From the NCBI GenBank assembly GCA_907165275.2, contig OU015649.1, positions 3,254,001 through 3,318,000 of the forward strand: DNA of 64,000 nt, given 5' to 3'. Positions within the stretch are counted from its first letter, which is position 1, and each line of letters starts with the position of its first letter. A program made the position numbers and the translations under genes. The notes beneath the pieces are model-generated. The model was not told the origin of the DNA. It saw nothing but the letters and a program-made list of their open reading frames with translations, and did no database searches. Positions 1 through 64,000 of this stretch are shown here, in pieces. The stretch comes from Zygaena filipendulae (Eukaryota; Arthropoda; Insecta; Lepidoptera; Zygaenidae).

Positions 1-1074
1 GTTCGGAACTAGGGGTGCTAAAGTTTCCAATTTTCCGCTCGATTTGCTACGAAAATGTGTATTCTCCAACACAAAAGGCCCATGTCATCATGTTCGGTTC
101 GTAGGCAATTAAAAAGATAGAAGTGTGCTGGTGTACGAAAATAAACCGCTGTGTGTTCCGTCTAATTAATTAGTTTTAAACAAGGTCGATGATTTTACGA
201 AAAGTAAATAATACTCGTAGAAAGTTTTGTCGGCGTGAAATCAACAATGCTGTTTGATTTTCTGCTTTTTTTCGCTTTATAGATAAATAGTGGTAAAAGG
301 CTTTAGTGAATGAACAGAACTGAATAGACGTCGATTTTGTATAGCCATAAAAACCATTGTCCGCCCTTTACTTCCCTTTGTAGTGAATCAATAAAATTAT
401 ATCGCGCACTTTCCTATATTAGTTTGGATTGACGAGGTTTGCTTAGTTAGGTATGAATTGGTTAAATTGAGCTGGATCACGCGCCTAGAGGTACCTACCT
501 GATAATATGCTCAAATTTCATTAAAAATTTTGTCCATAACTTTACTAATGGTCCTATTTATTTTTATTAGTTCTGGGGATCGGCTTTTGAACGTTATTTG
601 ACTATCGGAACATTAATGTTAATTTCCGGCAAATAATTAAGCCCAGTAAAACAAAATTCAAATTTAGGTACTCAGTAGTTTTTATCATTAAATATTTATG
701 TATGTAATCATTTAGTATCAATCATTGATACTTAACTATTGGTAACCTACCTAATAAAAATATGTAAGCTAAGGCATTGATAAATAAATAATTTTTCATA
801 CCACCTGCTCGATAATGTCCAATTACATATCACGCAATCTCAACGTAAAGCAAGGCATTACATCCCAACTCGAGAGAGGGAGGTAATGTTGTATGAAACT
901 CCCAAGGGAGTAAAGTGATTTGAGTTTGGAACGTTATTTGTAGGAAAACTCTTAACGTTTTGTTTTCTTTTTATATGTTCTGCCTGTGGTGGCCAATTCT
1001 ATTTTCAAATAAACCGTCTGCCCGTGTAAAGAGGGTTTATTAGAGGGTTTACTGCGAGAGCAGTAGGTATGAAA
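1..1074. other. No gene seen
   Basis: AT-rich DNA with scattered stops in all frames. No recognisable protein, RNA gene or repeat of known type. Confidence 0.6.
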
Positions 1075-1275
1075 AGTAGAGTATGCACCTCGAGGATAAA
1101 GCCTCTCTTTGTCACGGGCAGCTTAAACCCCTCGCTTCACTCAGGACTCTACATAACTCCTTCGCTTCGCTCAGGAGTAAAAATTTTACTCTAGAGTCCC
1201 TCCTTACGCTCAGGATTCAATATGCCGCCCGTGACGTAAGACACTGCTTTACTCCCTAGGTGCATAATCTACTAT
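1075..1275. mobile_element. MITE-like element (about 200 bp)
   Basis: Inverted ends: agtagagtatgcacctcgag and ctaggtgcataatctacta. Inner pairs include gtcacgggcagc with gccgcccgtgac. Contains short cttcgctcaggact-type repeats. Confidence 0.7.
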
Positions 1276-3414
1276 TACTGTCGCATGCAGGTATTCAAAT
1301 TTTGTACCTAACTATATCCTTACTGGATGTAATTTGAATATCCATTGAATTGAAAAATTAAATAATAAAGAGAGCAAATTGAAAGAAGAGAATCATGGAA
1401 ACCCGAAACGAAACTACTCCCGTTTGACACAAAACACTTAAAAGAAAAAAGATATAGATACCCACCTACGTATGTGTCAGTGGCGCCAAAAAATGCGTTT
1501 CAAGAATGGTTTTAACTGTTCCATCGGGCTGGGGCGGGGTTGGGAAGAACCAACAGCAAGTCATCGTCTACCGATTACACGTGCCACGCCTTCGTGCCGC
1601 TAAATCAGTAAGTACCTAATTAATTTAATGCCGGGGATTACTAGCGATTTTTTTCAGGTTTTTCTATTATGTACAGAGCTATAATAACTAGCCAAATGTG
1701 TAAATTATATATAATAGTTAAACCTACAATGCTGATAATTGTATTTTAACCATTGACGGATATGCCAATGACAAATTATAATTCTGATTTTCGAGGAAAT
1801 TCCCATCATTGAAGATTATTAATGAAAGTCATATTAAAATGCATAGGTATACCTTTATTTAATTATCTACATATAAACACGTGGGTTTGTCCGCTATAAC
1901 GCTACAACTTAGATTTATAGAGACCAGTGCATTACACAAAAGAGATATATGTAATTATATTTTTTACAAAAAGAAAGAAAAAGATATCCTCACCATAGTC
2001 TTTGGCACATTATCTTTGAACAGGACAAAGACACGACGATTACCTCTCAGTTCTTTAAAATCCTTAACTCTACTTTTTACATTCATACAATTAAGTTCTT
2101 CTACTTAGGTACACACGACCGACAAATTAACGAAGTTAGGTGAAATTAAAATGGGACACGACCCCTGAAGTTTGAAACAGAAACAAAGTTTGAAATTTGT
2201 TCGAGTTGCCTAAATAGTCCACTTAACTACACGAGTAGACTATTTTCTACTACGGTCCACGAGGCATCTTTTATAACCGAACTTAATTGTTCGTGTATAA
2301 GAATAATAATAAATAAAATAAAAGTAACGAATTAACTCTGAATACATCAAGAAAATGTGCGAAAAAACATAAACATAAACGCTTGTACCTAACAGCGTAT
2401 TTTATAACTGAAACTTTTTTTACAGTAAACTAAATCAAATTTATTCACATTAATATACCGACTAATTAAATAGCCAAGTTACTCAAAAAATAATATTTTG
2501 TAACTACCTAAATGAAACTGTAAAGAATCTTTATTTCTTTTCCAATAGATAAGTACCAATTTTTATTTGTTCACTCAAAAGTGACAATCGGTTCCGGTGT
2601 CACTTTTTACAATACATATTTAGTATAAAACTATGAATCTGAGTGTAACGTAAATAATTTTTTACATCAATGCGTAAATACAATGAAAATCAAGAATTAA
2701 ACAATTTATTAATTCATGGAAAACTAGAGTAAGACAACGTGCAACTTAATTTGTGAATAGTTAATACTATCATATTTTAGACACAATTTCAATTCTATAT
2801 TGATAATTATAAATAAGTATATTACGCGAGACACAAATCTAGATATAATTTTGAATATGAATTAAGCTACACGTTGTAGATTATGAATCAAATGTACATA
2901 ATATTATAATAAATAATCTGTATTTTTATTTAAACATTAAATAATTAAAGTGCAAAGTTACTAAGATATTCAATATTAGCTACAACATACAATCCATATA
3001 ATGTTGTGGTATGAAAAATACAAGACTGAATATATTTATAACGAAATTACTAACAATAAGTATTAATTTACTATTAAAGAATTGACTAAGTTTTTTCATT
3101 TTAAATCAGGCGTAAGGATTTTTAAAATATTACTAATAATAATTAAGTACTTATTTTTAACCAAAATTATTCATGAGTATTTACGAATTTCATTACGGCA
3201 TTGTTCGGTGGATGAAAGCAGTTCAAGTACGATTTTTTAAGTGTCAGGAAACTAAAAAATAAATGAGAATAAATTCCATTCGTTACATAAAATATTTTGT
3301 TCTTTAACACAGTGATACTTTATTTTAAGCGTAAAAAAATCACACATATTATTTTACTGTATTACTTTATAATGAATCAGGATCAAATCTATAAAGTAAT
3401 TACCTACTACATTG
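1276..3414. other. No gene seen
   Basis: AT-rich. The 75-codon frame at 1881-2108 lacks any recognisable motif and is probably chance. Confidence 0.6.
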
Positions 3415-3503
3415 TATAGATGGGCAATCCGGTGCTAGGGTTTAAACCCGATAAACCGAGTTTAAACCCAAGCACCGGGTTTGGACCGGGTTGATTGCCC
3501 TTC
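3415..3503. mobile_element. Small palindromic element
   Basis: agatgggcaatccggtgct and agcaccgggt..attgcccttct pair as inverted repeats around two gtttaaaccc motifs. About 90 bp; hairpin-forming. Confidence 0.6.
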
Positions 3504-4006
3504 TATGTATAGGACCCATTAATATGCACCTTAAAGTTTTCTGAAATCAACTAAAACCCAAATACTTGTAAATTTTTTATTCCAATTTAGGTAGGTTGGT
3601 TTATATTGTATATATTGCTGTATATTTAAGTAATCTATCCAAGCCCGCGTGCATTGTATAATGCCATTTCCACAGCCGTTGATGTTACATTATGTGAATA
3701 TTGTATTACATATGACTATTAATTAGCATTACATGACAGTCTACAGTCATATTTTTAACACGTAGGTAGTAAAGTTTTAAATCAAATTCTGACTTAGTTG
3801 GATACGGAGAAAAACTGATTGTCAAACGACAAAACAAATTTCATTATTATAATACTATCGAATAGTTATAGATTTTTTTTAAACAAGCGTTCGCTTGATA
3901 ACTTTTTTGTACTTAATAGAACTAAAAAGAGATGACATTCGTTTTTTTTTAAACTATTAGGTAAAAGTAAGATTTCTCAACTTTAATTATCACTACTAAA
4001 CTGATA

Positions 4007-4698
4007 GTCCGGTCAATTTAGACCAAAAAATGAGAGTGAAGTTACATAAAGTCCCAACAAGCTAAATTTCAGTGAAATTGTTCAAAACATAATTATAAAC
4101 AATGTCTAGAAGTTCCCCATCATTCCCGTGTAAGGAAAAATTTTTATTCAAGGTCAAAGGTCAAAAAAATGAGTTTTTCGCGATTTTCAGCAAAACAGTA
4201 AGTTTTATCATAAAAGTACCTCAGACAAAAATTGTAGATCATAAAATTATCTATAAAAAATGTATCAATACTTTTTTCTTACGAGCCACCGTTTCTGAGA
4301 TATAACGATTCAAAAAGTTATACAATCGCGCTAAGTACACTACCTCATAGGTGGCGTGGAAACGTGTGCATATTATGACGATAACAACTTTTATAACTTT
4401 TTGAATCGTTATATCTCAGAAACGGTGGCTCGTAAGAAAAAAAGTATTGATACATTTTTTATAGATAATTTTAAGATCTACAATTTTTGTCTGAGGTACT
4501 TTTATGATAAAACTTACCGTTTTGCTGAAAATCGCGAAAAACTAATTTTTTTGACCTTTGACCTTGAATAAAATTTTTTCCTTACACGGGAATGATGGGG
4601 AACTTCTAGACATTGTTTATAATTATGTTTTGAACAATTTCACTGAAATTCAGCTTGTTGGGACTTTATGTAACTTCGAATGTCTAAATTGACCGGAC
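4007..4698. mobile_element. 692-bp fold-back element with about 310-bp arms
   Basis: Near-perfect inverted arms (about 4007-4322 and 4383-4698) around a roughly 60-bp centre. Ends are GTCCGGTCAATTTAGAC and GTCTAAATTGACCGGAC, each next to TA, the target of Tc1/mariner-type transposases. Matching blocks include cattcccgtgtaagga, ttcgcgattttcagc and cagaaacggtggctcgta. ORFs of about 70 codons in each arm mirror one another and are not genes. Confidence 0.85.
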
Positions 4699-7697
4699 TA
4701 TGACTTCAATAACTTTTTAATTCTACCGAATAAAATTTGAATATTTAGCTAAAAATTCCGTTTGCTACAATTTAATTTTCCACCCGTAGTATTCGAATTA
4801 ATGAGTATGTTATAGGAATCTATTCTGACTATCATTCCCAAATGTATCATGAAAACTTTCTTTCAATAGAGACGATGGAAATGGCTTTCGAATAATATTT
4901 CAATCGTTTTTACACGGTATTTTATTACTTATATAATTAACGTGCTCCAAGAACCGGGAAGCCTACAAACTAACACGCATAAGGCTCATATTTGCTCCTT
5001 AATGTTTCGTTCGTTTAGAAAATAACGTGAACACTTCGTCGATATAATATCCGAAAAATATCTGATGATCCGTTTCGTCCGTTAATAATGAAAAGTTAAG
5101 AAAGACCATGAAGTTATATTTAACAAATTGAAACTTGGATTTTATAAATACACAATGTGCACAACATAAACTTACACATTTTTTTTGAACTAATTAAGCT
5201 TTAGAGCGATTATTTTTTCTTCAGAATACTATAATAATAATAATAATAATCCACTTCACAACACACATATCTACTTGATCCCACACTAAGCTATAAGCTT
5301 GTGTCGTGGAAACCAAGCAAACAATACAATACTAATACACTAATGCTATAACATTCAGATGTAGTTTCAATGAGATTTTTCATAGATCATCAAATACTAG
5401 ACGAATATTGGTTCTCATAACGTATCTACACAGAATAGTGACTTGGAAGTTATCAGCATACTATAACTCTGAGCTATTTGGTTTCTTTTATACCAATAAA
5501 TACCACAATAATATACATACTGAAAATCTCCTTTGCTGTAGTGTCTAGAATCAAACCCAGTCCATACACATAAGGTCGCTCATAACTATCCGAACACAAA
5601 GGAAGAAGTGGGTGTGTGAAGGTATAGCTTGAGTTAATTATTGAATTCGGTAATGTGAAAATCTTTCCAGGTTGTGTTCGGAAACTACATCCAAGTGAAC
5701 CTCGGTCACATAATTCGCGCTCGAAAGCATAATATCGACTTAAGGCGCTTACAGCAATCAAAGTTACGTCACTCGCAAAAAAAAAAGATGTTCTATCCAA
5801 GATAATTCCATTTAATTTCGTTATGGGCGATTTTAAACGAAGCTTTTTTATTGTACCTACCTAATGCCGCTGTAATGTATCTATCAATCCTATCTAACTT
5901 TAATCGACAATCGATTCTTTTTAAATTAAATAGGTAGCTTAGAAGATTTTTTTTTCGCAAGTGGCACCTCTTTGTTCACTGTAATCGCTTTAAATCAAGG
6001 GTAAGTTAGGTACATCAAGGTATCACAATGGTGATGTTTTTGAACACAGCTATTATAGATATATAACTCCCGTAGTCGTTACAGTATGTAGATGCGCCAA
6101 ATAAGACACGTTATAGAAATATAAATACAGGCACTTCTTATCAAAACAAGCGTGTTGCTGTTTGTGTGTGATAATATCAATAACGCTATTAATAAATGTA
6201 AGGTTTGTCGAAAAAATTGACGCTAGTAAATTCGTGTTTTGTGCAATCTCTTATGAAGCACTTTTAGCAGATGGGCCGAGATCACTTTCCATACAAACTG
6301 TTGGGAACCGATGTCAAAGGTAGGTAACCTATTTTATAGATAATATCTAATAATAATAATTACAATAATGTCAATTTCTTATTCAAGTATCTTCCACTCT
6401 CGTAACTCTGTCCGAAGAAATTTTTATAGAAGGAAGACAATCCTCAAACAGTATGTCCATCGGTATTGGTGTCGATTTTCCAAAGATCGCATTGGAAGTA
6501 GTCTTAGCCCATTCCCCTTAGCGCAAGTTACTTTAAAATTTATCCTACACCTGTCTACGTGGAAGATATTACAGTTTATTTGTCAACTCCTTTTTTATAT
6601 TTTTACTAATTTATTCGCGGACTTCCAATCCATATTATGTTTTAAAAAATCTACTAATCGATATCGTAAAACAAAGTTTTATTTAAATTTTCAGATGTCT
6701 CCATAAAGTTATACTGTGCACAAAAAAGTTTTATCCTTTGATCTGAAATGTTTCCTAATTTACCTATAAGTATTTTATTTTATTGCTTATGCTCGCTCCT
6801 TACATTTAACAGTCCCATTATCATACAATAGTAATAATATAATAATTAATAGTTATAATAGGTAATATCACTCGTAGGTGAGATCCAGAATCACGCAAAA
6901 TCCTCATAATTTAATACAAAAAACAAAATATACAGCTAAGGGTTATTTCAAACGGACCTACACACATATAAACCTAAATAGATTGACTTTAAGACTTTCT
7001 TATTAAATCTGTATTTATTGATACAGATACAAAGTGGTTAAATTCAAAGTAACAAAGTTTTTGGTAAGAAACAATAGTTTACTACGACATACATGACTTA
7101 TCGGGATATTTATAGCAAAAATGCTAAAAATAAGTATAGGCATAAGACGTACCTTACTTTTACGCCCATATTTTAATTAAAAAGGTTTAATTTTATCATA
7201 ATCTACTAGGAGTCATTAACATTTGAACGAAAGAATGAATTTGTTAAGTACTTTTTCGAAAATTTACTTCAAGCTATTACTTTGATAGTCCATTGGTCGA
7301 AAAATTAAAGTAGGCCTCACGATCTGAAGATAAGTGATGTTACGGTTCAAAATTCGAGTAGAGGTATATTTTAGCAATTAACAATAATTTGAACACCTAT
7401 GAAATCACGAATTCCTATCAATTGAAATTCAGACCGTACGTACGGTCACTGCTACTGCAATGATTAAACGAGTATATCATATTTGACTGTGAACTGGCGA
7501 CGTTCCATTTTTAATTCAATGCACAGACATATTCGAGTACATCAATGAATACAGTAGATGCTCATGGTCCTTCGAGCCCGGATTGTGGACACGGAGCACA
7601 ACGTTGGAAGTTCGCAAAAAAGTCGACATCGACTAATTGCCCGAAGGTAAGCCCTAGAGACCGGATATCAACCGGGTTTCGCAGTTTAAGCTCATTT
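4699..7697. other. No gene seen; downstream flank of Lrch
   Basis: AT-rich. Frames at 5474-5800 (minus) and 6368-6706 (plus) of about 110 codons show no domain and use codons like the background; I do not call them genes. Possibly the Lrch 3' UTR in part. Confidence 0.5.
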
Positions 7698-7703
7698 TTT
7701 ATT
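7698..7703 (-). terminator. Possible poly(A) signal for the short Lrch isoform
   Basis: A minus-strand AATAAA about 215 bases after the TAG at 7917. It is the nearest canonical hexamer downstream of terminal exon 2. A motif match only. Confidence 0.35.
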
Positions 7704-7916
7704 GTAATTTCAACACTAGATTCAAAAGCTTGCGTTGTTCGACATAATATTATGAAACATTAGACATTGCCGTTTTTAGTTCCATACCTACCGAATAATG
7801 CCTAAAAGTTCAAATAGAACCCAATATCGACACCAATCAGTTGGTCACCGATGGTCCTTCGGTCCGGATGGCTACAGTGACAAGGCGGGTTGCGGCGCCA
7901 GCGCAAGTCTCGGGCG

Positions 7917-8075
7917 CTAGGTGGCGGGCGAGGGCGCCACGGCGGCGGCGGCGGGGGGCGCGGGGTGCGGGGACATGCGCAGTACAGTTTGCCGCCTCAA
8001 CAGTTCTGTCACGGTGATAGCCACTTGGACGGTGCCTTTGCCTTCGAGGACGTCTGCAGCGCAGCACATTAATTT
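7917..8075 (-). CDS. Lrch: Lrch terminal exon 2: completes the CH domain (alternative C-terminus)
   Basis: 53 codons including TAG, after the acceptor ttttttttacag, phase 0. It reads KLMCCAADVLEGKGTVQVAI then TVTELLRRQTVLRM, followed by a Pro/Ala-rich tail. Joined to exon i (..KIGVEE) it gives a standard LRCH CH ending (C-x-x-x-DVLExKGxxxVAITVxxLL). The resulting protein has no membrane segment and is about 190 residues shorter than the other form. The exon sits 5.8 kb downstream of the first terminal exon, so use of the 14603 exon with its own poly(A) site would exclude it. The three ORFs seen in other frames here are GC-rich shadows. Splicing needs RNA evidence; the homology and phase fit are good. 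Confidence 0.82.
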   Translation of the reverse strand, partial: KLMCCAADVLEGKGTVQVAITVTELLRRQTVLRMSPHPAPPAAAAVAPSPAT

Positions 8076-8554
8076 CTGTAAAAAAAAACTGTCTTGTAAA
8101 AAGATTTATAAAATAACTCTGAGTCACAATTTATTAAGTTTATATTTACCTATTTGTTTAATTCTGTTGCCTTTTTATAAGAATTCGCATTAAAAATAAT
8201 TTCAGTGATTCTGGTGACATAAAAATAAGGACGATATATTAAAAATCCAATTTTTATAAAGAACTTTATTTCAAAATAGAGCATAAAACATTGTAAGTAC
8301 ATACAAAAAAAGTACATGTTTGAAACAATTTTTTAAGACAAATTACCTTTATAATAGTTATTTCGAAAATTACATCAAACATTAAAATGTGTGGTCAAAA
8401 TTTCTGAATGTGCGTAATATAATAAATGACTTCAAAACATGACAAAATAAAACTTCTCGTTTAATTAGCAATACTGTATAAAATAAATTTTGATAAAATA
8501 AACAGCTTACTCAATAACTCTCAAGGCTAATTGCTACAAAACTAGCGTCTCTAA

Positions 8555-8685
8555 CGACCGCACTCAGAGACGTCTTTAAAATTTTATCAGGCATTCAACT
8601 AAATTTAACTTGATTAGTTTCTATTTTAAGTCTTTACTTAACAATATTTAAAACGAAATCATTAAAACGACTCCGAGTGCGGCCG
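8555..8685. mobile_element. PIF/Harbinger-like MITE, copy 1 (131 bp)
   Basis: Ends CGACCGCACTCAGAGACGT and ACGACTCCGAGTGCGGCCG are inverted repeats. TAA stands on both sides (8552-8554 and 8686-8688), a 3-bp target duplication of the PIF/Harbinger type. Related copies are at 61.0, 63.0 and 48.5 kb. Confidence 0.8.
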
Positions 8686-8737
8686 TAAAACGGACTGGAA
8701 TTTAATTAGATATTTGAATGTTTGTATGATACTTTCT

Positions 8738-8854
8738 AAAGCCCTCTTCACATTCACGCGGGAATCTTGCGAGAAAAACTCGAGAAACGGTGGTGAATAT
8801 CGTATCCACATTCACGTTCTCGCAAGATCCTCGCGTGAATGTGGAGAGGGCTTA
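8738..8854. mobile_element. Small MITE (about 115 bp)
   Basis: Ends aagccctcttcacattcacg and cgtgaatgtggagagggctt are inverted; the repeat extends through cttgcgagaa on each arm. Non-coding. Confidence 0.75.
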
Positions 8855-11800
8855 AAAACAACCAAAATGTGACAACCTCTGGAGTTATTAAATCAACTTT
8901 TTCATCAATCAAAAAAGGTTTATTAGAATCATTCCTCTATTTAATAGTATTGAAGTACATTGGAAAAGGTTTTGCATTTGCAATTTGCAAATACGAAGAC
9001 ATTTATTTGGCAAGAAAGTTAATATTTATTTTGTAGGGTGTGGATTTCTAAAACAACTCAGATAAATATCTGCTTTGCTTAAATTAGATTTCCCTTTTAG
9101 AATCTAATGTCTGCAGCAAAAGATTTCATTGTGAAGTAAGCCTAACTGTATTTTACAACCCTTATTTGTGTGCATAAATTATTATATATCAATAACATAA
9201 ACAGCTTTTATCTTTATACTAAACTTCAATTTAGCTTTTGAATATTTGAATCGGCTACTTAACTTCAGCACAAAAATCCATGGTGTTTGCAATAAAGCTT
9301 ATTAAAGTCGAACACAAAAACGCAATCTCAAATTATAAATGACAAAAAGGAATATAATAATACAATACAATAACATACCCAAACACCGCAAGCTAATAAA
9401 CATACGCAACCGAAGCTCACCTATTGTAATAGCAATATATTATTTATTTATTTCAATAATCTTACTTAGCATTGTACTCGAAATCTTAAAGCTCGCAAAA
9501 TAAGGTTCATATTTTCTTAGAACTAAACAAGAAAAAGCTTCCAAAAAATGGCAACACAGGGAGGGCATGACCAGACATTAAAAAAAAGTTGCATTTTTTT
9601 TAAATAATATATTCAAAAAAATCAAGGCGGTTTTGAATTAAATATCATAGAATTTATTTTTGTAAAATTTTGACTCGCAGTCTTCGTTAATAATCTTTGG
9701 AATGCATTATTAAATGTCATAAATACGCTACTATTATTAAATTTACAAGTAACTGAGTTAGGAGACGGTCTTTAGTTTCAAATGCATTTAAGTACATAAA
9801 TAAATCAATATTACGTTGGCCGGTGTCTTATGATTACTTAAAAAACATTCAATTCCAGCATTAGGACTTAAAATTACAAGTGTGTTACCAGAAAAGTTTT
9901 AGGTAATTTAATACATATCCAGAAGACCGCTCCTTAATTGATGTGATTTGGGTAGATATTATATAAAAACGTAAGTAATTTTAATAATTAGTAAAGTTAT
10001 ATTAATTTTTTTTTTATACTGACTCTTATTGGCAACGTTAGTTTATTAGTTGGCATTATTAATATTAGCTTTGAAAAAAATCCTCAATCAAAATTTCCGT
10101 TCGATTAAAATTGTCTTTTGTAATAATTAATATATAAGATAATAATCCAAATAGTTTACACCGAGAAAAGCCTCAAAATACAGTCTAAATATATCACTAA
10201 ACACTACTTTTATATAGTAGGTACATAGTACGTTCTCGAATCTGGACACGGAGACTAACTATTTAGTCGAATTCGGAACATTGGTTTTGTGCTATCATTA
10301 AAAAGATAAAACTCCCGGAAGACTTGTTATTTAAAAGGAACAACAATTATGACAAACACATAAGGTTGGACAGAATTTTGGTAATTCGGTGAGGCATTAG
10401 ATGTTTTATGATACGTCGATAGTTCATAAATGGGCATAAGTCAAAAATACTTTAGAGTAGTCTTTCTGCACTTCGGTTATAGTTGGCAACTTTGTGATTT
10501 TATCAAAACACATCATAAATATATTTTTTCTTTTTTAGAATCTTGCCAAGCAAGACGACACCAAAATTGAATTAATAACTTCATTCCGAATTAATTTTTG
10601 AAATCTACAAATGAAACAAGTTCCCCCGTGTCGTTACATTGAAAACGTACTCTAATTTCCATTAAGAATAATAAATTCACAATATTATATTTTTTATATT
10701 CTGTTAGATAATAAATATATAACGATATGACGTCTCGAATAAGGCATAGATTCATATTGTATATTATAAGAGATTATTAATTATTACACAGCTAAGCTAT
10801 GAATGTCTATCATTCAGTTTCTATTAGCACGTACATAAAATTATAATTATTAGAATTTAACACGGAGTTACGTCTTAATATGTCGACAAATGTTATTTAA
10901 ATTGAGTCTCTGTCACACATGGCTCCTTGTTCTAATTAAAATTAAATTTTATGTTATATTAAAAGCCTAATCAAGCTCATAAACAACTCAAGATGGCCTT
11001 TCATGAGTTTCGCATCTCGCAGCCCCATTTTTTTCAGTTGGTAATGTCAATTGAACATAATTAAGCTCAAAAAATAACTTAATGAATAATCAGTGATTTT
11101 TAAATTTTATTTGTGCAATGCGCCCTCAGTGTATATAAATAAAAATTAGAACTAAAGATGATGGGGATACAGTGGGATTGTTCCTTTCATTTTAAAGTGG
11201 ACGATTGGAACTGTAACAAACTTTTGTATGACAAAGTCTAGCTTCACAAAATAAGGAGGACAACATATTGAAATTCAAATCAAATCAAATGTTCAACTTC
11301 AGTTCCGATTTGCTTTAGGTTTAATTTAGCTTAGACCACGATAGGCGGCCCCCATAACTATCAAGAATCCGAGTCAAAAAATATAATAATTAAAATTTTA
11401 TATACGCGTTTCCGTTTTAAAACTACATAGGTACATAACTATAATAGCATTTCATTTATCACTTTCTGCACCAATATTTTCATGCATCATACAAATACAG
11501 ATAAATTATTATTATTACGAGGTTATCAAATGTTGTACTCAAACATGTAAATCAGCATTATGCAGTTTATTTAATTTCAATTTTATTTACAAAATAGCAT
11601 CTGAATTCGTAAGTGGTGATTTTCCTCTAACATTTGAGTTGAGAAAATCATGTTTTTTACTAAACTAGCTCCATTTGGCATTTATGTAGGTATATGCAAA
11701 TTTTTATATTATTGTATCTTTTTATCTACTCGAGAACAATTTGTGTTCGTTGAGTAAACTCTATGGTGCTCGAATCAGAAACCGGGGATACGTTGTAAAA

Positions 11801-11929
11801 ATAATAGTGTAAGTTAATTATCATCTTAATTAAGTCAGTTCTTTGTAAAGTTCAGTATTTTGGCTGTGTGAAAGTTGAAATTTAAAAACTGCATATTGCA
11901 CTCCTTTATCAACAGTTGTGCAATAGTAC
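8855..11929. other. Lrch region between the two terminal exons, no gene seen
   Basis: AT-rich non-coding DNA. For the short Lrch isoform this is intron. No clear repeat beyond the MITEs listed at each side. Confidence 0.5.
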
Positions 11930-12050
11930 ATTGTTATCCTAGGGGTGAAAGTAACTTATTTAGTCCCAAGACGGGGTTTGGCGCCCGAGCGTAGCGAGGG
12001 CGCCAATAGATCGAGGGACTAAATAAGTCTTTCTCCCGAGGATAACACTG
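11930..12050. mobile_element. MITE (about 120 bp)
   Basis: Inverted ends attgttatcctaggggtgaa and tctcccgaggataacactg, with inner arms ttatttagtccc and gggactaaataa. The region after it (12060-12330) holds a diverged direct repeat of ataggaattagctaaagaaa about 180 bp apart. Confidence 0.7.
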
Positions 12051-13656
12051 TGCTTTTCATTACGAATGCAAGGAAAGTCAAAATAAAAATAGGAATTAGC
12101 TAAAGAAAAAATGAGTGAAGATCGGATAGTCGCTTGACACTTTCTCACCTATTTCTTTTTCTTTGGCCGGCTAGCTATTCAGCCAGTATTTTTTATTTAC
12201 ATTGTGGCGACCTAAAAAAAATATTATCTTTAATTATTAAGTATTAATTAAAGAAAATAAAAAAATATAAATAGGAATTAGCTTAAGAAAAAGTGAGTGA
12301 ATTTTATTTTAATTAATACCTACTTAAACTTTACGTTATTTAAATTTTACATCGCGCTGGCTGTATAGAAAGTTGAAACATGGTTCAATAGAAATGTGAA
12401 AATAGACCTAGTTTTTTTTTTTATAATTTGACAGTTGTCAGTTGAAAGCGATTCTCCCTAGGGCTGAAAAGGGTTACTTTCAACCCGCTTCTCAGGCAAC
12501 TTTAGACCTACTTTCCGAGTATGAGTAATGAAAAAACTATTTTGTGCAGTGGAATATGTTCTTCAGTTCACAAAAGTCAGCCGTTATTAAATTAATTGTA
12601 AACAAATCCAGACAGAAACATCCTTATCCTAAATACATTGTACTATAAAATTCAAAAACAAAAACTCTCAACGAACGAAAACAAACAACACTGAGATCTG
12701 TTTTAGTAAAAAGCAATAAAAAAACCAATCAAATCAAAACCTCACACAAGGACCACCAATACTAAATTAGTTATAGACTAACAATAATACTACTTAATTT
12801 AAAAAAATTTAAATGCCTCTAAAGGGAATGAAAATACACGTGGAATACGTTCATCAGACCAATATTGAATAAATTCGTTACAGTATTTAATTTATATTTT
12901 CACAAGCTGCCATTTCGTTCTTCAGCGATTATTTCATCAAAAACATATCTAATATGTCACTTGCAATTTTCTTCACGTGACAACTTTGTGGCAAAAAAAA
13001 AAACTTTCACAGCTTAATTTCAACTCTTGCATTCAATTCAATTCTTTGCATTCTTGTATAACAATCACTGAAGTTAAAGTTCTTATATCATATTACTAAA
13101 ATAGATTAGTCAAAATTGTTATTTTGCTTTTTAAATAGCAGAAATTCAACATTCTAAACTGTCCTTTTTGTAAGAAACTCATAAAAATTCTCAGCGCCAT
13201 AAATCTGACATCTTCCATTATAATTTATATTTAACCATACGCAGTTTACATAGCACTTGCTTCTTACTCGCCTGCTAGCGATCCAACCTTAAATCATCTG
13301 TTTAGTTACTTATATTATGTACTTAGTAAAAAACTGTAGCTACCATAACCTCACATGAATCCAAAATGGGTATTGGCTCGCAAAATTTCAACAAATAATC
13401 ACATCGCCATTCGTGCAATCAACAATTTCCAACATTAAAAAATTTCCAACATAATAGCTCTCTAGTATAAACTACATATCATACTTACATACTTCGAAGA
13501 GTTTTGGCCCAGTTATACTGTTCCGAAATAAGGCATGAGATTGTATGTATACATACGTACTTTATTCTACCGAGTAATTGATTAGTACTTAACAACAATT
13601 TAGTCGATGACTTAAGAATGTCCTCAATAGACCTCTTCCATAAGGTATTCGATAAT

Positions 13657-13662
13657 TTTATT
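13657..13662 (-). terminator. Possible poly(A) signal for the membrane-tail Lrch isoform
   Basis: A minus-strand AATAAA about 207 bases after the TAA at 13869. Use of this or a nearby site would end the transcript before terminal exon 2. The region is AT-rich, so chance matches are common. Confidence 0.3.
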
Positions 13663-13868
13663 TATGTAAACTCAAATCAATTAAATCAATATTCTATCAG
13701 ATCATTCATCGCAATCTCTCACCGCTGTTTAGTTATTGTAGGTGTGGCTGCTAGAGAAACAATAACTAAAAAATTAATGTAAGATATCAATGTATAATTT
13801 AGATAATTAATTTTATATTTACTCGGAGGAATAATAAAAAGATAATAATAATAAACGATACAATCGCA

Positions 13869-14603
13869 TTACAAAGGGAATAAGATCAGCAATATGGCTG
13901 ACACGAAAAACGTGACTAAGCAGAGACAAGTATAGAGCAGCCTCTTATCATCGTTTTCAGTCTCCCTATCTAGTTCCTTGTTCAAATTGTTCTGTATATC
14001 TAAATTCATTCTACTTCTATCATATTTAACCATATTCGTCGTTTCTCGCGTTTGCTCCACGGGAAAATCAACTTCGTCGGTGTCGTAAATTTCAAAATTA
14101 TCACTCTTGAACACACCGTCGCCCTTGAAGTACGGCGTCACGAATTGAACCTTATTTCTTTGGTAATACGGCCCTCTATTTCTCAATTCGTTGCCATGGA
14201 CAGACGAATAGTGCACCTCTTGCGGCGAGTCACTGTTATTGTTCTCGTAGTTCAATTGATATTCGTCCGCCTCGTCTATGGTATAGTTTTGGGTGTCGGC
14301 GATGACGTTGAAGTTGCTTACGTATCTATCATCCATGTACCCGTGTCTGGTTTGCCCTTGGTAGCGGTTCACTTCGGCGGCTTCGGTTCGGTGGTGGATA
14401 TCCCCGTCGGGACAGTAGCACTCGGGTGGGCAATGATCGGTGTTACGGTAATATCGGTCTTGGATATCCTTTGGCGAATGTTGTAGCGGCGTGGCGTGTG
14501 TGAGGAGTGCGGACACAGTGCGAGCGAGAGGGAGCGCGCTCGCCTCCCCCCCGCCGCCCTCCGGATGGTGCCCCAGTATGTCTTCGGGCGAGCAGATGAC
14601 CTC
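13869..14603 (-). CDS. Lrch: Lrch terminal exon 1: unusual CH end plus C-terminal membrane anchor
   Basis: 245 codons including the TAA stop, entered at the acceptor gtgttgcag. It begins EVICSPEDILGHHPEGGGGE, keeping only the CSPxDIL part of the CH domain. A long acidic, Asn/Tyr-rich region follows (YENNNSDSPQEVHYSS, KGDGVFKSDNFEIYDTDEVD). The last residues (LLYTCLCLVTFFVSAILLIL then FPL) form one strongly hydrophobic helix at the extreme C-terminus, a tail anchor or single-pass segment. Mammalian LRCH4 also carries a C-terminal membrane segment, so a membrane isoform has precedent. The missing CH end (KGxxxVAITVxxLL) is supplied by the other terminal exon. Confidence 0.88.
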   Translation of the reverse strand, partial: EVICSPEDILGHHPEGGGGEASALPLARTVSALLTHATPLQHSPKDIQDRYYRNTDHCPPECYCPDGDIHHRTEAAEVNRYQGQTRHGYMDDRYVSNFNVIADTQNYTIDEADEYQLNYENNNSDSPQEVHYSSVHGNELRNRGPYYQRNKVQFVTPYFKGDGVFKSDNFEIYDTDEVDFPVEQTRETTNMVKYDRSRMNLDIQNNLNKELDRETENDDKRLLYTCLCLVTFFVSAILLILFPL

Positions 14604-17600
14604 CTGCAACACACGCCACCCGTCTCTTAGTGGTTTTTATTTGCATAAATTGCATTTTTTTTTTCTTGCATTCGCGAAAGGATACCGAGACCCTGCAACA
14701 CGCGAAATTCACACTTGGGAGAAGTAAAAAAAGCGTTAAAGAGATTTCGGAAATGCAAAAGTATTTATTGCTTATGTTTTTTTTTAAAGCCGGAAAAAAT
14801 ACATAATCCACACAAACTTCACTAGCTTACCTCTTCGACGCCGATTTTCCGACACGCCTCCAGGAAGTTGTCGACGTTTCTTCTGCATCGTGCCATTGTT
14901 AATTTGGGCTGGAACGAAAACAAACAAAATTAATTAATCGGACGTAGCCACATATAACAAAGTCAGACATTGTTTGACACGACTGTTGGTCTCCTGGTAG
15001 TATAATTATTATAAAATTTGTAAGACTCAAGAACCATCTTTTTTAACATTGTCACAGTAAAATTGTAAACACCGTTTGTAATATTGTGAAATTCTGAGGA
15101 CAGAAAATGCGTGCTGGTAGGTGCTCGCACATGATAAATTGGTACCGTCCGTACCATTTGACTGTGTTGTGGTCACAGTTCAAACCTAACCTAACCTAGT
15201 ATGTCGGGGTGCACACAAATCCCTATTCAATGCCGATCGTTTACAATCTAACGGTTTTTACAATTTTGCGGTGACATTTTATCCACATACACGGAACCAT
15301 TTTTTACCACGCGACACCCACGACACTCCACACAAGCGTACCGATTTAACCCCCCACTATTGTTATGCGACCGACTTGTGTGCACAGTGCAGCACAGTGC
15401 GTATGCGCCTGTCGTGGGGCTCGCGCCAGGGAGCACACACACACACACACACACACACACATTAGCAGCAATAGCCTACACCGCTATCACCTCTACACTC
15501 GCCGCTAACTCGTGGCGGGACGAGGGGAGGCGGGGGGCGAGAGGCGAGGGGCGAGGGGAGAGTGACCATTCAAGTTGTCATTGTTCAACGCACACAGCGA
15601 GCAGGAACAGACTACACCGCTGTCTCTTCAAAGTTCACCTTTACGTCGCCGTGGGGGGTGAGGAGGCACAAAGTTGGTGGGGGGGAGAGGGTATTTATTG
15701 AGCACGCCGTCCGTCAGCTGATGCCAGCGTTGGTTGACGGGCGCGGGGCGGGGGGGAGCTCTTCCCGCTCGGTGGGTGCACGTAGGTACCTGCGCGGGCG
15801 AGGGCACGTGCACGGAGGCGACGGCGCGCGGCCGCACGTGGTTGGCGAGGTGGCACAGCACCACGCCGTCCGCCAGCACCGGCGCCAGCTGCGCGGGCAG
15901 GCTCATCTTCAGCCGCGACTCGATTATCTGAAGACATGAGAAAAAAAAAGAAAAAAAACTATTAAAACGGCCAGTAAGTAGCAACAAAGGACTTTTGGCG
16001 GGAACTTGGGCAGAAAATTATTGCCGATTTTTATTTATTTATTTATTCATTCTTCATTGCACAGTACGTGCAAATGGCGAACTTAATGCCTTGCAGCAGT
16101 CTCTACCAGTTAACCGTTTATATTTCTTCGCTTTGGAAATTAGTTTGTTGTGGTTAATGTTGTACAGTGATAATCAGCACCGATATATTATATACATTCT
16201 GGTCAATATTTTAATTCTATTGCTATTGCAATAAGGTTTAATGACTGTCAAAAGTATATACATATGTATTTCTGCAGCTAACACTGTGATTTGATAACAG
16301 TGTGTAGAAACAGTGAATAAGATCAAATGGGGTGTTCGCTATTTGTTAGCATTAAATGGCTGAATGGATTTGGATGAAATTGGGCACGAAAACAGAATGT
16401 GTCCGGATTAGATAATATCTTTAATTTTTACCCAAAAATAAGAAGTTTCTTAGGAAATCCCAAAATTAAACAGCTGATAATAAAATCATCTTTCGTGATC
16501 GTTATGCCCCGTGTGTGTGAAAAAATATTCACCGTTCTCAACTGCTGCAGGAGCTCGGTTTCCTCCTTCTGCTTATCGAACTCCCTCTTCATGGTGAAGC
16601 TCAGCTTGTCCGGCGCCGCGTCCTTGTTCCACGCCATCTTGCCGGGCGGCTTCGGCGCCGCACCTTTCAAATACGACACCGTAGTCGTCAACAACTTGGC
16701 GTTGTCGCCCTGAATTTGCCGCGGTATATTCGACTTTATTCCTATCGCGTTATGGCCCAGCGTGTTCGTGGGCGATTTGGTCGGCGACGTGGGTTTGATG
16801 TACGCGTCAGCTTGCCCGTTGACGCGCGGGTACTCGAGGTTCCCGTTCACCGCCGCGTACGTTTTGTTCACGTTCCTCGAGGGGACGACTTTTTGAACCG
16901 GCCTTTTCGGTTCGTCCGATTTTTCGGCGTTGCCGTTCTGATTTTGGTATCGTCGCGGCGTCGAATGCAATAGCGGTGAGTTCGGCACGTGACACTGGTT
17001 GGGGGACGAGGTGGAGTTGGAGGAGACGGACCGGTGGTAGGGACTAGTCAATGTGGATACGTTACTGTTACTATTACTGTAACCGTTGACCGGTGAGTGC
17101 GGTGTGGGCATGTGGACTGGACTTTGGTTTTGGGATTGCGGCGAGGAGTCCGGGTCGGGCGAGGGCTGGTCGGTGCGGGGGCGGTAGATGTCTTGCTGGC
17201 GCTGTTGTCTTAAGGCTTCTTTGTACTGTCTGGAAATGCGACGAGAGAGAAAAAAAAACCATCAAATTAAGAAACTTAGGTACACTGTTAGCTTGACCAA
17301 TCTTCAATAACACAGATCAAAAAGCTCGTTAGGTAAGCTTAAAAGAACACAATAAATTTCAAAGCAACGGTAACTAATTAAGATTTTGTTTTAATAACAT
17401 TGATTAAAATTGATAACAACATGAGATTAAATTACGAGACATAAATTTGATGCAATCGTAGCAGTTTAAATTAGAACGGATCAACAAAAAACCCAATGAT
17501 ACCACTTAATAATATACCAATAAAAGTTAGTTACACATCCCAACGACCATGAGAGCCCATTACCAAATGTGTTATTACTTACACGAAACGAATCTCGAGT

Positions 17601-20600
17601 GTTATTAAAGATTGTTAGTTACCGATATAGACAAACTATTATTATATTTCAGCTTCTTGAAAAAAAATTAACAAGGACAATACGAAACACCGAGCTTCAA
17701 TATATAAAAAGTTTGATGATAAAAAGAAATTTTTACTTTAACTTATAGCCGTATTCCAACTACGGATTAATGTAGTATTTAATTTTAAACAAAAGATATC
17801 GTTTTTTGTACCAAAACATCAATAACCACTAAATAAAATGTTAATTCGTAAGGCAATATATTCGAGCTCACAATACACCTATTGTACATAACATGTATTG
17901 AGGCTAGCATTGTAGAGGTTCCATGTTAAATACTAATCGATTCTAGGTTATATACAACCAATAAATGAAGTGAACGGAAATAGTTTGTCTATGATCATAA
18001 ATAATAATAGAAAGCTTAAAATACAGTGCATTAATAAAATATGTAGGCGAGTGTTGTGCCAATGTATGGACAATGTACCTGTAGGTTTGTTGATGGGCTA
18101 ACTTAGTCTTATCGTCTCCATTGGTTATGTTCCCATCGGGTGATATACGAAGGCTGAAAGGGACAACACCGGGGGGTTAATAAAATAACATTGTAAATAA
18201 ATATATTATTTTTGTGTCGCAAGTTCGATGCCGGATAGGAGACGGGCAAGGTTATTATAATTCGACATAGTTATACTTCATAGAGTGCCACAATTTCGTG
18301 CTTTCGTGCTTTTGGAAAATTCCAAAAACTTATTTATTTAAGAATTTGCCTTATTATCACCTAGGTTAGGCCTGCGTGTTTAACTCACAAGCGTTCTACA
18401 ACAATTTGGGCCTTTTTATCTATACCATAAAAACATTGTATTTTTTTTTGAGAGTAACCAAGCCCAAAAAAATAAATTTGTTAAACCGTAAACCGTAAAA
18501 AAAGTTTTTAAAATTCTTTTCTGTCTGTCTGTGTGTTCGCGATAATCTCCGCAACTACTGAACCGATTGTCATGCGGTTTTCACAGGTAGATTAAGCTTA
18601 GCCTAGAGCTACATACATATAAGCTTCGTTTCATTGAAATCGAATGTCGGGAAAAAAGTTGTATAAAAACCTTTCATGCGGGTGAAACCGCAGGGCACAG
18701 CTAGTATAAAATATGAGCTATATTAACAGCCCAGTTTTGGTTCAGCTAATTTTGGTAATGCCACAGGCACTTACTGTTGTGCCAGGCATTTTATTTTACG
18801 TTCGATGCGTGCACAAATTGACGGACTGACAGAACGGCTTCTATCACGATCATAATATTAAAAAATGCTTCACTACGTTAGTCTATGAAGTCAACTTATC
18901 TTATAAATTTTACGTATACGTATTCCCCGAGTATTAAACTTCAAGCTTAAAAAATAGTGATCGCCGAGTATTTAGTTTCGAGCAGATGTTCACAACAATA
19001 TCCAACAATATCCTTGCCGCGCCATTCCCTCCCGAAAACTCCCTTGCGATTTGTAAATCGATTTTATGGGATAATGATACAAGAGGAAAGGTGATAAATG
19101 GTGGTGACGATACTGGCAATACTTTCAATCTTTACCTCTGGTTCGGCCAATGCGAAAAAAATAAAAAAATAATTATGAAATTATAAATTTGTTACATTAC
19201 GTCAACTAAGTATGTACCAACTAAGTACTATATATAATAAGCGCTACACATTCCTCTAGAATCTATATCAATTATTACAATTTTTTATACAAAAAATTGG
19301 TGTCTTTAGCATATTACCGATTTCTTTTATAATTTACAATTTTAATAGTTTTAATTTAAGACCTATTAGTTTTAATATCTAAATATAAAAATCTATAAAA
19401 TCTAAATATAATATCTAAATAAAAAAGAATGCATGTTGATTAGAAATGATTTTTCGGTGATATGCCAACAAACACAACTATTTAAAGTTAAAACCCCTTA
19501 GTAAAATACCAAAATTGGAAAATAACTACCATTAATTAAAAAAAAAATATTCAAAAACCATTATTGAAATTTTAATCAAAAACCCAAACAGCCTCCAAAA
19601 CATTTCCCATACACAAGTTTAGGGGGACCAAAGACAAAGATATTTTGTTTATGAATGTTTTTTTTTTCAACTACCTACATCTGCCCCCTTAAGCAAGTTG
19701 ACAATCCCAAATAATTGTTATAGAAAACTAAGGAACTTATCGTTGTATCGTCGTATGTCACGTGGTCACGAAAAGTTTGACTTTAAATTTGAAAGATTTT
19801 CCGTGATCACGTGACGATAGGTTCCTTAGTTTTCCATAGCGATAACAATTATTACAGATTGTTAACTCGGGCAAAGGGGCAGTTATGAAAGAGAATAATA
19901 GTTTCGTTCTGTCGCTATCGGTTCTCCAAAGTGTGTACGGGAAGTAACGCCCACCCACCCCCGCCATGCCGTACGCTGTGCAACATACCCGGAGAGCAGA
20001 GGCGTCAAGGTGGGCAGCGGCGACTCGCTGGACAGGGACTGCGCCCTGGAGAGCGCGGCACCCGGCGACAGCGTCGACGGCGTGCTGGGCGTGGACCGGC
20101 CCGAACCGCCGCCACCGCCCAGCTCGCCGATAGCTGGGGATATTAAGCTATTTTATCAGCAAGCAATAGTGTCAGTGCCTTTAAAAAATTCATATCCCTG
20201 TAAAGAGATAGACATTTCTTCTTTTTCTTCTTTAGTTCAGGCACTATGTGTTGGCGTAGTACGTAGTTGAGAGAATACGTGACAGTATAAATTTTGAAAT
20301 TTGTCTGGCTGATTAGCAAGTTTGGACGGTTTGGATCGAAACTTCACGAATGAAATCCAGTCCCACAGTTTGTCAGTAATCTCTGAACTACTGAATCGAT
20401 TCTAAAAAATAAAAATACTTTCACTGATACAAAGCTAAAATATCCCTGAGTAACACTAGGTATACTTCATGTTACGATAGAAAAAAATCCCGAGGGATCC
20501 GCCGCGCTAACTACTAATTGCACTAACTTTTACTAAAGCAAAACCAATTACAACAAATCGTAATTTGACACTGGCTAAAAACACTGTGCGCTATACGAAA

Positions 20601-23600
20601 AAAAAAAACTCACCATCATTGGACCACCTCTTCTCGATACCGTCGGTGCAGTAGCCGCTGTCGACGACGTGCCTTGGCTTGTGCCTCAGGCAGTCTATGG
20701 TCGCGTTGCCGGACATGACCTGGTGCGTCACGTTTGGCGGTGTGCTGTTTATATAAGAGTTGTGTTTCGACGCCCTCCTAGTCTCTTCTAGACGCCTGTG
20801 CGCCGGCAAAGAGTCTTTGTTAGCCATGTTCTCCAAGTATTTGTATATGTGCACGCGCCCGCGCATGCATACCTGTAAAAGATAAACCGTTCATGATAGG
20901 TAAACAAAAATTGCTGTCATTTTAACAGTGTCATTTTAAAATCAGGTAATACCGACTATTCCATTACAACTTCAACCTTAGACACTGTATATATAGAAGA
21001 AATTACAATGAAAAAATTATTATTTACATAATAGGTTATGGATTCTTGGAGATGGTGGTATAACCCCTGAATCAGATTAGATTACCTACTATGTATGAAG
21101 TATGAGGATCAAACTAGCTCATGAAAAACAAGACTGTAGTGTTCCTCTATATGTAAGGGACTCCCTCCGATTTCCCCGTCGCCACGGCCAATCGACTCAA
21201 TGCGAGAATACTAGTGTCGGTATAATAATTATATGGGGACACAATTACCAAGACAAGAGTGGTGCGGTAAGGGTGACAATGCTTACGGTTGTTGGTGGGG
21301 ACACAAGTGGATTATTGTCCACATTGAGTGTGACGAGTGTGGTCATGTTGCGCAGTTCTAACGGAAGCGATGATATACAATTGCAGCTCACGTCCAGGTG
21401 TTCGAGTCGAAGGTACGTGATCTCTGTGAAAATGTAAAATTATCATCATACAACGTTGCACCAGAGGCTTTGAGGAGAATCGTGGACGACGGCGGCTCCG
21501 TCATTTATTTTTTCGTGTTGAAAAAAAAAATTAAAAAATATATTATTTGTATATTTTTTATTCAGTGCGCAAACTTTTACAAATTAAACTTAAAGGAGTT
21601 TTAATAAACGCCTTTTTTATTTTGATAAGTCTTAGTACAAAAAAGTAAAGTTATCATGAACGAAAAATGTTTACTTTGCATTCGATTTATTGGCTACTCT
21701 ATTCGCCGCCACCACCGCTGCGCGCGAAGCGCTCGTTCGGCTAGGTATTTACGTGGGTTACAATGTACCGATAGCTGATCGAGGACGTTCACCCCCGCTG
21801 CAACACCCCCGCGTACGCCGCACGGCGCGCGCGCCCATTGATATTATAACGAATAAATAGTGTCCATATTTTGCTAATTTAAGCCGGATAAAAAAATATT
21901 AAAAAGTTTTGAACAAATAATGGAAATGTGTTTTATTACTGATACTGAACAACGAAAATGTTTTTTGCGCATTGCTTAAAAAATATTCCAGTATATATTC
22001 TGAGTATTCAGTTTTAACCTATTCCTCGTAGATTCAGCCATTCACGCCTACTTGAAAAATACAGGTATATTCACCGCGTTAATTACGGAGTTCCCTTGGC
22101 TATTCCGGGATAAAAAGAACCCTATGTCCTTTTCTGTACCCCTGACAATGTGTATGCAAAATTTCATGATTATCGGTTGAGTGGTTCAGGCGTGAAAGTG
22201 TAACAAACAAAAAAATAAACAAACATTCGCATTAGTTAGGATAGGTAACGCTACTGGTTGCATTACGCATTACATTATAAATGACTAGTTGTGCCCCGCA
22301 GTTTCACCCGCGTTAATTTCAGAGTTCCCGCGGGAATTCCGGGATAAAAAGTACCCTATGTGTTAATCTGATGTATAAGCTATATTATTGTAAAGTTTCA
22401 TTTAAATCCATCCAGTAGTTTTTGCGTGAAAGAGTAACAAACATCCATCCATCCATACATTCTTACAAACTTTCGTGTTTATAATATTAGTAGGATGTCC
22501 GAAGATTAATTAATTATTGGTGATTGAAATCAACAGTCAAATGTCCCAATTTCCAGGCCAATTCTCATAACTCACGCAAAGGCAGCAATCCCAGCTGATT
22601 GTTACTGAGGTCCAGATCCCTCAAGCCGCTGCAATCGCCCAAGGTCATGGGCACTTGCGTCAGTCTGTTGTTGGATGCGTCCAGTTCGGCCAGAGACGCC
22701 ATCTTGCCGATCTCCTTCGGCAGACTCTGCAGCATATTGTCCGGCACGAGCAGAACTTGCAGGGGCATCTGGCATACCTCCCGCGGCAGCTCGGTGAGCT
22801 GGTTGGAGCTGGGGGCGAAATAGTAAAGATATATTTAGTTTGTTTACCTTGATAGTCCACATTTTTAAAGTTAAAATTAGTCTATGTGGATGTAATATCG
22901 ATTGTTTTGTATCGTCTCATTAATTTTATGCCTGTTAATGTCGACATAAAGAAAAGCAAATAAAGTTTTAAGGTTATAAAAACAGGAATATGTCAAAGTT
23001 CGAGACCCCTGTTCTCCTTAATATCTAAAGATATAATTTTTCTTTAATATGGTTTATGATTAAGAGTCAGATTACAGAAAAAAAACACGTATTTTCAAAT
23101 GTTCATTTGACCTATTGACTTCTCACGTTTAATAGGAAACCTTAATAATTGTGCGGTTTGGTCACCAGTTATACCTTCTAAGAATTTTATTCAATTTTTT
23201 TTGCTGTTTTTCCGTAAGTAGTTCTATATTATCGTGTGAAGTGATAACGATTCCTATTACATTCGTATGTAGGTACAACATACGCTGTAAAAAGATAAAG
23301 ATAAGTAGGTACTCGCACTGACTGGCATCTCAATCGAAATGCACTGCAAGATAAACTATTTATAATACTTACTCGTATACGACATTGAAATTAAAACGTT
23401 TCGAAGAAAGTAGGATTCTTCTTCTTTACTACGTGTATGTATACATAAATACAATATAGATTTTATATGAAGAAGATCCTTAAAAATCCTTTAAATGAGT
23501 TTATTTGTTTGTTTGTTAACCCTGAGAGAAAAATAGGGGCTTCTTCCGTAAAGTTCGCGATCGAAAAGTTCCCCACCGAAGATTGCTCAGCAGTATTTCT

Positions 23601-26600
23601 GCTACCGATGTTCGGTTGGGCACCATATTTGGTCAGTATACTCTCCCGTAGATTGCATTTTATGGACACCGTGCGGGGTCGGTCACTGTGCCCGCTGGCC
23701 ACTGATATTGTGTCGCCAACATATCCTTCAGGCAACGAAGGGCGACCGAAACCTCTTCGGTCTGATTGTTTTATCTCCGTCGCCTTAAAAGCTCAACCGA
23801 TCATCATGAAATTTTGCATACGCGTTATCAGGACCATAGAAAAGGACACAGGGCACTTTTATCCAGGAATTCCCGCGGGAACTCCGATGTTTACGTGGGT
23901 GAAAGCGCGGGGAACAGCTAGTCTATACTAATATTAGAGGAAAGATTTCATTTTTTGTTTATTTGTTTGTTTGTCACGATTTAACTCAAAAACCACTGGA
24001 CCGATTTAAAAAATTCTTTCACGATTAGAAAGCTACATTATCCCTGAGTAACATAGCTATATTGTAATCCGGAATTCCTGCGGGAACTCTGAAATTAACG
24101 TGGGTGACAGCGCGGGGAACAGCTAATGGATAATAAAGATGCATAGAAGTTTATAGCAAGCTATTTTTATAACAGGGAACCCGCATCGGTAGAATATTGT
24201 GTGTAATTAGAACACTCCGAAACATAAATCGGTTCACGCTCAACCTAATAGTTTGGGCGTTCAGTGCCAAGAAAGTGTTGTAAACATACACCATACGTAT
24301 AAGGGTCTGTTTATATCAACAGGCATTGAGCGTGCCCGACACGTTCTGTCGCAGACACCGACAGACGCCGTTTATTTACATCTGGGCCCTTATTCACTAT
24401 GACCATAACACGTTAAGATACGACGCCGCAAAAACTGTCTTTCCCTTGTAATCAAAGAAGTTTTACTCCAAAAAATACATTTACAACGTTTCTTATGGCA
24501 TAACGAATAGTAATTTTCAATATTTTGGCATCTAGAACGTTATGGGCAAGGAATGTTGTTGGTCATAGTGAACAAGGGCCCTGAGCGTGCCAGCAACGTT
24601 GCATGGCAGACGCCAACCGACACCGTTTATTTACAAAAGACGTCTGTCTGCACCGTGCCGATGCTGTATACGTACTCTATTCACACTGCTCGGCATGTAG
24701 CCCTAGCCAGTAGCCACAGACACGTACATGAACCGCGCAGACAAAATATTCTTTTTGCGAATAGCGGCCGGGCACGGCCCGTGTCTGTGTCTTTTTTCTG
24801 CGACGGAACGTGTCAGACACGCTCAATGTCAGTAGATATAAATGGACTTAAACGTGTGACTGTAAATTAAAAAGACTTCGCTTCCTGTTTTTAATATTAG
24901 ATAGATACTTTTTTAGCCACACTTGGCTTGATGGCTGTATACGTACTCTATTCACACTGCTCGGCATGTAGCCCTAGCCAGTAGCCACAGACACGTACAT
25001 GAACCGCGCAGACAAAATATTCTTTTCACGAATAGCGGCCGGGCACGGCCCGTGTCTGTGTCTTTTTTCTGCGACGGAACGTGTCAGACACGCTCAATGT
25101 CAGTAGATATAAATGGACTTAAACGTGTGACTGTAAATTAAAAAGACTTCGCTTCCTGTTTTTAATATTAGATAGATACTTTTTTAGCCACACTTGGCTT
25201 GATGGCTGTATACGTACTCTATTCACACTGCTCGGCATGTAGCCCTAGCCAGTAGCCACAGACACGTACATGAACCGCGCAGACAAAATATTCTTTTCGC
25301 GAATAGCGGCCGGGCACGGCCCGTGTCTGTGTCTTTTTTCTGCGACGGAACGTGTCAGACACGCTCAATGTCAGTAGATATAAATGGACTTAAACGTGTG
25401 ACTGTAAATTAAAAAGACTTCGCTTCCTGTTTTTAATATTAGATAAATACTTTTTTAGCCACACTTGGCTTGATGAAGCGTAACTCGACTCAAGATAATG
25501 TAATATTTATAAGAAGCTACACAAATTTATCTTAATTCCTGTAAATCTCGCAAAGTTAAAAGTCTACGGATCTTACTGAAAGTATATTATATGCATTTAT
25601 ACCTACATATGCTACATTAATAAACCTAAGATGGAAGAGATACTGGGCTCTAAAAGACGTAATGAAAAACTGAAAAATTGAAAAATGATGATGAAAAATT
25701 TAATACATGCATCCTACCAAGCATGACCTACGGATGTCAGACATGGAGGAGTTGTACAAAGAAAAATTTCAAATCACTAGAAACTTGCCAACACAGAATG
25801 GAAAGAAGCATACTCAACATCAAATTAAAAGACAAAATTAGGTTAAAAACTATCAGAAAACAAACCAAGATTATAGATATAAATACCAAATCAAACGACT
25901 AAAATGGAAATGGGCAGGACACCTATCAAGAAGTATGACAGAAAAATGGACGAACGAATTCACGGAATGGTGCCCTAGATATAAAAAGAGAAGATTTCGA
26001 AGATGGGAGGATGATATCAAGGAGTTGGCAGGACCATGTTGGATGAGGATAGCAAGGGATAGATCGTTGTGGAGAACACTTGGGGAGGCCTATGCCAATG
26101 AGCAAGACAATCTCGGAACCGGTGTCTAGTACAAATAATAACATTTATTAATACGTTGCTTTCATAAACAACCATGTTGAATATTAGTAATACACAAGTA
26201 ATACATAAGATGAAATGTAACATATAAGATTGTTAATAAAGACTTTTATTACTACATTAGTTTTAAAGAGTTTTACACATTTGAAGCAGAAAAACCAATA
26301 TTATGAAATAAAGGAATACAGTATTGTATTGTAAATACCATTTTAGACCAATCTGGTAATTGGTTTTGGTATATGACTGTCATATGGCTTTGAGGTAAAC
26401 AATATTACTTATACCTACCCTTTGACAGTAAAAATTGCACATTGTATTCTATTTATCCTTATATTATTAAGAATTAATGGTACATTCAACCTCAATTATT
26501 TCTATTAATAAACATTGATTAAGTATAAGAAGGAACTTGCGAGAATTGTAACTGCATTGAAAAATATTTTTAAATAATTGATTACCATAATATATCTTTT

Positions 26601-29600
26601 AATAATTGATTACCATAATGTATCTTAATAAGCTGGATCGTCTTCTGAACGATTACATTCGATACATTTTTGAACTTCGTAAGTACGATCATGTGTCTTT
26701 CTATCGCTCTCAGCTAAAGTGGCTTTTCATCCGTAATCGTTGGCAGTTGAGAATTGCCTGTACTCTCTTTTCCGTATTAAACGATCCAGCATCTCCTTCG
26801 TATTTAAAAAGCCGCTTTCAATTTCTTTCTTCTTCTCATGACAGGTCTCCTCGCTCTACCTAAAATCATTTCTTAAAAATTCCTGCTCACCGGACTAAGT
26901 TTGTATCTGATTCTTTTACTCTTCAGGCTATCCAGCTCTGGAACTCTCTGCCCACTGACATTCGTCAATCTACGAGCAAGAATGTTTTTAGAACTAGGGT
27001 ATATCAGCATCTCCTTGGTAGATACTCAGAATGTGCAGCATGCTGTGTGTAGGTATGCTCTGTGCATTTGTCTCAGTTTTATTTTATGTAATAATTTACA
27101 TATATGTATTTTGTATTGTACTAAGACATTATATTTAACTCCTCTCAAGCACCACCAAGCACACTTTCTGAACACCGTGAAGGTTGACTGGTAGAGAATG
27201 CCACTGTGGCATTAAGTTCGCCTTTTGTACCATGTTGTGCAATAAGCTTAAAGAAATAAATAAATATGTACTAGTTCTCAATTAAAAATTTTATGATGAA
27301 GATAATATAATATATGATAGAAAAATGTTATCAGAGACTGGATTCTAGCATCTAGACATTCCGGTTGGTCTAGACCAGCCCTTTCAAGAAGCATTCAACT
27401 TTGCAGTATCCAACTATAAATTTAATTATAGAGTTAAAGTCAATGGACGATACAGAGAGCAGATAAAGCTAAAAGGATTACAACTGTGAGTGAACACAAG
27501 AGGATATCATGAAAACAACTCACTTCATTAATGCTCGTTGGAGGATATTGGAAGTGAAGACTTTTTTTTGACTTTTATGTCTAAAAGTACACCAAAGAGC
27601 CATTTGATGGCTCAAAGGTCGACTGGAAAAAATCCCTCGCGGGATAGATCCGTCTTTGTACATAAATAAATTCTTTTTATTGTTTTAATTTATATACATT
27701 TGTAATGTGAGGTGAAAGCAGTTTGTTACAAACTGGTAAAAAGTATTAATTGGAATAAAAGTAGCCAATATAATGTCATATGATACCCTCAGATGCAGTC
27801 TACAGTTTGCAAACCGACCTGATACAACGGTTACTGCAAGGGAACCATAAAAGGCATCCCACAATGCTGTTTCAACAGAAATACAAGTATAACCACAAGA
27901 TCATGTTGAAAGGTAGATATCGACAACTGTCTACAATTGCAAATAAGCTTTCTCAATAACTGCCCTAGAAGACCAAGACGAGTTTTTGTTTGACGTAATA
28001 AGACATAACCAGTAAATAATAGCGTGTACCGAAATTGATTCCCCGCCGTGCCCATAGAAGTATCACTTCAAAAACTCAAAGAAAACTAATTACTCATCAT
28101 ACTCACTAGATTTTCGCTTTGCGAATGCAACGTACGGCAGCAATAGGCACTATCGACAAATTCAATTTAAAACTTTCCCGAGCTATTTCTACATGCTATA
28201 TTTTCCACATGCTACATGCATTATTTCAGGTGTGTATCTGGATTCCCTTTGTTGTACCTGGATTAATAAATCCGTGTATAGTATCTTGAATACAAGCTGT
28301 TCTCCGCGGTTTCACCCGTGTGAATTTCGGGATAAGATCGTTATACTCATATCTCAAAGTAATAAATATACTCATATAAACATTCCGGAAGAAATTCCGG
28401 AAGCAGACACACAGATATACACAGATAGAAGCAGAAAGTGACTTTGTTTTACAATAGTTATATAGTTACAAAATAAAATATATAATATCATGATGTTGTA
28501 ACATATTTTGCAAGTCCATTCATTTTTATTCTAACGCACCCGACCGAAACCGCATGTTTACAAGTTTATCAGATGCACAGATTAATATTCCGGTTGTGTT
28601 GGATAGACGAAATACTCGAATACGTAGTAGGAAGCGTGAACTATGAAAACGGCGTCGGCCGAGTCGTTAACATGAATATTTCGCGGTCCAACTCACAGCC
28701 CGTGACGTGGTAGCGTCTAATAGACTTGCTAATTATGCACGTCCATAGTAAGCACATAGAGTACACATGCATGCGTTTTGTTACTCGCTTCGGCAACACT
28801 TACTAATCTAGAAACTCATTATTCTCATTCATAATATATCTTTGTTCATCTCTCTTCACCCTTACTAATATTATATTGTGCGAAACTGACTTTGTTTGTT
28901 ACGCATTCACGCCTCAACGGCTCAACCGATCGTCATGGAATTTTTCATACACGTTGTCAGGGGTACAAAGAAGGACATAGGGTACTTTTATTTATTTATT
29001 TATTTATTTAAACTTTATGCACATCATGGTACAAAAGGCGGACTTAATGCCACAGTGGCATTCTCTGCCAGTCAACCTTTTTACGGGGAACAGCTAGTAT
29101 TCCTATATAATACATGTCAAAAGACGTCTTATTAATTTCAATATTGTCCTCTAACGGATAGGTAACATAAACAACAGCTATTAATTAGATGAATTGAGCG
29201 CTAAAATAAACCGAACCTCGCCCTAGGCATACCTACTTAAATTACTAGGTCCAATGATAACATTTACACACGTTTTATTGCCCCCGAGGCGAGGGGCGTC
29301 CCCTATGCCGCCTATACGAGAGTGCGCGAGGGAACAAACCTCCGGTTGCCTAGTGAATAATTTGCACATTTCATAAAGCCACATATAAAACCACCGGAGC
29401 TCTTTAAACATTTCTGAACAAGGCATTTAACTAGGAACTTAAAACTACATAATTCACGTATCCAGATTCCAGGTCATGTCCCGTAAACTTTTAATGAGGA
29501 GAGAGCATTAAAGGATTTCAGTAGAAATAAAAAAAAAAAATAACATCCAATTAAATTGTAGATTGTATTCATTAGAATTTCGCGTATGGCAAGGGATGAC

Positions 29601-32600
29601 CTTCAAATGAAAGGTACGAAGTCCCTTCTTCCTCAAACCGGAACAAACAAGGTTGCTAACGCTGAGCGAAAAAAAAAGAAAATGCAGGAAATTGTCGTTT
29701 CTTATCCATTTCCGGAGTTCGTAAAAAGCGATGAGTTTGAAATCATTTACACTACGATGAATTCTATTTTCAGAACAAAAAATTCAGTCAATATAGTCAT
29801 GTAGTAACATGTGTGTTTGAATGCACGACAAACAATTTTAGCAAAATATTGAAGTAGAGATTGGCGTCTGCGTTCTTGCAAGAATGTAACTAACAATAAG
29901 TGTTACATTTTACATTACTTTTCACCCAGCTATGTTTCATGTAATGGCCGGTTTACACTTCCTAAGTAAAAAACCACGTGTGGACACAACTTGCCGCAGG
30001 ATAGAAACCACTTCTATTTTTTTGGCAGGACAGTAGCGCGTACACGTGTAAACCGGCCATTACACGAACTCAAATGTATTTTACAATATTTACTTTCCGC
30101 AATAAATTTTTTATACAGTGTTCAATTTGACTTTTTTATGCAGACACGGATTACTCGTATAAAATAAGTGTGGGTGACAACGCCAAGTTGGGATAAAAAT
30201 ACGCTATGTCATTCAGGACTACCGTAGCTTTCTATAAGTGGAAGAATTTTCAAAATCGGTTTGGTAGATCCAAAGATTACCCCTACCCTACAACGTCACA
30301 AACTCGCAATTCACAAACTTTACCTCTTTATAATATTAGCATAGGTAGATGAGTGCACTGGCAATATTGGTCATCTTAACAAACCAGATTCCTACTAGTT
30401 TAGAGATAGGCAAAGATATTATTTACTCACACACACATGTCCATTATACTGAACTCCCCTCATAAGCCGGTGTGCGAATTATTTGGCGCGTACACTGGGG
30501 CGGTTCAAGGTCGATTATAATATCGATTACCCACTCTAATAAAATAGGGTAGGAACTAGGAAGGCACAGGAGACAAGTTGATGGCATCCAAACCCCATTT
30601 AAATAGATTAGATTAATTAATTTATAAAATCTAATTTGATACCATATTGTTTGAAAGAGAAGAAATATTATTATGTATTATTATGTATATTAATATATTA
30701 TTATGTAGGTACCTTATATCCTCGGAAGGAGATAGAGGAGCCAAATGCAACAAAATTCCCCTAAAGTTGAGACATAATTAGATGCCATTTGAATTTATCA
30801 AAAACCTTTTTTTATTCTTACTTATCTTTGATTTTTAACCAACCCATTCCGGACAAATCTTCGTGACTTTTGGTTTGCTGTTTTGATAATGTATATTTGT
30901 AAACTTTTGAAAAAAAAGGGACCTAGTAATTTTTTTATAAAATCAATAGATGCTCTTCGCTATGACAAAAGCTTAAAATGGAAGTGGGCTTGACATGTAG
31001 CAAGACTTCAGGACCAGAGATGGACTGGAGATGGAGAGGACCACAAGGAAAAAGAAAGAGGGCTCGGCCAATATTTAGGTGGGAAGACGACATAAAAAAC
31101 ATTGCTGGTCCAAAATGGCTACAATGGGCATGTGGATTAATTTTTATTTTTTAGTCAGTCTTGTAGATTATTAAAAAATATTGGACACGTATTTTTCTTT
31201 ACTTGCGTAAGCAAAAAATAACGGCGATATATTGAGTTGAAATTTCGCGTGACGTCACTATTCTGACAGTTTGTATGGCGGTTTTGCGGTTGGTGACGTC
31301 ACGACCTCCTCATCCTTAACTTTAAAGCGCTTTATCTCTGAATATTTTAATTTATTTAAAAAAAGCAAAAAATACGTGTCTATTGTTTTTTTATTTTCTG
31401 ACGGACTAATTAGAATTTTGATTTTCAAAAGTAGTCCACATCCATATTGGTTTGTAGCGGGAGCGGGATGTGTGATATGGCTCGACCGCCACCAAAGGGG
31501 AAGCTTCCCGCCGGGCGAGGTGTTATGCCCGGGGAACCGCGGCTCCGACTGTAGATCGTCGGAGGTCGTATATATGCAGCGTATATGTGAAAACTTCGTT
31601 AGCGCGATTCACGTAATTAGTATTCGTCGCTTCATTCTAGTTCGTAACTTGTGGCGTAGAGGTCGCCACAGTACTCCCTCCCAAGACCGAAGGTCTGATT
31701 GTCCGAAGCTCAGTTATCTCAATTGCCACTTGAATGTCCCAGTGAGTCGGGAGTGCGTTGCTATATCCCAGTGAGTCGGGTGTGCATTGCTTTGCTCTGT
31801 GGTCTGCGGTGAGTCGAGACCGTGTGAGCGTGCTCTTAGTCTGCGGTGAGTCGAGACTGTATTGAGCGATGCCGACTTGTTGGCGCCAGGAGATGTCCTG
31901 CCGGTGTGCCACGCTGGAGAGTTGTCCTCGGATCCAGGGCGTGGTGATGCGGGCGGATGTGCTGGTCGCTGAAGTCGGTGAGGTACGGGTGCTTGGTATC
32001 AGGACCAGGAAGCTCAGTGCGTCGGCTGCGTTGGCCCTGAAGGTTGACCCGTTACGACGGTTATTCTAACTGACGTTGTGGACGGTTTTATGAAACTGCA
32101 ATGTGAATGTTTGAGACTTGTGTGCTACTTTATTTATAAATAAATTCTTAAACAAGTTAAATAGAAGTGAATATTCCATTCTATTATGATTTAAGAGACG
32201 AAGACTACTACTTTTACGTGATATAATACTTATAATAGTGATCTAGTTGAACGCGATAGTACCGATGAAAAGTTTGTGGTAGATAATCGAAAAAATGGCT
32301 CAATACAAATTGTGTGAGATCGCGTCTGACGGAAAAAGCGTAGCGCCTTCAAAGTTTGGATCTACAGAAAACAGTGTAAAAATGTCTTCCAGTAACATCA
32401 AAGTGATGGTTAGAGTTCGGCCGCTGAACCCCAAAGAAATGGAGCTAAACAATCGCATCGTAATCGACGTTGTAGATGACACGATGCTGGTTTTTGATCC
32501 TAAAGAAGAAGCTAGCCCATTTTTCTACCAAGGCGTGCAGCAACCTAACATGAATTTCCTAAAACGACCCAATAAAGAGCTAAAATTCGTTTTTGACCGA

Positions 32601-35600
32601 GTGTGTGGACCTGATGCAACGAATCAAGATGTCTTTGAAATCACCACTGTAGCGGGAGCGGGATGTGTGATATGGCTCGACCGCCACCAAAGGGGAAGCT
32701 TCCCGCCGGGCGAGGTGTTATGCCCGGGGAACCGCGGCTCCGACTGTAGATCGTCGGAGGTCGTATATATGCAGCGTATATGTGAAAACTTCGTTAGCGC
32801 GATTCACGTAGTTAGTATTCGTCGCTTCATTCTAGTTCGTAACTTGTGGCGTAGAGGTCGCCACAGGTTCAAGACCGGAGTAGATGGAAGAGTTTGGAGG
32901 AGGCCTTTACCCATTATCAGGGTTCCTGAAAAATTATATTATGTATAAATAGTTTAGTATAAATCGTTTTAGTATAAATAGTTAACAAGTTTAAAATATC
33001 AGGAAATAAAGGCTTTTTATTTTTTATTTATTTATTTATTATACCTACTGCACGACTTTCCTTTCGCTCGGTATTGCAAATTACGAAACAACTATGATGG
33101 TAAGCTGAACATAAACGCAATTAGCGATGTTCTGTAGAATTTGCGTGTCCATTTTATCACTTTGCAGTTTGCGTATACATAATAATTATGTCGCAGGCGG
33201 ATTGTTTAATCTGTTCGTTTACAAAACTTCTGTTTTATTAACACTTCTGTTTTATGTTCGTTAAGACTGTAATCTGTTTTGTGTTCTAAATAAATAAATA
33301 AATAAATAAAAACTTGTCATTAATTACAATACAGAGGACAGAAAATGCCGCTTTTTGTATTTGCAAATACTGCGACGTGCTAGGCTAAGTTAGGATTTAA
33401 ATGTGACCACAACATAGTTAAATGGTACCGATACCCAATGCGCTTGCTAATACCACTACAACGCATTTTTCGTCCTCGACACTATGTAGATATCTAAACA
33501 AAATGTCGGCCGTTTGTAAACGGACAAATTAAGCGATATGACGACGACTTATGTAACATACAGTGCATTTACTAGGGAAAGTAGTCATAATATTATTTAT
33601 ATGGTATATATATGTATCGTATTTAGAATGTGTTGTTCCGCTTGTACCATTTCTCTCACTTTGGTATCTATTCAAGTTATATCAAGCTATATCAAGTCAA
33701 TAGTATAATGGTACAGTGCAGAATATATCAAGGCGTGCGTGATACATCGGTTCGTCAGGGTAGATATAATATGTCGTATCAGCCCATTGAACTAATATTA
33801 CTAGTGTTATCAGCTACACCCATCGAATTATTTGGTGTTATTTTACAAGCCGTTATACCTATATAAGCGAGTTTGTAAAAAAGCATAAAGGGAATCTTTT
33901 TTTTTTATTGCTATTTCTTAGGCATAGAGCTTGTCCATCTCATACCCAAGTAACGTATTGGTCTATCATATAATTCATATTACGAACACCATGGGCGGAT
34001 GCCAGTCAACCGTAAGCGCATGTTACAGTAATCGTTGCCTCTTTTACTATTGTATTCCACATCAGGCGTGTTCCATTTTCGAAAGCCCGATTGTGTTCAC
34101 GCGTGCGCACGGGCCGGCGGCGCCGGCGGCGCGCGGCGTAGGTCTACACATGCGTAACCGCTGTCACAACGAACACTGGCCAGCTAGGCTATCACGATGG
34201 GAATCAATGGCATTACAATAAAAAAAAGTTGAATCAGTATCTATTCAGTACTGGTGGAAAGTTAAAATACACGTTGGTTGTCACACTCACATGCATGCGC
34301 GGTGAACGCCACCTCGTATCAAAACTAAGCTGAATAGCATAGCACATATATTATATTTGTGTTATGGAGAGCTGATTACTTGCCATTTTTTTATCGTAAA
34401 TATGTATAGGCAAAAATTTCAGAAATACCGGTGTTTTGGTGTTTATTGCGATAATGTTCATGTCATAGAGGAAGAAATATAATCACTGATCGACATAACA
34501 GAAAATGACAACCAAGCACTACAGCTGTAAACAAATGAATTTGTATTCTAGTAACGAGAAAAATCCGAGGAATACAAACTACTGGCACCTACTGGAGTTA
34601 CATTCGCGGTAGCACATTTCATTGCAAATTGATCTGTTTATAAACCGGTAGGGTCGTTACACTGCTTGCTAGCTGCGCTATACAAAGCGTTAGATTTAAA
34701 TACTATGGAATACGATGCTAGAATATTGCGCAAAACAACTATAAAATATTGTGCAACAAAACTATAAAACTGGAGCTAGACGAGAGCCAAGAAAATATTG
34801 CAAGGAGACATAAGAGGAGACAACTACTATTTTACTTGACTATTAAAAAAGAAGTAATTTATAATGAAGTCCGAATGATAATGTTGGGCCACGTCATAGG
34901 TCAAAAAAGATTATTATCTATACATACATATAAAATGCTTTGTTCTGAATGACTAATTGACGGATCAACGCACAGCCTAAACAGCTGATTGTAGACCAGA
35001 AACTTGGAGGGTGTTTTCTTTTTATGACATAGGCATCCGATATGGATTATTGAAAATTCTACCCTTAGGGGGTTAAATAGGGGGGTAAAGTTTGCATGGA
35101 ACAATTCCGCGGGAACTACGAAATTAACGCGGGTAAAACCGCGCAGGACAGCTGTCAGCTAGTAAATAATACAACATAATTTTTTATTTAATAAAAAAAA
35201 TATGTGTAATGTTTATAGCTGGTGCACGCTATTGTTGTCTATGTTCTGTCTCTATCCGAACGTGTGCAAGCAGTCATTATTTTTGGTCAGCTTCAGTTTT
35301 TACTTCCATGCGCGTGCGTGTTAAAATAATGTAACGTCAAAGGAGGTACCTATTGAACAGTTTTTTAACTTTTTCATCTCTCACGTGTGGATTCTAACTG
35401 ACACTATAGTGTAGGTGCCACCGACACCCGACCAACTGCCGCGGCCGTGACATCTCCGGTCATTCACCTCGCCCACTGGTCTTTATACCGACCTACAAAA
35501 CGCGTTTCACTCTTTTTACGACGCGTTTATGTCTATATTCGTGTGGCGTATAAGGGAGCGATTTGTTCAAAACCGCAGTACGAATTCCTTGGCTGCGGAC

Positions 35601-38600
35601 ACGCTGCGGATTTAGGAAATATTAAGCGATTGTGTACTACTAAATATGGACGTTGAGAACGGAATGTATATGAAGTGAAATTTTATAAGTTGAAACATAG
35701 TGTAGATAGTTTAAATACGTATATTTATTTCCAAAATAGGAAGCTTTAGTTAGTATTACAAGATGGAAAGCAAAGAGAATACAATAGGTACGAATAGAAA
35801 CTGAAGTTATTAACGTGATAAAAACTGTATGAGATTGTCATGGCAACAACGTTTTCGCACGTCTGCAATAAACATCCGTTTTAGTACACCCACACAGCCA
35901 ACATAAACAAAAACATTACAAGCGTGAAAAGTGAAAATCGTGTTGTTTTACTGCACCTCTAATACAATTTTTCTTTACATAAGCATCATAAAATTGGGGC
36001 GCGCAAGCACGCTCGGATGCGCAACAACAACACAAACACAGCACACAACACTGATAACTTGCATTGAAGCCGTAGTGATACGGCGGCGGGGAGAGTTCTA
36101 GCACAGATAATATAATACTGTTCTAGTTAGTGCGATGCGATGTGACGAAACAGAAAAAGTGACGCGAAGAACGAATGGCACTGTCGATGAATGCTGTAAT
36201 TTGCGTGCTTGCATCGTGCTTTACATCATTATAGGATATGACAGTAGAGTGCAATGATATTATAGTAGTTATCATTGGTACTTATAGTGAGGTAGTAACG
36301 CAAAGATTGAACCAAAGTGACTTTCCAGCAAAATATTTTGCACTTCGCTAGCGCTGTCCCCTGTGGTTTCAGCCGCGATGATTTCGGAGTTTGCGCGGGA
36401 TTTCCGGGATAAAAAGTACCCGCTTTCTTTTCTTCTGTCTTTTTCAGCCGTACCCTTGACAACGTGCATGTTATGCATAATTTCATGATGATCGGTTGAG
36501 TAGTTAAGGCGTGAAAATGTAACAGAGTTGTTATACTTTCGCATTCATATTATAATAATAATATGGATGTACAGGAGACCTCGAATCGTAATTCGAGGTC
36601 TCAAATGGCATTTTCAAAGTAGGAGATGTTACAATTTCAGAAAGGTTTGCGAATACAGCTACTATTAATTAATATTATAAATGTGAAAGTGTGGATGTTT
36701 GGATATTTGGATGTTTGGACGTTTGGATGTTTGTTACTCAATCACGCAAAAACGGCGAACGGATTTGGATTAAATTTGGCATGTACATTGTCAGGGGTAC
36801 AGAGGGTACATAGGGCACTTTTTATCCCGGAATTCCCTAAACACCGAAATTACCGCGGGTGAAACCGCGGGGCACAGCTAGTATACAGTATTATAATTTC
36901 GAGGATGCATGCAAAAAGAGTGTTCTGTCACCATCAAACCAAAAGATGACCAAAAGTTATTTAGGGAATATTTGCAAAACCACTTTGGCTGCACTTGTGT
37001 ATCGACTATCAATATCAGGAGATATCCAAACAACTCCTGATAACGTCCATCATTCAGTTTCAAAGGAGATATTATTGCATATATGTATCGGACCAAATCC
37101 ATTTACGTTTATCTACCAGAGCGTCATAAGCGTGTAAGAGATGCGCATAATATACAAACAAACAACACACGACAGAGGGTTTATTTTCATACAAACAACC
37201 TATTTAGTCGCGGTCCTTTGCATGTGGAAATTGAATATGTTATTTCTGCTAAAGCCGGGTATTACGGGGCGGGTAACTGGGCAACGTCTTATTAATTCAT
37301 AGCGGATTGTGAAATGTTGAAAAAAATAAATAAATAATATAGCTTATAGGTATTTTTCTTCTCCTTACAATAGCTACATTAATTTTTGTGCTTTTAAAAT
37401 AACATAACCCGACTCAGACAATCATCAAAATTTATTTCAACAGTATCTATAGCAACGCGGTATCCACCCAAGTACTCCAATTTTGGGATGTCCTCGGGAA
37501 TTTCGATATAAAAGTGAAGATAGAGTAACAAGTCATGTAGGTAATTACGACAATTTAATAGAGACAGAAATCAGAACCCGAATTTCGCATACGAATCTTG
37601 CGATTCCGTGTGTGAATAGAAATTCTAGCGATTCAAAAATCGATCTCCAGATTGTTTTGCCCTATTTTGTTTATATAGGTACTTCTCACAGATGTACATC
37701 AGATTAAATACTTCTCAATTATACGAGAAGTGGTAAAGTCCCAAGTTATTAAACGTTTTGAATTCAAACTCAGTGCAAGCACGCAATGGAATTACGACTG
37801 TAAGCATACCCAGTTTCCATAATTATTTAAACAACACTATAAAGTATAAACCAAACAGCAAAATAAACATAATACGGTCTATAACTGAACTACATACATG
37901 ACATTCAGATAAAAAAAATATTCCATTTTTTAAATTACCTGATAGGTAGACTCTAGATAAAGATTGATGACACAAAGTTGGTCGAAATCAATTTTTTTTT
38001 TATTATTTTTTACGAATGAAAGCTTAGGTAATTTTGAAAATTATTAGTAGGTATAGGTAAGTTTGCAGTGATTATTGAGTACCTACTAGTCTAGACACCC
38101 GTAGAGTACTGGGACACAGATGTACTTGTGTATTATTTTGTTTAAATCAAAACTCTATCTATCTAGACACATACATAATCAAAGATTTCTTCTATACTTT
38201 TAATAATATGACAAACATATCACGATGATAAAAAAATATTGTGGTCACGAAGCACATCAGCATTTTTCCATTAATGTTAAATACATACTTTTGTCTGATA
38301 AAGACATACGCATACGTTTTATTAATACAATTTAATACATACAATATCATTGTACTATTATATTGATATACATACATAGTAACCATATTCTTGCGTACGT
38401 AGTCTGAACACAATTATACTTATATGAAGGTTAGGTATAATTAAAAAGATAAAACGTAAAAATATAACATGTAAGTATAGAAATAAATAGGTTATTATTA
38501 AGTTTCTTTGAGTAGGTACGAAACGCGAGTCCGTGGGTTTTAGTTGGTTGAGGCATAGAGAAAAGAAATAACTAGAGATGACATGTGGGCGAGGCAGGCA

Positions 38601-41600
38601 CCGGTTGCTAAGGAAGTTAGAGAATTAAAACTTCTTTTGTTGGCTTCCCGAATATATTTTCCACAATATTCCCTAAACTCTAAATTTTGTAAACAACGGC
38701 TAAGTTAAAACTAACCAAACGGCGCGGCGTTGGATACATTTTGTACGTGATGAATAGTTTTGTGTACCACAATCAGTGGCGACACCAGTTTTCGTTTGTT
38801 TCCATACTAAACTGAGTTGATGTCACTTCTATCTGTTCGGTGGGTTGAGGCATAAGATCGACGGATCCGCGCGGTTCCCTCGACGCGACGCGACGACGCG
38901 ACGCGACAGCGGGCGGGGGACGCGCGCTCGATATCAGGTACGCGGTACGCCGTACGAACGTCCATGTGTTGTGGTAGGGCTGCCAAGCGTTATGTATTCT
39001 TTTTGACAATATTGTTTTTTATTGTGAAAGCGATTTAAATTGTGGAAGTGTCTGCTTTTTAATCTGCATTATAGATACTGAACTGCCTGAATCTTTATTA
39101 CCAATATAAATTTAAATATTGTAAATGATCAAAGGAAAAACCATAGGGTGATATTATGGGAATATGTACTTATTGAAAAAAAATTTTGTCAATAATTTAC
39201 ATAAAAGTTAAAATATATAAATTCTAATGCCGTTTTTTATACTTTGCCACGAAACAAAATTACAATTCTAATAAATTGTTAGATATTAATGCGAATTTTA
39301 TGCTGAATCCAGCAGTCAGCTATAAAGTTCGCACACTAAAAATTGGTAAATAGCGAAACAGCAGTTTATTTAACATAATATGCAACAAACTGGTGGTTCG
39401 AGACTCGAGTAGGTAGGTAGGTACCTAATCATTTGTTAAAATTTACTAAGTCTAACTAATTTACTTAAAAATAAAAAAAAACAATGACCTTGTAAATACC
39501 TACACGAACTAAAATATGTAAAATAGCAATTTCGTATCACTGGTTCAAGGTAGCAAGTGGCAACCCTGAACAAAGTCAGGCGACTCCGCCGCCATTTTGC
39601 GGTGCAACCGCGCGTTCCCCGCCCGCCGCGCGTCAGTCGCTCCGCGTCTGCCCGCTCGTGTACGAGTATAATCGTTAACGCCGCGTTTTTTTTCACTCTG
39701 CTTTTTTTTTCTCAACAGTTTTCATTCTTAATCCAAGATGCAATTCGAATATGATCCAGAACGCTTTATAAAGGAGGTGAAAAAACGACCTGGGATATGG
39801 GATTTCGACCACACCGACTACAAGACGAGAACCATCAGAGTCAAATTATGGAGTGAAATAGTCAAAGAACTCATGGACAGCAGTGTGAACGTGAATTTGA
39901 CGAAGAGCGACATGAGAGAGCTAGGCATGTATATACAATTATACATACTTACTACGTCAACACAAACCGATAAATCTTTGCGCTGTTCATTGTGGTTATT
40001 AAACTTACTTATTCGGTAGATGCAATTTTGATTCTTGTTTAACAATAGCTTTATACCTACTACCTTAGAAATATCTAAGTATGTATATTGTTTCGAACGT
40101 GTGTGTTATGGACGTGGTGGCGAGAATTGGGTGAGGGCTTTGGGGGCCTGCTTCTGAGTAGTACCTCATCTTAAATAAGGAAAAAATTGTGTTTCCAACA
40201 TTAACACACAACAAGAACCGTTAGATTACAAGCAGTCGGCATTTTGTATAATGACGAGGGCAGAAAATGCCGTTGTATTGTATATTTGAAAGCACCCCGA
40301 CACGCAAGGCTGTGTTAGGTTTGAACCATAACCACAATAGAGGTTAAACACCACAGCAAAACATTATATTCTGTTCTCAGCATTATATAAAATTAACGTC
40401 AGTCGGTAAACCTAACAAACCTAAAATTAACTTATAAGTGAAAATACGAGTGTAAATATATATAAGAAGTACATAATATAAGAATGTTTTTTTTTTACAG
40501 AATTGCAGCTGCAAAAGAAATGGAAAAGCATGCGTGATTGTTTTCACAAATACATAGCCAATCCGAACAGAACCCGACGTCCCTATATATACTGTAAACA
40601 GTTGCAGTTCCTTCTGAAAAATCAGGATGAGCCACAAAACGGCAACTCCAGTGATTCCGACAACGATAAGCACAAAGGCAGATTATGGAAGACGAAAAGA
40701 AAGCTGCGAGTAGGGAGAGACGAACAGACGTCAGACGAAGATGACAATGGCAAATTTGTTGTCGAGTTGGTGGACGACCGCAGTGACGTAGCAGAGGATG
40801 TTACACCAGCCAAGATCGCCAAGACTAACAAAAGTGTAGTAGACGATTTCGCTTTCGCCAACGTGGATGCACAAAAAACGGACACGGATGATCCCGATAA
40901 GCTGTTTATGCTGTCTCTAGTGCCACATTTGAAGTCGATACCGGAGCACTTGCGTCTCAACGTCAAAATGGATTTAATGCAAGTGTTGAGAAACGCAAAT
41001 TACAACTCCCCGATTGATCAAAAAATTTTCTAATACCGACTAGATAAATAAATTTCAAGACAATTAAGTGAAGAACTATTACAATAATAGCTAAAAATGT
41101 TTACGTTAGTCAATTTTGTTACTTAAATAAATTGTGAACTTTATTTTTTACTGATTAAAAAAAGAGATCTCAATTAGTCTTTATTGAAGTGAAATTACCT
41201 ACTTTGGGGACAGTAGGAAAAAGTGGTACGTTACGCTGCACGCTGTAGGTACTTTTCTTTTATTTAAAACTAAATATCCGGTAAAGTGAAAAGAGATTGT
41301 AAAACAAGGATTCGTAGCGCAATATCAAAATAGATATATGAGGTTTATGAAAGGATTTGATTATAATTTTTATTAACGCTTATTTACATATTTTACGTTT
41401 TTTTGTGGAATTATTTATCGCATCATACCTTCCGGTTGTAAGCTGTAGGTAATCTAGTCATATTATGTATGTATAAAAATGTAAACTTACCTTAGATCTA
41501 AATATGTGAGAGACTGTAATCCGCCGACTCCTTCGGGCACATTTCTGATGATATTTTGTGACAATAATAACTTTTCTAAATAAACATATGTAGTCAATTC

Positions 41601-41635
41601 GTCTGGCACTTCACTGAATCGATTTTTAGATAAAT
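13869..41635 (-). CDS. Lrch: Lrch: leucine-rich repeat and calponin homology protein, 3' part, membrane-tail isoform
   Basis: Spliced minus-strand gene: join of 41635-41491, 22808-22576, 21423-21287, 20872-20614, 20133-19989, 18153-18079, 17229-16533, 15927-15790, 14908-14831 and 14603-13869. All introns are GT-AG and every junction keeps frame. The product is at least 879 residues plus the missing N-terminus. Domains in order: eight leucine-rich repeats (LDLSSNQLTELP, LDASNNRLTQVP, LDVSCNCISSLP and others); a GRVHIYKYLE segment that follows the LRRs in LRCH proteins; a Ser/Pro/Asn-rich linker with QTYRQYKEALRQQR; then the calponin homology start (FTMKREFDKQKEETELLQQLR, IIESRLKMSLP, ADGVVLCHLANHV, ARCRRNVDNFLEACRKIG). 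LRCH proteins are scaffold proteins linked to actin and Rho-family signalling; that role is family knowledge. The exons coding the first LRRs and the start codon are not in the window, so the 5' end is open. The identity is secure. The exact junctions are my reading and lack transcript support. Confidence 0.93.
14831..14908 (-). CDS. Lrch: Lrch exon i (CH domain, 78 bp)
   Basis: 26 codons: PKLTMARCRRNVDNFLEACR then KIGVEE. This is the CH helix conserved in LRCH proteins. Phase 0 at both ends means it can splice in frame to either terminal exon (14603 or 8075). The acceptor is cgttccag and the donor gtaagcta. Confidence 0.95.
15090..15215. repeat. Dispersed repeat with GAGGACAGAAAATGC, copy 1
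   Basis: gaggacagaaaatgcgtgct then ttgactgtgttgtggtcaca and tcaaacctaacctaacctag. Related copies at 33335-33440 and 40255-40360. Part of this copy is inverted relative to the others. Confidence 0.6.
15433..15461. repeat. (CA)n microsatellite in the Lrch intron between exons h and i
   Basis: About 14 CA units. The 60-80 codon frames over it are artefacts. Confidence 0.95.
15790..15927 (-). CDS. Lrch: Lrch exon h (CH domain core)
   Basis: 46 codons, from IIESRLKMSLPAQLAPVLAD through GVVLCHLANHVRPRAVASVH to VPSPAQ. These are the core CH helices, with the LADGVVLCHLAN motif typical of type-2-like CH domains. It is in phase 0 at both ends. The acceptor is atgtcttcag and the donor gtacctac. Confidence 0.95.
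16030..16125 (-). mobile_element. Short LINE 3' tail in an Lrch intron
   Basis: (ttta)n followed by gcaaatggcgaacttaatgc and tctctaccagttaacc. A diverged minus-strand copy of the LINE 3' UTR seen at 27.2 and 29.0 kb. Confidence 0.7.
16533..17229 (-). CDS. Lrch: Lrch exon g (long linker and start of CH domain)
   Basis: 697 bp. It starts in QYKEALRQQRQQDIYRPR, runs through a Ser/Asn/Pro-rich disordered region, and ends with FTMKREFDKQKEETELLQQL then RT, the helix that begins the calponin homology domain. The acceptor is gcatttccag and the donor gtgaatat. The ORF reads on past the donor, but the homology stops there and resumes in the next exon. Confidence 0.93.
18079..18153 (-). CDS. Lrch: Lrch exon f (75 bp)
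   Basis: A small exon coding LRISPDGNITNGDDKTKLAH then QQTY. The acceptor is gtccctttcag and the donor gtacattg. It ends AG, which joins the A of the next exon to give Arg in QTYRQYKEALRQQR, the conserved motif before the linker in LRCH proteins. Too short for an ORF scan. Confidence 0.9.
18495..18705 (+). repeat. Dispersed lepidopteran repeat ending CACAGCTAGT
   Basis: Begins gtttttaaaattcttttctg with tctg repeats and ends gcgggtgaaaccgcagggcacagctagt-like. A close full copy lies at 42711-42930. This group (CTAG end, internal palindromic gcggg..cccgc, one A/T- or microsatellite-rich end) resembles Lep1 Helitron-like or SINE-like elements of Lepidoptera; the class is not certain. Confidence 0.8.
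19678..19884. mobile_element. MITE in the Lrch intron next to exon e
   Basis: Arms ctgcccccttaagcaagttg and caattattacagattgttaactcgg..ggggcag are inverted, and the inner blocks aaaactaaggaac/gttccttagttttcc and tcacgtggtcacg/cgtgatcacgtga also pair. It ends about 105 bp from the 3' end of exon e. Confidence 0.75.
19989..20133 (-). CDS. Lrch: Lrch exon e (Ser/Pro/Gly linker)
   Basis: A GC-rich exon coding IGELGGGGGSGRSTPSTPST, then a stretch rich in Ser, Pro and Leu ending LLSG. The acceptor is tatccccag and the donor gtatgttg. The low-complexity Ser/Pro content suggests a disordered, possibly phosphorylated linker (inference). Plus-strand ORFs over it are GC-rich shadows. Confidence 0.88.
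20614..20872 (-). CDS. Lrch: Lrch exon d (post-LRR segment)
   Basis: It begins VCMRGRVHIYKYLENMANKD, matching the CTKGRVHIFKYLE-type segment that follows the LRRs in LRCH proteins. It then runs into a basic and polar stretch with DSGYCTDGIEKRW. The acceptor is cttttacag; the donor gtgagttt follows a single G, which joins CT (Ala). Confidence 0.94.
21287..21423 (-). CDS. Lrch: Lrch exon c (last LRRs)
   Basis: It codes ITYLRLEHLDVSCNCISSLP, then a final LRR reaching NNPLVSPPTT. The acceptor is tttcacag and the donor gtaagcat. This exon is easy to miss because its only long ORF is a plus-strand shadow. It was found because exons b and d do not join in frame without it; with it both phases fit (1 to 2, then 0). 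Confidence 0.93.
22040..22496 (-). repeat. Two dispersed lepidopteran repeats side by side (minus orientation)
   Basis: Copy one (22040-22245) has lost its CTAG end. Copy two (22283-22496) starts ctagttgtgccccgcagttt and ends with (catc)n and aatattagtagga. Both carry ttccgggataaaaag and a gtaacaaac end. They lie just 3' of Lrch exon b. Confidence 0.8.
22576..22808 (-). CDS. Lrch: Lrch exon b (LRRs)
   Basis: It codes SNQLTELPREVCQMPLQ.. to ..LDLSNNQLGLLPL, four LRR units with the LxxLxLxxNxLxxLP pattern. The acceptor is cgcccccag. The donor gtgagtta follows TTGC, leaving one base (C) that joins AG of the next exon (Gln). An 18.7 kb intron separates it from exon a. Confidence 0.95.
23495..23922 (+). 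repeat. Dispersed lepidopteran repeat carrying about 240 bp of foreign sequence
   Basis: The outer parts are the usual repeat (gtttgtttgtttgttaac on the left; aaaagctcaaccgatcatca to gcggggaacagctagt on the right). Between about 23533 and 23775 lies sequence absent from the other copies, open on the minus strand for about 100 codons. Confidence 0.7.
23533..23775 (-). pseudogene. Possible captured gene fragment inside a dispersed repeat
   Basis: The minus-strand frame reads RRGFGRPSLPEGYVGDTISV, then ASGHSDRPRTVSIKCNLRES, ILTKYGAQPNIGSRNTAEQS and SVGNFSIANFTEEAPIF, with no stop. The mix of residues is protein-like and GC content is higher than the surrounding repeat. I do not recognise the family. 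The plus strand is also open here, so coding origin is likely but not proven. It cannot be an in-frame Lrch cassette exon (phase and acceptor do not fit). Confidence 0.45.
23925..24128 (+). repeat. Dispersed lepidopteran repeat
   Basis: Directly abuts the previous copy: tactaatattagaggaaag at the left, gcgggaactctgaaattaac and gcggggaacagctaat at the right. Confidence 0.75.
24308..24852. mobile_element. TIR element with a nested MITE
   Basis: Left end tatatcaacaggcattgagcg..cgacacgttctgtcgcag; right end ctgcgacggaacgtgtcaga..gctcaatgtcagtagatata. These are inverted repeats of about 50 bp. It holds a smaller element (24384-24581), and a second copy of its own left arm follows that insertion (24582-24640). 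Confidence 0.7.
24384..24581. mobile_element. 198-bp MITE nested in the TIR element
   Basis: The ends are inverted: GGGCCCTTATTCACTATGAC on the left and GTCATAGTGAACAAGGGCCC on the right. Non-coding interior. Confidence 0.75.
24663..25475. repeat. Three 271-bp tandem repeats
   Basis: The mark gctgtatacgtactc begins at 24663, 24934 and 25205, exactly 271 bp apart, and the array is 813 bp long. Only a few differences are visible (ttttgcgaat, ttttcacgaat, ttttcgcgaat; agatagatac, agataaatac). Each unit carries the right end of the TIR element that starts near 24310, so the array grew by tandem duplication of an element end plus its flank. Confidence 0.95.
25630..26132 (+). mobile_element. RTE-type LINE, C-terminal RT fragment
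   Basis: Pieces in two frames: LPSMTYGCQTWRSCTKKNFK and LETCQHRMERSIL, then LKWKWAGHLSRSMTEKWTNE, RRWEDDIKELAGPCW and RDRSLWRTLGEAYANEQDNL. This is the post-RT region of RTE LINEs. A frameshift near 25900 breaks it. No upstream RT core is present. Confidence 0.85.
26133..26599. other. No gene seen
   Basis: AT-rich. A 28-bp direct duplication (aataattgattaccataat) sits at about 26570-26625, next to the start of the LINE fragment. Confidence 0.5.
26600..27262 (+). mobile_element. 5'-truncated LINE, 3' end only (related to LINE-2)
   Basis: It codes LDRLLNDYIRYIFELRKYDH, then VSFYRSQLKWLFIRNRWQLR and NDPASPSYLKSRFQF. These align with LINE-2 (LDKLERLQNVCIRFIYGLRK, RVRLGWLPIRLRRN, HDPMAPTYLKEQFKF). 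After a stop it continues in other frames to WNSLP. The 3' UTR reads gtggcattaagttcgccttt and ends aataaataaata. A typical dead-on-arrival copy. Confidence 0.85.
27263..28284. other. Unassigned sequence in the large Lrch intron
   Basis: Parts look like decayed coding DNA: 27380-27490 (plus frame ..NYKFNYRVKVNGRYREQ..) and 27780-28080 (open on both strands for short runs). I cannot match either to a family. No start, stop and splice arrangement makes a gene. Confidence 0.35.
28285..28425 (-). repeat. Partial dispersed lepidopteran repeat
   Basis: Begins agctgttctccgcggtttca, then tttcgggataagatcg. Truncated. Confidence 0.6.
28865..29102 (+). repeat. Dispersed lepidopteran repeat split by a LINE tail
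   Basis: ctcaaccgatcgtcatggaa and tgtcaggggtacaaagaagg are followed by the LINE tail at 28988-29084, then cggggaacagctagtattcc. Confidence 0.75.
28988..29084 (-). mobile_element. Very short LINE 3' tail (minus strand) inside a CTAGT-type repeat
   Basis: (ttta)n then catggtacaaaaggcgg and cttaatgccacagtggcatt. This is the reverse complement of the 3' UTR at 27190-27260. It splits a dispersed repeat that continues at ttttacggggaacagctagt. Confidence 0.8.
29942..30062. mobile_element. MITE (about 120 bp)
   Basis: Perfect ends TAATGGCCGGTTTACAC and GTGTAAACCGGCCATTA. Non-coding. Confidence 0.75.
30125..30350 (+). repeat. Degraded dispersed lepidopteran repeat
   Basis: gtgggtgacaacgccaagtt, ctataagtggaagaattttc, and an end tataatattagcataggtag. 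Orientation uncertain. Confidence 0.5.
30955..31145 (+). mobile_element. RTE-type LINE fragment, left part
   Basis: Degraded reading LKWKWA..HVARLQDQRWT.., then DDIKNIAGPKWLQWA in shifted frames. It matches the C-terminal RT region of RTE LINEs (compare WKWAGHLSR at 25.9 kb). It is separated from its right part (32866-33040) by a MITE and by the LTR element. Confidence 0.7.
31148..31430 (+). mobile_element. MITE-like element with TGACGTCA centre, copy 1
   Basis: About 280 bp. Its ends are inverted (attattaaaaaatattggacacgta-type on the left, tacgtgtctattg..gacggactaa on the right), and two tgacgtcac motifs lie in the middle. The same element in reverse orientation lies at 53575-53870. It sits between the LINE fragment and the LTR element. 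Confidence 0.7.
31453..31670 (-). repeat. 3' LTR (in element orientation)
   Basis: 218 bp and the same length as the other LTR. It is preceded on the minus strand by a purine-rich tract (gggaggga) at about 31672-31685. Its left outer edge carries the GGTT target duplication. Confidence 0.85.
31671..32070 (-). mobile_element. Gypsy-like 3' internal remnant of the LTR element
   Basis: Follows (on the minus strand) the kinesin part and ends with the polypurine tract. It contains short internal duplications (cccagtgagtcggg twice, gcggtgagtcgagac twice). The minus-strand frame from about 32050 is open and runs to a stop inside the LTR (..LRTIRPSVLGGSTVATSTPQ..), as the tail of a Pol frame might, but I see no catalytic motif. 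Confidence 0.5.
32295..32647 (+). pseudogene. Captured 5' fragment of a kinesin-8 gene (KIF18/Klp67A family)
   Basis: An uninterrupted 118-codon stretch with its start codon: NIKVMVRVRPLNPKEMELNN, then VDDTMLVFDPKEEASPFFYQ, then NKELKFVFDRVCGPDATNQD and VFEITT. This matches the beginning of kinesin-8 motor domains. The match stops exactly where the LTR begins, before the P-loop (GATGAGKT), so no ATPase site remains. The open frame runs on through the LTR to a stop at 32948, but that tail is LTR and LINE sequence. The roughly 200 AT-rich bases upstream may be the captured 5' UTR. The absence of introns over 353 bp suggests a cDNA origin, though this could also be one exon. The fragment is antisense to the retroelement. 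Confidence 0.82.
32648..32865 (-). repeat. 5' LTR (in element orientation)
   Basis: 218 bp with TG..CA ends on either strand. It carries a catatatac TATA-like core on the minus strand. It differs from its partner at 31453-31670 at one position, so the insertion is young. Confidence 0.85.
32866..33040 (+). mobile_element. RTE-type LINE fragment, right part and tail
   Basis: It resumes with gatggaagagtttggagga, which in RTE LINEs codes RWKSLEEAFT, then a short 3' end with aataaa and an A/T-rich tail. It marks the far side of the LTR insertion. Confidence 0.6.
33335..33440 (+). repeat. Dispersed repeat with GAGGACAGAAAATGC, copy 2
   Basis: gaggacagaaaatgccgctt, gcgacgtgctaggctaagtt, and gtgaccacaacatagttaaa. 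Confidence 0.6.
34935..35165 (+). repeat. Degraded dispersed lepidopteran repeat
   Basis: The right end ccgcgggaactacgaaatta..cgcgggtaaaaccgcgcagg and cagctagta is clear. The left part is poorly preserved. Confidence 0.6.
36335..36885. repeat. Two dispersed lepidopteran repeats in opposite orientation
   Basis: Minus copy at 36335-36560 (cgctgtcccctgtggtttca to cgcattcatattataata). Plus copy at 36663-36885 with a (tttggatg)n-like left end and end accgcggggcacagctagta. Together they form a large imperfect inverted repeat. Confidence 0.75.
36886..37295 (+). other. Unassigned open stretches next to a dispersed repeat
   Basis: Overlapping plus frames of 92 and 70 codons (..KSYLGNICKTTLAALVYRLS.. 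and ..GPLHVEIEYVISAKAGYYGA..). The composition is less AT-biased than the flanks. No family recognised and no convincing splice sites. Confidence 0.3.
37300..39560. other. Lrch intron, no gene seen
   Basis: Mostly AT-rich. A GC island at 38870-38960 contains tandem cgacg/cgacgcga units. No coding signal recognised. Confidence 0.5.
39560..39737 (+). promoter_or_regulatory. GC-rich 5' region of the MADF gene
   Basis: A short GC-rich island (about 39575-39660) in AT-rich DNA directly upstream of the ATG. It contains gccgccattttg, which matches the YY1/Pleiohomeotic core GCCATTTT common in TATA-less promoters. No TATA box is evident. The start site is not resolved. Confidence 0.4.
39738..41033 (+). 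CDS. MADF-BESS domain protein (two exons: 39738-39924 and 40501-41033)
   Basis: 239 residues. The MADF domain spans about residues 5-100: FIKEVKKRPGIWDFDHTDYK, then RVKLWSEIVKELM, LQLQKKWKSMRDCFHKYI and RRPYIYCKQLQFLL. MADF is a Myb/SANT-like DNA-binding fold. A charged Asp/Glu-rich middle follows (DSDNDKHKG, DEQTSDEDDNG). Near the C-terminus is a BESS motif (DDPDKLFMLSLVPHLKSIPE then HLRLNVKMDLMQVL), which mediates protein contacts. By family this is an Adf-1/Dip3-type nuclear transcription regulator; targets cannot be read. Exon 1 ends CTAG before gcatgt, so the intron appears to be GC-AG; that is the frame-correct join giving RELELQLQKKW. A GT donor at about 39891 (phase 1, dropping 11-12 residues) is an alternative. 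The gene lies inside the Lrch intron on the opposite strand. Confidence 0.9.
39925..40500 (+). other. Probable GC-AG intron of the MADF gene, with a dispersed repeat inside
   Basis: The 3' end is a clear polypyrimidine tract then acag at 40500. The 5' end reads AG|gcatgt. A GT donor two bases away (..GGCAT|gtatat) would shift the frame. The intron holds a copy of a dispersed repeat (about 40255-40360) also found at 33.3 and 15.1 kb. Confidence 0.65.
40255..40360 (+). repeat. Dispersed repeat with GAGG.CAGAAAATGC, copy 3, in the MADF intron
   Basis: gagggcagaaaatgccgttg, cgacacgcaaggctgtgtta, and ataaccacaatagaggttaa. Confidence 0.6.
41126..41131 (+). terminator. Poly(A) signal of the MADF gene
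   Basis: AATAAA 93 bases after the stop, followed by a T-rich stretch (ttattttttact). An earlier AATAAA at 41047 is only 14 bases past the stop and less likely. Confidence 0.5.
41491..41635 (-). CDS. Lrch: Lrch exon a (first LRRs seen)
   Basis: The exon starts with the last two bases of a split codon after a ttgtttcag acceptor and ends ..CTAAG before gtaagttt. It codes LSKNRFSEVPDELTTY.. through ..GLQSLTYLDL, that is, two LRRs. It ends in phase 2, and the AG joins the C of the exon at 22808 to make Ser in LDLSSNQL. The incoming phase shows at least one more coding exon upstream. Confidence 0.93.
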
Positions 41636-41639
41636 CTGA

Positions 41640-42710
41640 AACAAGAATAAAAATTTACTGTATTATACAATTACCTTCTTTATGGAGAATTCTTTAACAC
41701 TAATTTAAAATCGTTTTATAATTGACAACTTTTAAAGGGAAGGAATAAAATGATAAAATCCGTTATTTGCGTAGCTCGTTTTTAAGCTGGAGCTTGTAAT
41801 TCCTGTATATGAAAATCAATTGTTTTAGACAAAAGTGAATAAATTATCTTTTGCTCAGCAATATTATTGAATCGCAGTTAAACGCAGTTAAAATAATATT
41901 ATGTTCAGGTTTTAAAATATACGACACTTTATCGTGGAATTCCCCAGGGAACTAAAAAATTCGCCTTGTCGAACTGCAAAGCACAGCTATTGATATCTTT
42001 CTTTATATCTGGATTTAAACTAACAGCTAGTTTTAAAATAAAATATAAAGCCCTTCTGAGATTCCATTCGTATGCAAACTAGTAGACAAGTTCGTTGACA
42101 TCGATACTTTGTAGAGGGATATAATAAATGTGGTAAGATCATCTTACCACTTCACCGTGCACCGCAGGCATAAAAGATATAATACTTAAGAGCGGCGAAG
42201 TGAATGGTCTAAATGAATTATTACTCTCATATTTGGTTCACAATTTATACAGTTGCTGCCATTTTGAACCCCCCCGAAATCGAGTTGGAGTTACTTTTTT
42301 CTAAAAGATCTGTAAATTAATTGAAGAGTTGAAATAATTTACCGTACTTTTTTAATATTGACAAAAACCTAAATCATTATGGAAGGAAAGCCCAATGACT
42401 AAGTAGCTGCTGCAGAGGAATACTGCACTGCGGTATTCCGAAAACTAAGAATGAATGGACGATTTTAGGAAAACGGTAAATAGTTACATTTGTGGAACAA
42501 AAATCAGAGCAAAAATCTGAATAGCCTAATGAGACTAATGTTTGTATCACATTTCTAAGTAATCGATCACAACACCGGGACGGCCTTACGATTATCTATA
42601 GTTATAGTATAGATTCTATACTATATAATTAGAGTAGCATCCGCGATTCTGTACATTGAATATGTTTGACAAATTTTGACAGGGAGTGATAAAAGAAGAG
42701 TAACCAACGA
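41640..42710. other. Upstream Lrch intron, no gene seen
   Basis: AT-rich. Holds a decayed piece of the CTAGT-type repeat at about 41935-41995. I found no earlier Lrch exon here. Confidence 0.5.
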
Positions 42711-42930
42711 CAAAAAAAGAGTTTTTAAAATTCTTTTCTATCTGTCTGTCTGTCTGTTCGCGATAATCTCTGAACCTACTGAACGGATATTCATGCGGTT
42801 TTCACAGGTAGATTCAGCTAAACCTGGAGCTACATATAGGCTTTGTTTCATTCATTTTCATTCGGATGTTGGGAAAAAATTTGTCATACAAAAACGCTTC
42901 ATGCGGGTGAAACCGCGGGGCACAGCTAGT
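42711..42930 (+). repeat. Dispersed lepidopteran repeat ending CACAGCTAGT
   Basis: Same subfamily as 18495-18705: a (tctg)n stretch, cgcgataatctctgaacc, and end accgcggggcacagctagt. Confidence 0.8.
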
Positions 42931-43507
42931 TATCAATAACAACGATTGAGATTTTGATTGAGAGGGTAGGTAAACTATGCCAACATAAACATCAGGCTCG
43001 TTAATCTTTTTTCTTTTTAATAAGTAAAACGCGAAAGTATGTGATTATTTTGTGATTATAACACTACCGGAGTCATGATTGTCACCTGGAAGTGAAGTTG
43101 AGTGAATAAACAATCGATAATAAAAGTTTCAAAGTGCAAACAAAACTTCAAAATTTTTACCTACTAATTTGAATTTTTGAGTTTGGAAAAGAGATTTAAA
43201 ATTACTTTTGGTGATTCAAATCGGCACCAGTGGTTTCTTATGGCTTGGAAATTCATATTTGTTCCTATGTAATACAAACTATTTTACATAATTAATATAA
43301 TACATAGAATATACCAATCTACATACTACCCACATATCAACTTTATCTGGTTACGCCATCTGTTATTAAATAGCGAAACTACAATTAATGCCAAAGTGCT
43401 CCTCACTATTAATGCCACCTGTCTTCGCATAGCGAGCCCAATTGATAAAAATCACCAGCGTCATCCAGTACTGAGTGGCGGAACTACGAGAAATAGGTTG
43501 ATACAAC

Positions 43508-44620
43508 ATGAGTACTTTGCAAAATTGCGCCGCCTGTCGAAATCGCCTTCCAATAAAAGAATATATACGATGTATGATCTGTAAATCTTCGTATGATTTA
43601 GATTGTGCTAATATTAGTTACAAACTCTTCACTGTGATGGAGCGGAAAAATAAATGGAAGTGCTCAGAGTGTCTGAAAAAAAGGACAAAATCGGGAAACA
43701 CAAACACACCCGTGCATAGTGCCGAAGAGGTAGGCAGTGGTGCTGGTGAGAGGGACTCAGCAGGGCTCGTGGGGTCGTACGATGGAACTGATTCAAATGT
43801 CACCCGCCGGACAAAGACAAATCGATCTGCTGCAAACAGCGAGCAAAACAGCCCCATTGCTTCCCCTCACCCCGACAACGCTATGCTGACTGAACTAAAA
43901 GCCTATATGCGTGAATTGTTCCGTAGTGAGATAGAAAACTTACATGGGGCTATCACAGATTTAACGGACACAATAAAGGCGCAGAATAGCCGCATGGAAC
44001 GACTGGAAGCAAGAGTCTATGCGCTGGAGAATCGCGGAGAAGAGACTGAGAGACTACCTTGCGATGTCACATCGCTCGAGGAGACTATTTCACGGCTACA
44101 AGCTGACATTGCTGACCGTGATCAGGCTCTGCTAGCCAATGACATAGAAATATCAGGTTGCTGCGAAACACCGAGTGAAAATTGTATACATTTTACTATT
44201 GCCATTGCGAAGAAGATTGGTGTGGAGCTGGATGAAAGGGATGTGGTGAGTGCGGAGCGCGCGGGACCGCTGCGGTTAGCGGGGGAGGATGGCGCGGCCC
44301 GGCCACGCCCACTGGTCGTGCGCTTGGCGCGCCGCGCGCCTCGTAGTGCGCTGCTGAAGGCTGCACGCGTGCGCCGCAACCTCACCACTGATGGCCTGTC
44401 ATTGCCTGGACCCGTGAGCCGTATATATATTAACGAACGTCTCACCAAGAACAATCGTCTACTTTTTCAGAAAGCGAGAAAACTAGGTCGCGACTCAGAA
44501 TTTAAGTTTGTATGGACGAACGATGGCAGCATCTTTGCGCGTCGAGAACACGGTGGAACACGTTACAGATTGCGATCCGAAGCGGAGTTACTACGGGTTT
44601 TTGGCAGAACGGATGTTTGA
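43508..44620 (+). CDS. CR1-like LINE-1 ORF1 protein (PHD finger, coiled coil)
   Basis: 370 residues. Residues 8-57 form a PHD-type zinc finger (CAAC, CMIC, DLDC and CSEC, with a Trp before the last pair). A linker rich in Ser, Asn and Gly follows, then a coiled coil (about 130-215: MRELFRSEIENLHGAITDLT and RMERLEARVYALE). The C-terminal third resembles the RNA-binding ORF1 region of non-LTR elements (VVSAERAGPLRLAGEDGA, INERLTKNNRLLFQKARKLG). ORF1 proteins of CR1/Jockey-type LINEs bind the element RNA. The ORF is undamaged. ORF2 begins 221 bp downstream. The 5' UTR probably starts near 43340. Confidence 0.9.
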   Translation: MSTLQNCAACRNRLPIKEYIRCMICKSSYDLDCANISYKLFTVMERKNKWKCSECLKKRTKSGNTNTPVHSAEEVGSGAGERDSAGLVGSYDGTDSNVTRRTKTNRSAANSEQNSPIASPHPDNAMLTELKAYMRELFRSEIENLHGAITDLTDTIKAQNSRMERLEARVYALENRGEETERLPCDVTSLEETISRLQADIADRDQALLANDIEISGCCETPSENCIHFTIAIAKKIGVELDERDVVSAERAGPLRLAGEDGAARPRPLVVRLARRAPRSALLKAARVRRNLTTDGLSLPGPVSRIYINERLTKNNRLLFQKARKLGRDSEFKFVWTNDGSIFARREHGGTRYRLRSEAELLRVFGRTDV

Positions 44621-44841
44621 TCATGTTTATTTTTCTCCTTTATTCTTGTTTTTAAAAGAAATTAAATGTTATCTTTTTGTACTTATGCTACTTAACCAAC
44701 AACTTTGTGTCGCACATTCATTTGACTTCTTACATGCACAATTACACACCCATATTCATACACATATATATACACACAAAAAATCCTTCGTAAAATTTCT
44801 GTATTTAAATTATGATATTATCGAGTCGTTAAACACTTACA

Positions 44842-47694
44842 ATGTATAGCTATAAGAAAAAAAAATTGAGATTAGGGTTGTTAAATGCTAGATCCTTAAA
44901 TACTGGTCAAGATGAACTTGCTGTAACTGTGCTAAATTATAAACCGGATGTTCTAGCTATCAATGAAACCTGGCTAAAGGAAGGAGAGGAGGCTCTGGCG
45001 CCATCACTATCAGGTTACAGGTTCATACACAGAGCGCGTAAAGGTAAGAGGGGTGGCGGTGTCGGCTTTTATGTTAGACGAGGCATTGATACACGGGTAC
45101 ATGCACACCCACCTTCTCTACTGGAACAGCTCTGGCTCGAGGTTCAACTGCCCGGGGCTACTCTGGCTCTTGGTACTGCGTACAGACCTGAGAGTATCAG
45201 CGTCCAGGAAACATTGGACGCCCTCAGTGAATCAATTTGCTCACTCGCGCGCTGTGAGTACACCTGTGTCCTGGGCGATTTGAATGTCGACCTTATTCAG
45301 ATCGGATCAGCACGGGCCAGTGAGTTGTTGACATTCTGCCACCAACATAATTTAGACCAACTAGTTAAAGAACCGACTAGGATAACGGATGTTTCTGAAA
45401 CAATCATAGATATTGTACTAACTGATAGCATATCTCGGTGTACAGATGTCAAAGTACTACATAACCAGTGCCTAAGCGACCACGCTATGATTTTAGTTGA
45501 TTTTAATATTAAAAAACCAAAAATGATAAAAAACGTGACATCTCGACGATCATTGCAAAATATTGACATAGAACAATTTACTGCAGATTTGAACTTAATA
45601 CCTTGGCAACACATTTATGAACTATCGAGTGTCGATCAAATGGTAGAGACTTTTGATAATTACATTATCACTTTATTTGATGCACATGCGCCGGTAAGGA
45701 AAGTAATTCATAGAGACAAAGTTAAACCGTGGATAACGGATACTATGAAATTCATGATGAACTTGCGGGATAAAGCCTTGGTGAAAGCTCAAAAATGTAA
45801 GACAGAAAGCTCGAAAAACTACTATCGCAGTCTGAGGAATCTCATAACGGCAACGAAAAAGTTGGAAAAAAAAGCATATTTTAACCATTACATAAACAGA
45901 AACCTAAAAAACCCAAAATTACTATGGACAAACTTAAAAAACACAGTTATATATAAGAATGTAAGTTCAAATTTCATTCCCGATCACCTGAACGATCCGG
46001 ATAAAATTAATGACCACTTCACAAACTTACCAGCCTGTAATAATGTGGACCTGAGGAAAATATCTGGAGATGGTGACACGGTTCAACAACGTAACATATT
46101 ATTTGAATTAAAATTGGCCACCGAAACGGAAGTTCAAAAAATTATATACAATATTAAAACAAAAGCTGCTGGACTTGACAACCTTAATATAGAGATGGTG
46201 AAACTAACTGTAGATGTGACACTTCCAATTATTACAGCAATAGTTAATAAGTCTATCGAGACTTGTACCTTTCCGACTAGCTGGAAGAAGGCATTAGTCA
46301 GGCCTCTGCCAAAAAAGAACTCTATTGACAAATTAAAAGACCTGCGCCCGATTTCAATTCTGCCAGTGCTCTCAAAAGTCGTTGAGAGTGTGGTTCTGGG
46401 TCAAGTTCTTAGCTACCTAGAAAATACGTCAGTTATACCCAAGTATCAGTCGGGCTTTCGCAGGGGCCATGGCACGGAAACTGCACTGTTACATGTAACA
46501 GACGATATCACTGAGGCATCGGACCGTGGCTTGAGTACCATAATGGTGCTGCTTGACTACTCTCGCGCCTTCGATTGTTTGCACCCAGGTCTTCTCCTGG
46601 CTAAACTGGAATACTATGGCTTTTCACCGAGGACAGTCCAATGGTTTGAATCGTATCTAACTGGTAGAGAGCAAATGGTTATCACTGACGGAAAGGATGG
46701 AGAAAAAAGGTGCTCTACATTGAGGAAACTCTATCGTGGTGTGCCCCAGGGAGCACTATTGAGTCCCATTCTCTTTACGATTTTCACAGCAGATTTAGTT
46801 AAATGTATAGAATCATGTAAATACCATTTATACGCAGATGATACCCAACTGTATTATTCGTTCAAGAGTGAAAACGTGCGGGAAGCAATAAACAAAATAA
46901 ATAGCGATCTCCACAAAGTTTACAATTATTCACAAGATAATTCTCTCGTCCTGAACCCCGAAAAATCTCAGTTATTAGTATTAGGAACCAAACATCAAAT
47001 ACAAAGGGTACGGGACTGTCCGGAGAAAGTAAAAATTAATGGTGTCGTAGTTGATCAGGTAAAAACTGCACGTAACTTGGGACTGATTTTAGATGGAGAG
47101 CAAAAATATATAGACCATGTAAATGAAAAAATCAGAAATGCTTTCTTCAGACTGAAAACGTTATACAAAATAAGACCCTGCTTAAACGAGGAGTTGCGAC
47201 TTCTTTTGACAGAGACACTCGTGCTCTCTCCATTCAACTACTGCAGCTCCGTCTTTGGCCCCAGGATAAACAGCAATACTGAGCGAGCTATTCAAAGGGT
47301 ACAAAATGCCTGCATTCGATTCAGTTTTAATATAAAGAGAGGGGAACATATAACCCCTTATTTGAACAAAAAGGGTATTCTGAATATGAATGCTAGAAGG
47401 GATCTCCATTATGCCTGCACTGTCCAAAGGGTGATCTGGAATGGAAAACCTGAATACCTATTTGAGAAACTTACGTGGGTGAAAGATGTAACTCATAGAA
47501 CCCTGCGTTCCGCCACACAAAATTTGATCAGCGGAGCTAAGATGCGGCACACGACAAAATTTTATCGAGCCCTTTTATCGATTCTCGTCGACAAACTCGT
47601 ACTTATATCGTTTTGTCTACCAGTGGTAACATGGCAGCAAAAAATGTTTGTATGGCAGAAAACGATATATGATAAAATTGTCGACAATCCCTAA
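44842..47694 (+). CDS. CR1-like LINE-1 ORF2 protein (endonuclease and reverse transcriptase), 3' end replaced by an insertion
   Basis: 950 residues as an open frame. Residues 8-235 are an apurinic-type endonuclease (LLNARSLNTGQ, INETWL, GGGVGFYVRR, LGDLNVD, CLSDHAMILVDF). The reverse transcriptase spans about 490-780 (LRPISILPVLSKVVESVV, SGFRRGHGTETALLHVTDDI, LLDYSRAFDCLHPGLLLAKL, GVPQGALLSPILFTIF, and YHLYADDTQLYYS with the catalytic YADD near residue 664). The true LINE sequence ends near 47540; the last roughly 50 residues come from an inserted element. The missing C-terminus reappears at 49386. The RT core is complete, but the element is broken and probably not mobile now. Confidence 0.92.
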   Translation: MYSYKKKKLRLGLLNARSLNTGQDELAVTVLNYKPDVLAINETWLKEGEEALAPSLSGYRFIHRARKGKRGGGVGFYVRRGIDTRVHAHPPSLLEQLWLEVQLPGATLALGTAYRPESISVQETLDALSESICSLARCEYTCVLGDLNVDLIQIGSARASELLTFCHQHNLDQLVKEPTRITDVSETIIDIVLTDSISRCTDVKVLHNQCLSDHAMILVDFNIKKPKMIKNVTSRRSLQNIDIEQFTADLNLIPWQHIYELSSVDQMVETFDNYIITLFDAHAPVRKVIHRDKVKPWITDTMKFMMNLRDKALVKAQKCKTESSKNYYRSLRNLITATKKLEKKAYFNHYINRNLKNPKLLWTNLKNTVIYKNVSSNFIPDHLNDPDKINDHFTNLPACNNVDLRKISGDGDTVQQRNILFELKLATETEVQKIIYNIKTKAAGLDNLNIEMVKLTVDVTLPIITAIVNKSIETCTFPTSWKKALVRPLPKKNSIDKLKDLRPISILPVLSKVVESVVLGQVLSYLENTSVIPKYQSGFRRGHGTETALLHVTDDITEASDRGLSTIMVLLDYSRAFDCLHPGLLLAKLEYYGFSPRTVQWFESYLTGREQMVITDGKDGEKRCSTLRKLYRGVPQGALLSPILFTIFTADLVKCIESCKYHLYADDTQLYYSFKSENVREAINKINSDLHKVYNYSQDNSLVLNPEKSQLLVLGTKHQIQRVRDCPEKVKINGVVVDQVKTARNLGLILDGEQKYIDHVNEKIRNAFFRLKTLYKIRPCLNEELRLLLTETLVLSPFNYCSSVFGPRINSNTERAIQRVQNACIRFSFNIKRGEHITPYLNKKGILNMNARRDLHYACTVQRVIWNGKPEYLFEKLTWVKDVTHRTLRSATQNLISGAKMRHTTKFYRALLSILVDKLVLISFCLPVVTWQQKMFVWQKTIYDKIVDNP

Positions 47695-47879
47695 CATGCG
47701 GCACTTTTGAATGTATTTTTGTCTACTTTGTCGTTGTTTTCTCACATTTTTATCGTCGACGATTGGTGAGCGCGATAAAATGAAAATTTGTTCTTAATTG
47801 CGAATAACATGGTAATACTTTATTATAATTCAATCAGAATTCAATATTAATGGGAGGCGAAAAAAATGCAAAGTAGTAG

Positions 47880-48480
47880 TATTAAATTAAATTAAAATTC
47901 ATTTATATCAGGAAAATAACCCATAAAATTCAACAAAAAGTAAATTAAATAAATTAAATTAGATTAAACAAATTAAATTACTGAGATCAAATAAATTGAA
48001 CCCAATAAATTAAATTAGATTGAATAAATTGAATTAGATTCAACAAAATTAATTTTAAATTTATTTAATCTAATTAAATTTATTGAATTTAATGTATTTA
48101 TTTATTTATTTTCCCCAATAAATAAATAAATTAAATACAATAAATTAAATTTAAAATTAATTTAATAAAAAATATTTATTTATTAAATAAATTAAAAATA
48201 TTTATTTATTAAATAAATAAATTCAATTTATTTATTTATTAAATAAATAAATTTAATTAGATTAAATAAATTAAATAAAATAAATAAATTGCAACAAATA
48301 AATTAAATTAAATAAAAAATTATATTAAATAAATTAAATTCAAAAAGTAAAATCTTTAAATTGATATTCTTTAAATCTGTAAATTTCCAATTATCCCTGA
48401 GTAATATTAAACTGATATACTATACTATAAACTATATACTAATATATTATATTAAATTTAATTATTTGAATTCCAATTAA
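47880..48480. repeat. Low-complexity AATTAAAT / ATTTATTT tract
   Basis: Degenerate 4-9 base units of A and T, with almost no G or C for 600 bp. The two strands alternate, so parts could pair with each other. No gene content. Confidence 0.9.
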
Positions 48481-48482
48481 CA

Positions 48483-48592
48483 TTAATTTAATGAACGTCT
48501 CTGAAAGAGTGCGGCAGATTTATTTTTTAAATTTTTACTTAAAATCAAGTAATCATTGAAACGACTCTGAGTACGGCCGTTCGAATAGGAAA
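48483..48592. mobile_element. PIF/Harbinger-like MITE, right half only
   Basis: cattaatttaatgaacgtct to gactctgagtacggccgtt matches the right halves of the copies at 61.0 and 63.0 kb. The left half is missing. Confidence 0.75.
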
Positions 48593-49385
48593 TAGGATTT
48601 TCCTCCTGACACGAAGAGTTCCTGCGGGAACCCCGAAATTGATTCGTGTAATATAACAGGGGGACCATCAAAGTAGGTAGTTATATATTCTTCTTCCCAT
48701 TTATCTTATCTGCTAAAGCAATCAAACTTTAGTGTAAATTTTTTGTATATGTATAGGTATTTTTTATTTATGTACCTACTTGCGACTGCCTTATGGCGTC
48801 CATTGCGGTTAGAAAAGGATTTTAGAACTTTTGTAAAATTTGTTGGGAACTATTAACTTTTAAGAAATAACCCGCACTGCGAAAATTATTGTTCATAAGC
48901 ACAACAGAATCTACTGTTAAAATTGTTTTAATCGCCAAGAAAATAAATGATGAAACCGCCATCTATGGTTCCTGCCAAAAACTAATTTTTTGTCATTTCT
49001 TGTCACGGTGATAAACGTGGGCGCACAAGCAAAAAGGCTCCTTCTTCCGAGATATAATACTTTTGTAAAGTTGAGTGAAAAAATTACTTCCGCGATTTTA
49101 ATTGATTATATTAATAAATGCTCACTTATTTACAATTTCATAAAATACCTTAATCTACAATAATATATAAAAATAAAGCTTATTCCAGAATCACATGCCT
49201 AATAAAAAAATATGTGCCAGTTTTTGAATATTTTTTCAATCTTTACTATCAATTGATTATTCTAGATACCGAATCTAGTCTTAACTCAATACCCCACTTT
49301 TGAACCTTTGTGCTTGGACGCCCACAAATATTTGTCGTATCGACAATTTTATCTTTCGTGTGATAAATATATCGTGGCACGCATC

Positions 49386-49617
49386 CTAGCGCCACAGGAC
49401 TCAAGACCACAAATCTGCGCGCTACAGGGGATGCTTCAAATTTAATGCTGCAAAAATTTGGAACGATCTACCCCCGCCTATGAAAAAAAAAACAGGTACA
49501 GGCACCTTTAAATTGAAGTACAAGTCAGCACTATTAAAACGACAGACTGCTGCAGAAGACCTGAAGCTACCTTACTGGAATACTTTAAGCGTTAAAGACT
49601 TTTTTACAAGTAAATAA
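49386..49617 (+). pseudogene. Displaced C-terminus of LINE-1 ORF2
   Basis: Reads RHRTQDHKSARYRGCFKFNA then AKIWNDLPPPMKKKTGTGTF and KLKYKSALLKRQTAAEDLKL, ending at a TAA at 49615. This is the WNDLP/WNSLP tail of CR1-like ORF2 proteins. It continues the frame broken at about 47540, 1.85 kb upstream. The frame across the junction may also be shifted by one base. Confidence 0.8.
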
Positions 49618-49649
49618 TAAACCCTACATATAATCGTATCTGGCTAATT

Positions 49650-49672
49650 TTTAAACACACGCACAAACACAC

Positions 49673-49722
<50 letters not shown>

Positions 49723-49745
49723 GCACCTTTGCAAACACGCACGCG
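49650..49745. repeat. (AC)n microsatellite in the LINE-1 3' UTR
   Basis: Nearly 50 bp of pure AC repeat, with interspersed acgc units on both sides. Confidence 0.95.
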
Positions 49746-50075
49746 CACATAGCCTCTTCTTTTTAAATTTCAAAATTATTTTTGTTTATTTCTTTGTTGC
49801 TGTAATTTATTTTAATTTATAATCTATATCTAATAATAATTTTAATTCTCATAGTTAATGTTGGCATTTCAACAAATGAGTTCTGAATTGCATGAGCCAT
49901 CTGTACTCCAGAGGGGAGTGATTGAAAACCAGCGCTGCTCGGGACCTAGGTCACGAGTAGCTCACGCTGAATCACTTCCTTTTGCCTAGAATAATTGACT
50001 AAGTTTAATTTTTATTTTTTTTGTACACCTTCTTGACGGCAATAAACAATTTTATTATTATTATTATTATTATTG

Positions 50076-53000
50076 ATTCGTGCCGTCATAACAAATCGGT
50101 TGCGCCACGTCTCAGAGAGTTGTATTAACAATCAAATTACAGTACATGAAGAGTCATAATATTATGCGTATTAAATTAAGAGTATTAATATGACCTTATA
50201 AAAAGCGTGATCTTAAATTGTATCATATCGATGATAATATGAGCATGATTGAACTCATTATAGATGTTTTAAATAGCGTAGTATGATTGTACACTCAAGT
50301 TCATCCGTTCTGTGTAATGTGTGTCAACATCCAATGATCATAGAATGCACACGAACCGGTTGTTCACTTTGAATGGGCAGAGCGTGAACAGCCGAAGCTA
50401 CAATCTTTCATATTTGGACATATCGTGCGTTATTTGTGAACACGTAGGTAGGTATAATTATTATGTAAAACTATTTTTATGTTCAGGAAGTAGTAGTAAG
50501 TTGTAACACGGCCTCAATAAGGATTAGTAAAGGACTAAGCAGCTTTAACATAACCAATAATCGTCGGGGAAGCCAGGAAAGTGATAGGCTATTATAATAA
50601 TAATTTATCCAGTATTATTTGGTGTTTTAGGTTATTAATATATATTGTTATGCAAATTGAAGATTGATTGAGACATGATTGTTGAAGTTGGACTTCTAGA
50701 AAAACATTATCAACCTCTTCAAATAACATTTCTCGGTAGAATATTTTAGATCTTTATACACACACACACAATCACACAATGCTACATTATGTTAGTATTT
50801 TATTTAATGGAAGACACTATTCCCGTGAGATGGAATAATGGATTGCTGGTATTATCCATAAAGTAGGTCACAGTTTTTATATCATGCCTAATGTAGATAA
50901 ATTGGTGGTATAGAAGTATAAAAATCATCATACTTAGAGATACATTCAACTGAAAATAAGTACCTACTTACATACTACTCACTTATATTCTGCAACAGGG
51001 TATGAGTATGCTTACTTAGATTAAAGCTTACATTGTTAGGTTTGCTACTCAAGTTAAGATAGAGACAATAGAAAATACTATATTATGTATATTCATCAAA
51101 AATTGCTTTATATTGACCTTAAAAATGCTCTCCAGGAAGATTATCCACTTTTGTATGAAAATACTGTTTCTTTTAAATACAATTTAAATATTATACATTT
51201 ATAAAGGCACGAAAATGTTCACGAATTTTATGGTCATTTTTGGCCCGTATAAGGATTTGAAGTTAGTGATAACTAGTTACCTGTTTCCGGCACAGATTTT
51301 TGCTGGCGATGAGAGACACGTAATTTTGATTACAAACAAGCTATATCCTATTTTTCATTATGATAATGAGGGGAGTGATTTATACGATAAATTAGCTGAA
51401 ATGACTACTAGCAAAAGCTCTTACTTTTCATTTGCAAATTCTTCGATCTAGGATTGATCTTCTGTATCAGAGTCATCAGGACACACAGCTATCAGAAACG
51501 AAAGGTATTTCTTCATATTGTCACAAGGTTTCAATATCCCGATTCGTTAACTTTTTTCGGCATTTCTAATAAATAAAAAAACATTCCCGTAATCCCAAAA
51601 CAGTGATTTTGATAAAAGTTTAGTACAGTAAACTACCGTAGGGCTAGATTGTTTTAGTTGCACTTTTGGCACCCGAGTAATATGCTTAATCGACAGCAAT
51701 ACACACTTTTTTCGTATGATGGCTGTGTTATGAAATCCGCATCAAAATGTAGGAGGTCAACTATTGTGACCACCACGAAGAAAAGAGTTACACAAATAGC
51801 ATTCGTATTACAAAACTTTCGAAGCACGTACGATAGGTACTTTTACAAACGTCAAATTTCACGATGCTGCTGTCAGATTTAACGTATGCATACTTAAGTA
51901 GCAATCTGAGACCTGAGTAGGTATATGTCATGTAACGCTCGTTAAATACATATAAGGAGTGAAGACTGAAGGTAAATGAAACCGACGTTTATCTTGTACG
52001 CGTCAGATAAAAGCGGATAAAAAGGATTTTTTTTTCTATCTTCTCAAACAATGGTATCGGCTACAATTATTTCCCATCTTGATCAAAGTTTTAGATAACT
52101 TTGTTCAAAAATAAATCTTATAATGTGTCTATCCATTCAGTTCTATTAAAGTTCTACCCGTAGAACAACTTGAAAAATTAAATGACCTACACCCACTTTT
52201 TTAACCCATCGAATTATTAACAAATTTTATCCCATACAATACACAAGAAAATAAATAACACTTACGAGGCGGCTATTAAAATAATTACACGAGTATCCCC
52301 GCATTTCCGTTGAGAGTAGCTGAGAGACCGTTGTTTCCCAATGGTGGAAGTACCTACCTATGAGTCAGCCGATTGCCTGAGTAACTTAGAGGCAGTCTGT
52401 TCTGTATCTTAAGATTAGCATTAAAACTCCATACAAAATCGTTGTAATTATTAATTACACTAGACGTAAAACAAATTGTAGCCTCAAACGAAATGTAGCA
52501 AAATTAATAATCATCTGTAATAGGAATTGAAGTGAAGCAAAAGTTCACGATTAAACCAATGTCAAAATAGAAAAGATTATCAAAACAAATTAAGATAATA
52601 ATTTCATAAGTAAGTACATAATAAACGTACGTAATATTAATCTCACGTACGCAAAATATTCGGCCAACAACAAAGGCCACACAAAGTCATGGTTCAGCTA
52701 GCGATGAAGGCAATATCTGTCAAGTTGTACATTACGTACATAATAAAAATTATTAAAAAAACAAATTATTTGAAACCATCATTTGGCTGATGATGTAACG
52801 GTGCCTAGATTTGATTTCTATACCTAGTAAATTATATTTCGATCAGTTTAGACCTCCTTACATTTACTATTCAAATGAATGAATACCTATGTTAAAACTA
52901 GAGATTTTGTAGGATCAGGTCAATATTAAACATTTTCCAAGGCTTGAGCATTCAATAGAATACAAAGGATCACATTAAGATCATCATAATATTAAGATAG

Positions 53001-53321
53001 AAACAAGCCTGAAGTGGGTACTCATATGACTACCGTGGAAAGTAAAAATATAAAAGAGATAAATGTAGGTGTATTGCATCTTACCGCAGGAACACGGTGA
53101 ATATTGATCTCGTCTAACCCTCCTGGTTTATAATGGTATTTTTAATCCAAAGGTGAGATATTTTTACTTGACGAAGGATAGGTGGACGCACGGTTGAAAG
53201 GGCCAGAGTAGGTATCAGCTACCACAACCGTTCGCTCAATTAACCCTATACGCCACTGTAAAGGTTACCTTTGGAATCGTTAAAACACTTTTGATCATGG
53301 TATCCCAAATTTACCTCTTTT
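50076..53321. other. No gene seen
   Basis: AT-rich sequence between the two LINEs. Frames of 60-80 codons (50321, 51215, 51658) have no domain or splice context. Probably still Lrch intron or intergenic DNA. Confidence 0.5.
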
Positions 53322-53450
53322 TGAATGACCCATCCCCAGTTGTCCCGTCATCGGTGACAAAAGGGACATTTTATAAAAATATCCATACAAAATTCCAATT
53401 TGTCACCGATGGGGACATTTGAGGCGGGTACAACTGAGAATGACCCCGTT
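53322..53450. mobile_element. MITE (about 130 bp)
   Basis: Inverted arms gaatgacccatccccagttg and caactgagaatgacccc, with inner catcggtgacaaa and ttgtcaccgatg. Confidence 0.65.
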
Positions 53451-53574
53451 GAATCTTTTCGGACTTCACGACTTGAGAACGAACATTTCAGAACGGTTTT
53501 GTATAAAGGTAAAGTTTTTTAAAGTACCCTCAAATTCAAGTTTTATCGGTTTTTAGGCTAGTTTCCTGGGTAAA

Positions 53575-53870
53575 AAAATCAAAATTCTATTTAGTCCGTC
53601 AGTTAGATAATAAAAAAATAAAAGACACGTATTTTTTGCTTTTTTAAAATAATGGAAATATGCATAGATAAAGCGCACTAAAGTTTAGGGTGGGGGACTC
53701 GTGATGTCACAGCTCGCTATAACGTGCGAACAAACTGTAGCGAGGCGTGACGTCATGTGAAATTTCGACTTGATATATCTCCGTTATTTTTTGGTTACTT
53801 TAAAAAAAAAAATACGTGTCCAATATTTTTTAATAATCTACAAAACGGACTAAAAAAGAAAATTTAGGAA
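53575..53870 (-). mobile_element. MITE-like element with TGACGTCA centre, copy 2
   Basis: Reverse-complement match to 31148-31430 across its full length (gacacgtatttttt, caaaaaataacgg.gatata, cgtgacgtca, gcgctttatct, agtccgtcagt). Both copies share imperfect terminal inverted repeats. The target duplication was not resolved. Confidence 0.7.
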
Positions 53871-54896
53871 ACTAGCCTATTATCACACATGGTAGTAACG
53901 CTGGTAGTACCTACAGTGATGCAACGCGCGCTAATATAAGACTTTATTTCGGAGCTTTAAATGACGAAGGTCAAATAATTTCATTAGACTGTACGATCAT
54001 TGTGTAGAGTTGTCGGCTTCTAGCTCCATTCCATATTTCACAACTTGGCACATGAGTAATTCTTGCTACACAATCGTAATTTAAAATAAAATTTGGATAC
54101 GTAGTAAGTTAAGAATAGATCCTTCATTTATTTACACTTGTCTTCATTACTTTCTCCGCCGCCGCAGCTGGAGTGAAATGATAGTTCGAGATTAAACGGT
54201 TGGTAACGACCGACCAAATGCATATTTTATCGAGTTGTCATAACAAAAAATACCCAAACTAGTTTGGTTTCTCTAGTCTATAATAGTTTTTGCATTGATT
54301 TAGCCAATTTGAATACGACGCTCAAAATAACCGTCATGTCGACACGAGAACAAGTTATTAATTCTTGTTGATCGAAACAAGATTTGGTATGGACTGTATG
54401 GATCTATCACATCTGTATGGATGTAGCTTTTTATCATATCATATAATATCGCAATTCATTACATTACGCTTCTAGTCTAGAAAATAAATGCAATGCGCCA
54501 ATATTTGGTGCAGTGCCAGCCAGCCGGAGTCCTATGCGGACTGCGGGCCTCCACAACCTTGACCGGTGACCGCTAACTACGCTTCAACCATATCAAAATC
54601 TGATCTCATCATCCATAAACTTTGTTGTTTGGATTCTATTTCATAATAATTAATTCATCGAGCCTTCTTACCAACACCTGAGGTAGCAAGGTTAACACTT
54701 ACGTAAATATAATATATGCAGACAATGTCAAAGGTAAAATAACAATGATTTCAAATCACATCTTCGAACACACAATGGTTAGATTATAATCGCAGCGGAC
54801 GTGTGTGTATTGGTAAGTAGACAAGTTGCACGCACCTAATGCTAAGTCAACGTGACACGGCAGGAACTACCATCTTTAAACGAGCAATTCTTATAC
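53871..54896. other. No gene seen
   Basis: Mixed composition with a GC-richer patch at about 54510-54580. Searched on the minus strand for an Lrch first exon; none recognised. Confidence 0.45.
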
Positions 54897-55105
54897 TTGC
54901 TGTTCCCCGCGGTTTCACCCACGATAAGTTCGGAGTTCCCGCGGGAATTCCGGGATAAAAAGTACCCTAAGTACACGTTGTCAAGGGCACAGACCCCTGA
55001 CAACGTCTACGCAAGATTTCATGATGATCGGTTGAGCGCTTAAGGCGTGAAAGCGTAGCAAACAAACAAACAAATAAAATTACTTTCACATATTTAATAT
55101 TAGGA
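54897..55105 (-). repeat. Dispersed lepidopteran repeat (minus orientation)
   Basis: ttgctgttccccgcggtttc, ttccgggataaaaagtaccc, tcatgatgatcggttgagcg, and (aaac)n to atttaatattaggaagga. Confidence 0.8.
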
Positions 55106-55695
55106 AGGATATATTATGAGCCTATATAATCTGAATCTCGGAAACGGCTCCAAAGATTTTCATAAAATTTAGTAGTATTCAGTTATTTAGTTTCGGGGGC
55201 GAATAATAAATAATAATCGATCTAGCTAGGTTACATTTTTAGAAAACGTTGTTTTATCCGTGTTTTCCGGCAATGAATAATAAGTGTTTGGTACTAACTG
55301 TGCTTCTACTTAACAACATACCTGATATGGCGCTACGGGATTGAAACTAGAGTCGCCCACTATAAAAAAAATCGTATCGTATCGTCCAAGATCTTTCAGA
55401 TTCTATGAACATATCCGTTTAAAAAGATATACATAGATAGTAGAATATAAAATAAATAAACGCGGGTAGGTGTTATAAGAGTAACACTAAATAATTTTGC
55501 TCTTGAGAAAATTTTAAAATTTTAATATATAAAATCATTACTTCTAATCAGAATAATAAGTAATTTGATGTAATCAATAGTCTGACCTTTCACCAACCAG
55601 TGGTTTCTGTGTATGTTCCTTGGCACATCATTTAAATCAACTTCTACATTGCACTGTGTTTCTCATCACTTCACTGAGTTTGGTATCACTTCATT

Positions 55696-56490
55696 GTGGC
55701 TAAAATGGAACTGGATCAACTGAAGCACACCATGGAGGATATGTCATCGATGTTCCAGGCACATATGTCTAGGTTTGAGGAACAACTGCTGAAAAATGAA
55801 ACTGGCAACAACCCCACTCAACAGTCTACGGCCACCCTAGCTACTGATTTTGCAGTTTTCAAGGAGTTTATTTGCAAAGCCCTCCAGAACCTGCATATAC
55901 AGATTGAGCTCCTGTCTCGTGAGTGTGACCGTCTGGAGATGAAGAGTAGGAAAAAAATCTTACTTTTCCATGGAGTTCCGGAGTCCAGTGATGAGGATGC
56001 CAAGGCTGTCGCCCTTCAAGTAATAGTCAACCATTTGCCAGCATGTAAGTACAGTGACGCTGAGGCGGAGTTGGCCCGCTCCCACCGCATGGGTCGCCCA
56101 AGCTCTAAGCCAGACAAACCTAGGCCACTTCTCGTCAAGTTTCGGTACCAATCCATGCGTGACTCAGTGTGGTATGCAAAGTCCGGGCTTAAGGGCACTG
56201 GAATCACTGTGTCCGAATTCCTAACGCAGAGGCGCCACGCAGTGTTCATGGCTGCGCGCAAAGAGTTCGGCGTAACAAAGTGCTGGACCCGGGATGGACA
56301 AGTGTTCGTTCGTGGTGCTGATGGCAAGCTCTGTAGGGTGGCGTCAACGGCGGACTTGGCGGCGATACCTAAGGAATCGGCGGTAGCGGCAGCTGGTCCT
56401 AACAAAGCCCCGACAACTTCCGAAGCAGCCGTTAAGGGCCCCGTACAAACCACAAAACGCCCGCGTGAACGTCGCCTCATATCTAAGTAG
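55696..56490 (+). CDS. LINE-2 ORF1 protein (coiled coil plus RNA-binding region)
   Basis: 264 residues. A short N-terminal coiled coil (MELDQLKHTMEDMSSMFQAH and RFEEQLLKN) and a second helix (LHIQIELLSRECDRLEMKSR) are followed by a fold like the LINE-1 ORF1 RRM (KKILLFHGVPESSDEDAKAV, RSHRMGRPSSKPDKPRPLLV, KFRYQSMRDSVWYAKSGLKG, TGITVSEFLTQRRH). A basic Ala/Thr/Pro-rich tail ends RPRERRLISK. There is no zinc finger, unlike the ORF1 at 43.5 kb. Likely role: binding element RNA with its ORF2 partner 0.7 kb downstream. Intact. Confidence 0.88.
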   Translation: MAKMELDQLKHTMEDMSSMFQAHMSRFEEQLLKNETGNNPTQQSTATLATDFAVFKEFICKALQNLHIQIELLSRECDRLEMKSRKKILLFHGVPESSDEDAKAVALQVIVNHLPACKYSDAEAELARSHRMGRPSSKPDKPRPLLVKFRYQSMRDSVWYAKSGLKGTGITVSEFLTQRRHAVFMAARKEFGVTKCWTRDGQVFVRGADGKLCRVASTADLAAIPKESAVAAAGPNKAPTTSEAAVKGPVQTTKRPRERRLISK

Positions 56491-57227
56491 GGCTCTGTTT
56501 TACCGTACGTGGCACCGGTTGTAGCTAAGAAATTAATTTTCATTTGTAATTATTGTTGCCACCGTCTTTTTGTTTACGTTTGCTTTGAATTTTGATATAC
56601 CTGATTATTCCAAAACTATAAAACTATACCTACATGTAAATGTCACTCACAAAGTCACAAATTAATGACAAAGTCACTGTTGAAGTGTTGACTGTCAACT
56701 GTCAAGTGTCAACTGACAGTCGTGGCCGCTGCGTTCTGAAGGCGTTCAGAGATGCGTTCGCAAATATGATTAAAAGTGTACCTACTTAAAGCTCTGTAGG
56801 GTCGACGGTCCTACTCAAATTAAGCTCGCACGCACGAACGCAGAACGCAGCCTCAGCAGCACATAGATAGAATTTAATCTGACGTCAATTGTCATGTAGG
56901 GCATTTTTATTATTATTGCTTCTTTTCTTTCAACTTTATATTTCTTAACACGTTTCTTATTACGTGGTTGAGAGACTTTATTGTGATGTTTTAGCTTCTG
57001 TCTTTTTTATTTTTTTATTTTTGATTTTTCTTTAAATTTTTCTGATAAGTATAGTGTAGTGTGAATATTGTTCTATGTAGTGCAGTCTCTTGTTTTGGTT
57101 GCTGGCGGGTGATGGTTGGCTGTAAAAACTTAATTTTCATTCTTAGTTCTGTTTTATTATTGTATATATTGTTTTCTCTTTTTCTCAAGAAGTTGTTGAT
57201 CTTATTATAAAACTTTAATAGTATTCA

Positions 57228-60200
57228 TTGTGTTTATTATTGCTATATAGTATAAATCTACATTTTTACATATTGATTACATATTTACATATTTTGTACA
57301 CAACCTTTAATATTTGTAATATGCTGGAGAGTGATAGTGATAATAGTGAACACTTCTATTCTTGTTCCTCCAAAGAATCGGATTCGAGTGCTAATGCCGA
57401 AGAAAGCTTTAATAGTGCATACGCACATCTGTCTGAGCGAGTTTCCTCGTGTTTTTCTAATTTAGATAAGAACTTCAACGTGATACACATCAATGCCCAA
57501 AGTATCCCGGCTCATTATTCGGATCTCCTCGCTTCTTTTGAACACAAAAACATCCATGCTATTTGTATTTCTGAAACCTTTCTCAAGCCTTCCTTAGCAT
57601 CTTCCTTCTACCAATTGCCTGGTTTTCATCTGATTCGCAATGACAGACTTGGGAAGGGTGGGGGAGGTGTAGCTATTTATCTCCGGAGTCATATACCTTT
57701 TTGTATTGTGAGTAAATCTCCTTCGGAATATTCCGGCTCTGCTGAACACCTGTTCCTAGAAGTTACGCTATCCCACGTTAAGGTTCTGCTTGGTGTGTAT
57801 TACTCCCCTAATCTCAATATTGATTATTTCGCGTCTCTTGAATCCCTCCTTGAAAATTTTGTTCCCACTCATTCTCACTTTATACTTCTAGGCGATTTCA
57901 ACACTTGTCTTTTAAAAAATAATTTCCGCTCTCGCAAACTATGTTCCCTTGTACGTGCAGCCGACTTGCACCTTCTTCCATCTGGTCCTACCCATCACTC
58001 TCCCGGATGTGAGCCATCCCTTCTTGACCTACGTATTGTGTCGTCAATTGATCATGTGGCTTCGTATGGCCAGCTAGATGCCGATGCCTTTTCATACCAC
58101 GACCTTATCCACCTCTCATACAAAATCCGCCCTCCCAAAGCAAAACCGAAAATAGTGCTGCGCCGTAACTTTAAGGATGTGGATGCTGACGGGCTCAGAA
58201 ATGATGCGGTGAAATCGGCGTGGTCTGCAGTGCTTAACGCTGAAAATGTTAACAGTGCTATCGCTATATTTAATTCCTTGCTCATTGAATTATACGACAA
58301 ACATGCCCCTGTTCGAGCGGTGCGTATAAAACACGTACCTGCCCCTTGGCTAACACCTGAAATTCGTGACCTCAAAACCAAGAAGGATTCGGCCAAGAAC
58401 AAATACAAAATTAGCAGCACAAAGATCAACGAATTAAGGTACCATAAAGCTAGGAACCGGTGCAATACAGCCTGTAGGGATGCACGGCGCCGCCATATCC
58501 ATTCTTCTATCAACCCTTGCGACGCCTCTGCCACCTGGAAATTCTTAAGCACTGTTGGCATCGGGAAACAAAAACAGGATACTTGTGCGCTAAATGTGGA
58601 TGTCGAAGCATTAAATCGTCACTTTTGCAATAGTTGTGATTTCGACGCTGCCACCAAAGCGAGTACCATCTCTCACTATTCAAACTCTCCACCTTGTTCA
58701 CATGATTCTTTTTCTTTCTCTCCTGTATCGGAATATGATGTTAAGAGGAATATTGAATCTATTTGTTCTAATGCTGTTGGTAGTGACGACATTGGTAGGA
58801 CTATGATCATCCTGCTTCTTGACATCCTGCTCCCTGTTATCACTCATATTGTTAATCTTTCTCTAGCTTCTTCCTGTTTTCCTGATGCCTGGAAGCAGGC
58901 CACCGTGATCCCTATACCTAAGATCAAGGATCCATCTTCATTTTCACACTATCGACCGATCTCTATTCTTCCCTTCCTGTCCAAAGTTCTTGAGCGCCTT
59001 GTTCACTATCAACTCTCTACGTTTCTTTCTCAGAATAACCTTATGAATGAGTTCCAGTCCGGATTCCGCCCTGGGTATAGTACTGCTACTGCCCTTATAA
59101 AAGTTACTGATGACATTCGCCTGGGGATGGAAGAGCAGAAGGTAACTGTACTTACTCTTCTTGACTTCAGCAACGCATTCAACACAGTTGACTTTGACGT
59201 CCTGCTATCCTTAATGGGAACCCTCAATGTATCCTCTCCTGCCTTACTTTGGTTCCGTAGCTACCTGGATGGGCGCCAGCAGCAGGTCAAAATTGACGAT
59301 AAATGTTCCAACCTGTGTAGTACTACTGCTGGCGTCCCTCAAGGCGGAGTCCTCTCTCCCCTGTTGTTCTCCATCTTCATCAATCCCATTACTTCCACTC
59401 TCTCCTCCAAATTTCATCTTTATGCGGATGATCTTCAGCTGTATATGCAGGAGACGATCAACAACATCGCGCACGCTGTAGATGCAATGAATGAGGATCT
59501 GCATAAGATTGCATCGTGGTCGGCGGCTCATGGTCTTACAGTGAATCCAAAAAAGTCCCAAGCAATCATCATAGGTAGCCCCCGCCAAATTGCAGCTATT
59601 GATCGTTCTTCTATTCTTCCTATTACTTTTCAGGGTGTTCCTATACCTTATTGCGAGTTCGTTAAAAATCTTGGCGTATATTTTGATCGCACCTTCTCGT
59701 GGTCCCGCCAAATCGGTGAAGTAAGCAGGAAACTGTTTGCCTCATTGAGCTATTTAAGGCGGCTACGCAACTTTCTTCCCATCTCTACCAAAATTACCAT
59801 TGCCCAATCCTTACTTTTGCCCATCCTTGATTATGCCGACGTCTGTTACACCAACATCACTGTCGAACAGCTGGACAAACTCGAACGGTTGCAGAATGTG
59901 TGTATCCGCTTCATATATGGATTGCGTAAGTTTGACCATGTTTCTGAATACAGGGTTAGGCTTGGCTGGCTCCCGATCCGATTGAGGCGCAATGTGCATA
60001 TCCTGCATACAGTATATAAGGTACTACATGATCCCATGGCCCCTACCTACCTTAAAGAACAATTTAAGTTCTGCTCCGACTGTAGTGGCCGTGCTCCTCG
60101 TTCCTCTACTTTTAAACTGATTGCTGTCCCTTTCCATAAATCACGGTTTTTCGAAAAATCCTTCACTGTCGAAAGTATACGCCTGTGGAACTCCCTCCCC

Positions 60201-60275
60201 GACTCGCTCAGACAGAAAGAGTCATTGGGCTCTTTTAAAGCTGCACTTCAAAGGCACTATTTAACTCAATTATGA
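57228..60275 (+). CDS. LINE-2 ORF2 protein (endonuclease and reverse transcriptase), apparently intact
   Basis: Up to 1015 residues. The frame opens at 57228 with a Leu/Ile/Tyr-rich stretch that is probably untranslated; the Met at 57321 (MLESDSDNSEHFYSCSS) is a likelier start. Endonuclease at about 85-300 of the open frame (VIHINAQSI, ICISETFL, GGGGVAIYLRS, LLGDFNTCL, SYHDLIHLSY; the usual SDH is SYH here). RT at about 540-830 (YRPISILPFLSKVLERLVHY, FQSGFRPGYSTATALIKVTD, LLDFSNAFNTVDFDVLLSLM, AGVPQGGVLSPLLFSIFINP, FHLYADDLQLYMQ, with YADD near residue 732). The end has WNSLPDSLRQKESLGSFKAA. No internal stop or frameshift is seen, so this copy may still be active (inference). Confidence 0.93.
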   Translation: MCLLLLYSINLHFYILITYLHILYTTFNICNMLESDSDNSEHFYSCSSKESDSSANAEESFNSAYAHLSERVSSCFSNLDKNFNVIHINAQSIPAHYSDLLASFEHKNIHAICISETFLKPSLASSFYQLPGFHLIRNDRLGKGGGGVAIYLRSHIPFCIVSKSPSEYSGSAEHLFLEVTLSHVKVLLGVYYSPNLNIDYFASLESLLENFVPTHSHFILLGDFNTCLLKNNFRSRKLCSLVRAADLHLLPSGPTHHSPGCEPSLLDLRIVSSIDHVASYGQLDADAFSYHDLIHLSYKIRPPKAKPKIVLRRNFKDVDADGLRNDAVKSAWSAVLNAENVNSAIAIFNSLLIELYDKHAPVRAVRIKHVPAPWLTPEIRDLKTKKDSAKNKYKISSTKINELRYHKARNRCNTACRDARRRHIHSSINPCDASATWKFLSTVGIGKQKQDTCALNVDVEALNRHFCNSCDFDAATKASTISHYSNSPPCSHDSFSFSPVSEYDVKRNIESICSNAVGSDDIGRTMIILLLDILLPVITHIVNLSLASSCFPDAWKQATVIPIPKIKDPSSFSHYRPISILPFLSKVLERLVHYQLSTFLSQNNLMNEFQSGFRPGYSTATALIKVTDDIRLGMEEQKVTVLTLLDFSNAFNTVDFDVLLSLMGTLNVSSPALLWFRSYLDGRQQQVKIDDKCSNLCSTTAGVPQGGVLSPLLFSIFINPITSTLSSKFHLYADDLQLYMQETINNIAHAVDAMNEDLHKIASWSAAHGLTVNPKKSQAIIIGSPRQIAAIDRSSILPITFQGVPIPYCEFVKNLGVYFDRTFSWSRQIGEVSRKLFASLSYLRRLRNFLPISTKITIAQSLLLPILDYADVCYTNITVEQLDKLERLQNVCIRFIYGLRKFDHVSEYRVRLGWLPIRLRRNVHILHTVYKVLHDPMAPTYLKEQFKFCSDCSGRAPRSSTFKLIAVPFHKSRFFEKSFTVESIRLWNSLPDSLRQKESLGSFKAALQRHYLTQL

Positions 60276-61013
60276 TTAATGTATGTAGTGTAAAATATCA
60301 TTTTATTTTTATTTTTATATGTGTTATTTTTATATTATATCACCTATTGCTACGTGTATGTATGTATGGCATATGTATGTATGTGTATAAAGTTGTATTA
60401 TATTTAGGATATCTAAGTATTAGCGTTGTATTATCCTTATATAGTATATAGCTAGGTATTACGTTGTGCACCCAGCACCCGCTTCTAGTTTGTATTTGCA
60501 GCTCTCTATCACCTTAAGGTTGCCTTGAAAAGATTGCCTCTAGCAATAAGGCCGCCTTTTGCTCTGTATTTACTTTTTATGTGTCTTAGTTTTTATTTTC
60601 TCTTCTGGGGCAATAAAGCATATTTGATTTGATTTGATTTGAATATATACAATGGGAGTAAATTCTAACTTCGATGATTTTAGTGCCGAGTTTAAATGCA
60701 TTAGAATTATTTTCAATATTTTACACAAACGAAAGTAATATCGTAGAAGATATTAGCAGGTGGCCGTTAGTTTCACTCCTGTATTGCTTAAGCCTATTCA
60801 ACCGTTGTAATTATCTTTCTTATCTTTCAAATTTAATTAACAAACATACACGAAAAGATCGTTCTAAATCTCCAAAACTAACGCAATATAGCTAATAAAG
60901 TCAGCATATTGGCATGATATTATCCACTCGTTAATCCTAATTGGACGCAGATAAGCAATAACATGTTAACCCACAAAACAAAGTTATTGATTCAAACGAT
61001 TTATTGAGAGTTA

Positions 61014-61250
61014 CCGCCACACTCAGAGTCGACTTTAATGATTACTTAGTTAAGTATAGATTTTTAAAACAAAACTGCCGCAATCAGATAATTTTTTAAA
61101 ATTAATGTTAAGTGGCATTTAACTAATTAAGTTATATCTCATTAAATGCCAATTAACATTAATTTACTGAACGTCTCTGATTGCGGCAATTTTGTTTTAA
61201 AAATCTATACTTAACTAAGTAATCATTAAAGTCGACTCTGAGTGCGGCGG
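61014..61250. mobile_element. PIF/Harbinger-like MITE, copy 2 (237 bp)
   Basis: Long inverted arms (CCGCCACACTCAGAGTCGAC and GTCGACTCTGAGTGCGGCGG, continuing as taatgattacttagttaag) flanked by TTA on both sides (61011-61013 and 61251-61253). Each arm is about 90 bp, so the single strand folds into a strong hairpin. Confidence 0.85.
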
Positions 61251-61364
61251 TTAGAGAACGTTTTTTAACAAATGGCGCTATAATTTTAAAACTTTAATTT
61301 CCTCAAAATTTCTCCAGTGTGGGTTATCACACTATTGCTTATCTATGTCCAATTATAATTATAA

Positions 61365-61910
61365 AAATGCGAATGTGAGTTTGTTTTGTTTGTTTGTTTG
61401 TTACGCTTTCATGCCATAACTACTCAAGCGGTCATTATGAAATTTTGCATACACGTTATCAGGGGTACAGAAAAGGACATTAGGTACGTACTATCCCGGA
61501 ATTTCCGCGGGATCTCCGAAATTAACGCGGGTATAACTACGGGAATAGCTAGTATGACTATAAATCCTTTATAGCTCTAAGAATTCGAATAATGTAGTTC
61601 GCACATATCCGCTGTTAGTCATTCAGTAAAAAAAAAAAAAAATTGACAACGCCATTACGTACGCCAAATGTGTAACCAAAGTGTGTGACTATCGGTAACG
61701 GTAAGTACAACAATAACTGTCGTTATTTTTATTTTGCGACTAGCTGTGCCCCGCGGCTTTATCGGCGTGTGTTTCGGAATTCCCGCAGAACTCCAAAGTA
61801 GCCTTTATTTACTCCTTATATCATCAGCTAATTAGCAGTGAAAGTCCCTTCAAAATCGGTCAACTGTTTCGGAGATTCACCCGCGTTTCGGAATTCCTGC
61901 AGGAACTCCA
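61365..61910. repeat. Two dispersed lepidopteran repeats in opposite orientation
   Basis: Plus copy at 61365-61556 (gtttgtttgtttgttacgct to gggaatagctagta). Minus copy at 61740-61910 (gactagctgtgccccgcggc, then two ttcggaattcc blocks). Confidence 0.75.
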
Positions 61911-62957
61911 AACTTCTTTCATATTCTTCTTTTCCTTACAATAACAAACACAATAAAAAAGGAATTAGCGAAATTGGTCCAGCCGATCACGCGTGATACC
62001 GTGACCAAGGGAAATAGAAATCCATTTTTATATGAATATTGAATATGTATATTGTATATAGAATATAGATTGTGGCTTGTAAAAGCTTTGCATTGGATTA
62101 AAAATACAGGTAAGCATCGATTTGCTTTGGAACTGGCAGCTGTTCTACATTTGCAAGTTGGCAAACCAGATTTTTTTAGTTATTAGCTCGTTATTAGTGA
62201 TGTTTTGAGTTGTCATAATATGGTTGACATAAATACCTATTGACAGTACACATATGGAAATATGTACCCAGCATTTTTTCCTGTCCGAAAAATTATTATT
62301 TTAAACACTCGTGCGTGACGTCATTCCGTATTCCCATGTATAATATTTTGAGTGCAACACATTTTATCATTTATTCGTTATATTTTCCCGGAATGATAAA
62401 CTTTGACAAGCGATTAGATATCCATCGTTTTAACGAGCAGTTACTAGGTTATGCACAGTTGTAGTAAAAGTGAATTTTTATTATAATACTTTTGAATCTG
62501 ACCTAAACTAATAAGTTTTATCGGTTGATAAATAAAATCGTAATTGATACGGGTCATTCACGTTAAACAAACAGTGATAAGAGCGACGTAGAATTTTGTG
62601 CTTTACGAAATTTACGACATCAAAATGGGAGCGGGAAGATTTTGGTGACATTAAAATATACCTATACCTAATACTGACTCGAGAATTTCTTTATATTTCT
62701 TTAGGATGACAAAACATATCCTATAATATGGCTTATCCCTTAAAATGTATCCTATAATTATTATGTATTATGTCTTATCCTTTATCCTTTCTGACCCTCC
62801 GAATTAATTCTGCGCAAAAAGGATAAAAGGACATGCAAGCGCCCTTATGGTATTGGTAAGTATTGGAGTTTTAAATTAAAAAGAAAGTTATGAAAATGTA
62901 TGATCAGTAAATTGTATTGAGTGTATTTTTGTCAAGTCAAAACTGGTAAAAATACGC
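61911..62957. other. No gene seen; between MITEs, upstream of the PKA-like gene
   Basis: AT-rich. The repeated phrase cttatcctttatcc/taatatggcttatccc at 62715-62830 is a local low-complexity block. No coding evidence. Confidence 0.5.
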
Positions 62958-62960
62958 TAA

Positions 62961-63197
62961 CCGCCGCATTCAGAGTCGACTTTAATGATTACTTAGTTAA
63001 GTATAGATTTTTAAAACAAAACTGCTGAATTCTGACAAGTTTAATAAATTAATGTTAGTTGGTATTTAACTAATTAAGTTACATCTCATCAAATGCCAAT
63101 TAACATTAATTTACTGAACGTCTCTGATTGCGGTATTTTTGTTTTAAAAATCTATACTTAACTAAGTAATCATTAAAGTCGACTCTGAGTGCGGCGG
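62961..63197. mobile_element. PIF/Harbinger-like MITE, copy 3 (237 bp)
   Basis: Same length and nearly the same sequence as copy 2. The left flank is TAA and the right flank TTA. A duplicated end (gtgcggccgtta) follows the right arm, which suggests insertion beside an older end. Confidence 0.85.
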
Positions 63198-63299
63198 TTA
63201 GTGCGGCCGTTAGATGTAGATATTTAAAAATTCACTACTTTTTAAGTAGGTACAGAACTATATAAAAGGTTAATATTTTGAAGTGCTTATAAGAAATTT

Positions 63300-63708
63300 G
63301 ACCAACGCAGACTACCGGGGAGAGAAGTGAGAGTTCGTGAACCGTTTAGGTATGTTAGTCCCACGTGCCGTCTGTCTGATCAATACGCCAGTCGGGACGC
63401 CGGCCGGCGCTGCATGGCGTGTCGCCCCCGACACAGCTGATCCCACCACTCTCCCTTCGAACAGTTCGTTAACCCCTCACCCCGCACTCCTTTCCACTTG
63501 CGCCCTTCGTGCTTTCGGTTTCAACAAAATTATACAAAAGGGACTCTAACCCCCTGTGGAATTTGCACGAGGAAATACATTCATGTTGCGTTAATGTAAA
63601 CTTTTTACAGGTGAATATGAATAAGTATAGGGAGTGAAAGATGAAATAAAAACAAATAGTTAAATCGCTATGGTCGTGAAAGTCTCAAATTGCAATTGAA
63701 ACATACTA
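63300..63708 (+). promoter_or_regulatory. 5' flank and probable 5' UTR of the PKA-like gene
   Basis: A GC-richer block (about 63350-63500) lies upstream of the start. A sequence ctttttacag at about 63602-63611 looks like a splice acceptor, so the ATG exon may begin at 63612 with an untranslated exon further upstream. Inferred from composition and the acceptor-like motif only. Confidence 0.35.
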
Positions 63709-64000
63709 ATGTATTCGCGTAAAAGTTATGGATTATCAAAAGATATACCCTACAAAGCAGCCTCTCAATCGCAATCAGAAACTCGCGACGGATATTCTGA
63801 GCAGCAACAGCTGCAGTATAGCAAATATTTGAACCAACTAAGGAGTGAATTCGAACAAAGATGGTTAAAGAGACCAAATTTCAGTATAGAATTTTCGGAT
63901 TTGGAAAGAGTAAAGACACTGGGCACAGGTGCATTCGGCAGAGTGATCTTGTTGAAACATTCGAAGACTTCCAAATATTACGCGATGAAAGTATTAGAGA
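63709..64000 (+). CDS. PKA catalytic-subunit-like AGC kinase, first coding exon, cut by window end
   Basis: 97 codons to the window edge. An in-frame TGA at 63697 lies just upstream, so the ATG at 63709 is the first possible start. The N-terminus MYSRKSYGLSKDIPYKAASQ and a Gln/Ser-rich stretch are unlike the usual MGNxxxxKK start, so there is no N-myristoyl glycine. From residue 38 it aligns with PKA-C: SKYLNQLRSEFEQRWLKRPN (A-helix region), then DLERVKTLGTGAFGRVILLK (glycine-rich loop GTGAFGRV), then YYAMKVLE with the ATP-anchoring Lys. Known PKA-C enzymes phosphorylate Ser/Thr in response to cAMP. This looks like a divergent paralogue (C2/C3-like) rather than the main C1 gene (inference). 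The kinase core beyond the first beta strands lies outside the window. Confidence 0.9.
   Translation, partial: MYSRKSYGLSKDIPYKAASQSQSETRDGYSEQQQLQYSKYLNQLRSEFEQRWLKRPNFSIEFSDLERVKTLGTGAFGRVILLKHSKTSKYYAMKVLE

Follow-up and report, generated by a model that had tools for sequence, protein, structure and literature searches.

How did the start of a kinesin-8 gene come to lie between the two long terminal repeats (LTRs) of a retroelement, running against it? The preliminary description of this locus, which lies within the 64,000-nucleotide stretch of DNA analysed here (the window), saw an LTR element whose interior had been replaced by the captured gene. The element's own interior proves to be largely retained: the kinesin piece was swapped in for 88 bp on the primer-binding side of a miniature element of the TRIM type, and 383 bp of TRIM interior (31671-32053) were kept.

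Layout of the composite element

The composite is 1413 bp long, lengthened by the kinesin insert, and reads on the minus strand in the order LTR, G, primer-binding site, leader, interior, polypurine tract, LTR. Its features are as follows.

31449..31452, no strand: target-site duplication GGTT, left copy (from the sequence and from repeat copies L083-L086, which have a single GGCT)
31453..31670, minus strand: 3' LTR of the element (direct repeat)
31671..32053, minus strand: TRIM non-coding interior, 383 bp kept (the seven nearest copies match LTR plus interior at 97-98.5% identity)
31674..31682, minus strand: polypurine tract GGGAGGGAG, separated by TAC (3 bases) from the 3' LTR and present in nearly all aligned TRIM copies
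32054..32055, no strand: bases AC, an untemplated join (TRIM rows have GT in 14/15 and GC in 1/15; the kinesin gene has TT)
32056..32294, plus strand: captured kinesin-8 5'UTR, antisense to the element (match to contig C6, 12271639-12272245, minus strand)
32295..32647, plus strand: captured kinesin-8 coding start, antisense to the element (ATG, 117 codons and 2 bases)
32641..32647, no strand: junction TCACCAC (7 nt), found in both the kinesin gene and the primer-binding side (6/18 nt of the primer-binding site kept)
32648..32865, minus strand: 5' LTR of the element (direct repeat)
32866..32869, no strand: target-site duplication GGTT, right copy (evidence as for the left copy)

As first described, the two 218-bp LTRs differ by a single mismatch (31616/32811; 99.5% identity), GGTT lies at the outer edges and is absent from the inner ones, and a polypurine tract adjoins one LTR, on the complement strand. 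A plus-strand element was rejected, as no primer site follows 31670 and no purine tract precedes 32648; both are on the minus strand. The flanks fit one element inserted once, as had been proposed. Copies of the right-hand repeat run uninterrupted across the joined flanks in 17 of the best 40 rows (407 candidates), and the four copies inspected, L083-L086, carry a single GGCT at the join; a second repeat is nested directly left of ATTGGTT, and on that side the empty-site copies match only 7-11 bases. For the left-flank repeat, 4 of 17 other copies also match up to GGTT. The LTR ends and the target duplication support integration of the composite as a unit, with host sequence held inside an element that has both.

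The kinesin match spans 32056-32647 (592 bp, 5'UTR included). Within it, 32295-32645 codes for a kinesin-8 N-terminus that matches KIF18A (E 1.4e-16), and the first 200 residues of the parent gene are 68-79% identical to lepidopteran KIF18A/B relatives; the Pfam families Kinesin and Microtub_bd match the piece as well, both below their cut-offs. The parent locus that had been sought is an intact-looking kinesin-8 gene on another contig, the sole other genomic match of the piece, and shares seven exact stretches of 31-73 nt with it. At the present locus the fragment is not contiguous with a kinesin gene. Kinesin places in the assembly number two by DNA (2/2 candidates scored) and three by protein (3/3 candidates scored), the third at E 3.2. 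A second kinesin-8 paralogue was considered as donor and not found in these DNA and protein searches of the assembly, which likewise returned none of the further composite copies that had been looked for. In viral contigs the piece gave 4 pattern matches, with 0 confirmed. Introns, about which the preliminary description had asked, are absent from the parent span, and an RNA template is therefore not proven.

The TRIM carrier and its candidate helper

By its sequence, the carrier is a lepidopteran TRIM, a miniature non-coding, non-autonomous LTR retrotransposon of about 915 bp. Plain copies measure 881-924 bp with 218-bp LTRs (n=13 canonical copies), within the TRIM size range of less than about 1 kb with LTRs of 100-250 bp, and a 4-bp target duplication accompanies 13/13 directly repeated full-length copies as well as the composite. 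Two extra aligned rows, L015 and L018, have rearranged ends and stand outside the 13-copy count. As a lower bound on copy number, the family has at least 69 matched pieces (best 40 of 678 candidates). No open reading frame of at least 120 aa starts in the TRIM interior of the composite; one runs in from the left flank and stops at 31774.

In canonical copies the 5' LTR is followed by G and the primer site TGGTGACCCCGACGTGAT, and the polypurine tract GGGAGGGAG precedes the 3' LTR. The primer-site pattern CAGTGGTGACCCCGACGTGA has 133 matches at up to 2 mismatches, against 0 for the reversed control. We take TGGTGACCCCGACGTGAT to be the complement of tRNA-Trp, as in avian sarcoma/leukosis viruses. 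One locus, L078, holds a tRNA-like 3' half with the primer-site sequence, ending in CCA. Two patterns for a tRNA-Trp gene gave 0 matches in the genome; the 11 matches of a T-arm pattern include primer sites, and in the six loci kept no tRNA was reported by ARAGORN. A tRNA-like LTR of the Helenus type is absent, with no tRNA called by ARAGORN in the window and no tRNA family by Rfam over 30900-33500.

The search for a Gypsy parent with the same LTR, expected in the preliminary description, found none; the LTR is that of the TRIM family, and the LTR of the related Gypsy is a different one, 460 bp long. The suggested need of a helper stands, and sequence resemblance points to a likely one: a young, single Gypsy family that is fused to two other TRIM copies and resembles the TRIM in the start of its LTR, a purine tract and a 12-nt primer-site match. 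Beyond those 12 nt its primer site diverges from that of the TRIM, and other Gypsy elements match the whole pattern. Other copies too are damaged at the primer-site end. L017/L069 has the U5 and full primer site of the TRIM joined to Gypsy pol, and L031 has TRIM sequence joined to the LTR of the candidate helper. L015 has a snap-back LTR with AGAG on both sides, which places its damage before integration.

Junctions, divergence and a proposed route of capture

The fragment does sit at the primer-binding site, which is damaged. The joint on the LTR side falls within that site, in the shared TCACCAC; breakpoint pairs with at least 7 shared nucleotides number 41 of 79,200 (chance about 0.0005). 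The kinesin match reaches 32647, as an exact cut at the LTR would have it, but its last seven bases belong equally to the primer-binding side of the element. The leader-side joint has no microsimilarity and two extra bases, which are not cap-copied C residues. The gene lies on the plus strand and the element on the minus strand, opposite to the orientation expected of first-strand switching from a sense mRNA, which should leave the gene in the element's own orientation. A template switch at the first strand transfer does not account for an antisense piece beside the primer site.

On balance we favor a route in which, while a TRIM copy was being reverse-transcribed in a Gypsy-supplied particle, its plus-strand strong-stop DNA primed on a kinesin-8 transcript and so added the first 592 bases of that transcript to the copy. 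Synthesis of this DNA would have run through the LTR and stopped 6 bases into the tRNA end, leaving a 3' terminus of GTGGTGA. That terminus could then have paired with UCACCAC in a kinesin-8 mRNA packaged alongside and been extended toward the mRNA 5' end, after which the extended DNA would have rejoined the minus strand of the element past the 88 replaced bases, and the composite would have integrated whole. The route requires that synthesis of the strong-stop DNA ended early, partway through the tRNA copy. We infer that capture at the second, plus-strand step would explain orientation and position together. More generally, a few tRNA-copied 3' bases might let the plus-strand strong-stop DNA of LTR elements prime on host mRNAs, which would be a distinct and predictable route of gene capture; we offer this generalization tentatively and with considerable doubt.

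Between the kinesin piece and the gene there are 20 substitutions in 588 aligned sites (3.4%) and two indels, of 4 bp and 19 bp, whereas the LTRs differ at 1/218 positions (0.5%); the capture had been called fresh, which suits the young LTR pair and not the kinesin piece. Set against the LTRs, the kinesin divergence gives binomial P values of 0.011 at all sites and 0.0024 at UTR plus synonymous sites (Fisher 0.022). Set against TRIM changes shared with at most 1 of 30 other rows (3-4 in 601 bases, leaving out position 164, at which the LTRs themselves disagree), it gives P 0.004-0.05. Because the kinesin divergence exceeds that of both LTRs and TRIM, a single, recent capture event with the assembled allele as donor does not agree with the data. 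Most of the differences would predate the insertion or have been present in the donor allele; a divergent donor allele, introgression from a related species, and a capture older than the insertion or a composite that had moved earlier may each account for the excess. We polarized the five amino-acid differences between composite and gene with 52 aligned sequences (49 named as Lepidoptera and 3 unnamed, some sharing a species). Residue 86 alone resolves, being derived in the composite, with M there against 48 K, 2 R and 2 gaps; residue 4 falls in a gap in nearly all 52, and the other three differences give no polarity.

These numbers would also suit an old capture, whose composite was mobilized as a unit on one or more later occasions and had its TRIM part refreshed by co-packaged normal TRIM RNA, the present copy being a late descendant. 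We consider this history possible, if rather doubtful. It accounts for the excess kinesin divergence, and M at residue 86 would be a sign of decay; yet the assembly holds no second composite, the 6/18 primer-site bases left would make later rounds inefficient, and a divergent donor allele or introgression gives the same figures.

Orientation weighs on another reading, in which minus-strand synthesis left the TRIM RNA for an antisense kinesin-8 RNA, or for ready-made kinesin cDNA, and returned at the primer site. Minus-strand switching onto a co-packaged mRNA is the LTR retrocopy route published in PMC5408686, and it yields identical final DNA. From a sense mRNA, however, it should leave the gene in the element's orientation, not antisense as here; the reading requires a hypothetical antisense kinesin-8 RNA, leaves the join within the tRNA-copied bases unexplained, and seems to us unlikely.

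We regard as quite improbable a normal TRIM insertion whose leader later suffered a double-strand break patched with kinesin-8 DNA by synthesis-dependent microhomology repair. The intron-free span permits a DNA template, and the 7-nt microhomology and 2-nt filler suit repair also. However, repair would postdate the insertion, yet the piece stands 3.4% from the only genomic source found against 0.5% for the LTRs (a divergent donor allele could explain this), repair gives no reason for a join inside the primer site, and at least one other rearranged copy (L015) changed before integration. A kinesin pseudogene next to two independent solo LTRs, whether by chance or misassembly, is scarcely credible and was rejected, given the outer-only duplication, the uninterrupted empty-site repeat copies, the LTR identity of 99.5%, and an interior continuous with LTR and polypurine tract.

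Relation to known gene-carrying elements

LTR elements are regarded as carriers of gene pieces, and the edges of such events are easily lost with age. Here they survive, with both LTRs, the target duplication, empty-site copies, the parent gene, the canonical element, and chimeras with a candidate helper, which makes this a well-preserved case of a mobile element acquiring part of a gene. The antisense orientation and primer-site junction point to a strand-transfer step with a testable prediction for other genomes, while the young LTR pair set against a diverged kinesin piece makes a small dated puzzle. If it occurs, plus-strand priming puts gene pieces antisense beside the primer site, where transcription from the element promoter would immediately yield RNA antisense to the donor gene, raw material for silencers in Lepidoptera like Pxyfem (below); for the captured kinesin piece such a role is hypothetical.

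In the literature searched, mostly outside subscription journals, we found neither an animal TRIM with a captured gene nor an antisense capture at a primer site. A survey of lepidopteran retrocopies mainly credits non-LTR elements, and "kinesin" is absent from the available text (PMC11675541). PbTRIM of the harvester ant (PMC3532108) and the Helenus TRIMs (PMC10886601) are, like the family described here, short non-coding animal LTR elements with a primer site, a polypurine tract and 4-bp duplications; both depend on an autonomous helper, Gypsy in the case of animal Helenus. The available text on a bivalve TRIM gives no autonomous partner for its element (PMC6934838). The string "captur" has 0 matches in the available text of the PbTRIM paper (PMC3532108). 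Gene-carrying TRIMs are described in plants, with 30 elements in seven subfamilies (PMC4717578; also PMC13317346). They share with the composite a miniature non-coding build, two LTRs, a target duplication and exon sequence; the composite differs in its animal host, in 4-bp rather than 5-bp duplications, and in being single-copy, where all but two of the plant elements have two or more copies (PMC4717578).

Pxyfem of Plutella xylostella comprises multicopy, W-linked Masc retrocopies, which occur in reverse complement within transcripts tied to small RNAs and for which LTRs could not be found (PMC9674220). Like the composite, it is lepidopteran and joins a partial host transcript to LTR-retrotransposon sequence at a short microsimilarity, which the composite has at one of its two junctions; unlike it, the composite keeps both LTRs and a target duplication. 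More broadly, LTR-mediated retroposition in metazoans places a piece of a host gene, from a partial transcript, inside an LTR element, with a short sequence shared at a switch point (PMC5408686, PMC9674220). The composite likewise has a piece of a host gene, apparently from a partial transcript, inside an LTR element and a short shared sequence at one of its junctions, whereas the non-coding TRIM carrier, the antisense piece and the join inside the primer-binding site set the composite apart. The general kind of event, LTR-mediated capture, is already known, and it is the orientation, site and preservation of this example that are unusual.

Structure of the composite and its insertion site

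The composite, a terminal-repeat retrotransposon in miniature (TRIM) carrying a captured kinesin-8 start, reads on the minus strand, and the features that concern us in the window are as follows.

31453-31670 and 32648-32865, minus strand: LTR pair of the composite, 218-bp direct repeats with one mismatch
31671-32053, minus strand: TRIM interior kept, resembling other copies
43508-44620: ORF preceding the next, with a match to Baculo_FP_2nd
44842-47694, plus strand: non-LTR retrotransposon ORF, 950 aa, endonuclease and reverse-transcriptase domains
57228-60275, plus strand: non-LTR retrotransposon ORF, 1015 aa, endonuclease and reverse-transcriptase domains

Over LTR and interior, the composite differs from the TRIM copy L010 at 8 of 600 bases. 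The kept interior is followed by two bases, AC, that match neither TRIM nor kinesin source, then by 592 bp matching C6:12271639-12272245 on the minus strand, and then by the LTR. L010 has 95 bp where the composite carries the kinesin piece, and the last 7 of these (TCACCAC) are common to both, so that 88 bp were exchanged. The preliminary description, in which the interior had been replaced by the start of a kinesin-8 gene, was thus right about the kinesin piece but too broad in its extent, and 31671-32053 is not kinesin. The piece reads plus and the element minus, making it an antisense insert.

The LTRs start with TG and end with CA, and GGTT adjoins their outer edges only. When the 366-Mb genome (56 contigs; the window is C1:3254001-3318000) was searched with the joined flanks, 17 of 40 scored rows (407 candidates) ran continuously across the join without the insertion, and a single GGCT stands at the join in all four uninterrupted rows that were read. 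These empty sites match the window for only 7-11 bases on the left, because a nested repeat lies directly left of ATTGGTT; four of 17 other copies of that repeat likewise match the window up to GGTT. The simplest interpretation is a single insertion that duplicated 4 bp of target. The nested interspersed repeat itself, at about 31131-31445 directly left of the TRIM, has imperfect inverted arms, and its right end recurs in 17 or more further copies among the 40 of 407 candidates that were scored.

The TRIM family and its candidate helper

At least 69 pieces of the genome match 31453-32865, with 40 of 678 candidates having been scored. Their common form measures 881-924 bp and consists of an LTR, a non-coding interior of about 480 bp and a second LTR. 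When the copies are read on the minus strand, the first LTR is followed by G TGGTGACCCCGACGTGAT, which varies little, and GGGAGGGAG stands a short way upstream of the second. The primer site TGGTGACCCCGACGTGAT is complementary to a tRNA-Trp 3' end. Perfect 4-bp duplications flank 13 of 13 directly repeated full-length copies cut out, a set that leaves aside two of 15 rows (L015 and L018) with rearranged ends. The element is recognised as a TRIM by its size, its interior without coding capacity, its primer site, its purine tract and its target duplications.

A tRNA-like 3' half ending AAATCACGTCGGGGTCACCA is present at locus L078 (1486-1524); it terminates in CCA and looks like an integrated copy of a reverse-transcription primer. 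No tRNA gene was detected by ARAGORN in any of the six retained loci, and two anticodon-arm patterns gave 0 matches to a tRNA-Trp gene. At C21:1738775-1751881, TRIM sequence (query 3-504) recurs five times at about 3151-bp spacing, so that the TRIM is part of a tandem array; L026 spans three of the five repeats. Both LTRs of the composite show a full-length minus-strand match to mir-2774 (31488-31555 and 32683-32750) below the gathering score (21.4 versus 51 bits, E 0.038), which may be chance or may mean that this microRNA family is LTR-derived.

The primer-binding end of the TRIM has suffered accidents in further copies.

L015, C23:4225610-4226443: LTR on the primer side forms a snap-back palindrome, its start being followed by an inverted version of that end; AGAG on both sides
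L017/L069, C22:9596377-9598326: inverted TRIM copy joined to a U5 piece, an entire primer-binding site and some 1.2 kb of Gypsy pol
L031, C54:1512351-1513357: TRIM 1-451 fused to parts of the LTR of the candidate helper Gypsy, in both inverted and direct orientation

Since L015 has AGAG on both sides despite its snap-back LTR, it was altered before integration, and the aberrant end integrated. In L017/L069 the pol piece is open in the sense direction through RT, RNase H and the beginning of integrase, as judged by eye, and is followed by the LTR start of the same Gypsy.

This Gypsy family, to which the L069 pol piece belongs, gave 14 matches, with all 14 candidates scored; apart from L069, five are 98-99% identical over 1193 bp, and the family is young. 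In one copy the LTR is 460 bp long and starts with TGTAGCGTCCTCTACGC, as compared with TGTGGCGACCTCTACGC in the TRIM; it is followed, after CCTACA, by T and TGGTGACCCCGAGGG, with 12 nt in common with the TRIM primer site, and three bases upstream of the 3' LTR is a purine tract, GGGGGAG. Similar LTR starts and the two chimeras make the L069-type Gypsy the best candidate for the helper, the autonomous element that would supply the reverse-transcription particle. The helper could also have been a different Gypsy: elements at L050 and L063 share the full primer pattern and the LTR end CCGCTACA, and both carry RT domains, L063 with a protease as well.

Donor gene and route of capture

The C6 locus appears to be an intact kinesin-8 gene: its exon runs on beyond the captured end, more motor exons follow, and its first 200 residues are 68-79% identical to lepidopteran KIF18A/B, the best named matches, by which the animal belongs to the Lepidoptera. 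Searches with the captured piece found two genomic places by DNA, the composite and C6 (2 of 2 candidates scored), and three by protein, of which one is insignificant (E 3.2; all 3 candidates scored); the composite is therefore single-copy in the assembly. The captured span is intron-free in C6, so splicing is uninformative about an RNA or DNA template.

We suggest that the composite was probably made by plus-strand strong-stop DNA priming on kinesin mRNA. Such DNA, ending GTGGTGA, would pair with UCACCAC of the mRNA and would then be elongated in the direction of the mRNA's 5' end, a route that fits the antisense insert, the join within tRNA-copied bases and the 7-nt match; shared runs of at least 7 nt occur in 41 of 79,200 breakpoint pairs. 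The far join, with no bases in common and two extra, looks like a putative run-off from the template end. A first-strand switch from element RNA to sense kinesin mRNA is less fitting, because under the reverse-transcription scheme it would be expected to place the gene in the element's orientation.

Divergence and comparison with known systems

The composite's LTRs differ at 1 of 218 sites, whereas the kinesin piece differs from C6 at 20 of 588 aligned sites (10 in the UTR and 10 coding, the latter comprising 5 synonymous and 5 nonsynonymous) and by two indels, of 4 and 19 bp. Kinesin divergence exceeds LTR divergence in binomial tests entered with 581 sites (P 0.011 when every site is counted, 0.0024 when UTR and synonymous sites are) and in a Fisher test (0.022). 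It also exceeds TRIM divergence (P 0.004 to 0.05), taken as 3-4 changes in 601 bases, each change being shared with no more than one of 30 other rows; this count excludes position 164, where the two LTRs differ. Therefore the donor allele differed by a few percent from the assembled allele at the outset, or the composite had moved before; many later rounds are less likely, because the composite lacks 12 of its 18 primer-site bases. The 19-bp difference would stem either from a duplication in the gene or from slippage that deleted one unit from the captured copy, since GTAGATAA stands twice, 11 bp apart, in the C6 5'UTR (L009, about 4490-4530) and once in the piece. Residue 86, alone among the five amino-acid differences, could be polarised: K in 48 of 52 sequences makes the composite's M the derived state.

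Transcription from the TRIM LTR, if it occurs, would yield RNA antisense to kinesin-8, with which the captured piece shares seven exact stretches of 31-73 nt; such a putative antisense RNA is a possibility only. The literature searched, in which subscription journals are thinly covered, contained no like case of an animal TRIM with an antisense insert at the primer site. TRIMs with gene pieces are documented in plants (PMC4717578), in contrast to the animal host here, and LTR-mediated retrocopies in animals (PMC5408686). A template-switch origin has been proposed for the lepidopteran Pxyfem, whose LTRs could not be found (PMC9674220), whereas the edges of the composite are intact. The composite is unusual by its combination of an animal TRIM, an antisense insert, a primer-site junction and intact edges.
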